From assembly GCA_021159885.1 (NCBI GenBank), contig JAGHDO010000049.1, forward strand, positions 1 to 36,987: a DNA stretch of 36,987 nt, read 5' to 3'. Under the pieces are notes generated by a model. The model was not told the origin of the DNA. It ran no database searches and worked only from the letters and a program-made list of their open reading frames with translations. The stretch comes from Synergistota bacterium (lineage in GTDB: Bacteria; Synergistota; GBS-1). The translations under genes were made by a program, and so were the position numbers. Positions 1 through 36,987 of this stretch are shown one piece after another. Every line of letters begins with the position of its first letter. The first letter of the stretch is position 1.

Positions 1-305
1 AGCTTAGTGAGAATTTCCTTTGCCTTTTCAGGCCCAAATGCTTTCTCAAGAAGCTCCTTAGCATAGTTAACTCCTCCCTTAGCCATAAACTCATGAGCCA
101 CGAGAAGATGCTGAAACTCTTGGATGACATCATTCTTTACCTCAGGAGGAATCATCGGGAGATTAGCTATCTCAAGGGTAAGCTGTTCCACATCTTCCTC
201 ATCGAGATGCTTAAATACCTGAGCAGATATCTCCGGCCCAAGTATAACCAGTAGTATCGCCGCCTTTTCTCTCCCGCTCAGCCCCTCTTTCTTTCTCCTA
301 GCCAA
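1..305 (-). CDS. fliG: Flagellar motor switch protein FliG (N-terminal part, runs off the window)
   Basis: Translating the minus strand from 305 gives about 101 residues that read like the FliG N-terminal domain. Near the start is the segment LSGRKAAILLVILGPEISA, followed by helices rich in E and L. This domain of the rotor C-ring protein binds the FliF C-terminus; the torque-generating C-terminal domain lies outside the window. The start is taken as TTG at 305. An in-frame TGA lies just upstream at about 314-312, and a GAGGGTGA Shine-Dalgarno sits at good spacing. It follows fliF by 15 bp, the usual fliF-fliG order. A start a few codons further in cannot be excluded. Confidence 0.85.
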   Translation of the reverse strand, partial: MARRKKEGLSGREKAAILLVILGPEISAQVFKHLDEEDVEQLTLEIANLPMIPPEVKNDVIQEFQHLLVAHEFMAKGGVNYAKELLEKAFGPEKAKEILTK

Positions 306-320
306 TAGGGGTCACCCTCG

Positions 321-1895
321 CTATTCCTCATAAAGCCAAGACTTTATAATCTTGGCTACCTCTTCGGGATGCTTCATAGCAAACCCCCTCAAATCTTCTA
401 TCTCTATAACTCGCTCCTCCTCCAGGAAAAGCTCTGGGTGAGCGAGCATTTCCTCCAGCGTGGGTCCCTTCTCTTTCTCCTCAGGAACGGCTTCAGCTGC
501 CGCTTTAGCCGCTTCCTCTTCTAGCTTCTTTCTCTTCCACCTTCTCCAAAGCAGGTAACCAACAAGCGTTCCTAATATAGCTCCTATTATACCCAGGGTA
601 ATCATCAAGCGCAGTCTCTCCTGCGCCTTCAACTGCTCCTCAAATTCTTTCAAATAAGCCAAATTAAATTGCATGCTTTGAACCACTATCTCGTCTCCCC
701 TCTTGGGATCGTATCCAACGGCAGCAGCCACGGTATTTTTAAGCTCTTCAAGCTGCTTGGGATCAAGCTTTGCATCCACGACAACGGAAACGGTCATTCT
801 TTTTATCTTCCCTGGAGCTACTACTTCCTTTTCCTGCTCCTTGCTTATCTCATAGTTCCTTATCATCTCCGATTTGGAATATGAAATCTCCTCTTTCTTT
901 TTTTCCGGAATCTGATATCCAGGTATATTCGTTTGGGTCCCGGGAACGCCCGAAGGTGGCGCCACAGTTCCCTTATACTGCTCCTCTATAGTCTGCTCAC
1001 TTCTAACTATTCCACTTCTTCCAACAACGGGTTTATAAATCTCCCTTTTGATCTCTTTTTTATTCAGATCTATCTCAACCTTAACCTTAGCCACCGCTCT
1101 ACCGGGACCAAAGATCTTCTCAAGCATAGATTTAAGCTTCCCCTCAAGATCCCTCTCGTAAAGATCCTCTATCTCTTTCTGAACCGTCGAGATTCTTTTA
1201 GTCTCTCTTATTATGTACTCCTCACGAAGCATCTCGGTCAGTATATTTCCCTTGGTATCAACAACGACAACATCATCTGGTGATAGTCCCTCAACGCTGT
1301 GCGAAACCAGATGAACGATTGCCTTCACCTGCTCTACTGAAAGCTTAGCACCTGGTTTAAGCTTAACCAAAACAGACGCAGTAGCCGCCTTTTGCTCCTC
1401 CACATAAAGGCGCGGACGAGGAATCACTATGTTTACCTTAGCAAGCTCTACCGCGTCAAGATCCATTATCGTTCGCGCGAGCTCCCCTTCAAGCGCTCGG
1501 AGATAGTTTATCTGCTCCTGAAATGTTGTCAAACCAAACTTGGGTTTCTCAAAAATCTCGAAGCCAACCACACCTCGGCTTGGCAAACCCATTCCAGCGA
1601 TCTGAATTCTGGTGCTATAGACCTTATCCATTGGTACAAGTACTGTCTTTCCCTCATCTGAAAGCTCATAAGGAACCTTCATCTTTTCAAGTTGCTTAAC
1701 GATAGCCGAAGCATCCTTAGGATCAAGATTGGTAAAAAGAGGAACATACTGCGGCTTCTGAGCCCATAACAGTAAAAGGAGCGTTGAAACGAGAAGACCC
1801 GCTATCGCTCCAAGAATTACTATTTTCTGCGGCTTTGGCAGCTCCTTCCATTTTGATAAAATGGCATTAAGGCGCTCTTTTATCCTATCAAACAT
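321..1895 (-). CDS. fliF: Flagellar MS-ring protein FliF
   Basis: The 524-residue product has the FliF layout. A basic N-terminus is followed by a membrane helix at about residues 25-45, a long periplasmic ring-building region, a second membrane helix at about 430-450, and an acidic cytoplasmic tail that should bind FliG. Residues near 50-230 (VPLFTNLDPKDASAIVKQL, then VNIVIPRPRLY) match the ring-building motifs of the family. FliF forms the MS ring on which the export gate and rotor assemble. The start is ATG with AAGGA a few bases upstream. It lies between fliE and fliG in the standard basal-body order. Length is normal. Confidence 0.97.
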   Translation of the reverse strand: MFDRIKERLNAILSKWKELPKPQKIVILGAIAGLLVSTLLLLLWAQKPQYVPLFTNLDPKDASAIVKQLEKMKVPYELSDEGKTVLVPMDKVYSTRIQIAGMGLPSRGVVGFEIFEKPKFGLTTFQEQINYLRALEGELARTIMDLDAVELAKVNIVIPRPRLYVEEQKAATASVLVKLKPGAKLSVEQVKAIVHLVSHSVEGLSPDDVVVVDTKGNILTEMLREEYIIRETKRISTVQKEIEDLYERDLEGKLKSMLEKIFGPGRAVAKVKVEIDLNKKEIKREIYKPVVGRSGIVRSEQTIEEQYKGTVAPPSGVPGTQTNIPGYQIPEKKKEEISYSKSEMIRNYEISKEQEKEVVAPGKIKRMTVSVVVDAKLDPKQLEELKNTVAAAVGYDPKRGDEIVVQSMQFNLAYLKEFEEQLKAQERLRLMITLGIIGAILGTLVGYLLWRRWKRKKLEEEAAKAAAEAVPEEKEKGPTLEEMLAHPELFLEEERVIEIEDLRGFAMKHPEEVAKIIKSWLYEE

Positions 1896-1902
1896 AATAT
1901 CC

Positions 1903-2220
1903 TTATGTCAGTCGGGTCAACCGCTGATAAGCCTCAACAAGTCTATTTCTTATCTCCGAAAGAAGCCTGACCGCAAGCTCAGCCTTTTGAACCGCTATGG
2001 CAACCTGATGAACATCATCTATCTCACCAGTTGCCAATTTTTCTGCCATCCTATCCGCGTTCTTTTCGAGCTCGTTAACTTTCTTCAATCCTTTCTCAAC
2101 GAGGGCCAAGAAACCCTCCTCCCTCGCTGGAGCTACCTCACCTTTACCCTTCTCCTCTTTCTCCTTAGGAGGTGTGGGCAAGCGAAGCTTATCCAGCGAA
2201 AGGATTATCTTTTCAACCAA
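1903..2220 (-). CDS. fliE: Flagellar hook-basal body protein FliE
   Basis: A 105-residue protein with the FliE C-terminal signature, including VHQVAIAVQKAELAVRLLSE and a tail of amphipathic helices. FliE links the MS ring to the proximal rod and is an early export substrate. The start is TTG at 2220, supported by GGGGTGA seven bases upstream. The N-terminal 40 residues are proline/lysine/glutamate-rich and poorly conserved, as is common. It sits 7 bp after flgC and 7 bp before fliF, so it is surely cotranscribed. Confidence 0.95.
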   Translation of the reverse strand: MVEKIILSLDKLRLPTPPKEKEEKGKGEVAPAREEGFLALVEKGLKKVNELEKNADRMAEKLATGEIDDVHQVAIAVQKAELAVRLLSEIRNRLVEAYQRLTRLT

Positions 2221-2227
2221 TCAAATA

Positions 2228-2686
2228 TCACCCCCTCATTATGTTAAGGGCATTCATGAACATGCTTCTTGTAACGTTTATCGTCATCAAATTTGCCTCG
2301 TAAGCTCTGCTTGCTGCAATCATATCAACCATCTCTCTAACCACATTTACATTAGGGTAAGCAACATATCCATCCTTATTCGCATCAGGATGATGAGGAT
2401 CATAAACCAGACGGGGAGGAGAGGGGTCCTCCACAATCTCCTTAACTCTGACGCCTTCACCTGTGAAGTCGGGTATCTTCTTGGGCTCTGGAGGGAAATG
2501 AAATTCAAATTTCGGGGGAAAGACCCTTTCCCTCGATTCGAAAATCACCATTTTTCTCCTGTAGGGACCCCCCTCAGGAGTCCTCGTGGTGTTAACGTTA
2601 GCCAAGTTATCCGCCATAACGTCAAGCCATAACCTATGAGCAGTCAAGGCAGAAGCGCTTATATCTATGGTTTTAAAGAGCCTCAT
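2228..2686 (-). CDS. flgC: Flagellar proximal rod protein FlgC
   Basis: The 152 residues carry the rod/hook N-terminal motif (DVMADNLANVNTTRT, about residues 22-36) and the C-terminal FlgC motif (VNVVREMVDMIAASRAYEAN, about 114-133). FlgC forms part of the proximal rod with FlgB, FlgF and FliE and is secreted by the flagellar type III apparatus. The central region with PEGGPYRRKMVIFE is typical. The gene follows flgB by 9 bp. Length and start (ATG) are normal. Confidence 0.96.
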   Translation of the reverse strand: MRLFKTIDISASALTAHRLWLDVMADNLANVNTTRTPEGGPYRRKMVIFESRERVFPPKFEFHFPPEPKKIPDFTGEGVRVKEIVEDPSPPRLVYDPHHPDANKDGYVAYPNVNVVREMVDMIAASRAYEANLMTINVTRSMFMNALNIMRG

Positions 2687-2695
2687 CGCTCAGCC

Positions 2696-3106
2696 TTACC
2701 TCCTTCCCATGACAATACCTAGTATGGCAAACCTCCTGCTTAAAACTCTGCTTACTGCAGCCTGCTTCATAGCGTTTTTCGCAAGCTCCGCGAGCTCAAG
2801 ATCGATATCAACGCCATTCTTATCGTTTCTGAAGTATAGATCATCCCTTTCCCAAACATCAGGTTTTACGCTCCTTAAAGTTATTTCCGGTTGAGGAATA
2901 GGTATGTGCCGTGGATTTGTTATAAATCCCTTAATCCTCTTACGCTTCTCTGAAAGAGCTTCCTTAAGCTCTTCCTCAAATGTCACTTCCTTCCTTCTAT
3001 AACCGGGAGTGTTTACATTAGCTATATTGTTTGCTATAACCTCCTGCCTTAGAGAAAGAGCATCAAGCGTTTTCTCAAGGACCTCTATGGTCCTCCCAAA
3101 GAGCAT
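2696..3106 (-). CDS. flgB: Flagellar proximal rod protein FlgB
   Basis: FlgB is recognised by the rod motif ANNIANVNTPGYRRKEVTFE and a C-terminal ELAKNAMKQAA segment like that of other FlgB proteins. An upstream in-frame GTG at 3148 would give a 150-residue product. I prefer the ATG at 3106 (136 residues), because GGAGG lies eight bases before it and because FlgB proteins normally start MxFxxTxxxLxxxL. It is the first flagellar gene after codY (codY stop at 3157), as in Bacillus and many Clostridia. Confidence 0.95.
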   Translation of the reverse strand: MLFGRTIEVLEKTLDALSLRQEVIANNIANVNTPGYRRKEVTFEEELKEALSEKRKRIKGFITNPRHIPIPQPEITLRSVKPDVWERDDLYFRNDKNGVDIDLELAELAKNAMKQAAVSRVLSRRFAILGIVMGRR

Positions 3107-3156
3107 GTGCACCACCTCCACTATATTTTTCGTCTTTGGAGATGGCACACCTTTAA

Positions 3157-3957
3157 CTATCTTACCTTAAGCTCTTTCAAAAAGAGAGGCGTTAAAACCC
3201 TTATATATGTCCCTTTCATTCCAAGGGATCTCGTCTCTATTATACCAGCGCTCTCAAGCTTTCTCAAAGCATTGACTATAACGGAGCGCGTAACACCTAT
3301 CTCTCCTGCTATCTTGCTTGCCACAACTACCCCCTCACTATCATCGAACTTTTCGAAGATTCTTTTCATCGCAGAAAGCTCAGAGTAAGAAAGCGTTCTT
3401 AAAGCCAGCTGAACGGTAAGTTGCTCTCTCGCTAATCTCTCTATATCCTCGTTTCTCGCTCTAAGTATCTCCATTCCCACTATGGTAGCTCCATACTCAG
3501 CTAAGACTATATCAGCGGTTTTGAACTCCTCATTGAAGCGAGCTACAACGAGCGTGCCGAGCCGCTCCCCACCTCCAACTATTGGGAAAAAACTAACAAA
3601 TTTCTGGGGATACGGACAAGGCAAATTAGCATCATATGAGCACTTCCCTCCCCTGGATGTCTGATTGACCATCGGTTCCATAATTCTCAAAAGCTTTTCA
3701 TTATAGTCATCTGGAAATTTACCTTCCTTCAGTATCTCTTCCATCTTGGAACACTCGTAATCGTTCAAAAGTCCATAACCCAGTATCTTGCCATCCTTAT
3801 CAGAGATATAGACGTTAGCTTCGATAACCTCGCTTAATATCCCGGCGATACTCATAAAGTCAACTCCACGACCTGCCTGACGCTGAATCAGCCTGCTTAT
3901 CTTGCGCTCCCTCTTGAGAAGCTCCTCCAAAGTCAAGACGTTGGCCCTATCCACCAT
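3157..3957 (-). CDS. codY: GTP-sensing transcriptional pleiotropic repressor CodY
   Basis: A 266-residue CodY. The N-terminal part is the GAF-type ligand domain that senses branched-chain amino acids in the family. The C-terminal winged helix carries the highly conserved GVTRSVIVNALRKLESAG (about residues 219-236) and RSLGMKGTYIRV. CodY represses amino-acid uptake, catabolism and often motility genes while GTP and branched-chain amino acids are plentiful. The start is ATG with AAGGAGGGG upstream. It lies between hslU and flgB, exactly as in the Bacillus codVWXY-flg locus. Presence of CodY is the strongest single taxonomic clue in the window. Confidence 0.97.
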   Translation of the reverse strand: MVDRANVLTLEELLKRERKISRLIQRQAGRGVDFMSIAGILSEVIEANVYISDKDGKILGYGLLNDYECSKMEEILKEGKFPDDYNEKLLRIMEPMVNQTSRGGKCSYDANLPCPYPQKFVSFFPIVGGGERLGTLVVARFNEEFKTADIVLAEYGATIVGMEILRARNEDIERLAREQLTVQLALRTLSYSELSAMKRIFEKFDDSEGVVVASKIAGEIGVTRSVIVNALRKLESAGIIETRSLGMKGTYIRVLTPLFLKELKVR

Positions 3958-3972
3958 AATTTCATCCCCTCC

Positions 3973-5328
3973 TTAAAGGATATATTGACTTAAGTCCTTA
4001 CTCCTCACTATAGAGGAGAGCTTTTCAAGAACGTAATTTTCGTCTATCACCACCTTCGTACCAGCTCTCTCGGGAGCCTCAAAAGATATATCCTCCAAAA
4101 GTTTTTCCATAACAGTGTGAAGCCTTCTTGCCCCTATATTTTCCATCTCCTCGTTTATCTTAAGGGCTATTTCAGCTATCTTGCTTATTGCCTCTGGTGT
4201 AAACTCGAGTTCTACTCCCTCCGTAGCTAAGAGGGCCTTATACTGTTTAACCAAAGCATTTTTAGGCTCCACGAGAATTCGCTCAAGGTCTTCCTTATAA
4301 AGCGGTTTAAGCTCTACCCTTATTGGAAACCTTCCTTGAAGCTCGGGTATCAGATCAGACGGCTTGGCTACGTGAAATGCTCCCGCAGCTATAAAGAGTA
4401 TATGGTCTGTCCTAACGGGACCATATTTGGTTATAACCGTGGATCCCTCAACTATTGGCAAAAGGTCTCTTTGAACGCCCTCTCTCGACACATCAGGACC
4501 ATGAGAGCTTCCCTTACTAACGATCTTGTCTATTTCATCTATAAATACAATCCCGTTTTCCTCAACCCTACGTATCGCCTCTTGAGCAACTTCATCCATA
4601 TCTATTAGCTTTTGGGCCTCCTCTTGCTCGAGAACCCTGCGAGCCTCCTTGACCTTCAGCTTTCTTCTCTTCATCCTCGATGGAAACATATTGCCAAACA
4701 GATCTTGAAAGTTTATCCCAAGATCCTCAACACCCATGGCAGTGAAAACCTCAATCCTGGGAACAGATCTATCTACAACATCTATTTCTATAACCCTATC
4801 TTCGAGCTGACCACTCCTTAGCATCTCGAGTAACCTCTGACGAGTACTTTCACGAATGGACGGTTCATATACCCCTCCTCCCTGCTGCGCAGCGAAAGAG
4901 TAACGCATACCAGGCATGAGGGCTTCTATTATCCTGAGTTCAGCGTGAGCTTTAGCTTCCTCCTTGACTTCCTCTATCTTTTCAGCTCTTACCATCTGAA
5001 CGGAAACCTCAACGAGCTCCCTTATCATAGACTCAACATCCCTACCAACATATCCCACCTCAGTGAACTTAGTGGCCTCAACCTTAACGAAAGGAGCTCC
5101 AACGAGATTAGCAAGCCTTCTTGCTATCTCAGTTTTGCCCACTCCCGTGGGACCTATCATGAGTATATTCTTAGGGGCTATCTCCTCTCTGAGCTCAGGA
5201 GGAAGCCCCCTTCTCCTGATCCTGTTTCTTAGAGCAATGGCAACTGCTCTTTTCGCCTCATCTTGACCTATAACATACTTATCGAGAGCCTCTACTATCT
5301 GTCGTGGCGTTAACCCCTCCAGAGCCAT
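3973..5328 (-). CDS. hslU: ATP-dependent protease ATPase subunit HslU (ClpY)
   Basis: An AAA+ unfoldase of about 451 residues. The Walker A motif GPTGVGKT is at about residues 59-66, Walker B is VFIDEIDK, and the C-terminus [10 protein letters not shown] is the tail that inserts into HslV pockets. The intermediate domain between the Walker motifs is present. An in-frame GTG at 5337 lies three codons upstream, but ATG at 5328 has AAGGTGA at proper spacing and gives the usual [12 protein letters not shown] start. It pairs with hslV immediately upstream to form the HslUV protease. Confidence 0.97.
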
Positions 5329-5344
5329 GTTTATCACCTTCTCT

Positions 5345-5884
5345 CTAAAGCTTCTCTATAATGAAATTCTCGTTAGTATAAATACACATTGATGAAGCTA
5401 TTCTTAAAGACTCCCTCACTATCTCCTCTGCAGAAAGATCACTATGTCTCATCAAGGCTTTCGCTGCCGCGAGGGCGTAAGCACCCCCGGAGCCCACTGC
5501 CACCACGCTATCATCTGGTTCAACCACATCACCCGTTCCAGAAATCAAAAGAAGCCTATTCTTATCCATAACAACAAGAAGAGCTTCTAACCTCCTTAGC
5601 ACTTTATCAGTCCTCCAATCCTTAGCCATTTCAACCGCAGCTCTTAGAAGATTACCTCTGTGTTCCTCAAGCTTTCCTTCAAATCTTTCAAGAAGCGTAA
5701 TGGCATCAGCGGTAGCACCTGCAAAACCAGCCAAAACCTTTCCCTCATAAAGACGCCTGACTTTCCTCGCTTTTCCCTTCAGAATGATATCTCCCATCGT
5801 AACCTGTCCATCTCCACCCATAACCGATTCTCCTTTATGCCTTAAGGCTATAACCGTTGTGGACCTAACTTCTCGGGTGGGCAA
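5345..5884 (-). CDS. hslV: ATP-dependent protease peptidase subunit HslV (ClpQ)
   Basis: A 179-residue proteasome-like peptidase. The mature enzyme should begin at Thr9 or Thr10 ([11 protein letters not shown]) after removal of an eight- or nine-residue leader; this N-terminal threonine is the nucleophile in the family. The motifs [11 protein letters not shown] and [16 protein letters not shown] are diagnostic. The start is TTG at 5884 with GGAGG upstream, inside the end of xerC (20 bp overlap), so translation is probably coupled. It works with HslU encoded next. Confidence 0.96.
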
Positions 5885-6710
5885 GGTCGTACACCTCCTT
5901 CATCCTGCTTAATGTAATTCGAGTGTAGATTTGCGTAGTAGCAAGGTTAGAATGCCCTAAAAGCTCCTGAACCACACGTAGATCTGCCCCCCCCTCAAGC
6001 ATATGCGTGGCAAAGGAATGTCTTAAAGTATGTGGAGTTATTTCTTTGCTAAACCCAGCCTTAAGAGCAAGACTCTTTATTATTCTCTCAACGCTTCTTG
6101 AGCTCAGCCTTCCTCCCCCTCTATTTTTAAAAAGTGGACCTTTCATACCAACATGTGCTCCATAAGTCTTTAAAGCCTCTATAGCTTTGGAACCTATCGG
6201 AACGATCCTCTCCTTGCCACCTTTACCTATAACCCTTACCATCTCATTTTCCCAATCTATGTCGCTCCAGTTAAGCGAAACCAACTCCCCAACTCTAACA
6301 CCCGTAGCATATAGAAACTCAACGATTGCTCTTTCTCTCACATCCGAAGCTGACTCTATCAGTTTTTCTACTTCCTCCTTTGACAAAGCCTTGGGAAGAA
6401 GCTTACCTGAGCGCGGGTTCTTTAAAAAAACCTCAAGCGACTCTTTAAGATACCCCTTCTGCCTTAAAAACTTCAAGAAAGCCCTAAGCGAAGAGAGCTT
6501 TCTTGATAAGCTACTCTTACTATACCCTCGGGAGGAAAGCTCATTCCTATACTCCCATAGCGACTCCCTGCTAAGAGCCAAGCCTCGCTCTTCTAAAAAA
6601 TTTAAAAAATCACATATGTCTGCAGCATAAGCCCGGATAGTATGCTCCGAATACCCCTTAAGAGAGCGAAACTCCCTTAAAAAATCATCTAACGCGAAAT
6701 CAAGCCTCAT
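5865..6710 (-). CDS. xerC: Tyrosine recombinase XerC/CodV
   Basis: A 281-residue tyrosine recombinase with an N-terminal core-binding (SAM-like) domain and a C-terminal catalytic domain. The catalytic set is visible: Arg in [12 protein letters not shown], Lys in [21 protein letters not shown], the second His in [14 protein letters not shown], and the Tyr nucleophile in that last motif. XerC-type enzymes resolve chromosome dimers at dif. Its position upstream of hslVU-codY corresponds to codV in Bacillus. No dif site is seen nearby, and nothing suggests a mobile-element integrase. Confidence 0.93.
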
Positions 6711-6716
6711 TTTACC

Positions 6717-8012
6717 TTAATATTGTAAGCTCTTCCACCAATTTGTCAAGCTCTTCAGTGCTCTTTCAGAAAGTTTTAATCTTTTAATCTTCTTATTCTT
6801 TACCCTTTCGCTAAGCGGTGGAAGGATTCCAAAGTTGGCATTCATTGGCTGAAACGTTCTTGGAGATGAGGAAGTTATATATCTCAGAAGGGAGCCTATC
6901 ATACTTTCTGGGGGGAAGACGATTTTCCCCTCAGAGATAACGCTTAAAGCTGCTACCAACCCCATTGCAGTTGACTCCATATATCCCTCAACACCTACTA
7001 TTTGCCCTGCAAATATTATTCGTGGATCTTTCTTAAGTCTCAAGGAAGAAGTTATAAGAGTTGGAGAATTTATAAATATATTTTTGTGCATAACGCCATA
7101 TCTCACGAATTCAGCATTCTCAAGGCCAGGTATCATTCTGAAGACCCTTTTTTGCTCCCCCCATTTCAGGTTAGTCTGAAAACCAACGAGATTATAAAGG
7201 GTTCCCTCAGCGTTTTCCCTTCTGAGCTGAACTACAGCATAAGGAGTCCTACCCGTGCGGGGATCTACAAGCCCCACGGGCTTAAGAGGACCGTAAAGAA
7301 GGGTTTCCTTACCCCTCGAGGCTATAACTTCTATGGGCAAGCATCCCTCAAAATATTTTGGATTCTCAAAGGGATGCAATGGATGCCTCTCAGCGCTGAT
7401 GAGAGCCTCCCAAAAGGCCTCATACTCCTCCTTCGTCATGGGGCAGTTGAGATAATCCTCGCCGATTCCATATCTCGAAGCCTTGAAAATCCTCTCCATG
7501 TTAAGAGACTCATAAGTAACTATAGGAGAAACTGCATCGTAAAAATAGAGATAATCCTGCCCCAGAAGCTTTTTAAGGGCCCCCGCCAAAGAAGGAGAAG
7601 TCAAAGGACCCGTAGCGATTATAACCTCCACATCCTCCGGTATTTCTCCAATCTCCTCTCTTATTATCTCTATCTTAGGATGAGAACTTACTCTTTCGGT
7701 TATCTCCCGCGCGAATTTTTCGCGATCGACCGCAAGAGCCTTGCCTGCAGGCACCCTTGATGCATAGGCACACTCAAGAATAAGGGACCCTAAAAGCCTG
7801 AGCTCTTCCTTAAGAAGCCCTGATGCGGTTTCTAATCCCTGAGCTCCAAGGGAATTACTGCATACCAGTTCTCCAAGATACCCTGTTTTGTGGGCGGGAG
7901 TCATAACCTTAGGTCTCATCTCAAATAAAACAACTTTAAAGCCGCGCTTAGCCAGCTGCCACGCAGCCTCACTTCCAGCAAGACCCCCGCCTACAATATA
8001 AACCTCTTTCAA
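6717..8012 (-). CDS. trmFO: Methylenetetrahydrofolate-tRNA-(uracil-5-)-methyltransferase TrmFO
   Basis: A 431-residue flavoprotein starting with the dinucleotide-binding motif IVGGGLAGSEAAWQLAKRG. It contains the TrmFO motifs MTPAHKTGYLGELVCSNSLG (about residues 42-61) and GQIVGVEGYMESTAMGL (about 339-355), and PMNANFGILPP near the C-terminus. TrmFO methylates U54 of tRNA using methylene-THF and FADH2. The start is TTG at 8012. It overlaps the upstream small gene by 4 bp. In Bacillus topA usually lies between dprA and trmFO; here a small Smg-like gene takes that place. Confidence 0.96.
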   Translation of the reverse strand: MKEVYIVGGGLAGSEAAWQLAKRGFKVVLFEMRPKVMTPAHKTGYLGELVCSNSLGAQGLETASGLLKEELRLLGSLILECAYASRVPAGKALAVDREKFAREITERVSSHPKIEIIREEIGEIPEDVEVIIATGPLTSPSLAGALKKLLGQDYLYFYDAVSPIVTYESLNMERIFKASRYGIGEDYLNCPMTKEEYEAFWEALISAERHPLHPFENPKYFEGCLPIEVIASRGKETLLYGPLKPVGLVDPRTGRTPYAVVQLRRENAEGTLYNLVGFQTNLKWGEQKRVFRMIPGLENAEFVRYGVMHKNIFINSPTLITSSLRLKKDPRIIFAGQIVGVEGYMESTAMGLVAALSVISEGKIVFPPESMIGSLLRYITSSSPRTFQPMNANFGILPPLSERVKNKKIKRLKLSERALKSLTNWWKSLQY

Positions 8013-8281
8013 TTTAAGGCCTTTCCTCCTCTCTCCTCCTCAAAAAGTATGCTTAAAACGTCCCTATTTTTCACAAATCTTTCCATTATAAGCCTTAATT
8101 CCCTTACGTCTATTTCTCTAAACTTCTCGGGAACGAGAAACATTATCTGCTCAAGAAGGGCTTCGCTCCTCTTCTCATCGAGGATACCGAGCTGTATCGC
8201 CCTGTAGAGAAGGCCTTCAGCCTCCGGGGTTAGCCTAAGCTTCTCCCGGGCATGCAATATCCTCACCCATTTCTCCTCCAT
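8009..8281 (-). CDS. Short Smg/DUF494-like protein
   Basis: A 90-residue helical protein. The stretch LTPEAEGLLYRAIQLGILDE, followed by VRELRLIMERFVK, resembles the C-terminal half of Smg (DUF494), where a TPEE...LLxLxQxGIL...REMVIER...L.DLKWVILMVL pattern occurs. Smg has no firmly established biochemical role. In gammaproteobacteria smg sits beside dprA (recalled), as it does here, which supports the call. The N-terminal half of classical Smg (about 150 residues in total) is missing, so this is a short version. The start is ATG with GGAGG at about ten bases. Confidence 0.55.
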   Translation of the reverse strand: MEEKWVRILHAREKLRLTPEAEGLLYRAIQLGILDEKRSEALLEQIMFLVPEKFREIDVRELRLIMERFVKNRDVLSILFEEERGGKALN

Positions 8282-8295
8282 CTCAATCTCCCTCC

Positions 8296-9366
8296 TTAAC
8301 GGAGACGAATTATCCTTCCTCCCTCTACCCTCCTTATATACCCCTTAATCTCAAGCAAAGTTAAAACGGTCCAACCATAAGCACTCTCATTATAAAACAA
8401 GACATCGAGCGATAAAACCTCTCCAAGCGGTAATTTGTCGAGAAATCTCCGCTCTTCGGCAGAAAGATCAGAATCCTTAGCGCTTTTATCAAAACTATCG
8501 AGAGAAACTCCAAATTCCTCGAGCAGATCCTCAAATCCTAAAATAGGCTTAGCTCCTTCCCCTATGAGCAGATTCGGTCCCTTACTTTTTGGGGAAAAGA
8601 TACTTCCCGGAACCGCATAGACATCTCTCCCTTGATCCAGCGCAAACGAGGCGGTTATCATAGCACCGCTCTTTAATGGAGCCTCAACCACAAGTACTCC
8701 TTCTGAAAGTCCACTTATTACTCTATTCCTTCTCGGGAAGTTCCACGAGAAAGGTGGACAACGCAGAGGAAACTCACTTATTAAAGCTCCGTTAAGCGCT
8801 ATATCGCTCGCTAACTCCTTAAGCTCCGGAGGATACACGTTAAGCAGTCCAGAACCCAAAACTGCATAGGTTTTCCCTCCTCCCTCCAATGCTCCCTTAT
8901 GAGCTTCCGAATCTATTCCACGAGCAAGTCCGCTAACTATCCCTATCCCCCGAGATGCAAGCTCTTTTGAAAAGCTATGCGCGATTTTTCTACCATATTG
9001 CGTAGGCCTTCTTGTTCCCACAATCGCCAGTTTTCTATCATTAGAAATCTCACCCTTAAGGTATAAAACAGGGGGAGGTAACTCTATTTCCCTCAGCATG
9101 GAAGGATATTCATCGTCAAGGGTCGTCAGAAAGCCTATATCTTCCTTTTCAAGCAGCTCAAGCTCCTTCTCAAAAAGCCCACTCCTCCTGGCCTTCACAA
9201 TAGCCTCCGCAAGCTTGCTTCCTATTCCCGGAACGCCTTTCAGATCCGAGATGTCCGCTTCCCACACCGTTAATGGAGACCCAAAATAAGCCACTAAAGC
9301 ATAGATCCTGCGAGGCCCTAAACCATCAACAAGGTTGAGAGCAAGCAGGGCTAACCTATCATCCAT
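8296..9366 (-). CDS. dprA: DNA-processing protein DprA
   Basis: A 356-residue protein with an N-terminal helix-hairpin-helix region (LKGVPGIGSKLAEAIVKA), the DprA Rossmann-like core and a small C-terminal winged-helix domain. In the core are LAIVGTRRPTQYGRKIA, GIGIVSGLARGIDSEAHKGA and FPRRNRVISGLS. DprA loads RecA on incoming single-stranded DNA during transformation in the family. It overlaps comM by 16 bp, so two competence-associated genes are coupled. Length and motifs are complete. Confidence 0.95.
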   Translation of the reverse strand: MDDRLALLALNLVDGLGPRRIYALVAYFGSPLTVWEADISDLKGVPGIGSKLAEAIVKARRSGLFEKELELLEKEDIGFLTTLDDEYPSMLREIELPPPVLYLKGEISNDRKLAIVGTRRPTQYGRKIAHSFSKELASRGIGIVSGLARGIDSEAHKGALEGGGKTYAVLGSGLLNVYPPELKELASDIALNGALISEFPLRCPPFSWNFPRRNRVISGLSEGVLVVEAPLKSGAMITASFALDQGRDVYAVPGSIFSPKSKGPNLLIGEGAKPILGFEDLLEEFGVSLDSFDKSAKDSDLSAEERRFLDKLPLGEVLSLDVLFYNESAYGWTVLTLLEIKGYIRRVEGGRIIRLR

Positions 9367-10883
9367 GGGCTTTCCTTCCTATCAAGAAGCCTGAATGACA
9401 AAGCTTGAGCGAGATGCTCTATCTCTACCTTATTCGATCCAGATAAATCAGCTATGGTACGGGCTATCTTAAGAACCCTTCCATATGATCTTGCAGTTAA
9501 CCCAAGATCTCTTAAAGCTCCCCTCAAGAAAGCTTTCCCCTCCCGATCTAAGGAACAAAATTTTTTAAGCTCGTCAGGAGACATGAGAGAATTAAACTTA
9601 AGCGAGCTTGAAAACCTCTCCCTCTGGATTTCCCAAGCGGTGCGAACCCTCTCTCTAATATCAGCGCTTGTCTCTCCAACAGACTTGGAAGATATCTCAA
9701 TGAGCTCATCTGGCTTCAATCTTGGAACCTCAACATGCATATCTATCCTATCGATTATAGGACCAGACACCTTAGAAAGATACTTCCTCACCGCCAAGGG
9801 CGTGCAGGTGCATTCTCTCTCAGGATCGCCGAGATATCCACACGGACATGGATTCATCGCCGCTACGAGAAGAAATCTTGCTGGAAAAACCGCAGAGTAT
9901 CCCGCCCGAGAGATGCTCACCCTTCCCTCCTCAAGGGGCTGTCTCAAGATCTCAAGGGCTCTCCTTGAAAACTCGGGAAGCTCATCGAGAAACAGGACAC
10001 CCCTGTGGGCTAAAGAAATTTCTCCAGGCCTTGGAAAGCTTCCTCCCCCACATAGTCCAACCTCACTGACCGTATGATGAGGGGAGCGAAAGGGTCTTGC
10101 GGTTATCAAACCATCCTGAAGGTAGCCCGAAACGCTGTATATCTTTGAAACCTCAAGCATTTCTTCCGGATTCATCGGAGGCAAAAGAGAAACAAGTATC
10201 TTCGCAAGCATCGTTTTGCCACTTCCCGGAGGCCCTATCATCACCAGATTGTGCCAACCCGAAGCAGATATCTCAATCGCCTTTTTAGCAAAAGCTTGGC
10301 CTCTTACATCTGAAAGATCAAACTCCGCCTCCATCTGCACCCCCTTGGGGAGCTTAAACTTTAGGGGGCTTAAGTCGCTCTTCCCCTTCAAGAAGGAAAT
10401 AGCATCGCAAAGATCGCTAACGCCATAAGCTATAAGCCCATCAGCAAGCGAAGCAACCTCAGATCCATTAGAAGAGGGAAAGATGAACCTTAAACCCATT
10501 TCCTTAGCCAATGCCCCCGCCAGAAGGGCGCCTCTTGTTCTCTCAAGCTTTCCCTCGAGTGAAAGTTCCCCAAATATAAGCCAATTCGAGAGCTCCGGTA
10601 GCTCCCCAATCGCTGAAAGCAGCGTTAAAGCTATTGGAAGGTCAAAATGACTCCCCTCTTTTCTTAGATCAGCGGGAACAAGGTTAACGACCACTCTGCT
10701 TAGGGGAAAGGAAAAACCTCCGTTCTTAATAGCAGATCTTATACGCTCTTTAGATTCCTTAACCACCGTATCAGGTAAACCAACGAGGTTAAAAGATGGC
10801 AACCCTCGTGAAACATCAACTTCTACCCTAACGGGAACCGCGTCAACCCCATGAAACGCCACTGTCCAAGAGTAGCTAACCAA
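9351..10883 (-). CDS. comM: YifB/ComM family Mg-chelatase-like AAA+ ATPase
   Basis: A 510-residue AAA+ protein. An N-terminal ChlI/Lon-protease-like domain (DVSRGLPSFNLVGLPDTVVK near residues 23-42) precedes the ATPase core, with Walker A GPPGSGKT at 217-224 and Walker B GVLFLDELPEF at about 292-302. A cysteine-rich CPCGYLGDPERECTC segment follows. In proteobacteria ComM is a branch-migration helicase that helps integrate transforming DNA; elsewhere its role is less certain. The start is TTG at 10883 with GAGGGTGG upstream. It overlaps yraN by 8 bp and dprA by 16 bp. Confidence 0.94.
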   Translation of the reverse strand: MVSYSWTVAFHGVDAVPVRVEVDVSRGLPSFNLVGLPDTVVKESKERIRSAIKNGGFSFPLSRVVVNLVPADLRKEGSHFDLPIALTLLSAIGELPELSNWLIFGELSLEGKLERTRGALLAGALAKEMGLRFIFPSSNGSEVASLADGLIAYGVSDLCDAISFLKGKSDLSPLKFKLPKGVQMEAEFDLSDVRGQAFAKKAIEISASGWHNLVMIGPPGSGKTMLAKILVSLLPPMNPEEMLEVSKIYSVSGYLQDGLITARPFRSPHHTVSEVGLCGGGSFPRPGEISLAHRGVLFLDELPEFSRRALEILRQPLEEGRVSISRAGYSAVFPARFLLVAAMNPCPCGYLGDPERECTCTPLAVRKYLSKVSGPIIDRIDMHVEVPRLKPDELIEISSKSVGETSADIRERVRTAWEIQRERFSSSLKFNSLMSPDELKKFCSLDREGKAFLRGALRDLGLTARSYGRVLKIARTIADLSGSNKVEIEHLAQALSFRLLDRKESPWMIG

Positions 10884-11223
10884 CTATGATACCACCCTCT
10901 CCTAAGATATTCTTGTAGTGAGTTAGACTCACCCCAGATATGGCAATAAGATCAAATCTAAAGGGCAAATCAAGCCAGCCCTTAGACGCAAGATATATCA
11001 TGGCAGCTTTATAAAATCTTCTTGCCTTAAGAGAGGTAAAAGAGCTCTCGGCTTTTCCTCTTTTCCTGCTTTTTACCTCAACGAATACTATGGTATCTCC
11101 ATCCCTTGCAACTATATCTATCTCTCCAAAACGGGTGTTATAGTTCCTCTCTAAAATCTTAAGTCCCTTTTCCCTGAGGTAAGAAGCAGATCTCTCCTCA
11201 GCGCTCGCTCCATTATTTCTCAC
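10876..11223 (-). CDS. yraN: UPF0102/YraN family endonuclease-like protein
   Basis: A 115-residue restriction-endonuclease-fold protein. It has the YraN pattern: ERSASYLREKGLKILERNY, then FGEIDIVARDGDTIVFVEVK with the putative metal-binding D and E...K residues. The cellular role is not established; it often lies beside rnhB, comM and dprA. The start is GTG, overlapping the stop of the HD-GYP gene in a GTGA junction. Length is normal for the family. Confidence 0.93.
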   Translation of the reverse strand: MRNNGASAEERSASYLREKGLKILERNYNTRFGEIDIVARDGDTIVFVEVKSRKRGKAESSFTSLKARRFYKAAMIYLASKGWLDLPFRFDLIAISGVSLTHYKNILGEGGIIVG

Positions 11224-12317
11224 TCTATCACTTCCTCTATCGTTATGCTGGGCTCCGTTGAAAGATCAAGCTCAACCGGAAGATCAAGTTCCTTCCCTTC
11301 GGAACTCTTAATTATCTTAACCACAGGCCTCATAGGGAGCCCTCTTTTTACCTGAGAGACGACAGCTATTTCACCAGTAGACAGTCTTACCGTGGTTCCA
11401 ATAGGATACACAGCAACATTTTTCAAGAAAGCTTCAACGATTTCTTTATCGAAGAAGGTGCCTGACATCGCCATTAAAGCCTCCACCGCCTCGTTGGGCT
11501 TAACTCTGGATTGAAAAGGGGATCCGGAAACGAGGATATCATAGACATTGACAACAGCAGCGACCTTAGCAAGTTCATGAATTTGGGAACCGGATAAACC
11601 CCGTGGATATCCTTTTCCATCCAGCCTCTCGTGATGCTGATAAACCACATGAGCAGAAAGAAGAGAAACCCCCTGAGCGTTTTTAAGAAGCTCATATCCA
11701 GTAACCGGATGCCTCCTTATAAGGGGATTTTTTTCCTCCTCAAGCAGCTTTTGGACGGAAAGGATCGCATCATCGAGGAAAGCCTTACCTATGTCATGCA
11801 TGAAAAGCCCCAATCCAAGACAGAACAGCTTGTCCGTCTTATAGCCAAGCGTTAAGCCAGTCATCATGCCTAATACCGTCGTATTTACCATATGTCCATA
11901 AAGAAAGTCATCCAAGCTTCTGATATCTATGAAGCTATATACCGCCTGCTTTGTCCTGAAAACTTCCTGGAGAAGTGAGTTAACGATAGATTTGACTCGT
12001 TCAAGATCCTCACTTATATCTATTTCGCTAATCTTCCTGTTATAAAATCTCCCCTCTCTCCTAACCTTAAGAACTATTCTTCGCGCTTCTTGAATCGCCA
12101 TAGTTCTAACCTTGTCCAGTATAAGATCCTCCGCCTTTATATCCTCTATCATCTTTTCCTCTATATATATAACTGGTATACCTATCTTAAGAAGCCTCTC
12201 TATATGTCTCTTCTCAAGAACCATCCCCCTTCTTAAAAGGGGTCTCCCATCCGATGTATAAACCGTCTTACCAACAACCATACCCTCTTCAAGCCGCGTT
12301 ACAGGAACACACTTCAC
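11220..12317 (-). CDS. HD-GYP domain cyclic-di-GMP phosphodiesterase-like protein
   Basis: The protein has an N-terminal segment of the VPVTRLEEGMVVGKTVY type (DUF3391-like, common ahead of HD-GYP) and a full HD-GYP domain, with MHDIGK at about 173-178 and HHERLDGKGYP at about 228-238. HD-GYP proteins hydrolyse c-di-GMP, linking it to motility control. The reading frame opens 28 codons further upstream inside the FlhB-like gene. I take GTG at 12317, directly after that gene's stop, because it gives the conserved KCVPVTRLEEGM start. About 365 residues. Cotranscription with flagellar and FlhB-like genes fits a motility role, but that is inference. Confidence 0.88.
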   Translation of the reverse strand: MKCVPVTRLEEGMVVGKTVYTSDGRPLLRRGMVLEKRHIERLLKIGIPVIYIEEKMIEDIKAEDLILDKVRTMAIQEARRIVLKVRREGRFYNRKISEIDISEDLERVKSIVNSLLQEVFRTKQAVYSFIDIRSLDDFLYGHMVNTTVLGMMTGLTLGYKTDKLFCLGLGLFMHDIGKAFLDDAILSVQKLLEEEKNPLIRRHPVTGYELLKNAQGVSLLSAHVVYQHHERLDGKGYPRGLSGSQIHELAKVAAVVNVYDILVSGSPFQSRVKPNEAVEALMAMSGTFFDKEIVEAFLKNVAVYPIGTTVRLSTGEIAVVSQVKRGLPMRPVVKIIKSSEGKELDLPVELDLSTEPSITIEEVIE

Positions 12318-12318
12318 G

Positions 12319-12582
12319 CTACACCACTTCCTCCCTAAGCCTATATATAAAGGCAAGCACCTCCGCCACCGCCTTATAAAGCTCAGGCGGGATCTCATCA
12401 CCTATATCTACCTTCAGAAGAAGCTCAACGAGATCAGGGTCCTCATATATGGGGATGTCATACTCCCTTGCTATTTCTATAATCTTCTCGGCTATTTTCC
12501 CTTTTCCCGAAGCAATCACACGAGGAGCCCTGTCCTCGCGCTCATCGTACTTTAGGGCAGCTGCCTTCCTTAAATCACTCAT
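12319..12582 (-). CDS. FlhB cytoplasmic-tail paralogue (YlqH-like)
   Basis: An 87-residue protein matching only the extreme cytoplasmic part of FlhB: AAALKYDEREDRAPRVIASG, then DIPIYEDPDLVELLL and DIGDEIPPELYKAVAEVLAFIYRL. In FlhB this segment follows the NPTH autocleavage site. Here the protein starts just after the position where cleavage would occur, so it mimics the released fragment. Full-length FlhB is not in this window. It overlaps the upstream FliK-like gene in an ATGA junction. Bacillus ylqH has the same size and neighbours (recalled). Function unknown; a part in substrate-specificity switching of flagellar export is a reasonable guess. Confidence 0.88.
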   Translation of the reverse strand: MSDLRKAAALKYDEREDRAPRVIASGKGKIAEKIIEIAREYDIPIYEDPDLVELLLKVDIGDEIPPELYKAVAEVLAFIYRLREEVV

Positions 12583-13658
12583 ATTCTTAAATCCAACCCC
12601 TCGCTTTCGATTTCCCGGCTTAGGACCATGGGCCTTGATGACAGACCTCCTACCTTATAGCCTGCAGATTGAAGACTGGAAAGTAGCTCCGAAAGCCTTC
12701 TTCTTAAAGCGAATAATGTCTTTTCATTTTCAGCTTCAAATGTTATCCATATCTTACCTCTAAAGAGGTAAAAGAGCACCCTTATCTTTCCAAGGGTTTT
12801 AAGCTCAAGTATAAGCTCATACTTTTCTTCCTCTCCCTTTGAAGATCTTAAAGCCTTATGCTTTTTAAGAAGCGGTATTGATAGATCTCTTTCCCCAGAA
12901 AGCAGAGGAAACCAGAGATATATGAACCATGCTTCTTCCCTTGATGGCAAGCTTAAAAGCCTTGGCAAGAATATCCACCCCAGAAGCCTAACGGAATCCG
13001 GTTCTCCAGCTCTAAGCAAAAGCTCGCTCAGTCCTCCAAACTTCAAGATCCCACTCTTGGAAAGAAAGTTCGCTATAGCACTTGAAAGCTCCCCATCAAC
13101 TTTAGGAATTATGGATTTAAGAAAAGCCCGTAGACTTTCATCTCCAGAGAGCAACATTTTAAGGATGAGCTCTCTCAAGCTCGAAAGATCCCCAAGGCTG
13201 AGAAGAAACTTCAGCAACCCGGATGAAAAACCAAGCTTAAGCGATAAAAATCTAATAAGTTCAAGCGAAAAATATGGATCCAAGCTGTCTGAAATAAGCT
13301 TCGCTAAGAGTCCAACATCTCCCCTCTTAAAACTAACCCCAAGAGATCTTAAAAACTTATATGAGAGTCTCGCTTCCGGGGTATCCCTAACGCCAAGCTT
13401 AAAAAATCCCTCATCAATATCTTCCTGAGAGAGAAGCTGAAGATGAAGCTTATTCCCTGATAGCCCCTTCACCCATAGAGAGACCCTGCTCCCCGGCTTA
13501 AGAAAAACTTTACTTTCCGCAGGAAAAACGACATCACCTACTTCAAGCAGAGGCATATTTCCCGCCTTGCCAACGACCCTCCCCTCTATAACCTTCCCTT
13601 TAAGCGGTAAAAGCCTGCTTAGAACCTCACGCGACGCACTTAACCTGAGTAAACTCAA
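12579..13658 (-). CDS. YlqG-like protein with a FliK-like C-terminal region
   Basis: A 359-residue leucine- and serine-rich protein without a signal peptide. Residues up to about 70 look beta-rich (KGKVIEGRVVGKAGNMPLLE), the centre is helical, and the C-terminal 80 residues have a pattern like the FliK hook-length domain: LELKTLGKIRVLFYLFRGKI, then WITFEAENEKT and LLSSLQSAGYKV. It lies between rnhB and the FlhB-tail gene, the place of ylqG in Bacillus. The start is TTG at 13658 with GGTGA six bases upstream. The FliK relation is from pattern only and is moderate in strength. Confidence 0.65.
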   Translation of the reverse strand: MSLLRLSASREVLSRLLPLKGKVIEGRVVGKAGNMPLLEVGDVVFPAESKVFLKPGSRVSLWVKGLSGNKLHLQLLSQEDIDEGFFKLGVRDTPEARLSYKFLRSLGVSFKRGDVGLLAKLISDSLDPYFSLELIRFLSLKLGFSSGLLKFLLSLGDLSSLRELILKMLLSGDESLRAFLKSIIPKVDGELSSAIANFLSKSGILKFGGLSELLLRAGEPDSVRLLGWIFLPRLLSLPSREEAWFIYLWFPLLSGERDLSIPLLKKHKALRSSKGEEEKYELILELKTLGKIRVLFYLFRGKIWITFEAENEKTLFALRRRLSELLSSLQSAGYKVGGLSSRPMVLSREIESEGLDLRI

Positions 13659-13659
13659 A

Positions 13660-14247
13660 TCATTTCACCACTCCTTTAAAGGAAAGTCTATGGATTGGCG
13701 AAGGACCATAACGCATGATAGCTTCTCTGTGTTCCCTCGTGGGATATCCCTTATGCTTGGCAAAGCCATATTGAGGGTAAATTTTGTCCCAAGCACACAT
13801 TATCCTGTCTCTTATCACCTTAGCGACTATTGAAGCGGCTGATATAACCGTATATTTGCTATCCCCCTTGGGTATCGCTTTTTGAGGAATATTTATGTCA
13901 GGTATGGGGTGAATGCCATCCACAAGTACGAGTTCAGGAACCAAGGTAAGCTTTAGGACCGCCTTTCTCATAGCTTGAAGAGATGCCCAGAGAATATCGT
14001 TAGCATCTATCTCACGTGGACTAATGAGGGATATGCCTATAGATAGAGCTTCTCTCCTTAATAGCTCAAATAGCTTCTCTCTCTTGAGCGGACTCAGGCA
14101 CTTCGAGTCTTTTATTTCCTCATTATTATATCCCTTCGGCAATATAACAGCAGCTGCTACCACGGGACCTGCGAGAGGCCCTCTACCTGCTTCATCAACC
14201 CCCGCCACGAGGAGGGAGTTCAAGCGTAAACCTTCCAAGCCTTCCAT
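13660..14247 (-). CDS. rnhB: Ribonuclease HII
   Basis: A 195-residue RNase HII. The catalytic motif GVDEAGRGPLAGPVVAAAVI lies at about residues 16-35 (D18 and E19), with the third acidic site in LVLVDG and a further conserved segment SAASIVAKVIRDR. It removes RNA from RNA-DNA hybrids, including single ribonucleotides. ATG at 14247 lacks a clear Shine-Dalgarno; a TTG eight codons in (14223) has GGAAGG seven bases before it and may be the true start. It overlaps rbgA by about 50 bp with the longer start. Confidence 0.95.
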   Translation of the reverse strand: MEGLEGLRLNSLLVAGVDEAGRGPLAGPVVAAAVILPKGYNNEEIKDSKCLSPLKREKLFELLRREALSIGISLISPREIDANDILWASLQAMRKAVLKLTLVPELVLVDGIHPIPDINIPQKAIPKGDSKYTVISAASIVAKVIRDRIMCAWDKIYPQYGFAKHKGYPTREHREAIMRYGPSPIHRLSFKGVVK

Positions 14248-14938
14248 CTCTAAAATTCTTAAGAAGAACGCTTGCTGCCTTTTCTAAATCAAGCTCTCCC
14301 CCTTTCTTTAAAAAACCTCTCTTGATCGCTATATCCTCAAGACTAACCTCCAGGGAGAGCTTCTCTATTAGCTTTTGAGCGGGAAGAACAAAACTATCCC
14401 ATATAACATCCTCTTTCAAACACCCCAACCAAGTTAAAGTAAGCTTCGTATCATCACTAAGCTTCGGGGAGAGTATACCAGGCGTGTCAAAGAGAACGCC
14501 CCATCCGGCTTTGAACCAAGTTCCTCCCCGGGTTATGCCAGGAACCGCTCCAACCTGCGATTTTCTCTTCCCCAACAGACGATTTATAACCGACGATTTG
14601 CCAACGTTCGGAACTCCAACCACGATCACCTTAGCCATCTTAAGGGTTCTAAGCCTCCTAAAAAGGGTCTTAAAACCGCCTCCTGTTTTCGCGCTTACCG
14701 CGATAGCCTCATCCTTAAAGTAATCAAGCCATTTCCTTGTAGCTCGATCATCCGCAAGGTCAGCCTTATTCAAAAGCTTCCAGGCAATTTTGCCGGTAGG
14801 TGGGTTCCATGAGGGGAGGGTGGAAAAAGGGGCTCGTGCATCCAGAACGATCAAGATAAGGTTCGAAAACCTAACCGCATTTTCGAGTAGCTGTCTTCCC
14901 TTGGCTATATGCCCCGGATACCAGCTCCTCCGCCTCAT
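14195..14938 (-). CDS. rbgA: Ribosome biogenesis GTPase RbgA/YlqF
   Basis: A circularly permuted GTPase. The motif order is G4 (NKAD, 57-60), G5 (SAK, 82-84), G1 (GVPNVGKSS, 108-116), then G3 (DTPG, 151-154). The N-terminus RSWYPGHIAKGRQLLEN is the RbgA signature. RbgA acts late in 50S subunit assembly in Bacillus. At 247 residues it is shorter than the roughly 280 usual, mainly in the C-terminal domain. It starts in an ATGA overlap with lepB and has no obvious Shine-Dalgarno of its own, so it is probably translationally coupled. Confidence 0.93.
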   Translation of the reverse strand: MRRRSWYPGHIAKGRQLLENAVRFSNLILIVLDARAPFSTLPSWNPPTGKIAWKLLNKADLADDRATRKWLDYFKDEAIAVSAKTGGGFKTLFRRLRTLKMAKVIVVGVPNVGKSSVINRLLGKRKSQVGAVPGITRGGTWFKAGWGVLFDTPGILSPKLSDDTKLTLTWLGCLKEDVIWDSFVLPAQKLIEKLSLEVSLEDIAIKRGFLKKGGELDLEKAASVLLKNFRDGRLGRFTLELPPRGGG

Positions 14939-15456
14939 TTGATAACGCCAATTCTCGAGGGAGGCCAGTATCTAAAGACGGCTTTTCCTTTTATGTTTCC
15001 CCTTGGCAAGAACCCCCAGTATCTACTATCCTCGCTGTTAGGCCTGTTATCCCCAAGCACAAAGTAGTACCCCTTTGGTACCGTAACGGGAGGCATGTTA
15101 TAAAAGTCTCGTCGAGCAACATAAGGCTCTTTTAACCTCCTCCCATTCACATAAACATAACCATTCTCCATCCTCACCACTTCCCCACCTACCGCTATTA
15201 CTCTCTTTATCAAATCCTTAGAGGGGTCCAAAGGGAACTTGAAGACGACTATATCCCCTCTTTGGGGATCAGTAAAGTAGTAATAAAACTTCAGAACGAG
15301 AATCCTATCACCCGGCTCAAGGGTTGGAACCATCGATGAAGAAGGAATATAAAACGCTTCAACGACGAAGGTTCTTATCAAAAGAGCCAGTATGACGGCA
15401 AATACGATGGTTTCAGCGATCTCACGCCAAGCCGACTTCTTCCTCACTTCCTTCAT
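14935..15456 (-). CDS. lepB: Signal peptidase I
   Basis: A 173-residue S26 peptidase with one N-terminal membrane helix (about residues 13-31). The catalytic Ser is in SSSMVPTLEPGDRILV (S41), the general-base Lys is in DLIKRVIAVGGE (K84), and the C-terminal box is GDNRPNSEDSRYWG. It cleaves signal peptides of exported proteins at the outer face of the membrane. This compact single-helix form is typical of Gram-positive and many anaerobic bacteria. It sits between rplS and rbgA, as in many Clostridia. Confidence 0.96.
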   Translation of the reverse strand: MKEVRKKSAWREIAETIVFAVILALLIRTFVVEAFYIPSSSMVPTLEPGDRILVLKFYYYFTDPQRGDIVVFKFPLDPSKDLIKRVIAVGGEVVRMENGYVYVNGRRLKEPYVARRDFYNMPPVTVPKGYYFVLGDNRPNSEDSRYWGFLPRGNIKGKAVFRYWPPSRIGVIK

Positions 15457-15464
15457 ACTAAGAG

Positions 15465-15812
15465 TTAGCTCCTTCTCTCCTTAAGACGCGCGGCTTTCCC
15501 AACTCTCTCCCTCAGATAATAGAGCTTAGCCCTGCGAGCCCTTCCCTTCCTCACCACCTCTATTTTCTCAATAACGGGAGAATGTAGGGGGAATATTCGC
15601 TCTACTCCTATTCCCCCGGAAACTTTCCTGACCGTAAAAGTTTCCCTTAGCCCACCATGAGAGCGAGCTATAACCACGCCCTGAAAAACCTGAACCCTTT
15701 CTCTTCCACCCTCTTCAACTTTCACATAAACCTTCACGGTATCTCCAGGGCGAAAATCGGGAATATCGCTCCTTAAAAACTCCTTCTCAACCTCCCTAAT
15801 TACGGGATCCAT
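15465..15812 (-). CDS. rplS: 50S ribosomal protein L19
   Basis: A 115-residue L19, with [20 protein letters not shown] followed by [34 protein letters not shown] and [19 protein letters not shown]19 lies at the 30S-50S interface. The ATG start has GGAGG nine bases upstream. It follows trmD by 14 bp in the classic rpsP-rimM-trmD-rplS order. Nothing unusual is seen. Confidence 0.98.
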
Positions 15813-15826
15813 GTCTTCACACCTCC

Positions 15827-17071
15827 TTAAACGCTTTTAAAAAGTCTATCCAGAACCACGGACACCGCAGATCTCACCGAGAGGTGATTATAATCGCTTT
15901 TCCATTCTATAGGTTCCAAGACATAATCCGACCAGCCTTTTACCTCCTCCGCAAGTCCCCAGCCTGTTCCAAAAAGGAGCAAAAGAGGCTTTTCCTCGAG
16001 AAGCAGCTTCCACTTAAGGTCCTGAAAGGATATCACACGCGAGGAAGCAATCGCACTCGTTGAAACTACTATAGGCTTTTTCCTTTCTCTCTCCTCTATT
16101 CTCCTCACCGTTTCCTCAAGCGATGGGACAGGTTTCACCCTCTCTAAGGCTTCCTTTCTATCGGGATTAAGGAGCGCGCCTACTCCCTTGGTCCAATGCT
16201 CCACGATTCTTTTAACTATCTCTCTCTGAGCCCGTACGGGAGTTATTATAAAGAATCTCCTTACACCATAGGTTCTGCAACAACGCGATATATCATGTAT
16301 GTCAAGATTAGCCACAGTTGTAGTTATTATCTCCCGGTGCTGATTGTAAACTGGATAGTGCACAAGCCCCACATAAAATCCCTTTTCCATGTATTTCCGC
16401 AACGATATCTTATCGATAAGCTCTGGCCGTCTCTTAAACGTTCTACGTAAAGCCTCTCTTTTTCTCCACCTCTCTACCTCACCGTGATCTCCAGAAAGCA
16501 AAACCTCTGGAACCTTAAGTCCCTTAAACTCTCTCGGCCTCGTGTAATGCGGAAAATCCAGCAATCCATCATAAAAAGAATCTCTCCTTGGAGAATCCTC
16601 ACAACCGAGCACGCCGGGAATAAGTCTCGAAACGGCATCTATTATAACCATTGCGGGGATTTCCCCTCCGGTCAAAACGTAATCCCCTATTGAAATCTCC
16701 TCATCCACAAGCTTGGTTATCCTCTCATCTATACCTTCATAATGACCACATATAAGAAGAAGATGTTCCCTTTCCGAAAGCTCTTTAGCCAATTCCTGAT
16801 TAAATATCCGACCCTGAGGTGAGAGAAGAATTCTATAAGGCTTACCTGGTACGCTCTCTATCGCTCTCCAGAAGGGCTCAACCTTAAGAAGCATACCTCC
16901 TCCTCCACCGTAGGGATATTCATCAACGATCCTATGTTTATCGGTAGCGAAATCCCGAGGATTATGAAAAAAAACCTCTATTAAGCCCTTCTTGAGAGCC
17001 CTATTCAATATACTACAACCTATAACGCCCTCAAACATCTCGGGGAAAAGAGTTATAACATCGAATCTCAT
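15827..17071 (-). CDS. trmD: tRNA (guanine-N1)-methyltransferase TrmD fused to a second SPOUT-like RNA methyltransferase domain
   Basis: Residues 1 to about 230 are a complete Trm[10 protein letters not shown] at 52-60, the knot segment [13 protein letters not shown] at 128-140, and [20 protein letters not shown]. TrmD makes m1G37 in tRNA, preventing frameshifts. From about residue 230 to 414 there is an extra domain beginning [20 protein letters not shown] and [21 protein letters not shown], the pattern of the family typified by Thermotoga TM1570 (PF09936 as I recall). Standard TrmD is about 240 residues. There is no stop between the halves, so it is a true fusion. The substrate of the second domain is unknown. 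Confidence 0.95.
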
Positions 17072-17592
17072 TCCAGAAGCCCCTTCATAGGCTCTATTAT
17101 CATTATTCCCTTTTTAAGGTTCACTTCCCTTACTACTCTCTTCAACGCGGGTATCATATACTCCCGCTGTTCACCCTTAACTTGAAAAACATCATTAGCG
17201 CCGGTCCTTATTATATCAACCACCCTGCCCAAACGCTCTCCCTGAACGGTGTAAACATCAAGGCCTATTATCTGATGAAAGTAATATTCTCCCTCTTGTA
17301 AGGGAGGAAGCTCCTCCTCCCTTACCTTTATAAGAGCCCCTACGAGCTTAAGGGCTCTCTCCCTCGAATCGCATCCCTTCACCTTAAGGAGTATAAATCT
17401 ATCTCCCATCGAAACGCTCTCCAGATCTCCCTCGAAAACTACATTATCTTCCTCATTATAAAAGACAAACCTCTTCCTTTCCTTAAACCTCTCCGGGAAA
17501 TCTGTTAATGGCATGATCTTAAGGACGCCTTTCAAGCCGTGAGCGCTTATAACCTTACCTATAGCTATCAGACCTCTTCTTCTCCTTCTCAT
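17068..17592 (-). CDS. rimM: Ribosome maturation factor RimM
   Basis: A 174-residue RimM with an N-terminal beta-barrel beginning IAIGKVISAHGLKGVLKIMP and a C-terminal PRC-barrel (YFHQIIGLDVYTVQGERLG, then MIPALKRVVREVNLKKG). RimM binds S19 and helps mature the 30S head. Its ends overlap its neighbours by 4 bp on both sides (ATGA with khpA upstream and trmD downstream), so translation is coupled. Confidence 0.96.
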   Translation of the reverse strand: MRRRRRGLIAIGKVISAHGLKGVLKIMPLTDFPERFKERKRFVFYNEEDNVVFEGDLESVSMGDRFILLKVKGCDSRERALKLVGALIKVREEELPPLQEGEYYFHQIIGLDVYTVQGERLGRVVDIIRTGANDVFQVKGEQREYMIPALKRVVREVNLKKGIMIIEPMKGLLE

Positions 17593-17828
17593 TCCTCCGG
17601 AGACAGAAGCTCTATTATTACCTTTTTACGACTTTTGACGCCAGCTGCTCGAGAAAGCTCCCTTATAGCCCGGATCAAACGCCCCTTTCTCCCTATGACC
17701 TTACCCATGTCATCCTTCTTAACGGAAACCTCAACCAAGACGGATTTCTTACCCTCTAAGGTCGTTACCTCAACCTCATCGGGATGATCAACCAGCGACC
17801 TCACCAGAAACGCCACCAGATCCCTCAC
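17589..17828 (-). CDS. khpA: KH-domain RNA-binding protein (KhpA/YlqC family)
   Basis: A 79-residue protein made of a single KH domain with the invariant [20 protein letters not shown] loop and the leader [14 protein letters not shown] typical of KhpA. In Gram-positives KhpA pairs with KhpB and binds many RNAs. The start is GTG at 17828, with GGAGG eight bases upstream. Both the ribosome-binding site and the first 13 codons lie inside the rpsP reading frame (41 bp overlap). Confidence 0.94.
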
Positions 17829-18126
17829 CTACAGCACCTCCAGCACTTTTTGCCCTCTTCCGAGCCTCCTTAGCTTCGCAGAATTTATCCCAAACGCCCA
17901 CCCTCGAAAGTAAACTCTTAGCGGTCTCAGAGGGCTGAGCTCCCCTCTCAAGCCAAAGCAAAGCCCTCTCTTCATTAACTTTTATGACAGGAGGTTCGGG
18001 AAGAGGGTTATAATACCCTAAGATCTCGATAAACTTTCCATCTCTCGGCGCTCTCGCATCCGCAACAACTAAGCGATAAAAGGGCTTCTTCTTGGCACCC
18101 ATTCTCATGAGCCGAATCCTAACCAT
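17788..18126 (-). CDS. rpsP: 30S ribosomal protein S16 with a Gly/Ala-rich C-terminal extension
   Basis: The first 80 residues are standard S16: [34 protein letters not shown], and [18 protein letters not shown]. The ATG at 18126 is chosen over a GTG three codons upstream because AAGGAGG is eight bases before it. The total of 112 residues exceeds the usual 80-90. The extra tail is basic and then rich in Gly, Ala, Ser and Glu, and the part that overlaps khpA encodes [13 protein letters not shown]. The tail looks unstructured and may exist mainly because of the gene overlap. Confidence 0.96.
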
Positions 18127-18152
18127 TTCAAACACCTCCTTCAGGTATCAGT

Positions 18153-19490
18153 TTAAAAGAACGGTAGCTTCATTCTCGCACCGGGCTTTGAAAGCCTCTT
18201 AAGCATATTCTTAACCTCGTTATATTGTTTCAAAACCTGGTTAACGAGTTGGACCGAAGTACCGCTCCCCTTAGCTATTCTTCTTTTTCTGCTCCCCTTT
18301 ATTATCTCGGGCCTTCTCCTCTCCTCCGGTGTCATTGAGAGTATTATAGCTTCTATATGTTTAAGTTCCTTCTCTCCAACGCTCACATCCCCTATCTTCC
18401 TTCTGATCTTTAAAAAGCCTGGTATCATTTCAAGTATCTGATCCAAGGGCCCCATATCCCTCATCTGCCGAAGGTATTCAAGCATATCCTCCATGGTAAA
18501 CTCTGCTCTCTTTACCCTCTTGCTCAGCTCCTTAGCTTTTTCTTCGTCTATAGAAGCGGATATCTTCTCAACTAAGGTGGCAACATCTCCCATCCCAAGT
18601 ATTCTTGAAACGATTCTATCAGGATGAAAAGGCTCTATATCATCTATTTTTTCCCCCGTGCCAATGAATTTTATCGGTTTACCGAGAACGTGGGTTACAG
18701 ATAGCGCCGCTCCTCCCCTCGCATCGCCATCAAGCTTGGTAAGTATAACCCCCGATAGATCTATCGCTTCCATGAAAGCCCTTCCGACCTTAAGCGCTTC
18801 CTGCCCCATCATGGAATCTATAACAAGTAAAACTTCCTGAAAGCTAAAGCGCTTTCCAAGCTCCTCGAGCTCAGAAAGCATTTCCTCATCTACATGAAGT
18901 CTTCCCGCGGAGTCAACTATAACCACATCGCAACCGAGCTCCTTAGCAGAGCTTATTCCCCGAGAGACCGCATCAAGGGGGGTCTTACCTCCCACCACCT
19001 GACACCCAATTTTCCCTGCAAGGATTTGAAGTTGCTCCCTTGCCGCCGGTCTTTTAACATCCGCAGCTACCAGAACGGACCTCCTGCCCTCCCTTTTAAG
19101 CAAATTAGCGATCTTAACAGCCGTTGTCGTCTTGCCAGAACCCTGCAAACCAACAAGCATGTAGAGAGAGGGAGGCTCATGAGCAAAGCTCAATCGTGGG
19201 GATCCCTCTCCACTCATGACTTCAAGAATCTCTTCATACAAAATCTTTAAAACTTGATCTGCTGGGCTTATGCTTGAGAGCACATCTTGTGATAGAGCTC
19301 TCTCCCTCACCTTGGATAGAATTTCCTTAACCACTTTGTAGTGAACGTCACCCTCAAGGAGAGCAAGCCTTATCTGCCTTAAGGCCGAGTCCACATCCTT
19401 CTGGGAGAGCTTTCCTTTCTTCCTCAAAAAGCCTATTATTCCCTCAAACCTCTCTCTAAGACGCTCAAACAAGAATCCCACCCCGCTCAA
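18153..19490 (-). CDS. ffh: Signal recognition particle protein Ffh
   Basis: A 445-residue SRP GTPase with an N-terminal four-helix domain, then G1 GLQGSGKTT at about 114-122, G3 DSAGRLH, G4 TKLDGDARGG and a C-terminal M domain ending KRLSKPGARMKLPFF, which includes the 4.5S-RNA-binding helices. Ffh delivers nascent membrane proteins to FtsY. TTG at 19490 overlaps ylxM by 26 bp. A TTG at 19472 would give the more typical start FERLRERFEGI and is a good alternative. Confidence 0.96.
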   Translation of the reverse strand: MSGVGFLFERLRERFEGIIGFLRKKGKLSQKDVDSALRQIRLALLEGDVHYKVVKEILSKVRERALSQDVLSSISPADQVLKILYEEILEVMSGEGSPRLSFAHEPPSLYMLVGLQGSGKTTTAVKIANLLKREGRRSVLVAADVKRPAAREQLQILAGKIGCQVVGGKTPLDAVSRGISSAKELGCDVVIVDSAGRLHVDEEMLSELEELGKRFSFQEVLLVIDSMMGQEALKVGRAFMEAIDLSGVILTKLDGDARGGAALSVTHVLGKPIKFIGTGEKIDDIEPFHPDRIVSRILGMGDVATLVEKISASIDEEKAKELSKRVKRAEFTMEDMLEYLRQMRDMGPLDQILEMIPGFLKIRRKIGDVSVGEKELKHIEAIILSMTPEERRRPEIIKGSRKRRIAKGSGTSVQLVNQVLKQYNEVKNMLKRLSKPGARMKLPFF

Positions 19491-19842
19491 GCAGGTTATT
19501 CAGGTTCTCCACTATATCCTTAAGCTTCGTTCTCTTCTCACCCGAGAGATCCTCACACAGCGAAAGAAGCTCACTTTTTATCTTCTCGAAAGCCCTCGTT
19601 TGAACAAGAAACCTTTCAACGAGATTAAGCTTCTCTTCTACTTTCTTAAGTCTTGCTAAGCCTCTCTTCAAGGTATAATGAACTGCCTGCCTGCTTATGC
19701 CAAGATCTCTCGCTATCTCAGCAAGCGAGAGATCATCCTCATAGTAAAGCTTAAGGATTTTCCTCTGATTGGGGGTCAAAAGCCCACCATAGAAATCGAT
19801 CAAAAGGCAAATAAAAAAACGCTCCATACGAGCCCTCGTCAA
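19465..19842 (-). CDS. ylxM: YlxM family SRP-associated helix-turn-helix protein
   Basis: A 125-residue protein. The N-terminal sigma-70-region-4-like helix-turn-helix contains LLTPNQRKILKLYYEDDLSL and AEIARDLGISRQAVHYTLKR; a helical tail follows. YlxM precedes ffh in Firmicutes and in Streptococcus modulates SRP activity. The start is TTG at 19842 with AAGGA seven bases upstream; ATG at 19827 is also possible. It is the first gene of the long minus-strand operon, about 20 bp downstream of the predicted transcription start. Confidence 0.93.
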   Translation of the reverse strand: MTRARMERFFICLLIDFYGGLLTPNQRKILKLYYEDDLSLAEIARDLGISRQAVHYTLKRGLARLKKVEEKLNLVERFLVQTRAFEKIKSELLSLCEDLSGEKRTKLKDIVENLNNLLERGGILV

Positions 19843-19867
19843 GTTAATTTCCTTTACAGCCTTCCAA

Positions 19868-19896
19868 ATTATAAGCTCACTTATCGCTTATGTCAA
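19868..19896 (-). promoter_or_regulatory. Sigma-70-type promoter for the ylxM-ffh-...-fliG operon
   Basis: On the minus strand TTGACA (19896-19891) is followed after 17 bases by TATAAT (19873-19868). Both hexamers and the spacing match the sigma-A consensus exactly. Initiation near 19861 would leave a leader of about 20 bases containing AAGGA before the TTG start of ylxM. The -35 box overlaps the last codons of the FecE remnant. Confidence 0.85.
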
Positions 19897-20240
19897 CCTT
19901 TTTATCGAAAATCGGTAGACGAACCTTTACCCCCAAACCATCAAGGTTTATTATTCTAACTTCAACACCATAAGCTCCTTTTAAACTTTCATCTCTCGTA
20001 ATTGGAGACGAAAAAATCCCAAGATAAGGAGCTCTACCCATAAGAACTATATCCAGAACCAAAAATGGAAAAGCAAGCAAGCAAACCTCCTATAGTCTTA
20101 AGCAGGGTAGTTTTATCAACACCATTAGGTCCCCAATACGCAGAGTATCTCTTCACCTTCAATAAAAAGCTTATACTGCTGAGGATAAAGCGATCATGTC
20201 CACAGTCAATATCTAGCTTTACTTTCTCTCCCACCATATA
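19877..20240 (-). pseudogene. Remnant of a FecE/BtuD-type ABC importer ATPase
   Basis: Two short frames together give pieces of a FecE-family ATPase in the right order. The N-terminal piece ends in GPNGVDKTTLLKTIGGLL, where the Walker A Gly before Lys is replaced by Asp. The second piece reads VLDIVLMGRAPYLGIFSSP, the segment that in this family follows the Q-loop. A C-terminal tail with AYGVEVRIINLDGLGVKVRLP resembles the family's last 20 residues. About 40 codons before the second piece and well over 100 codons (signature, Walker B and H-loop) before the tail are missing. Just ahead of Walker A, the next frame reads IEGEEILCVLG, the expected sequence, so small indels are present too. It cannot hydrolyse ATP. 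Confidence 0.85.
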
Positions 20241-21070
20241 AAAGCCCACCTTATATTAGAACCGACTCTCCACGTAAGAAAGCCATTCCGCTCGGTCAAG
20301 AATTTTAAGAGATAGTACCTTAGTCTACGTATCTCGTCCTCCGAGTTGAGGTTAAGTCTCCATATCCAATCTCCCAAGGCATCCTCAAAGCTACCATATC
20401 TCCTTCCCATACCGCTATCAACGATTTCCACGTTTGCATATATTCCCAGATCATAAAGAGTATTATAGACGTAAATATAGTTTGGCTTAGAATCGTATTC
20501 TCCTCCGAATATCTTATATAGCTTCTCCTCATACGGCTGATTCCCAAAAATGGAGCATATTATATAAACGCGTTTCTTAGCCGCCTCGTTTAGCTTGATC
20601 AATGTACCCTTAAGATCCCACTTCAATCTTTTCTTTCCCTGATCTTCACACTCCACCGCACTTATCATTTCAAGCGATCGAGAAACCAAAACTACATCAT
20701 GTATTGATATATCTTTTCCAACAATCACATCTTGCCACTTACCCTTAAAGAAAGCGATATTATCAACTTTCTCCTCACGAGCATACTCGCGAGCTCGGGA
20801 AAGCATCTCCTCAGACATATCAAGAGCAGTCACGCTTTTCGAGATCTTTGCTAAAGGAACGGCAAGCGTCCCCGGGCCACTACCCACATCAAGCACAGTC
20901 TCACTTCTTGAAACCTTTATTCTCCGCAGAGCTTCCTTAACAAAGTGGCTTCCCCTCGAAAATCTACCAAGCCTATGTGATCCCTTCTCATCCCAATCCT
21001 TTAGGCTTCCCCTTTCATCAACTACAACAAAAAGAGAAGCAGATCTCTGCCAAAGCTCATTCCAGTTCAC
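20219..21070 (-). CDS. Class I SAM-dependent methyltransferase
   Basis: A 283-residue protein with motif I VLDVGSGPGTLAVPLAK (about residues 60-76), a following acidic motif VTALDMSEEML, and a Rossmann-like core at about 55-150. The C-terminal half has no recognised substrate domain. The start is GTG at 21070 with GGAGG eleven bases upstream, a rather long spacing. It is intact although the transporter fragments on both sides are broken. Methyltransferases of this kind are sometimes encoded with FecCD-type importers (recalled), so it probably belonged to the same cassette. The substrate is unknown. It may be on its way to becoming a pseudogene. Confidence 0.8.
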   Translation of the reverse strand: MNWNELWQRSASLFVVVDERGSLKDWDEKGSHRLGRFSRGSHFVKEALRRIKVSRSETVLDVGSGPGTLAVPLAKISKSVTALDMSEEMLSRAREYAREEKVDNIAFFKGKWQDVIVGKDISIHDVVLVSRSLEMISAVECEDQGKKRLKWDLKGTLIKLNEAAKKRVYIICSIFGNQPYEEKLYKIFGGEYDSKPNYIYVYNTLYDLGIYANVEIVDSGMGRRYGSFEDALGDWIWRLNLNSEDEIRRLRYYLLKFLTERNGFLTWRVGSNIRWAFIWWERK

Positions 21071-21079
21071 TTACCAAGC

Positions 21080-21441
21080 AACCTCCTTCAGATCTTTTCC
21101 CAGAATATCCTATTTCTAAGTTCAAAGTTACCCATCTGGATAGAGCTTGGTGACGAGCTATATAATTTCTGAGGATAATCAGCAGATGGATGGCTCCTAA
21201 CACACGAAACATACAGGCAAGCATGTTTCCGTGGTAATCGGGAACCTACCAGCATGCGAGCGATATGTGGAGTGGATATACCGAGAGCCTTGGCATCATC
21301 CTCCCCCAGAGAGAACGCTAATCCTCCACCGAATAACTAAAAGAAAACCCACACCAAAAAGCATAGGGAGGATGACCATGAATATATCCTCAATGAAAAC
21401 TGATGAAGGTAAGCCCATCAACCGGAAAGCAAGGCTTTCAT
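21080..21441 (-). pseudogene. Remnant of a FecCD/BtuC-type ABC importer permease
   Basis: No frame stays open, but joining minus-strand frames gives FecCD landmarks in order. First comes a hydrophobic helix near 21400-21330 (IFMVILPMLFGVGFLLVIRW), then after a one-base frameshift FSLGEDDAKALGIS, which matches the family's LGEDEARxLGV motif. Directly afterwards comes PHIARMLVGS, matching the VPHIARLLVG motif. The roughly 70 residues normally between those motifs are deleted. After a further frameshift, VLGAIHLLII resembles the next helix. An apparent start (ATG at 21441) is followed by a stop after seven codons. Together with the gene fragments around it this is a decayed transporter permease. 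Confidence 0.75.
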
Positions 21442-21451
21442 TTTTAGGTCA

Positions 21452-21583
21452 TTATCCCTGTTGAAAAAAGGCACATAAATCCTTCTCCCTGCAAATAGCT
21501 CTCAAACTTTCCAACGAATCTTCAAGAGAATTATAACTTTTCACTATCGGCATGTCAAATTTGACTTTATAGAAAGCGCTATG
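21452..21583 (-). pseudogene. Probable remnant of the cognate FecB/BtuF-type substrate-binding protein
   Basis: A 43-residue minus-strand frame between stops contains FYKVKFDMPIVKSYNSLEDS followed by LESLRAICREK. This resembles the segment of periplasmic metal-chelate binding proteins where LGIPVV is followed by SLEDILESIRLIGKILGRE. It lies directly upstream of the permease remnant, where a binding-protein gene is expected. Both ends are lost. The match is short, so confidence is limited. The sequence is now shared with the promoter of pstS on the other strand. Confidence 0.5.
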
Positions 21584-21590
21584 CTATCCT
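21561..21590 (+). promoter_or_regulatory. Predicted promoter of pstS
   Basis: TTGACT at 21561-21566 is followed after 18 bases by TATCCT at 21585-21590. Initiation near 21597 would give a leader of about 33 bases with GGAGGG before the ATG at 21630. I saw no obvious Pho-box-like direct repeat. Confidence 0.55.
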
Positions 21591-21629
21591 TTGAAGCGAA
21601 AGTAGCCATTTTAAGAGGGAGGGATGGAA

Positions 21630-22667
21630 ATGAGAAAAGTGTTAGCAATTGTAATTTTTGTGATGCTTCTAATTACAATGCCAGCGTTCGCCAAGGAAAT
21701 AGAGCTTACGGGAGCGGGTGCTACCTTCCCTTATCCATTTTACTCAAAGCTTTTCTCAATCTATAGCCAGAAAATGGGAATTAAGATAAATTATCAAGCC
21801 ATAGGGTCCGGTGGAGGGATAAGACAGCTTCTTAACAAAACGGTCGACTTTGGAGCCACAGATGCACCTATGAGCGATAAGGAGCTTAAGGAAGCTGGAT
21901 CCCCAATAGCTCACATACCGACCTGCTTAGGAGCGATAGTAATCACCTATAACCTTCCGGGAAACCCTAAGCTAAAGCTAACCGGTGAAATCCTTGCAGA
22001 TATATTTCTCGGAAAGATAGGAAAATGGAATGATCCCAGAATAAAAGAGATAAACCCGGATATTAAGCTTCCTAACATGAATATAACCGTTATACACAGG
22101 TCAGACGGTAGCGGAAGCACCTTCATATTAAGCAAGTTCCTAAGCAAGGTGAGCGGTGAGTGGAAGAAAAAAGTAGGCGTGGGGAAAGCGCTAAGATGGC
22201 CCACGGGGTTGGGAGGAAAGGGAAACCCGGGAGTGGCAGGACTGATAAGACAAATTCCGGGAAGCTTAGGATATGTTGAGCTCGTTTACGCTCTTCAGAG
22301 TAAGATGCCGTTTGCCTCGATTAAAAACGCAAGCGGGAAATTCATAGAGCCCTCTATAGAATCGGTTAGCGCCTCTGCACAAACCGATATACCGGCGGAC
22401 ACGCGTGTAGATCTCACGGATACAAAAGCTCCGGATGGATACCCGTTAAGCAGTTTCACCTGGATAATAGTCTACAAGGAGCAGAAGTATAACGATAGAA
22501 CGAAAGAAAGAGCGGAAGAGCTCGTTAAACTACTCTGGTGGATTATACACGATGGGCAGAAACACGCGCCCGAGCTTTCTTACTCCCCTCTGCCCGAAAG
22601 CGCCATCAAAGTTGCAGAGAGCGTCATAAAATCCATAACATATGAGGGCAATCCTATACTTAAATAA
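21630..22667 (+). CDS. pstS: Phosphate ABC transporter substrate-binding protein PstS
   Basis: About 345 residues with a cleavable signal peptide (hydrophobic up to about residue 20, ending MPAFAKE). The PstS motifs follow: LTGAGATFPYPFYSKLF, INYQAIGSGGGIRQLLN, VDFGATDAPMS and HRSDGSGSTFILSKFL, which line the phosphate site. ATG at 21630 is preferred over ATG at 21624 because GGAGG is seven bases from it but only one base from the earlier codon. No pstC, pstA, pstB or phoU follows; the next gene is convergent and overlaps its stop by 8 bp. It must use a permease encoded elsewhere or serve another role. Confidence 0.93.
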   Translation: MRKVLAIVIFVMLLITMPAFAKEIELTGAGATFPYPFYSKLFSIYSQKMGIKINYQAIGSGGGIRQLLNKTVDFGATDAPMSDKELKEAGSPIAHIPTCLGAIVITYNLPGNPKLKLTGEILADIFLGKIGKWNDPRIKEINPDIKLPNMNITVIHRSDGSGSTFILSKFLSKVSGEWKKKVGVGKALRWPTGLGGKGNPGVAGLIRQIPGSLGYVELVYALQSKMPFASIKNASGKFIEPSIESVSASAQTDIPADTRVDLTDTKAPDGYPLSSFTWIIVYKEQKYNDRTKERAEELVKLLWWIIHDGQKHAPELSYSPLPESAIKVAESVIKSITYEGNPILK

Positions 22668-23937
22668 CCGCTCCAATTATAAGATCGTTTACGTTCGTTC
22701 CCGTAGGACCCGTTATGATTAAATCACCGCTCGCTTTAAGGGCGTTATAGGAATCATTATTCGCCAGATAGTTTTCCGGATCAACACCCTTAGACAGCAT
22801 CCTATTGAAGCTATCGCCATCAACTATTCCTCCCGCTGCGTCAGTGGGACCATCCGTGCCATCGGTTCCCGCCGCAGCGATAACTACTTTATCCATTCCC
22901 TTTATCGAGATCGAAGCAGATAAGGCGAGCTCCTGACACCTTCCTCCCTTACCATTCCCTCTAACATGAACGATGGTCTCTCCACCAAGGATAATCATAC
23001 ACGGAGGCGATACCGGATTAGACGATCTTCCTATCTCTTTTAAGATCTCCGCAAGGAATCTCCCAGCCTCAGAAGCCTCACAGTTAAGCGTGGAAGTAAG
23101 AAAGAGTGTCCTATAACCAAGCTCTCTCGCCCTTTCAATCGCGTATTTACAGACCAAGCTAACGCTCCCTATTATCACGCTCTCGACATTATCAAGTTTT
23201 TTCGGAGTCTCGGGTATTTCCCCTTTAACCCCCTTGAGAATAACCTCCCTTACAGAGGAAGGAATCTCGTCCATGAGATTATACTTTTCTATAACCCTCA
23301 GGGCATCCTCATAAGTGGTCTCATCAGGATAAGCAGGACCAGAAGCTATAGAGTCAAGGCGGTCCCCGAGAACATCAGAAAGAGCAAGCGTATATATAAA
23401 AGCAGGGTAAGCGATCTCAGCAAACCTCCCTCCTTTAACTTTAGATATATGTTTTCTAACCATGTTTATCTCAACTATATCAGCCCCAGATCTTAAAAGA
23501 AGCTCATTAACCTTTCTCAAATCATCCAGGCTAACACCCTCTATCGGATATTCAAAGAGAGCGGATCCTCCGCCTGACACGAGAAAAAGAAGCCTGTCAT
23601 TCTCACCAAGCGATGAGGCAAGCTCTATTGCCTTCTTCGTTGAGGATATCGTATTCTCATCGGGAACGGGATGCCCCGCTTCATAGACTTCAACGCCCTC
23701 TATTTCCCCAAGCGAATGACCATACTTGGTTATTACCACTCCCCTCTTTATTTTCTCACCGAGCAGATCCCTCGCAGCCTTAGCCATTCTCCACGCAGCT
23801 TTCCCCATAGCAACGAGATAAAGATTTTCCACTTCCTCAAGATTCTCCTTCCTTATGGCATCCTTAACCGCCCTATCCGGAAGAACCTTTTCGATAGAAA
23901 AGTTAATAACGCTTAAAACATCATCCCTTAACCCCAT
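22660..23937 (-). CDS. Glycerate 2-kinase (GckA/MOFRL family)
   Basis: A 425-residue protein with the two-domain layout of the MOFRL-type glycerate kinase. The N-terminal domain (DUF4147 type) contains VAMGKAAWRMAKAARDLLG, GHPVPDENT and FLVSGGGSALFEYP; the C-terminal MOFRL domain contains GGETIVHVRGNGKGGRCQEL and AAGTDGTDGPTDAAGG. It phosphorylates glycerate to 2-phosphoglycerate in serine or glyoxylate breakdown. It lies 37 bp downstream of the secreted coiled-coil gene and converges on pstS. GGAGG precedes the ATG. Confidence 0.95.
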   Translation of the reverse strand: MGLRDDVLSVINFSIEKVLPDRAVKDAIRKENLEEVENLYLVAMGKAAWRMAKAARDLLGEKIKRGVVITKYGHSLGEIEGVEVYEAGHPVPDENTISSTKKAIELASSLGENDRLLFLVSGGGSALFEYPIEGVSLDDLRKVNELLLRSGADIVEINMVRKHISKVKGGRFAEIAYPAFIYTLALSDVLGDRLDSIASGPAYPDETTYEDALRVIEKYNLMDEIPSSVREVILKGVKGEIPETPKKLDNVESVIIGSVSLVCKYAIERARELGYRTLFLTSTLNCEASEAGRFLAEILKEIGRSSNPVSPPCMIILGGETIVHVRGNGKGGRCQELALSASISIKGMDKVVIAAAGTDGTDGPTDAAGGIVDGDSFNRMLSKGVDPENYLANNDSYNALKASGDLIITGPTGTNVNDLIIGAVI

Positions 23938-23974
23938 TTTATACTTCCTCCTTTCCTCAAAGAGTAGCCTCTTC

Positions 23975-25153
23975 TTACTTCAGAGCGGAGGTCAATCTCT
24001 CAAATTCCTTCTTCATTGCCTCATTGTAAAAGACCGGTATTTCCGGGATCTCTATGCTTAAAAGCGCCTCAAATCTCTCCTTCCCAGAGCGAATAAGCTC
24101 CATCAACCTTCCGCTCGTTCTAACTGTCCTGAAGGTGTTTTCCGCAACGAGGTAATCCTCTCTCAAAGCCTCAAGCCTTTTTTCAAAAACCATCTTTTGA
24201 GACCTGAGATACTCTTTATAAAGCCTCACTACCTTAAGCGTTAGCTCATTCGACCTTATATTCTGCTTCAGCAAAGCAGCGTTTTCTGCAGAGCGCGCTC
24301 CTTCAAGCTCAGCCTTAGCCTCCTCTATAAGCATAGAAGCAGTTTTTTCTATTTCCTCGAGCTTCGGAAGATAGACGCTTTCTACTTTTCTCACTTCACG
24401 TTCATAAAGGGTAATGACAAGTCTCAAAAGGAGAACGTGTATCCCATAGTATTTCTTCGCGATTACCAAATTCTCTTCCCCTCTCCTTTGCATAAGCCGT
24501 CCCAGCTGGGCTTCCAGAAACTTCACGTTATTAATGAGGGAAACCATCTGAACGATATCATCCGCCATGACGCTTTTTAAAAGGGACCTCATCTGCTCTT
24601 CTGAAAGGTTTAATCCCATTTTTCTGAGCTCGTTAATAAGCTTCCTCTCTATTTCCTCCACCGCTTTCTCTTTATCTTCTATCTCACGTTGAAGCTTTTC
24701 TACTTTCCTCCTATAATCCTGCTTGGTTTTCTTATAAAACTCATACCATCTCTTACTCGACGGAGCCAACAAAGCTTTGGTCTCGTAATCCGCTACTTTT
24801 ACGCGAAGATTCTTTACTTCTTCCTCAATTTTTATTACCTCTTTCCTATACTCGCTTGCCCTCGAATTTATAAGAATCGCAAGAAGATCATTTATGATAG
24901 CATCAAGCTTTTCATCATACGTTTTAAAGACAAGCTCTTTAACGCTCTGAACCAGGCTCTTTTTCTCATTCTTCCCCTCAGTTTCAAGCTTTTTCTCCAG
25001 ATAATTTACCGCCCTATCAAGCTTCTTAAGAGCTTCAGACGCGATCTTAGACGCAAAACCCTCATTGTCAGCAGCAAAAAGTGGACTTTCAAATATCCAG
25101 AAAATCACGAGAGAGAAAAAGAGCAGAGCAATAATCCTTTTCGCACCGTTCAT
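23975..25153 (-). CDS. Secreted coiled-coil protein of unknown function
   Basis: A 392-residue protein. Residues 1-27 form a signal peptide (basic start, hydrophobic LLFFSLVIFWIF, cleavage after PLFA). The rest is almost entirely charged heptad-like sequence rich in E, K, L and R, suggesting long coiled coils (for example about 100-180 and 260-340) without further membrane helices or cysteines. I do not recognise a family. It might be a cell-envelope spacer or adaptor. The start is ATG with only a weak G-rich Shine-Dalgarno. It is divergent from xpt and followed by glycerate kinase. Confidence 0.75.
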   Translation of the reverse strand: MNGAKRIIALLFFSLVIFWIFESPLFAADNEGFASKIASEALKKLDRAVNYLEKKLETEGKNEKKSLVQSVKELVFKTYDEKLDAIINDLLAILINSRASEYRKEVIKIEEEVKNLRVKVADYETKALLAPSSKRWYEFYKKTKQDYRRKVEKLQREIEDKEKAVEEIERKLINELRKMGLNLSEEQMRSLLKSVMADDIVQMVSLINNVKFLEAQLGRLMQRRGEENLVIAKKYYGIHVLLLRLVITLYEREVRKVESVYLPKLEEIEKTASMLIEEAKAELEGARSAENAALLKQNIRSNELTLKVVRLYKEYLRSQKMVFEKRLEALREDYLVAENTFRTVRTSGRLMELIRSGKERFEALLSIEIPEIPVFYNEAMKKEFERLTSALK

Positions 25154-25174
25154 TCCACGGCACCCCCATTCGCT

Positions 25175-25183
25175 ATTTTAACA
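25175..25183 (-). promoter_or_regulatory. Possible extended -10 element for the coiled-coil gene
   Basis: On the minus strand TGTTAAAAT (25183-25175) fits a TGnTAnnnT extended -10 element, about 21 bases before the ATG at 25153. No clear -35 is visible. It overlaps the upstream edge of the divergent xpt promoter, so the two may interfere. Confidence 0.35.
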
Positions 25184-25190
25184 TAATTTG

Positions 25191-25199
25191 TGATATAAT
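25191..25199 (+). promoter_or_regulatory. Extended -10 promoter giving a probably leaderless xpt mRNA
   Basis: TGATATAAT is a perfect TGnTATAAT extended -10 element. Its last base is separated from the xpt ATG by only nine bases (25200-25208). Transcription starting six or seven bases downstream would leave two or three untranslated bases, and no Shine-Dalgarno exists upstream. No purine riboswitch fits in the space. Confidence 0.6.
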
Positions 25200-25208
25200 T
25201 TTTCTACC

Positions 25209-25766
25209 ATGGAGGAGCTGGTTGACAGAATAAAGCGGGAAGGTAAGGTAATAAGCGATACGATACTGAAAGTAGATAGCTTCCTTAATCACAAGGTTGA
25301 CCCCTTTCTCATGAAGAAAATTGGCGAGCGGTTCGCAGAGATCTTCGAAAATGAAAGGATCACAAAGGTAGCAACGGTTGAGGCCTCGGGGATATCAGCG
25401 GCGATCTTTACCGCTTTAGCGCTTAAAGTCCCCCTCATTTTCGCGAGAAAGAGAAGACCCATCACCCTCGGCAGAAAAATATACGAGAGAAAGATTACTT
25501 CAAGAACCAAGCTTAATGAAACCATCATTACATTATCGGGAGACTACATAGACGAAACAGACCGAGTGCTTATAATAGATGACTTTCTCGCAACTGGAGA
25601 AACGATAAAAGCTCTGTGCGATATGATAGAGGAGTCTGGCGCATCAGTAGCCGGGATAGGTATATGCATAGAGAAAACCTTTCAGAAGGGGAAAGAGCGC
25701 CTTAAGAAATACAGGATCGAATCCCTTGCTAAGGTAGAATCGCTAAAGCCCTTAAAAGTAAGATGA
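25209..25766 (+). CDS. xpt: Xanthine phosphoribosyltransferase
   Basis: A 185-residue type I phosphoribosyltransferase. The N-terminus ISDTILKVDSFLNHKVDPFL matches Xpt of Bacillus, and the PRPP-binding loop is RVLIIDDFLATGETI (about residues 117-131). EASGISAAIFTALAL and FARKRRPITL are also typical. It converts xanthine and PRPP to XMP for purine salvage. The family match at the N-terminus fixes the ATG at 25209, which has no Shine-Dalgarno. It overlaps lipB by 4 bp (ATGA). Confidence 0.93.
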   Translation: MEELVDRIKREGKVISDTILKVDSFLNHKVDPFLMKKIGERFAEIFENERITKVATVEASGISAAIFTALALKVPLIFARKRRPITLGRKIYERKITSRTKLNETIITLSGDYIDETDRVLIIDDFLATGETIKALCDMIEESGASVAGIGICIEKTFQKGKERLKKYRIESLAKVESLKPLKVR

Positions 25767-26449
25767 TAATAAAGCTGATCTTGCCCGAAGAACCTATTGA
25801 TTACGAGGAATGCTTTAATTTACAAAGAAATCTCGTTGAGAAGGTTTTAGATAAACCGGAAACCGGTTATCTTCTGCTTTTAGAGCATACCCCCGTTTTA
25901 ACGCTCGGCAGAAGAGCTAAAAGAAATCATATCCTGGCTTCCGAAGAAACTCTTAGAAAAGAGGGAATAAAAGTTGTTGAGACGGATCGAGGCGGAGACA
26001 TAACCTATCATGGACCGGGACAGTTGATATCCTATCCAATCATATGTTTGGATTGCGGTGTAAAGGAATATGTCTGGAGGCTTGAAGAAGCTATTATAAG
26101 GGTTCTTAATGCATACGGCATCAAGTCAGGAAGAAAGAAAGGTTACCCCGGCGTATGGGTAGATGAGCGAAGAAAGATAGCCTCCATAGGCATCGGAATC
26201 AGGCGAAGAGGAAAGATATGGGTGAGTTATCATGGGACCGCCTTTAACGTTAGCCCCAATCTAAGGCACTTTTTGCTTATAACCCCCTGTGGTTTAAGCG
26301 GAGTAGAAATGGTCTCTATCAAAAGCTTAACCAGAAAATCACCCTCTATGAAGGAAATCAAGCATCTTTATGCAGAAGAGTTTAAAAAGCTATTTCCCAA
26401 ATATGAAATGATACCATCTCCTCTGGATGAGTTTTCTTATCCTCGGTAA
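25763..26449 (+). CDS. lipB: Octanoyltransferase LipB
   Basis: A 228-residue LipB. It has LLLEHTPVLTLGRRAKRNHI, the motif VETDRGGDITYHGPGQLISY, the conserved Lys in RRKIASIGIGI, SYHGTAFNV, and the catalytic Cys in ITPCGLSGVEMVSI. It transfers octanoyl from ACP to lipoyl domains; lipA, the next enzyme, is encoded about 4 kb downstream on the same strand. It starts in an ATGA overlap with xpt. Its last 60 bp overlap the convergent patatin gene. Confidence 0.95.
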   Translation: MIIKLILPEEPIDYEECFNLQRNLVEKVLDKPETGYLLLLEHTPVLTLGRRAKRNHILASEETLRKEGIKVVETDRGGDITYHGPGQLISYPIICLDCGVKEYVWRLEEAIIRVLNAYGIKSGRKKGYPGVWVDERRKIASIGIGIRRRGKIWVSYHGTAFNVSPNLRHFLLITPCGLSGVEMVSIKSLTRKSPSMKEIKHLYAEEFKKLFPKYEMIPSPLDEFSYPR

Positions 26450-27331
26450 AGCCCTGTAAGCCGCTTCCTCACCAAACGCTATGATTTCAGGAGCTTTATT
26501 AAAGTCGCCCGATTGTATTTCATCCACCCTCGGTCTTATAACGACATCAACATAGGGCTGATTCAGCTCATCCTCGGTTATTCTCCTGAACATTATATCT
26601 ATAGCCTGAAGTAGAACCTCTTTTGAGGGAGGAGGCGGAGGCTCTTTCACTTCCTTTCTACTCTCGAGTCCCAAATTCCCCTCGCCTCTTTTGCGCTGGA
26701 AAATGCCATTCCAGATTCTTCTCCAAATAGAAGAACAGCCACGCTTATATCTCTTAAGCCTGAGTCCAAGACCCGGAGAGACATCCACGCCTATTATAAC
26801 TTCCGCTCCCATCTCCTTGAGAACGTCCACTGGAACGGGATCCACAACCCCACCGTCCACGAGAAATCTTCCATTGAGATAAACCGGAGAGAATACGCCC
26901 GGTATGGCAATTGATGCTGAAAGAGCGAGAAACATATCCCCTCTTCTAAAAACCACCCTCTCTCCGGAAAACAAATCGGTAGCGACAATAGCGGTGGGTA
27001 TGGTGAGATCTTCGATAACCCTTCCCTCTAACCTATTTTCAAGAAAGGCAAGAACCTCTTCTGGTTCAGGGGTTCTGAATTTCGGCATAAATAGCGTCAT
27101 TAACTTTAGAATATATCTCCAGTTAAAGCTATATACAAGCCCCTCAATATCTTTCGCCCCTTCTCTTCCCGAAGCATAGCAGACTCCCACGATAGCCCCT
27201 ATGCTCGAACCGGCGATAAAGTCAATCGGTATTCCTTCTTTCTCCAGAACTTTCAAGACCCCTATATGGGCAAGCCCTCTCGCAGATCCCGCTCCAAGGG
27301 CGATCCCAACCTTACGATATCCCTTAGCCAT
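26390..27331 (-). CDS. Patatin-like phospholipase (RssA/YchK type)
   Basis: A 313-residue serine hydrolase. The oxyanion-hole motif GAGSARG is at 13-19, the nucleophile is in GSSIG (S43), and the dyad Asp is in VDGGVVDPVPVDVL (about residues 160-173). No signal peptide is seen, so it is cytosolic, like RssA-type lipid acyl hydrolases. A charged insert with four consecutive prolines lies near residue 230. The ATG at 27331 lacks a Shine-Dalgarno and follows an extended -10 by eight bases. The natural substrate is unknown. Confidence 0.9.
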   Translation of the reverse strand: MAKGYRKVGIALGAGSARGLAHIGVLKVLEKEGIPIDFIAGSSIGAIVGVCYASGREGAKDIEGLVYSFNWRYILKLMTLFMPKFRTPEPEEVLAFLENRLEGRVIEDLTIPTAIVATDLFSGERVVFRRGDMFLALSASIAIPGVFSPVYLNGRFLVDGGVVDPVPVDVLKEMGAEVIIGVDVSPGLGLRLKRYKRGCSSIWRRIWNGIFQRKRGEGNLGLESRKEVKEPPPPPSKEVLLQAIDIMFRRITEDELNQPYVDVVIRPRVDEIQSGDFNKAPEIIAFGEEAAYRALPRIRKLIQRRWYHFIFGK

Positions 27332-27339
27332 TTTTTAAA

Positions 27340-27348
27340 ATTATATCA
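27340..27348 (-). promoter_or_regulatory. Extended -10 promoter giving a probably leaderless patatin-gene mRNA
   Basis: On the minus strand TGATATAAT (27348-27340) is an extended -10 element. Only eight bases (27339-27332) separate it from the ATG, all A and T with no Shine-Dalgarno. The local sequence GATATAATTTT is the same as in front of xpt. Confidence 0.55.
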
Positions 27349-27362
27349 TGCAAGAAAAAATC

Positions 27363-27391
27363 TTGACATAATTATAAGGATATAATATCCT
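27363..27391 (+). promoter_or_regulatory. Promoter of the DctQMP TRAP operon with an overlapping inverted repeat
   Basis: TTGACA at 27363-27368 is followed after 17 bases by TATCCT at 27386-27391. A closer TATAAT at 27381-27386 has only 12-base spacing. The perfect inverted repeat GGATATAATATCC (27378-27390) covers the -10 region and could be an operator. The leader would be about 34 bases with AGAGGTGG before the ATG at 27432. Confidence 0.5.
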
Positions 27392-27431
27392 GAGAATAAC
27401 TATACATCTTTTAACAGAGGTGGAAAAAAAT

Positions 27432-27923
27432 ATGAGAAGAAGAATTGAAGCCATATCAAAGTTCCTCTTCATTCTTTCCATGATAGTCATGGTCTCCTTA
27501 GAAGGAGTAGTTTTCTATAATGTGATACTAAGGTATATATTCAGAAGGCCAACCTTTTGGTCAACTGAGGTAACCTCCTTAATGCTGGTGATACTGACCT
27601 TCCTCGCCATAGCCGAAATAGCCAGAGGAGATAGACACATAAAGTTTAGTCTTATAATTGACAGGCTTTCTCCAAAAAGCAGAGGCATCCTTAAGCTAAT
27701 CAGCTCCCTATTTGGAATCCTGTTTGCGACCTTTTTAGCGTGGGAAGGAGGAAAAGCCACACTGATGGTTTACCTGAAGGATATGCATACCCCGTCACTC
27801 CTTGGAACTCCCTTATATGTATTCTACATATTCCTACCTATAGGAGCGATAGCCCTCGGCGTTCAGCTAATAATCAACATAATAGATGAGCTTGAAAAAA
27901 TTAAGGAGGGAAGCAAAACATGA
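27432..27923 (+). CDS. TRAP transporter small permease (DctQ type)
   Basis: About 163 residues with four predicted membrane helices, around residues 10-35, 45-65, 85-105 and 125-150. It has the DctQ pattern VVFYNVILRYIFRRPTFWST and the loop IARGDRHIKFSLIIDRL. The small subunit supports the DctM permease in secondary uptake driven by an ion gradient. ATG at 27432 is chosen over GTG at 27420 because AGGTGG lies eight bases before it and would overlap the GTG. It overlaps dctM by 4 bp. Confidence 0.9.
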   Translation: MRRRIEAISKFLFILSMIVMVSLEGVVFYNVILRYIFRRPTFWSTEVTSLMLVILTFLAIAEIARGDRHIKFSLIIDRLSPKSRGILKLISSLFGILFATFLAWEGGKATLMVYLKDMHTPSLLGTPLYVFYIFLPIGAIALGVQLIINIIDELEKIKEGSKT

Positions 27924-29221
27924 GCTTTGATATGGCAGCGGTAATAGCCCTAAGCGCTCTCTTGATTCTCATGGCTCTTGGAACTCCCATATTCATATCC
28001 TTAGCGCTTTCCGGAATTATGGGCATCTATCTCATAACGGGAATTAAGGGGCTGTTTCAGCTTCCCGCATCCATACTATCTCAGCTTAACAGCTTTATAC
28101 TGGTTGCCATTCCTCTTTACATACTTATGGGTGAACTCATATTCGTAAGCGGTATAGGGAGAGATATTTATAACGCTTTTAGCAAGTGGCTAAACAGGGT
28201 ACCCGGGGGACTGGCAATAGCAACCATCTATTCTTCTGCCTTATTTGGAGCAATGTGCGGGGTAAGCATAGCGGGCGTTGCTGCTATTGGAACTATGGCT
28301 ATACCTGAAATGCTTAAAAGGGGCTACGATAAGAAGCTTGCCGCCGGGGCGGTCGCGGCTTCCGGAGCGCTTGCGGTTCTGATACCTCCAAGCATTTCAT
28401 TTATCCTATACGGCTCGCTTTCAGGAGAATCAGTGGCAAAGCTCTTCATCGGGGGAATAATTCCCGGTGTGATACTCGCAAGCATGATGGCGGGATACGT
28501 GCTAATAAAGGTAATGAGAAAACCAAACCTCGCTCCGAGGGAATTCGCGCATGTAAGCTGGAAGGAAAAATTCGCCTCGCTTAAGAGACTGTGGGCCGTG
28601 ATCTTTCTTATAGTATTCGTCTTGGGAGCAATATACACCGGTATAGCCACTCCAACAGAAGCAGCCTCGATAGGCGTCGCGGGAGCTCTCATCATAACGA
28701 TCGTTTACCGAACCATGAACTGGAAAACCTTCGTTTCCGCGGTCTCAAATGCGACAAGAGTAAGCGCCTCGCTTTTGATAATCTTAGCGTGCGCGTATAC
28801 CTTCAGCCAGTTTCTTAACCTTATCAGACTTCCCGAGAGAGTAGCAAGATGGGCAACTGGAATAGAGCTTCCCGGAATAGCGGTCATACTTATATTTATG
28901 GGCGTTCTCATAATTTTGGGTTGTCTTATAGATGGAGCTTCTCTCATAATAGTCACTACCCCGATAATGCTACCTGCGGTTAAGGCTCTCGGTTTCGATC
29001 CACTATGGTTTGGAATTTTGATGGTACTAAACGTAGAGATAGCGGTTATAACCCCACCAGTGGGACTGAACTTATATACGTTAAAGAGTATAACAGATAA
29101 ACTATCTATAGATGAGATAATAAGAGGGACAGCCCCATACATAGTCGTTGATGTAATCTGTCTTCTTCTCTTCGTCTTCTTCCCGTCCCTCGGGCTCTGG
29201 TTACCAAATACGATGAGATAA
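27920..29221 (+). CDS. TRAP transporter large permease (DctM type)
   Basis: A 433-residue integral membrane protein with about 12 hydrophobic segments and the DctM motifs LGTPIFISLALSGIMGIYL, SALFGAMCGVSIAGVAAIGT, GALAVLIPPSISFILYG and VITPPVGLNLYTLKSIT. It is the transport channel of a DctPQM system. ATGA overlap with dctQ and a 14 bp gap to dctP show one operon. The solute cannot be told from the permease. Confidence 0.95.
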   Translation: MSFDMAAVIALSALLILMALGTPIFISLALSGIMGIYLITGIKGLFQLPASILSQLNSFILVAIPLYILMGELIFVSGIGRDIYNAFSKWLNRVPGGLAIATIYSSALFGAMCGVSIAGVAAIGTMAIPEMLKRGYDKKLAAGAVAASGALAVLIPPSISFILYGSLSGESVAKLFIGGIIPGVILASMMAGYVLIKVMRKPNLAPREFAHVSWKEKFASLKRLWAVIFLIVFVLGAIYTGIATPTEAASIGVAGALIITIVYRTMNWKTFVSAVSNATRVSASLLIILACAYTFSQFLNLIRLPERVARWATGIELPGIAVILIFMGVLIILGCLIDGASLIIVTTPIMLPAVKALGFDPLWFGILMVLNVEIAVITPPVGLNLYTLKSITDKLSIDEIIRGTAPYIVVDVICLLLFVFFPSLGLWLPNTMR

Positions 29222-29235
29222 AGGGAGGTGAAAAA

Positions 29236-30234
29236 ATGAGAAAGTGGATTTTCATCCTCGCGATCACCGGTTTGATTATTTCAGGATCTATAGCGTTTGC
29301 CAAAACCATAACATTTAATGTGGCATCACACGTTCCTCCAAGCTACAGGGATATTCTTCCGTTAGAACAAGCTTTCGTAGATGATATCAATGTAGCGGGA
29401 GGGGGAAGAATCAAGCTTAACTTCTATCACTCAGGCACGTTACTTAAGGTTAAGCAGCTTATCCCAGGCCTCGAAGCCGGAACCGCCGAGATAATCTTTC
29501 ACACCACGTCGCATACGACCGGAAGCTGGCCCATAATGGGAGGACCATCATTACCTTTCCTATTTAAGAACTCCTATGACTTAAGAGAGCACCTTAAGAT
29601 AGGACAGCCTCTCTTCAAGCTTATGAAGAAGGTTATGCTCGAAAAGCATGGTATCGTCTTTTTAGCTTACGGAGCCATGCCGATGGAATACATTTGGACC
29701 GCCAAGAAACCCGTTAGAAAGCCGGAAGACATGAAAGGTCTGATAATCAGAGTCGGAGGAGAAGCAGAAGCGGAAGCGGTAAAAGCTCTCGGAGGTTCTC
29801 CCGTATTTATGCCCTCCGCAGAGCTATACGAGGCACTTCAGAGAGGAACAATCGACGGCGTTATATGCTACCCTGGAACGATAGGTGGAAGATCCCTTCA
29901 GGAGGTTCTCAAGTACTGTACGAAGGTACCCATAAGCGCATATGGAAGAGGCATTTACATGAAGAAGGAAACCTGGGATAAGCTTCCAAAGGACGTTAAG
30001 AAGATCATTCTCCTTGCAGCATATAAGTATGACTATCGTCATCTGGAATATGCCGAGGAGGTACATAACAAGGAGCTCTGGCCCAAGTTTAAGAAGGCGG
30101 GCATGCAGGTTATAGAACCCCCACCCGAGGTAGTCAAGAGGTTCAGAGAGATCTGCAAGCCAACCTGGGAAAAATGGGTCAAGAAGGTCGGAGAAGAGCT
30201 CGGCAAAAAGTTTATAGAGCTTGCAACGAAATAG
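29236..30234 (+). CDS. TRAP transporter substrate-binding protein (DctP type)
   Basis: A 332-residue periplasmic protein with a signal peptide (cleavage near SIAFAKT, residues about 18-24). The DctP fold is marked by LIPGLEAGTAEIIFHTTSHT, by MKGLIIRVGGEAEAEAVKAL with the Arg that normally grips the ligand carboxylate, and by ELYEALQRGTIDGVICYP. The ligand is likely an organic or amino acid with a carboxylate. GGGAGGTG precedes the ATG. A strong GC-rich palindrome follows the stop. Confidence 0.94.
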   Translation: MRKWIFILAITGLIISGSIAFAKTITFNVASHVPPSYRDILPLEQAFVDDINVAGGGRIKLNFYHSGTLLKVKQLIPGLEAGTAEIIFHTTSHTTGSWPIMGGPSLPFLFKNSYDLREHLKIGQPLFKLMKKVMLEKHGIVFLAYGAMPMEYIWTAKKPVRKPEDMKGLIIRVGGEAEAEAVKALGGSPVFMPSAELYEALQRGTIDGVICYPGTIGGRSLQEVLKYCTKVPISAYGRGIYMKKETWDKLPKDVKKIILLAAYKYDYRHLEYAEEVHNKELWPKFKKAGMQVIEPPPEVVKRFREICKPTWEKWVKKVGEELGKKFIELATK

Positions 30235-30247
30235 CAGCAAAAAGCAC

Positions 30248-30279
30248 GGGGGCGGAAGGATATATATCCTTCCGCCCCC
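30248..30279 (+). terminator. GC-rich hairpin after the TRAP operon
   Basis: A perfect 32-base palindrome, 16-base arms beginning GGGGGCGGAAGG, lies 13 bases after the dctP stop and 30 bases before lipA. It is not followed by a T-run (CTCATT instead). It may be a weak or factor-assisted terminator, or a 3'-end stabiliser that separates dctP from lipA expression. Confidence 0.6.
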
Positions 30280-30309
30280 CTCATTAAGGTGAAAGGAGGA
30301 AAGAAGCGC

Positions 30310-31197
30310 TTGAAAAGGAAGCCCCCATGGATCAGAATAAGGCTACCCAAGGCAGGCAAAATGGAAGGCGTGAAGAAAATCCTTAGAAAATACAAACTTC
30401 ATACCGTTTGTGAGGAAGCCAAGTGCCCTAATATATGCGAGTGCTTTTCTAAGGGTACCGCTACCTTTATGATACTCGGAGATATATGCACGAGAAACTG
30501 CGCCTTTTGCGCCGTGAAGAAGGGGACCCCCTTTCCGGTCGATGAAGAAGAGCCAATCAGAGTAGCACAGGCCTCAAAGGAGCTCGGATTAAGGTATGTC
30601 GTTATCACATCAGTCACGAGAGATGACCTTGAAGATGGAGGAGCAAGCATATTTGAAAGATGTGTAAGAGAACTTAAAAAGCTAAAAACCGTTGAGGGAG
30701 TGGAAGTTTTGATACCCGACTTTGAGGGGAAAGCGGATGCCTTAAGAAAAGTTGTGAGGGCTGAACCAACCGTCATCAATCACAATCTCGAAACCGTAAA
30801 GAGGCTCTACCCAAGGGTAAGACCAATGGCTGACTATGAAAGATCGCTTGAGCTCCTTAAGCGAGTAAAGAAGATGAATCCATCTATAATAACCAAGTCT
30901 GGGATAATGGTAGGCTTAGGAGAAAGCGGAAAAGAGGTTATCGATCTTATGAGAGACTTAAGAAGCGCAGAGTGCGATATAATAACCATAGGACAGTATC
31001 TCCAGCCCACGGGGAACCATCTACCCATTGAGAGATTTATCCCACCAGAAGAGTTCAAGCGATATGAAGAAATCGCTTACTCCTTAGGCTTTAAGCTTGC
31101 TTTCTGTGCTCCTCTCGTAAGAAGCTCCTATAGAGCCGAGGAAGCGTTAAACCTGCTGAGAGAAAGAGAGGATACATCAAGAGAAGTTCTTCCATAA
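30310..31197 (+). CDS. lipA: Lipoyl synthase LipA
   Basis: A radical-SAM enzyme of about 295 residues. It has the auxiliary cluster motif CEEAKCPNICEC (CX4CX5C), the radical-SAM motif CTRNCAFC, LQPTGNHLPIERFIPPEEF, and the C-terminal RSSYRAEE motif with the serine ligand of the auxiliary cluster. It inserts two sulfurs into octanoyl groups made by LipB. The frame opens at GTG 30289, but AAAGGAGG at 30293-30299 points to TTG at 30310, giving the typical start KRKPPWIRIRLP. Its last 70 bp overlap the convergent FAD oxidoreductase. Confidence 0.95.
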   Translation: MKRKPPWIRIRLPKAGKMEGVKKILRKYKLHTVCEEAKCPNICECFSKGTATFMILGDICTRNCAFCAVKKGTPFPVDEEEPIRVAQASKELGLRYVVITSVTRDDLEDGGASIFERCVRELKKLKTVEGVEVLIPDFEGKADALRKVVRAEPTVINHNLETVKRLYPRVRPMADYERSLELLKRVKKMNPSIITKSGIMVGLGESGKEVIDLMRDLRSAECDIITIGQYLQPTGNHLPIERFIPPEEFKRYEEIAYSLGFKLAFCAPLVRSSYRAEEALNLLREREDTSREVLP

Positions 31198-32285
31198 GCT
31201 ATGAGCTCGCTCACGAGCTTACCGGTTATAGCAGATAAACATATTCCATCTCCTTCATGCCCACATGCCAACACCAGCCCGTTGAGATTATCTATGATAG
31301 GCAAACCATCAGGCGTCCAGGGTCTCAAGCCTGCAAAGCTCCTTATTACTCTAATATCAGCAAGTACAGGAACAATGCTAAAAGCGGTTCTCGCCAAGCG
31401 CTCCAGAGCAGACGAAGAAACCCCTTTGTCATAACCCACGAATTCTCTCGTTGCCCCTATTAAAAAATTCCCATGATGCGTTTGTTCAAGTGCGAGTCCT
31501 TCCCCTCCACTGGTTTTTACACCATATTTCGCAACTATATACCGACTTGACATAATCGTGTGATTAAGCAACCTCTCTACCGGCTCCGTAACGAGAATTT
31601 GTCCCCTTCTCGGCTTTATAGGAATGGATATTCCGAGACTCTCTGAAACGATAGGAGACCACGCTCCCGCAGATATAACGACGATCTCAGCTTCGTAAAC
31701 GCAATTTGCCGACGTTAAGATCTTAAAGCCATCATCATTGGAAAGCCTCTCTATTCTTAAAACCTCCTCTCCTTTGGCTATTTCCACCCCGTTTAAGCGT
31801 GCACCTTCAGAAAAGGCAAAGGTTAAAAACATAGGATTAATTTGACCATTTTGAGGAGAGCGCACCGCACCCGCGATATCGTGAGACAAAGAGGGCTCGA
31901 CCTCCCTCGCTTCCCGTGGACTTAAAAAGTCTATTTCAAGACCCGTTGTTCTTCTCTGCTCCATCACAAACTTTTCCATAAATGGAAGGTGGCTTTGGTT
32001 TTCTATGACTATCATGCCAGGTAACTCTCTAAACTCAAAATCCAAGGGCAGGTTGCCTGAAAGCTTTTTAAGAATAGCAAAGCTTTCCAAAGCCATCTCA
32101 AGATGTATTCCACCCTTTTTAGAGAGAAGAGCCAATATACCATCACAAGCACCTGACGCTCCCCCCGCTATACCGTTCTTCTCTATTAGGATGATTCTTC
32201 TCCTCCTTTTTAAAATCGAGAGGTGATAAGCTATGGAACAGCCTATAACTCCGCCACCCACAATAGCAACATCGTAAATCCTCAT
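31128..32285 (-). CDS. FAD-dependent oxidoreductase of the DadA/glycine oxidase family
   Basis: A 385-residue DAO-superfamily flavoenzyme. The dinucleotide-binding motif VAIVGGGVIGCSIAYHL is at about 7-23, GGASGACDGIL follows, and the C-terminal flavin motif includes GLRPWTPDGLPIID and ACGHEGDGICLS. Enzymes of this group oxidise D-amino acids, glycine, sarcosine, D-hydroxyproline or opines. The substrate is not evident here. It is the last gene of the mutase/TAXI operon, 4 bp after the permease, which suggests it acts on the imported compound. The 3' end overlaps lipA by 70 bp. Confidence 0.88.
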   Translation of the reverse strand: MRIYDVAIVGGGVIGCSIAYHLSILKRRRRIILIEKNGIAGGASGACDGILALLSKKGGIHLEMALESFAILKKLSGNLPLDFEFRELPGMIVIENQSHLPFMEKFVMEQRRTTGLEIDFLSPREAREVEPSLSHDIAGAVRSPQNGQINPMFLTFAFSEGARLNGVEIAKGEEVLRIERLSNDDGFKILTSANCVYEAEIVVISAGAWSPIVSESLGISIPIKPRRGQILVTEPVERLLNHTIMSSRYIVAKYGVKTSGGEGLALEQTHHGNFLIGATREFVGYDKGVSSSALERLARTAFSIVPVLADIRVIRSFAGLRPWTPDGLPIIDNLNGLVLACGHEGDGICLSAITGKLVSELIAYGRTSLDVSSLSLSRFNASSAL

Positions 32286-32289
32286 GATC

Positions 32290-34161
32290 CTAAGCGAACC
32301 TCGCTTTCACCTTATAAACTAAAAAGGCTCCTCCCAGAACTGCCAAGGCGATCAAGAAGGAAAGAATCAAAGGCATTATAGGAAACGGCAGTAGCAAGGC
32401 TATGAAAAAGAATATGACCCTTTCTGGAAGAGAAAGATGCTTAAAAAACCACCCCTCAAGCGAAGAAGCCAAAAAGATAACCGATATAAAGGCAACAGCA
32501 AAAGTTAGAACTATTTCCGTAGCCGTTCCATTCATTATCAGAGCAGGTCTATAGACGAATATATATGGAACGATGAACCCAGCCAAAGCGAGCCTGAAAG
32601 CTGTAAATCCGGTCTTCAAGGGATCGGATCCTGCTAAACCCGCAGCTGCATATCCCGCTATAGCAACTGGGGGAGTTATAGCAGCGAGAATAGCGAAATA
32701 AAAGACAAAAAGATGTGTGCTTAATATGTCTACGCCGAGCTTAAGCATTGCGGGAGCGCCAACTGAAGCAGCTATGACATAAGCGGGAGTCGCAGGCAAG
32801 CCCATGCCAAGCATGATAGAGGTCACCATTATAAATATCAGTCCTATAAGAAGATATCCATGCGAAAGAGAAACTATGAGGCTTGAGAACGTCAGTCCTA
32901 TACCGCTATTTGTAACGACCGATATTATGAGGCCAGCACCAGCACAAGCGACCGCCACCATGACCGCATTATAGGCTCCGTAAACCAAAGCGTTCCACAG
33001 CTTTTTAGGAGTCATCCATGTAGATCTCCTGACATAGCTCACCAGGATAGCCACTACTATGGATGCAAACGCCGCCATATAAGGGGTGTACCCTATTATG
33101 AGAAGATATAAAAGCACTGCCAGGGGAACGAGGAGATAAGCGGTCTTAAGCACGCTACCCCACGAAGGAAGCTTGCTTTTATCGACAGGTTTAAGGTCGT
33201 TCTTCACCGCCTCAAAGTGAACCATCATACCAACCGCGAAATAGTATAGAACGGCTCCTAAAGCTGCAGCTTTACATATCTGGATATAAGGAACGTTTAT
33301 CATCTCAGCCATAACGAAGGCACCTGCTCCCATTATCGGTGGCATAAGCATCCCCCCAGTTGAAGCGGCTGCCTCAACTGCTCCAGCAAAAGCAGGCCTA
33401 TAACCGAGACCCTTCATCAGGGGAATGGTGAACGTCCCCGTAGTATAAACATTAGCAACCGCCGCTCCACTTATCGTTCCAAACAGCCCACTCGAAATAA
33501 CCGCTATCTTGGCGGGACCTCCCCGAGAACCTCCCGCAGCCCTACAAGCAAAGTCGGTAAAAAACCTTCCAACGCCGGTTTGATGAATCACTGAACCGAA
33601 CAAAACAAAGAGAAAGACAAAAGTCGCCGATATCCCAGTTATCGATCCGTAAATGCCTTCATCCTTCAGCAGAAAAAAAGCCTCCATCCCATCGGAGAGA
33701 GACATTCCCTTAAAGTGAAAAGGACCAGGAATAACCTTGCCAAGGAAGAAAAGATAAGCTATAAAAACTACAGCCAACAGAGCCATCATTGGAGCAACTG
33801 CTCTACGCATAGCCTCTATGAGACATATCACGGCAATCGCCCCGAGAATTATCTGCACGGTGGTCAGGGGAGTTACGAACTCAAACCTTCTATTCAGCTC
33901 ATCCACATAAACTATGCTATATATCGATGGCAATGTTGAGAGGATCGCAAGAACCCAGTCGAAGAAGGTAGGCTTATCATTAGGAGACCTCTTAGTGGCA
34001 GGAAAGAGAATAAAAGCAAGCGGTAATAAGAAGAAAAGATGCATCCCTCTCTGGACCCTGGGTTCAAAAACCCCAAACGCCGCTGTATAAAGATGAATCA
34101 GGGAACATACAGTCGCCCATCCACCAACGATCCATTTCAATCTTCCGGTAAGCTCTCTCAA
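32290..34161 (-). CDS. TRAP transporter fused permease (DctQM, TAXI type)
   Basis: A 623-residue membrane protein. The N-terminal part of about 150 residues holds DctQ-like helices and the rest is a DctM domain, marked by GGPAKIAVISSGLFGTISGA, GTFTIPLMKGLGYRP, AAASTGGMLMPPIMGAGAFVM and AAITPPVAIAGYAAAGL. These fused 4TM/12TM permeases partner TAXI binding proteins. The start is TTG at 34161 with GGAGGAGG close upstream. A hairpin terminator separates it from the TAXI gene, so it is probably made in lower amounts. Confidence 0.94.
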   Translation of the reverse strand: MRELTGRLKWIVGGWATVCSLIHLYTAAFGVFEPRVQRGMHLFFLLPLAFILFPATKRSPNDKPTFFDWVLAILSTLPSIYSIVYVDELNRRFEFVTPLTTVQIILGAIAVICLIEAMRRAVAPMMALLAVVFIAYLFFLGKVIPGPFHFKGMSLSDGMEAFFLLKDEGIYGSITGISATFVFLFVLFGSVIHQTGVGRFFTDFACRAAGGSRGGPAKIAVISSGLFGTISGAAVANVYTTGTFTIPLMKGLGYRPAFAGAVEAAASTGGMLMPPIMGAGAFVMAEMINVPYIQICKAAALGAVLYYFAVGMMVHFEAVKNDLKPVDKSKLPSWGSVLKTAYLLVPLAVLLYLLIIGYTPYMAAFASIVVAILVSYVRRSTWMTPKKLWNALVYGAYNAVMVAVACAGAGLIISVVTNSGIGLTFSSLIVSLSHGYLLIGLIFIMVTSIMLGMGLPATPAYVIAASVGAPAMLKLGVDILSTHLFVFYFAILAAITPPVAIAGYAAAGLAGSDPLKTGFTAFRLALAGFIVPYIFVYRPALIMNGTATEIVLTFAVAFISVIFLASSLEGWFFKHLSLPERVIFFFIALLLPFPIMPLILSFLIALAVLGGAFLVYKVKARFA

Positions 34162-34206
34162 TTTTCCTCCTCCTCCGAAAAAGACGATAAACTAAACGAT
34201 AACTAT

Positions 34207-34235
34207 AAAAGAGGGCGGGAACAAGCCCCGCCCTC
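34207..34235 (-). terminator. Intrinsic terminator/attenuator between the TAXI gene and its permease
   Basis: On the minus strand a 9-bp GC-rich stem (34235-34227 pairing with 34219-34211, GAGGGCGGG with CCCGCCCTC) closes a 7-base loop and is followed by TTTT (34210-34207). It lies 26 bases past the TAXI stop. Partial read-through would give more binding protein than permease. Confidence 0.75.
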
Positions 34236-34261
34236 AATGAAGGGGCAAGAAGATCGAACCG

Positions 34262-35242
34262 CTATTTAAGGTATCCCTTTTCCCTGTAGTATTTCTCCGC
34301 TCCAGGGTGCAGAGGCCCACCCGTGTTTTTCCAGCCTATTTCTGGCTTAAAGGCCGCCATACTCGCGTGAATCTGCTTCAACCTGCTTACATTTTCACAG
34401 AGAACCTTGGTCAGCTTATAAACAACATCTACGGGAACCTTCCTGTAAGCCATAATAACGCTTGCCATACCGAGACTCCTTATATCCTTCTTGTTAGACG
34501 CCTTTGGATAAGCGGAATGAGGAACGATTATTACCTTATATCCCATGTCCTTAACGAGCTTATCACAAAGGTCATCCGGGAAATCCAAAAGATGAAGCTT
34601 TCTTCCCATGCTCATCTCAACAACCGCGGAAGCGGGATAAGCGAGCATGTTGAATACGAAACCGACATGCCTATCCCTAAAGAGGGTTACCTGTTCAGCA
34701 TAGCCCGCGTAAAAGACCTTTCCTCCAGCCTTTTCTATATCTTTTACGCTCAAACCGTAGAAAGCAAGTATCTTATTGAATGAAAATTCATCTGCGCTCC
34801 CTACCTTTGTAACCGCTATTCTCACGGGTTTTCCCTTCTTTATTAGCTTTATAAAGTCCGCTATCGTGTGAACACCCGCATACTTGTCATCCGCGGCAAC
34901 GAAGTTCAGAGGCGATGGAGAAAAATCCGCTCCAACCGTGGTTAAATCTGGATAAGCCCTCTTATATGGAAATCTTCCCTTAACTGCAGCGTTTATGAAC
35001 GGAGACAAACCCCAGCCAAACGGCGTTTTTCCAGTACCAACTCTTATAGAATTAGCAACCCCAGCTCCTGGAAGGACTTTAATGTTGATATCAGGACACT
35101 TTTCCTTGACCAACTCCGCTATGCCCGCCGCCATGGTATACCATCCGCCTCCAACCGCTCCGGCACACCATTCATACGTAGCAGCAAAGGCAACACCAGA
35201 TAGAGCCACGATCAATAGCCCCGCAACCACCCACTTCCTCAT
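34262..35242 (-). CDS. TAXI family TRAP transporter substrate-binding protein
   Basis: A 326-residue exported protein with a clear signal peptide (about 1-21, ending GVAFAAT). It has the TAXI opening AGAVGGGWYTMAAGIAELVK, then LPGAGVANSIRVGTGKTPFG and a tail with LHPGAEKYYREKGYLK, typical of the family. TAXI proteins often bind glutamate, glutamine or other small acids. GGGAGGTG lies upstream of the ATG, which overlaps the stop of the P-loop gene (ATGA). Confidence 0.93.
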   Translation of the reverse strand: MRKWVVAGLLIVALSGVAFAATYEWCAGAVGGGWYTMAAGIAELVKEKCPDINIKVLPGAGVANSIRVGTGKTPFGWGLSPFINAAVKGRFPYKRAYPDLTTVGADFSPSPLNFVAADDKYAGVHTIADFIKLIKKGKPVRIAVTKVGSADEFSFNKILAFYGLSVKDIEKAGGKVFYAGYAEQVTLFRDRHVGFVFNMLAYPASAVVEMSMGRKLHLLDFPDDLCDKLVKDMGYKVIIVPHSAYPKASNKKDIRSLGMASVIMAYRKVPVDVVYKLTKVLCENVSRLKQIHASMAAFKPEIGWKNTGGPLHPGAEKYYREKGYLK

Positions 35243-36159
35243 AACCGCTCACCTCCCGTGTTTTTAGAGATCCCCAGGATCTCGGCCAGCTTCCTGCCAT
35301 CTCTTCCCCTTTTAACATCCACAACCGGTATCCTGGAAAAGGAAAGCTCCTCTTCGAGATTCACATCCACGAGCGCAGGCTCATACCCATTCTCGGTTCG
35401 CTTAAGATAAAAAGTAGAAACCGTTATGGCATTTATCCTTAAAGGATTCACAACGCTGAGCTCTCCTCCCCTTAAAATATGCCTCTTAAGTCTCAGATAG
35501 GTTCCAACCAGATCTTCCGAAAGCAGGAAATTTATACCATCTTTAAGAACGATTTTTCGGGCACCTCGAAGCATCACATCCTCAGGCACGAATTCAAGCG
35601 CTTCCCCCACAGAAGCATCCTCTGGCACACTTGCGAAGAAATTAAGCGCCTCGATCTCAAGTTTAAGACCATGCAAACTTCCCGCTCTGATTATGCCAGT
35701 AGACACAATCAGCTTATCCACGACTTTTAGGGGATACACCCTGTTTATTGCGCCATCAACCAGAACAAGATCGGCTCCTTCCTCAAAAAGCATCTTAAGC
35801 AGTAGTTCAAGATCTTTGAGCTTATTTGGCCCTGCAAGAACAACCCTCATATCTCTTTCAAGCCGAGCTACGATGACCTCACCCAGTGGCGTAAACATCC
35901 CCGTCTTTCTCACGATTTTAAGCCTATCGATTATACACTTCCGAGCCGTGGCTATTAAATCTCCCTCTTGAAGGAAGTATTTAGGCTTTGGCAAGCCTGT
36001 TATATTGTCAACGTCCTCGCCGTCGTATCCTATACTCGTTAAGGCTATCCTCCTACGTAATGGCCTAACACTATCAAGCACAGAGACAAGAGCGGTAGTT
36101 TTCCCCACATTTTTAGCGAGTCCGGCGAACCCCACGGATATCCTATTTTCTGAAGACAC
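35239..36159 (-). CDS. P-loop protein resembling the aminomutase reactivation subunit KamB
   Basis: About 306 residues from GTG at 36159, supported by GGGAG five bases upstream. The reading frame extends up to 36258, but that would overlap the mutase coding sequence by 116 bp; with GTG the overlap is 17 bp. Near the N-terminus is a Walker A motif GLAKNVGKTTAL. SIGYDGEDVDNITGLPKPKY, then TGMFTPLGEVIVARLE and GADLVLVDGAINRVYPLK follow. This order resembles, from memory, KamB of lysine fermentation clusters, thought to help reactivate the B12-dependent lysine 5,6-aminomutase. Lying directly behind a B12-mutase-like gene supports that. The name remains tentative. Confidence 0.6.
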   Translation of the reverse strand: MSSENRISVGFAGLAKNVGKTTALVSVLDSVRPLRRRIALTSIGYDGEDVDNITGLPKPKYFLQEGDLIATARKCIIDRLKIVRKTGMFTPLGEVIVARLERDMRVVLAGPNKLKDLELLLKMLFEEGADLVLVDGAINRVYPLKVVDKLIVSTGIIRAGSLHGLKLEIEALNFFASVPEDASVGEALEFVPEDVMLRGARKIVLKDGINFLLSEDLVGTYLRLKRHILRGGELSVVNPLRINAITVSTFYLKRTENGYEPALVDVNLEEELSFSRIPVVDVKRGRDGRKLAEILGISKNTGGERL

Positions 36160-36928
36160 TGTTTCTCCCAGCCCTACCGGGATTTGCCCCCTCCTCTTTG
36201 CTTCCCAGCACGCCCTCATACAGAGATCTAACGAAGCCCATTCTGGCAACCCGCTCAAGCGTCTCTCTTATCCCCTTTCTCAACTCAGAAGCCCACTTAA
36301 GAGCATTTGAACTATAAGAGATCTTACAGGTTCCGAAAAATCTTAATGCCTCCTTAACCCCTCTGAGCGTATCTATGCGAGAAGCTACCGATATAGGTCC
36401 CCGGGAATAGGCTTCATCGGTGGAAGCAACGGTTATCGCATCTACCTTAAGCGAGCGTGCCAGAGCAGCATGAAATGCTGTGGTCAGGGCAGACTGAACT
36501 CTTTCCTCAGTGTGAGTCATGAATCCTATGGGCTCACCGGGCCAAATAGGAGCATCCACTATTTCCTTGAGAGCTATTATTTTCGCAGCGTTATAATCAA
36601 TATAGTTATCATTCATATATCCCTTTATCATAACATCGGGGGAATAGCAGAAAAGCGGTTTTAGAATAGGCTTAGCCCCAAGCTTCAATCCCAAAGAAGC
36701 CATTATAAGCATGCTCGCGAACGCCTTATAAGCAGGGACACCTCCAAGCTCCTCGTTCGTTGGAATATCGAAGGGAATTCCAAACTTCGCCGAGATCCTC
36801 AATGCCTCAACGCCATCTACCGTGAGTCTCTCAGGGTCGGTTCCCCCGTTTAAAGAACCATATGGTATGTTTATCTTGGTCAGGTCTGCACCGAGATAGC
36901 CTGCGTAGAGGGCAGTCTCAGGCGTATT
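36143..36928 (-). CDS. Coenzyme-B12-dependent mutase large-subunit-like protein (C-terminal part)
   Basis: The frame is open from the centre of the end palindrome (36928) to the stop at 36143, about 261 residues; a TTG at 36802 is only an internal codon. The segment ETALYAGYLGADLTKINIPY, then GTDPERLTVDGVEALRI, EPIGFMTHTEERVQSALTTA and SRGPISVASRIDTLRGVKEA has the spacing of the TIM-barrel large subunits of glutamate mutase (GlmE) and of D-ornithine/lysine aminomutases. Identity is not high enough, by eye, to name the substrate. The N-terminal half lies beyond the window. The KamB-like gene and TAXI transporter behind it suit a B12-dependent amino-acid pathway. Bases after 36928 merely repeat the sequence backwards. 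Confidence 0.5.
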   Translation of the reverse strand, partial: NTPETALYAGYLGADLTKINIPYGSLNGGTDPERLTVDGVEALRISAKFGIPFDIPTNEELGGVPAYKAFASMLIMASLGLKLGAKPILKPLFCYSPDVMIKGYMNDNYIDYNAAKIIALKEIVDAPIWPGEPIGFMTHTEERVQSALTTAFHAALARSLKVDAITVASTDEAYSRGPISVASRIDTLRGVKEALRFFGTCKISYSSNALKWASELRKGIRETLERVARMGFVRSLYEGVLGSKEEGANPGRAGRNSVFRK

Positions 36929-36987
36929 AATACGCCTGAGACTGCCCTCTACGCAGGCTATCTCGGTGCAGACCTGACCAAGATAAA
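36870..36987. repeat. Perfect 59+59 bp inverted repeat ending at the window edge
   Basis: Bases 36870-36928 are the exact reverse complement of 36929-36987, with no loop between them (centre GGCGTATTAATACGCC). The second arm stops precisely at the last base of the window. The first arm is protein-coding on the minus strand. The second arm is thus probably a fold-back copy created in amplification or assembly. Confidence 0.97.

Follow-up and report, generated by a model that had tools for sequence, protein, structure and literature searches.

A FliK-like protein encoded together with a stand-alone C-terminal fragment of FlhB: a candidate auxiliary module for flagellar export

The stretch of DNA under study, hereafter called the window, comprises 36,987 nucleotides of a Synergistota bacterium (GenBank assembly GCA_021159885.1, contig JAGHDO010000049.1, positions 1 to 36,987 of the forward strand). 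Its reverse strand carries an overlapping gene pair, which an earlier note prepared from the sequence alone had described as coding for a FliK-like protein and an equivalent of the FlhB tail, and both reading frames are found in this arrangement, sharing four nucleotides. The features of the locus are the following.

12319 to 12582, reverse strand: small gene, coding for an 87-residue paralogue of the FlhB C-terminal fragment (FlhX/TIGR00789 family)
12523 to 12528, reverse strand: codons of A19-P20 of the small protein, aligned to A286-P287 of Salmonella FlhB (numbering of 3b0z_B), one half of the early-substrate pocket
12355 to 12366, reverse strand: codons for A73 to L76, which the same alignment pairs with FlhB A341 to L344, the second half of the pocket
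12579 to 12582, reverse strand: ATGA stop/start overlap of the two genes, 4 nt, from the listing of open reading frames
12579 to 13658, reverse strand: FliK-like gene, coding for 359 residues from a TTG start, with a C-terminal switch (T3S4) domain
13419 to 13634, reverse strand: predicted N-terminal OB/S1-like beta domain, residues 9-80 of the FliK-like protein
12639 to 12845, reverse strand: FliK-type switch (T3S4) domain, residues 272-340
12582 to 12596, reverse strand: extreme C-terminus (LDLRI) of the FliK-like protein, whose fourth-last residue is D or N in most relatives
13660 to 14247: rnhB, flanking the FliK-like gene
11220 to 12401 as listed: HD-GYP open reading frame (PF13487), following the small gene

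The small protein matches the TIGR00789 model (flhB_rel) with 123.8 bits at a cut-off of 117.35, covering positions 2-83 of 84, and in a profile search it matches PF01312 with 84.5 bits at family positions 262-335 only. Alignment with full-length FlhB places its start at the autocleavage site and reveals neither the N-P-T-H sequence nor a membrane part, in line with the earlier proposal that it equals the FlhB fragment past that site. FlhB proper, which requires both a transmembrane domain and N-P-T-H, was thus rejected as its identity. In the predicted structure (pLDDT 84.5), the protein resembles the cytoplasmic domains of FlhB, with 3b0z_B and 3b1s as top PDB matches and a TM score of 0.84 to 3b0z_B. 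It belongs to the FlhX family, already known, which includes HP1575 of H. pylori and Cj0848c of C. jejuni and in which, as in the genome of the window, a free C-terminal fragment occurs in addition to a full FlhB. We found no feature distinguishing the window protein from this family, the 87 small proteins of our alignment excluding HP1575 and Cj0848c. B. subtilis YlqH is presumably another member, with ylqG and ylqH as the orthologues of the pair in that species, and we take COG2257 to be the same family. In an excerpt of a 2006 study, COG2257 was flagged as perhaps flagellar (PMC1489924), and a passage of another report describes FlhX as absent in some Actinobacteria (PMC10746217).

The upstream protein ends in a FliK-like domain, as had been read from its sequence, since the profile comparison suggested at the time detects PF02120 (Flg_hook) at residues 272-340 with 34.2 bits at a cut-off of 29.8; NCBIfam models gave no match at E ≤ 1. 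Its predicted structure has a mean pLDDT of 76.7. Residues 1-170, comprising the OB domain and helices, are modelled with all ten-residue blocks at 71 or above, residues 171-270 are uncertain (block means 48-65) and the tail falls below 50. The poor modelling of residues 171-270 is compatible with a flexible middle of the protein. For the C-terminal domain, Foldseek ranked the SS domain of PscP first (5cuk, E 4.1e-3) and the C-terminal domain of FliK second (2rrl, E 1.7e-2), support for the fold that is weak, as the model gave no match at E 0.001 or better. VIA-align returned Z-scores of 6.5 to 5cuk (for residues 265-344) and 5.2 to 2rrl.

The window protein resembles FliK in its C-terminal switch domain, by a PF02120 score that exceeds the cut-off and a match of the fold to 2rrl, whereas an OB-like domain is found at the place of the long disordered N-terminal ruler of FliK. 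In Synergistota, the switch domain is followed by 13-19 residues in FliK-like proteins compared to 37-62 in 13 canonical FliK sequences. Similarly, FliK proper is encoded among hook and rod genes, whereas the window gene is located elsewhere, with the rod genes 9 kb away. We refer to the protein as FliK-like rather than FliK because it differs from the latter in both its N-terminal part and the place of its gene. With the injectisome ruler PscP/YscP it has the fold of the switch domain in common, although no such ruler region is seen and the partner gene codes for a small FlhBCC-like protein. The fraction of hydrophobic residues preceding the switch domain is 0.43 in the window protein and 0.27 in the canonical FliK of a member of the same family (L068), with medians of 0.34 in 13 FliK-like and 0.26 in 13 canonical proteins, whose ranges overlap and which each include one sequence that is a fragment or start artefact (L067, L038).

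Within the window, fliF, fliE and two rod genes (flgC and flgB by order) are located on the same strand 9-12 kb downstream of the pair, whereas the full-length flhB of the genome and its stronger fliK-domain match both reside on another contig (C92). The pair consequently lies outside the flagellar export genes, as the earlier note had stated, yet with other flagellar genes in the neighbourhood. The same note correctly placed an HD-GYP gene directly behind the pair; judged from the sequence, this gene more likely starts with a GTG at around 12317, just past the stop of the small gene, instead of the listed 12401. As a member of the module, the HD-GYP gene was rejected, since it adjoins the pair in only 4 of 46 loci (the window, L022, L023 and L024), all in the window's own family.

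In Synergistota, the occurrence of the pair follows that of the flagellum. Among 61 genomes, the small gene was found in 45 of the 47 containing flhB and intact in none of the 14 lacking it (Fisher p 5e-12, with no correction for kinship), flhB being counted where FlhB extends beyond the C-terminal part (that of G005 is incomplete, lying at the end of its contig). Thirteen of the flhB-less genomes contain no small gene and the remaining one (G015) only a truncated remnant; the two flagellated genomes without small gene (G019, G055) belong to one genus. In the 15 pair-less genomes (the 13 with neither gene and the latter two), lepB, ylqF and rnhB are found in order throughout, with yraN next to rnhB in 14, and the 3.5-kb lepB-ylqF-rnhB loci contain no match to the FlhBCC profile. 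The pair has thus disappeared from a block of housekeeping genes that is conserved in other respects. G015 lacks the FliK-like gene and the 5' part of the small gene, whereas G018 from the same genus has both genes intact, and in genus g15 two genomes (G034, G047) contain flhB and the small gene and a third (G023) neither. Since these genomes differ within their genera, joint loss of the pair and the flagellum occurred repeatedly.

In 44 of the 45 Synergistota genomes with small gene, a second PF02120 match (E ≤ 0.05) is located within about 2 kb of it, 12 of these partner matches passing the curated cut-off; in the remaining genome (G027), an open reading frame of the right length adjoins the small gene without a Pfam match. 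Two deviations in spacing were observed. In genus g8 (L032, L036, L046, L061, L063), the pair genes are separated by about 1.2-1.3 kb devoid of a same-strand reading frame of at least 130 residues, and in G061 about 1.7 kb separate the small gene from the FliK-domain match.

For a view beyond the phylum, we used eight Synergistota small proteins as queries and kept the best 80 of 575 matches as named loci, a choice by which divergent small proteins are under-sampled. One of the 80 (L138) is a full FlhB, leaving 79 small-gene loci. The small proteins included in the phylogenetic tree span at least nine phyla (Synergistota, Atribacterota, Bacillota, Thermodesulfobacteriota, Planctomycetota, Pseudomonadota, Aquificota, Chloroflexota and Actinomycetota). 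In a PF01312 search of 41 whole genomes drawn from the same best 80 matches, most of them chosen for having the small gene, all contain a full-length FlhB in addition to a C-terminal-only match. Of 100 genomes from Pseudomonadota, the phylum of the Bradyrhizobium genome G099, 87 have a PF01312 match, which in every case includes a full-length protein; 26 contain this single match and 61 two or more, a few of which, among the second matches listed, are further full-length or partial copies. The small gene is not essential to the flagellum, since it is missing in G019, G055 and 26 genomes of Pseudomonadota. As a separate observation, the Desulforamulus genome G075 contains two small FlhB-like matches.

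The tree, in which 87 small proteins were compared with 81 full-length FlhB sequences, groups the small proteins into one clade, with support values of 99/92 and recovery in 98% of the 200 bootstrap replicates, although it is based on only 82 columns and the bootstrap had not fully settled. The 168 sequences were obtained after removal of identical entries (244 to 228) and of those more than 0.78 alike within a label (228 to 168); short matches, L033 and the two copies L082 and L083 (of L024 and L022) were left out. An origin of the small protein by recent duplication of FlhB within the same genome, which we had considered, was rejected on this basis, as the small proteins group together and apart from full-length FlhB. 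At the level of sequence, the small protein is thereby established as an ancient paralogue of FlhBCC that is made in pre-cleaved form.

The association with a FliK-like gene extends over the same range. Two of the 79 loci are at contig edges, and in 73 of the other 77 an open reading frame of at least 200 residues ends no more than 250 nucleotides upstream of the small gene, one of them coding for a transposase (L102); four loci (L084, L096, L106, L119) have no adjacent partner. PF02120 is detected at E ≤ 0.01 in 52 of 59 chosen upstream proteins (the window and 58 loci), with one transposase among the seven misses, and 66 of the 73 adjacent upstream reading frames, a set that includes the transposase, have D or N as their fourth-last residue. 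These 52 of 59 proteins and the 44 of 45 Synergistota genomes imply that the small gene and its FliK-like neighbour are not together by chance. Same-strand rnhB, ylqF or yraN genes were recognized in 22 of the 54 loci that have 3 kb of flanking sequence on either side and in none of the other 32, in a count that used the window proteins at E 1e-4 on one strand and misses opposite-strand and divergent copies. With only 22 of 54 loci containing these genes, the pairing is not owed to their neighbourhood. Among the loci that we viewed, none with the pair genes fused was noticed.

Certain genomes depart from the common arrangement. In the two Desulfurobacteriaceae loci L096 and L119 the small gene has no adjacent FliK-like gene, and at E ≤ 0.01 one of their genomes (G069) contains no FliK-domain match and the other (G080) one that is weak and distant. 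Maledivibacter (G092) contains four FliK-domain matches, three of them within about 1 kb. In G062, G077, G084 and G090, the sole FliK-domain match at E ≤ 0.01 adjoins the small gene; the separate canonical FliK that was not detected in these four genomes may be missed due to incompleteness or divergence.

Related arrangements appear in the literature. In Nitratiruptor (Campylobacterota), flhX is named alongside fliK, the two being located apart from the main flagellar cluster as in the window, in a passing mention whose likeness to our pair is by description and not by sequence (excerpt of PMC9321776). In C. jejuni, the locus tag next to flhX Cj0848c is Cj0849c, a protein of only putative FliK-likeness, which an excerpt of PMC2764114 lists among genes with putative type III signals. 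Among open-licence PMC papers, where subscription journals are mostly missing, titles and starts of abstracts led us to none that treats the two genes as one module.

Further indications of function come from the residues that the small proteins have kept and lost. The four residues of the early-substrate pocket, as named for Salmonella FlhB in an excerpt of PMC13344023, all agree with the Salmonella sequence in 78 of the 87 small proteins and in 66 of the 81 full-length ones in our alignment. Conversely, residue 324 (Salmonella numbering) is missing in all 87 small proteins, R302 is replaced by I, L or V in 81, R320 by E or S in 56, Y323 by L, A or S in 60 and A319 by V in 56. With residue 324 gone and R320, Y323 and A319 mostly replaced, the small proteins have lost the LARXLY motif, which is itself only partly kept in full-length FlhB (R320 in 64 and Y323 in 53 of 81). 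Within this motif, the mutations Y323D of FlhB and Y317D of YscU were reported to suppress the loss of FliK and YscP, respectively (excerpt of PMC2615192).

FlhB and FliK together tell the growing flagellum to end hook building and to start the filament. In a 2026 study on Salmonella (PMC13344023), FliK is reported to eject FlhBCC and thereby to end early secretion, deletion of FlhBCC is reported to stop the export of hook protein and the action of FliK on FlhBCC is proposed to reside in its five C-terminal residues. A free second copy of the ejected fragment, mostly beside a second switch domain, is encoded in many other flagellated bacteria. We are confident that the pair constitutes an accessory module of flagellar export. 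An auxiliary module of the type III export gate offers the best reading of its role, because a free, pre-cleaved FlhBCC with pocket but without LARXLY is made together with a second switch domain; taken as a whole and in the steps detailed below, we favour this explanation tentatively, at somewhat less than an even chance. The auxiliary switch suggested in the earlier note thus persists as preferred interpretation, whereas its perception as a local oddity does not, since the small protein belongs to a named family distributed over at least nine phyla.

In the proposed mechanism, the small protein and the FliK-like protein would bind each other in the same way as FliK binds FlhBCC, and the small protein would be placed on the membrane part of FlhB once the latter's own fragment was ejected or lost. 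The resulting gate would still accept early substrates, outside the length control by FliK, with the FliK-like partner acting as loader or timer rather than as ruler. That the module would operate by replacing FlhBCC at the gate or by competing with it is plausible, if slightly less so than it is in doubt. If it did, the pair would offer a direct genetic handle on the reversibility of the switch and on the question why some flagellated bacteria do without the module. A bolder version, which we consider improbable at about one chance in four, describes the pair as an ancient and widespread second specificity switch, composed of a ruler-less FliK-like factor and a pre-cleaved FlhBCC. Here, the FlhBCC copy would be unable to be held in the early lock, and once the fragment of FlhB had been ejected by FliK, the gate could be capped or reset. 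The Salmonella-type scheme would in this case be a simplification, as it does without the pair, which to our knowledge is absent from Salmonella.

Several alternatives have to be weighed against a module at the gate. The small protein might merely back up FlhBCC, its FliK-like neighbour being a separate flagellar gene kept by operon structure. Judged by its title, a study by Wand et al. from 2006 reportedly describes HP1575 as such a FlhB 'spare part', permitting export when the CC domain of FlhB is deleted, and the pocket kept in most small proteins and the two Desulfurobacteriaceae loci without adjacent FliK-like gene agree with a backup. We nevertheless regard it as unlikely, at around one in five, since the FliK-like gene remains adjacent where other neighbours change, both genes are missing together in pair-less genomes and the loss of residue 324 is uniform, unlike in an identical spare. 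Slightly less probable still is a function as decoy or brake, where the small protein would sequester FliK, or else rod and hook subunits, within the cytoplasm and thereby delay the switch, and the FliK-like protein would titrate or release it. A protein that starts at the cleavage site, has no membrane part and retains the docking pocket without LARXLY would suit this role, which however would not need the lasting pairing with a second switch domain.

The remaining two explanations find less room in the data. The OB/S1-like domain could bind RNA and the T3S4 domain bring messages of early substrates, or ribosomes, to the gate. This is suggested by the fold predicted for residues 9-80, by OB-type Pfam domain matches in a few of the 59 upstream proteins and by the match of the FliK-like family to the profile of ribosomal protein S1, which is weak (E 0.00067 for the whole sequence, 0.26 for the best stretch) and closely followed in rank by designed and helical proteins. 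The Z-scores of the fold, up to 6.6, are in a range that VIA-align calls common, the typical aromatic patch of S1 was not seen by eye in the window protein and OB folds bind proteins as well, making such a link to translation decidedly improbable. Even less credit is due to a separate, non-flagellar task that would re-use both domains. The neighbours lepB, ylqF, rnhB and yraN are housekeeping genes, as might be anticipated in such a case, but the small gene was never found without a full-length FlhB, neither in the 41 whole genomes nor in the 87 genomes of Pseudomonadota with matches, and in Synergistota the pair was lost with the flagella, save for the remnant in G015.

The canonical FlhB of the genomes encoding the pair shows a variation of its own. 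In the window's family (L067, L068, L237, L238), the cleavage motif reads NPVM in place of NPTH. H272 is absent in 29 of 93 FlhB sequences from genomes with the small gene compared to none of 23 from genomes without, and N-P is present in all 116 sampled sequences. As 25 of the 29 are from Synergistota, these losses are not independent, and we treat them only as a lead that the small protein may relieve FlhB.

Two observations in the window concern other genes. The reading frame at 15827-17071 combines TrmD (PF01746) with another RNA methyltransferase domain (PF09936) in one fused protein, and the gene at 3157-3957 codes for a homologue of CodY above the NCBIfam cut-off, thus placing a regulator that is best known from Bacillota in a genome of Synergistota.
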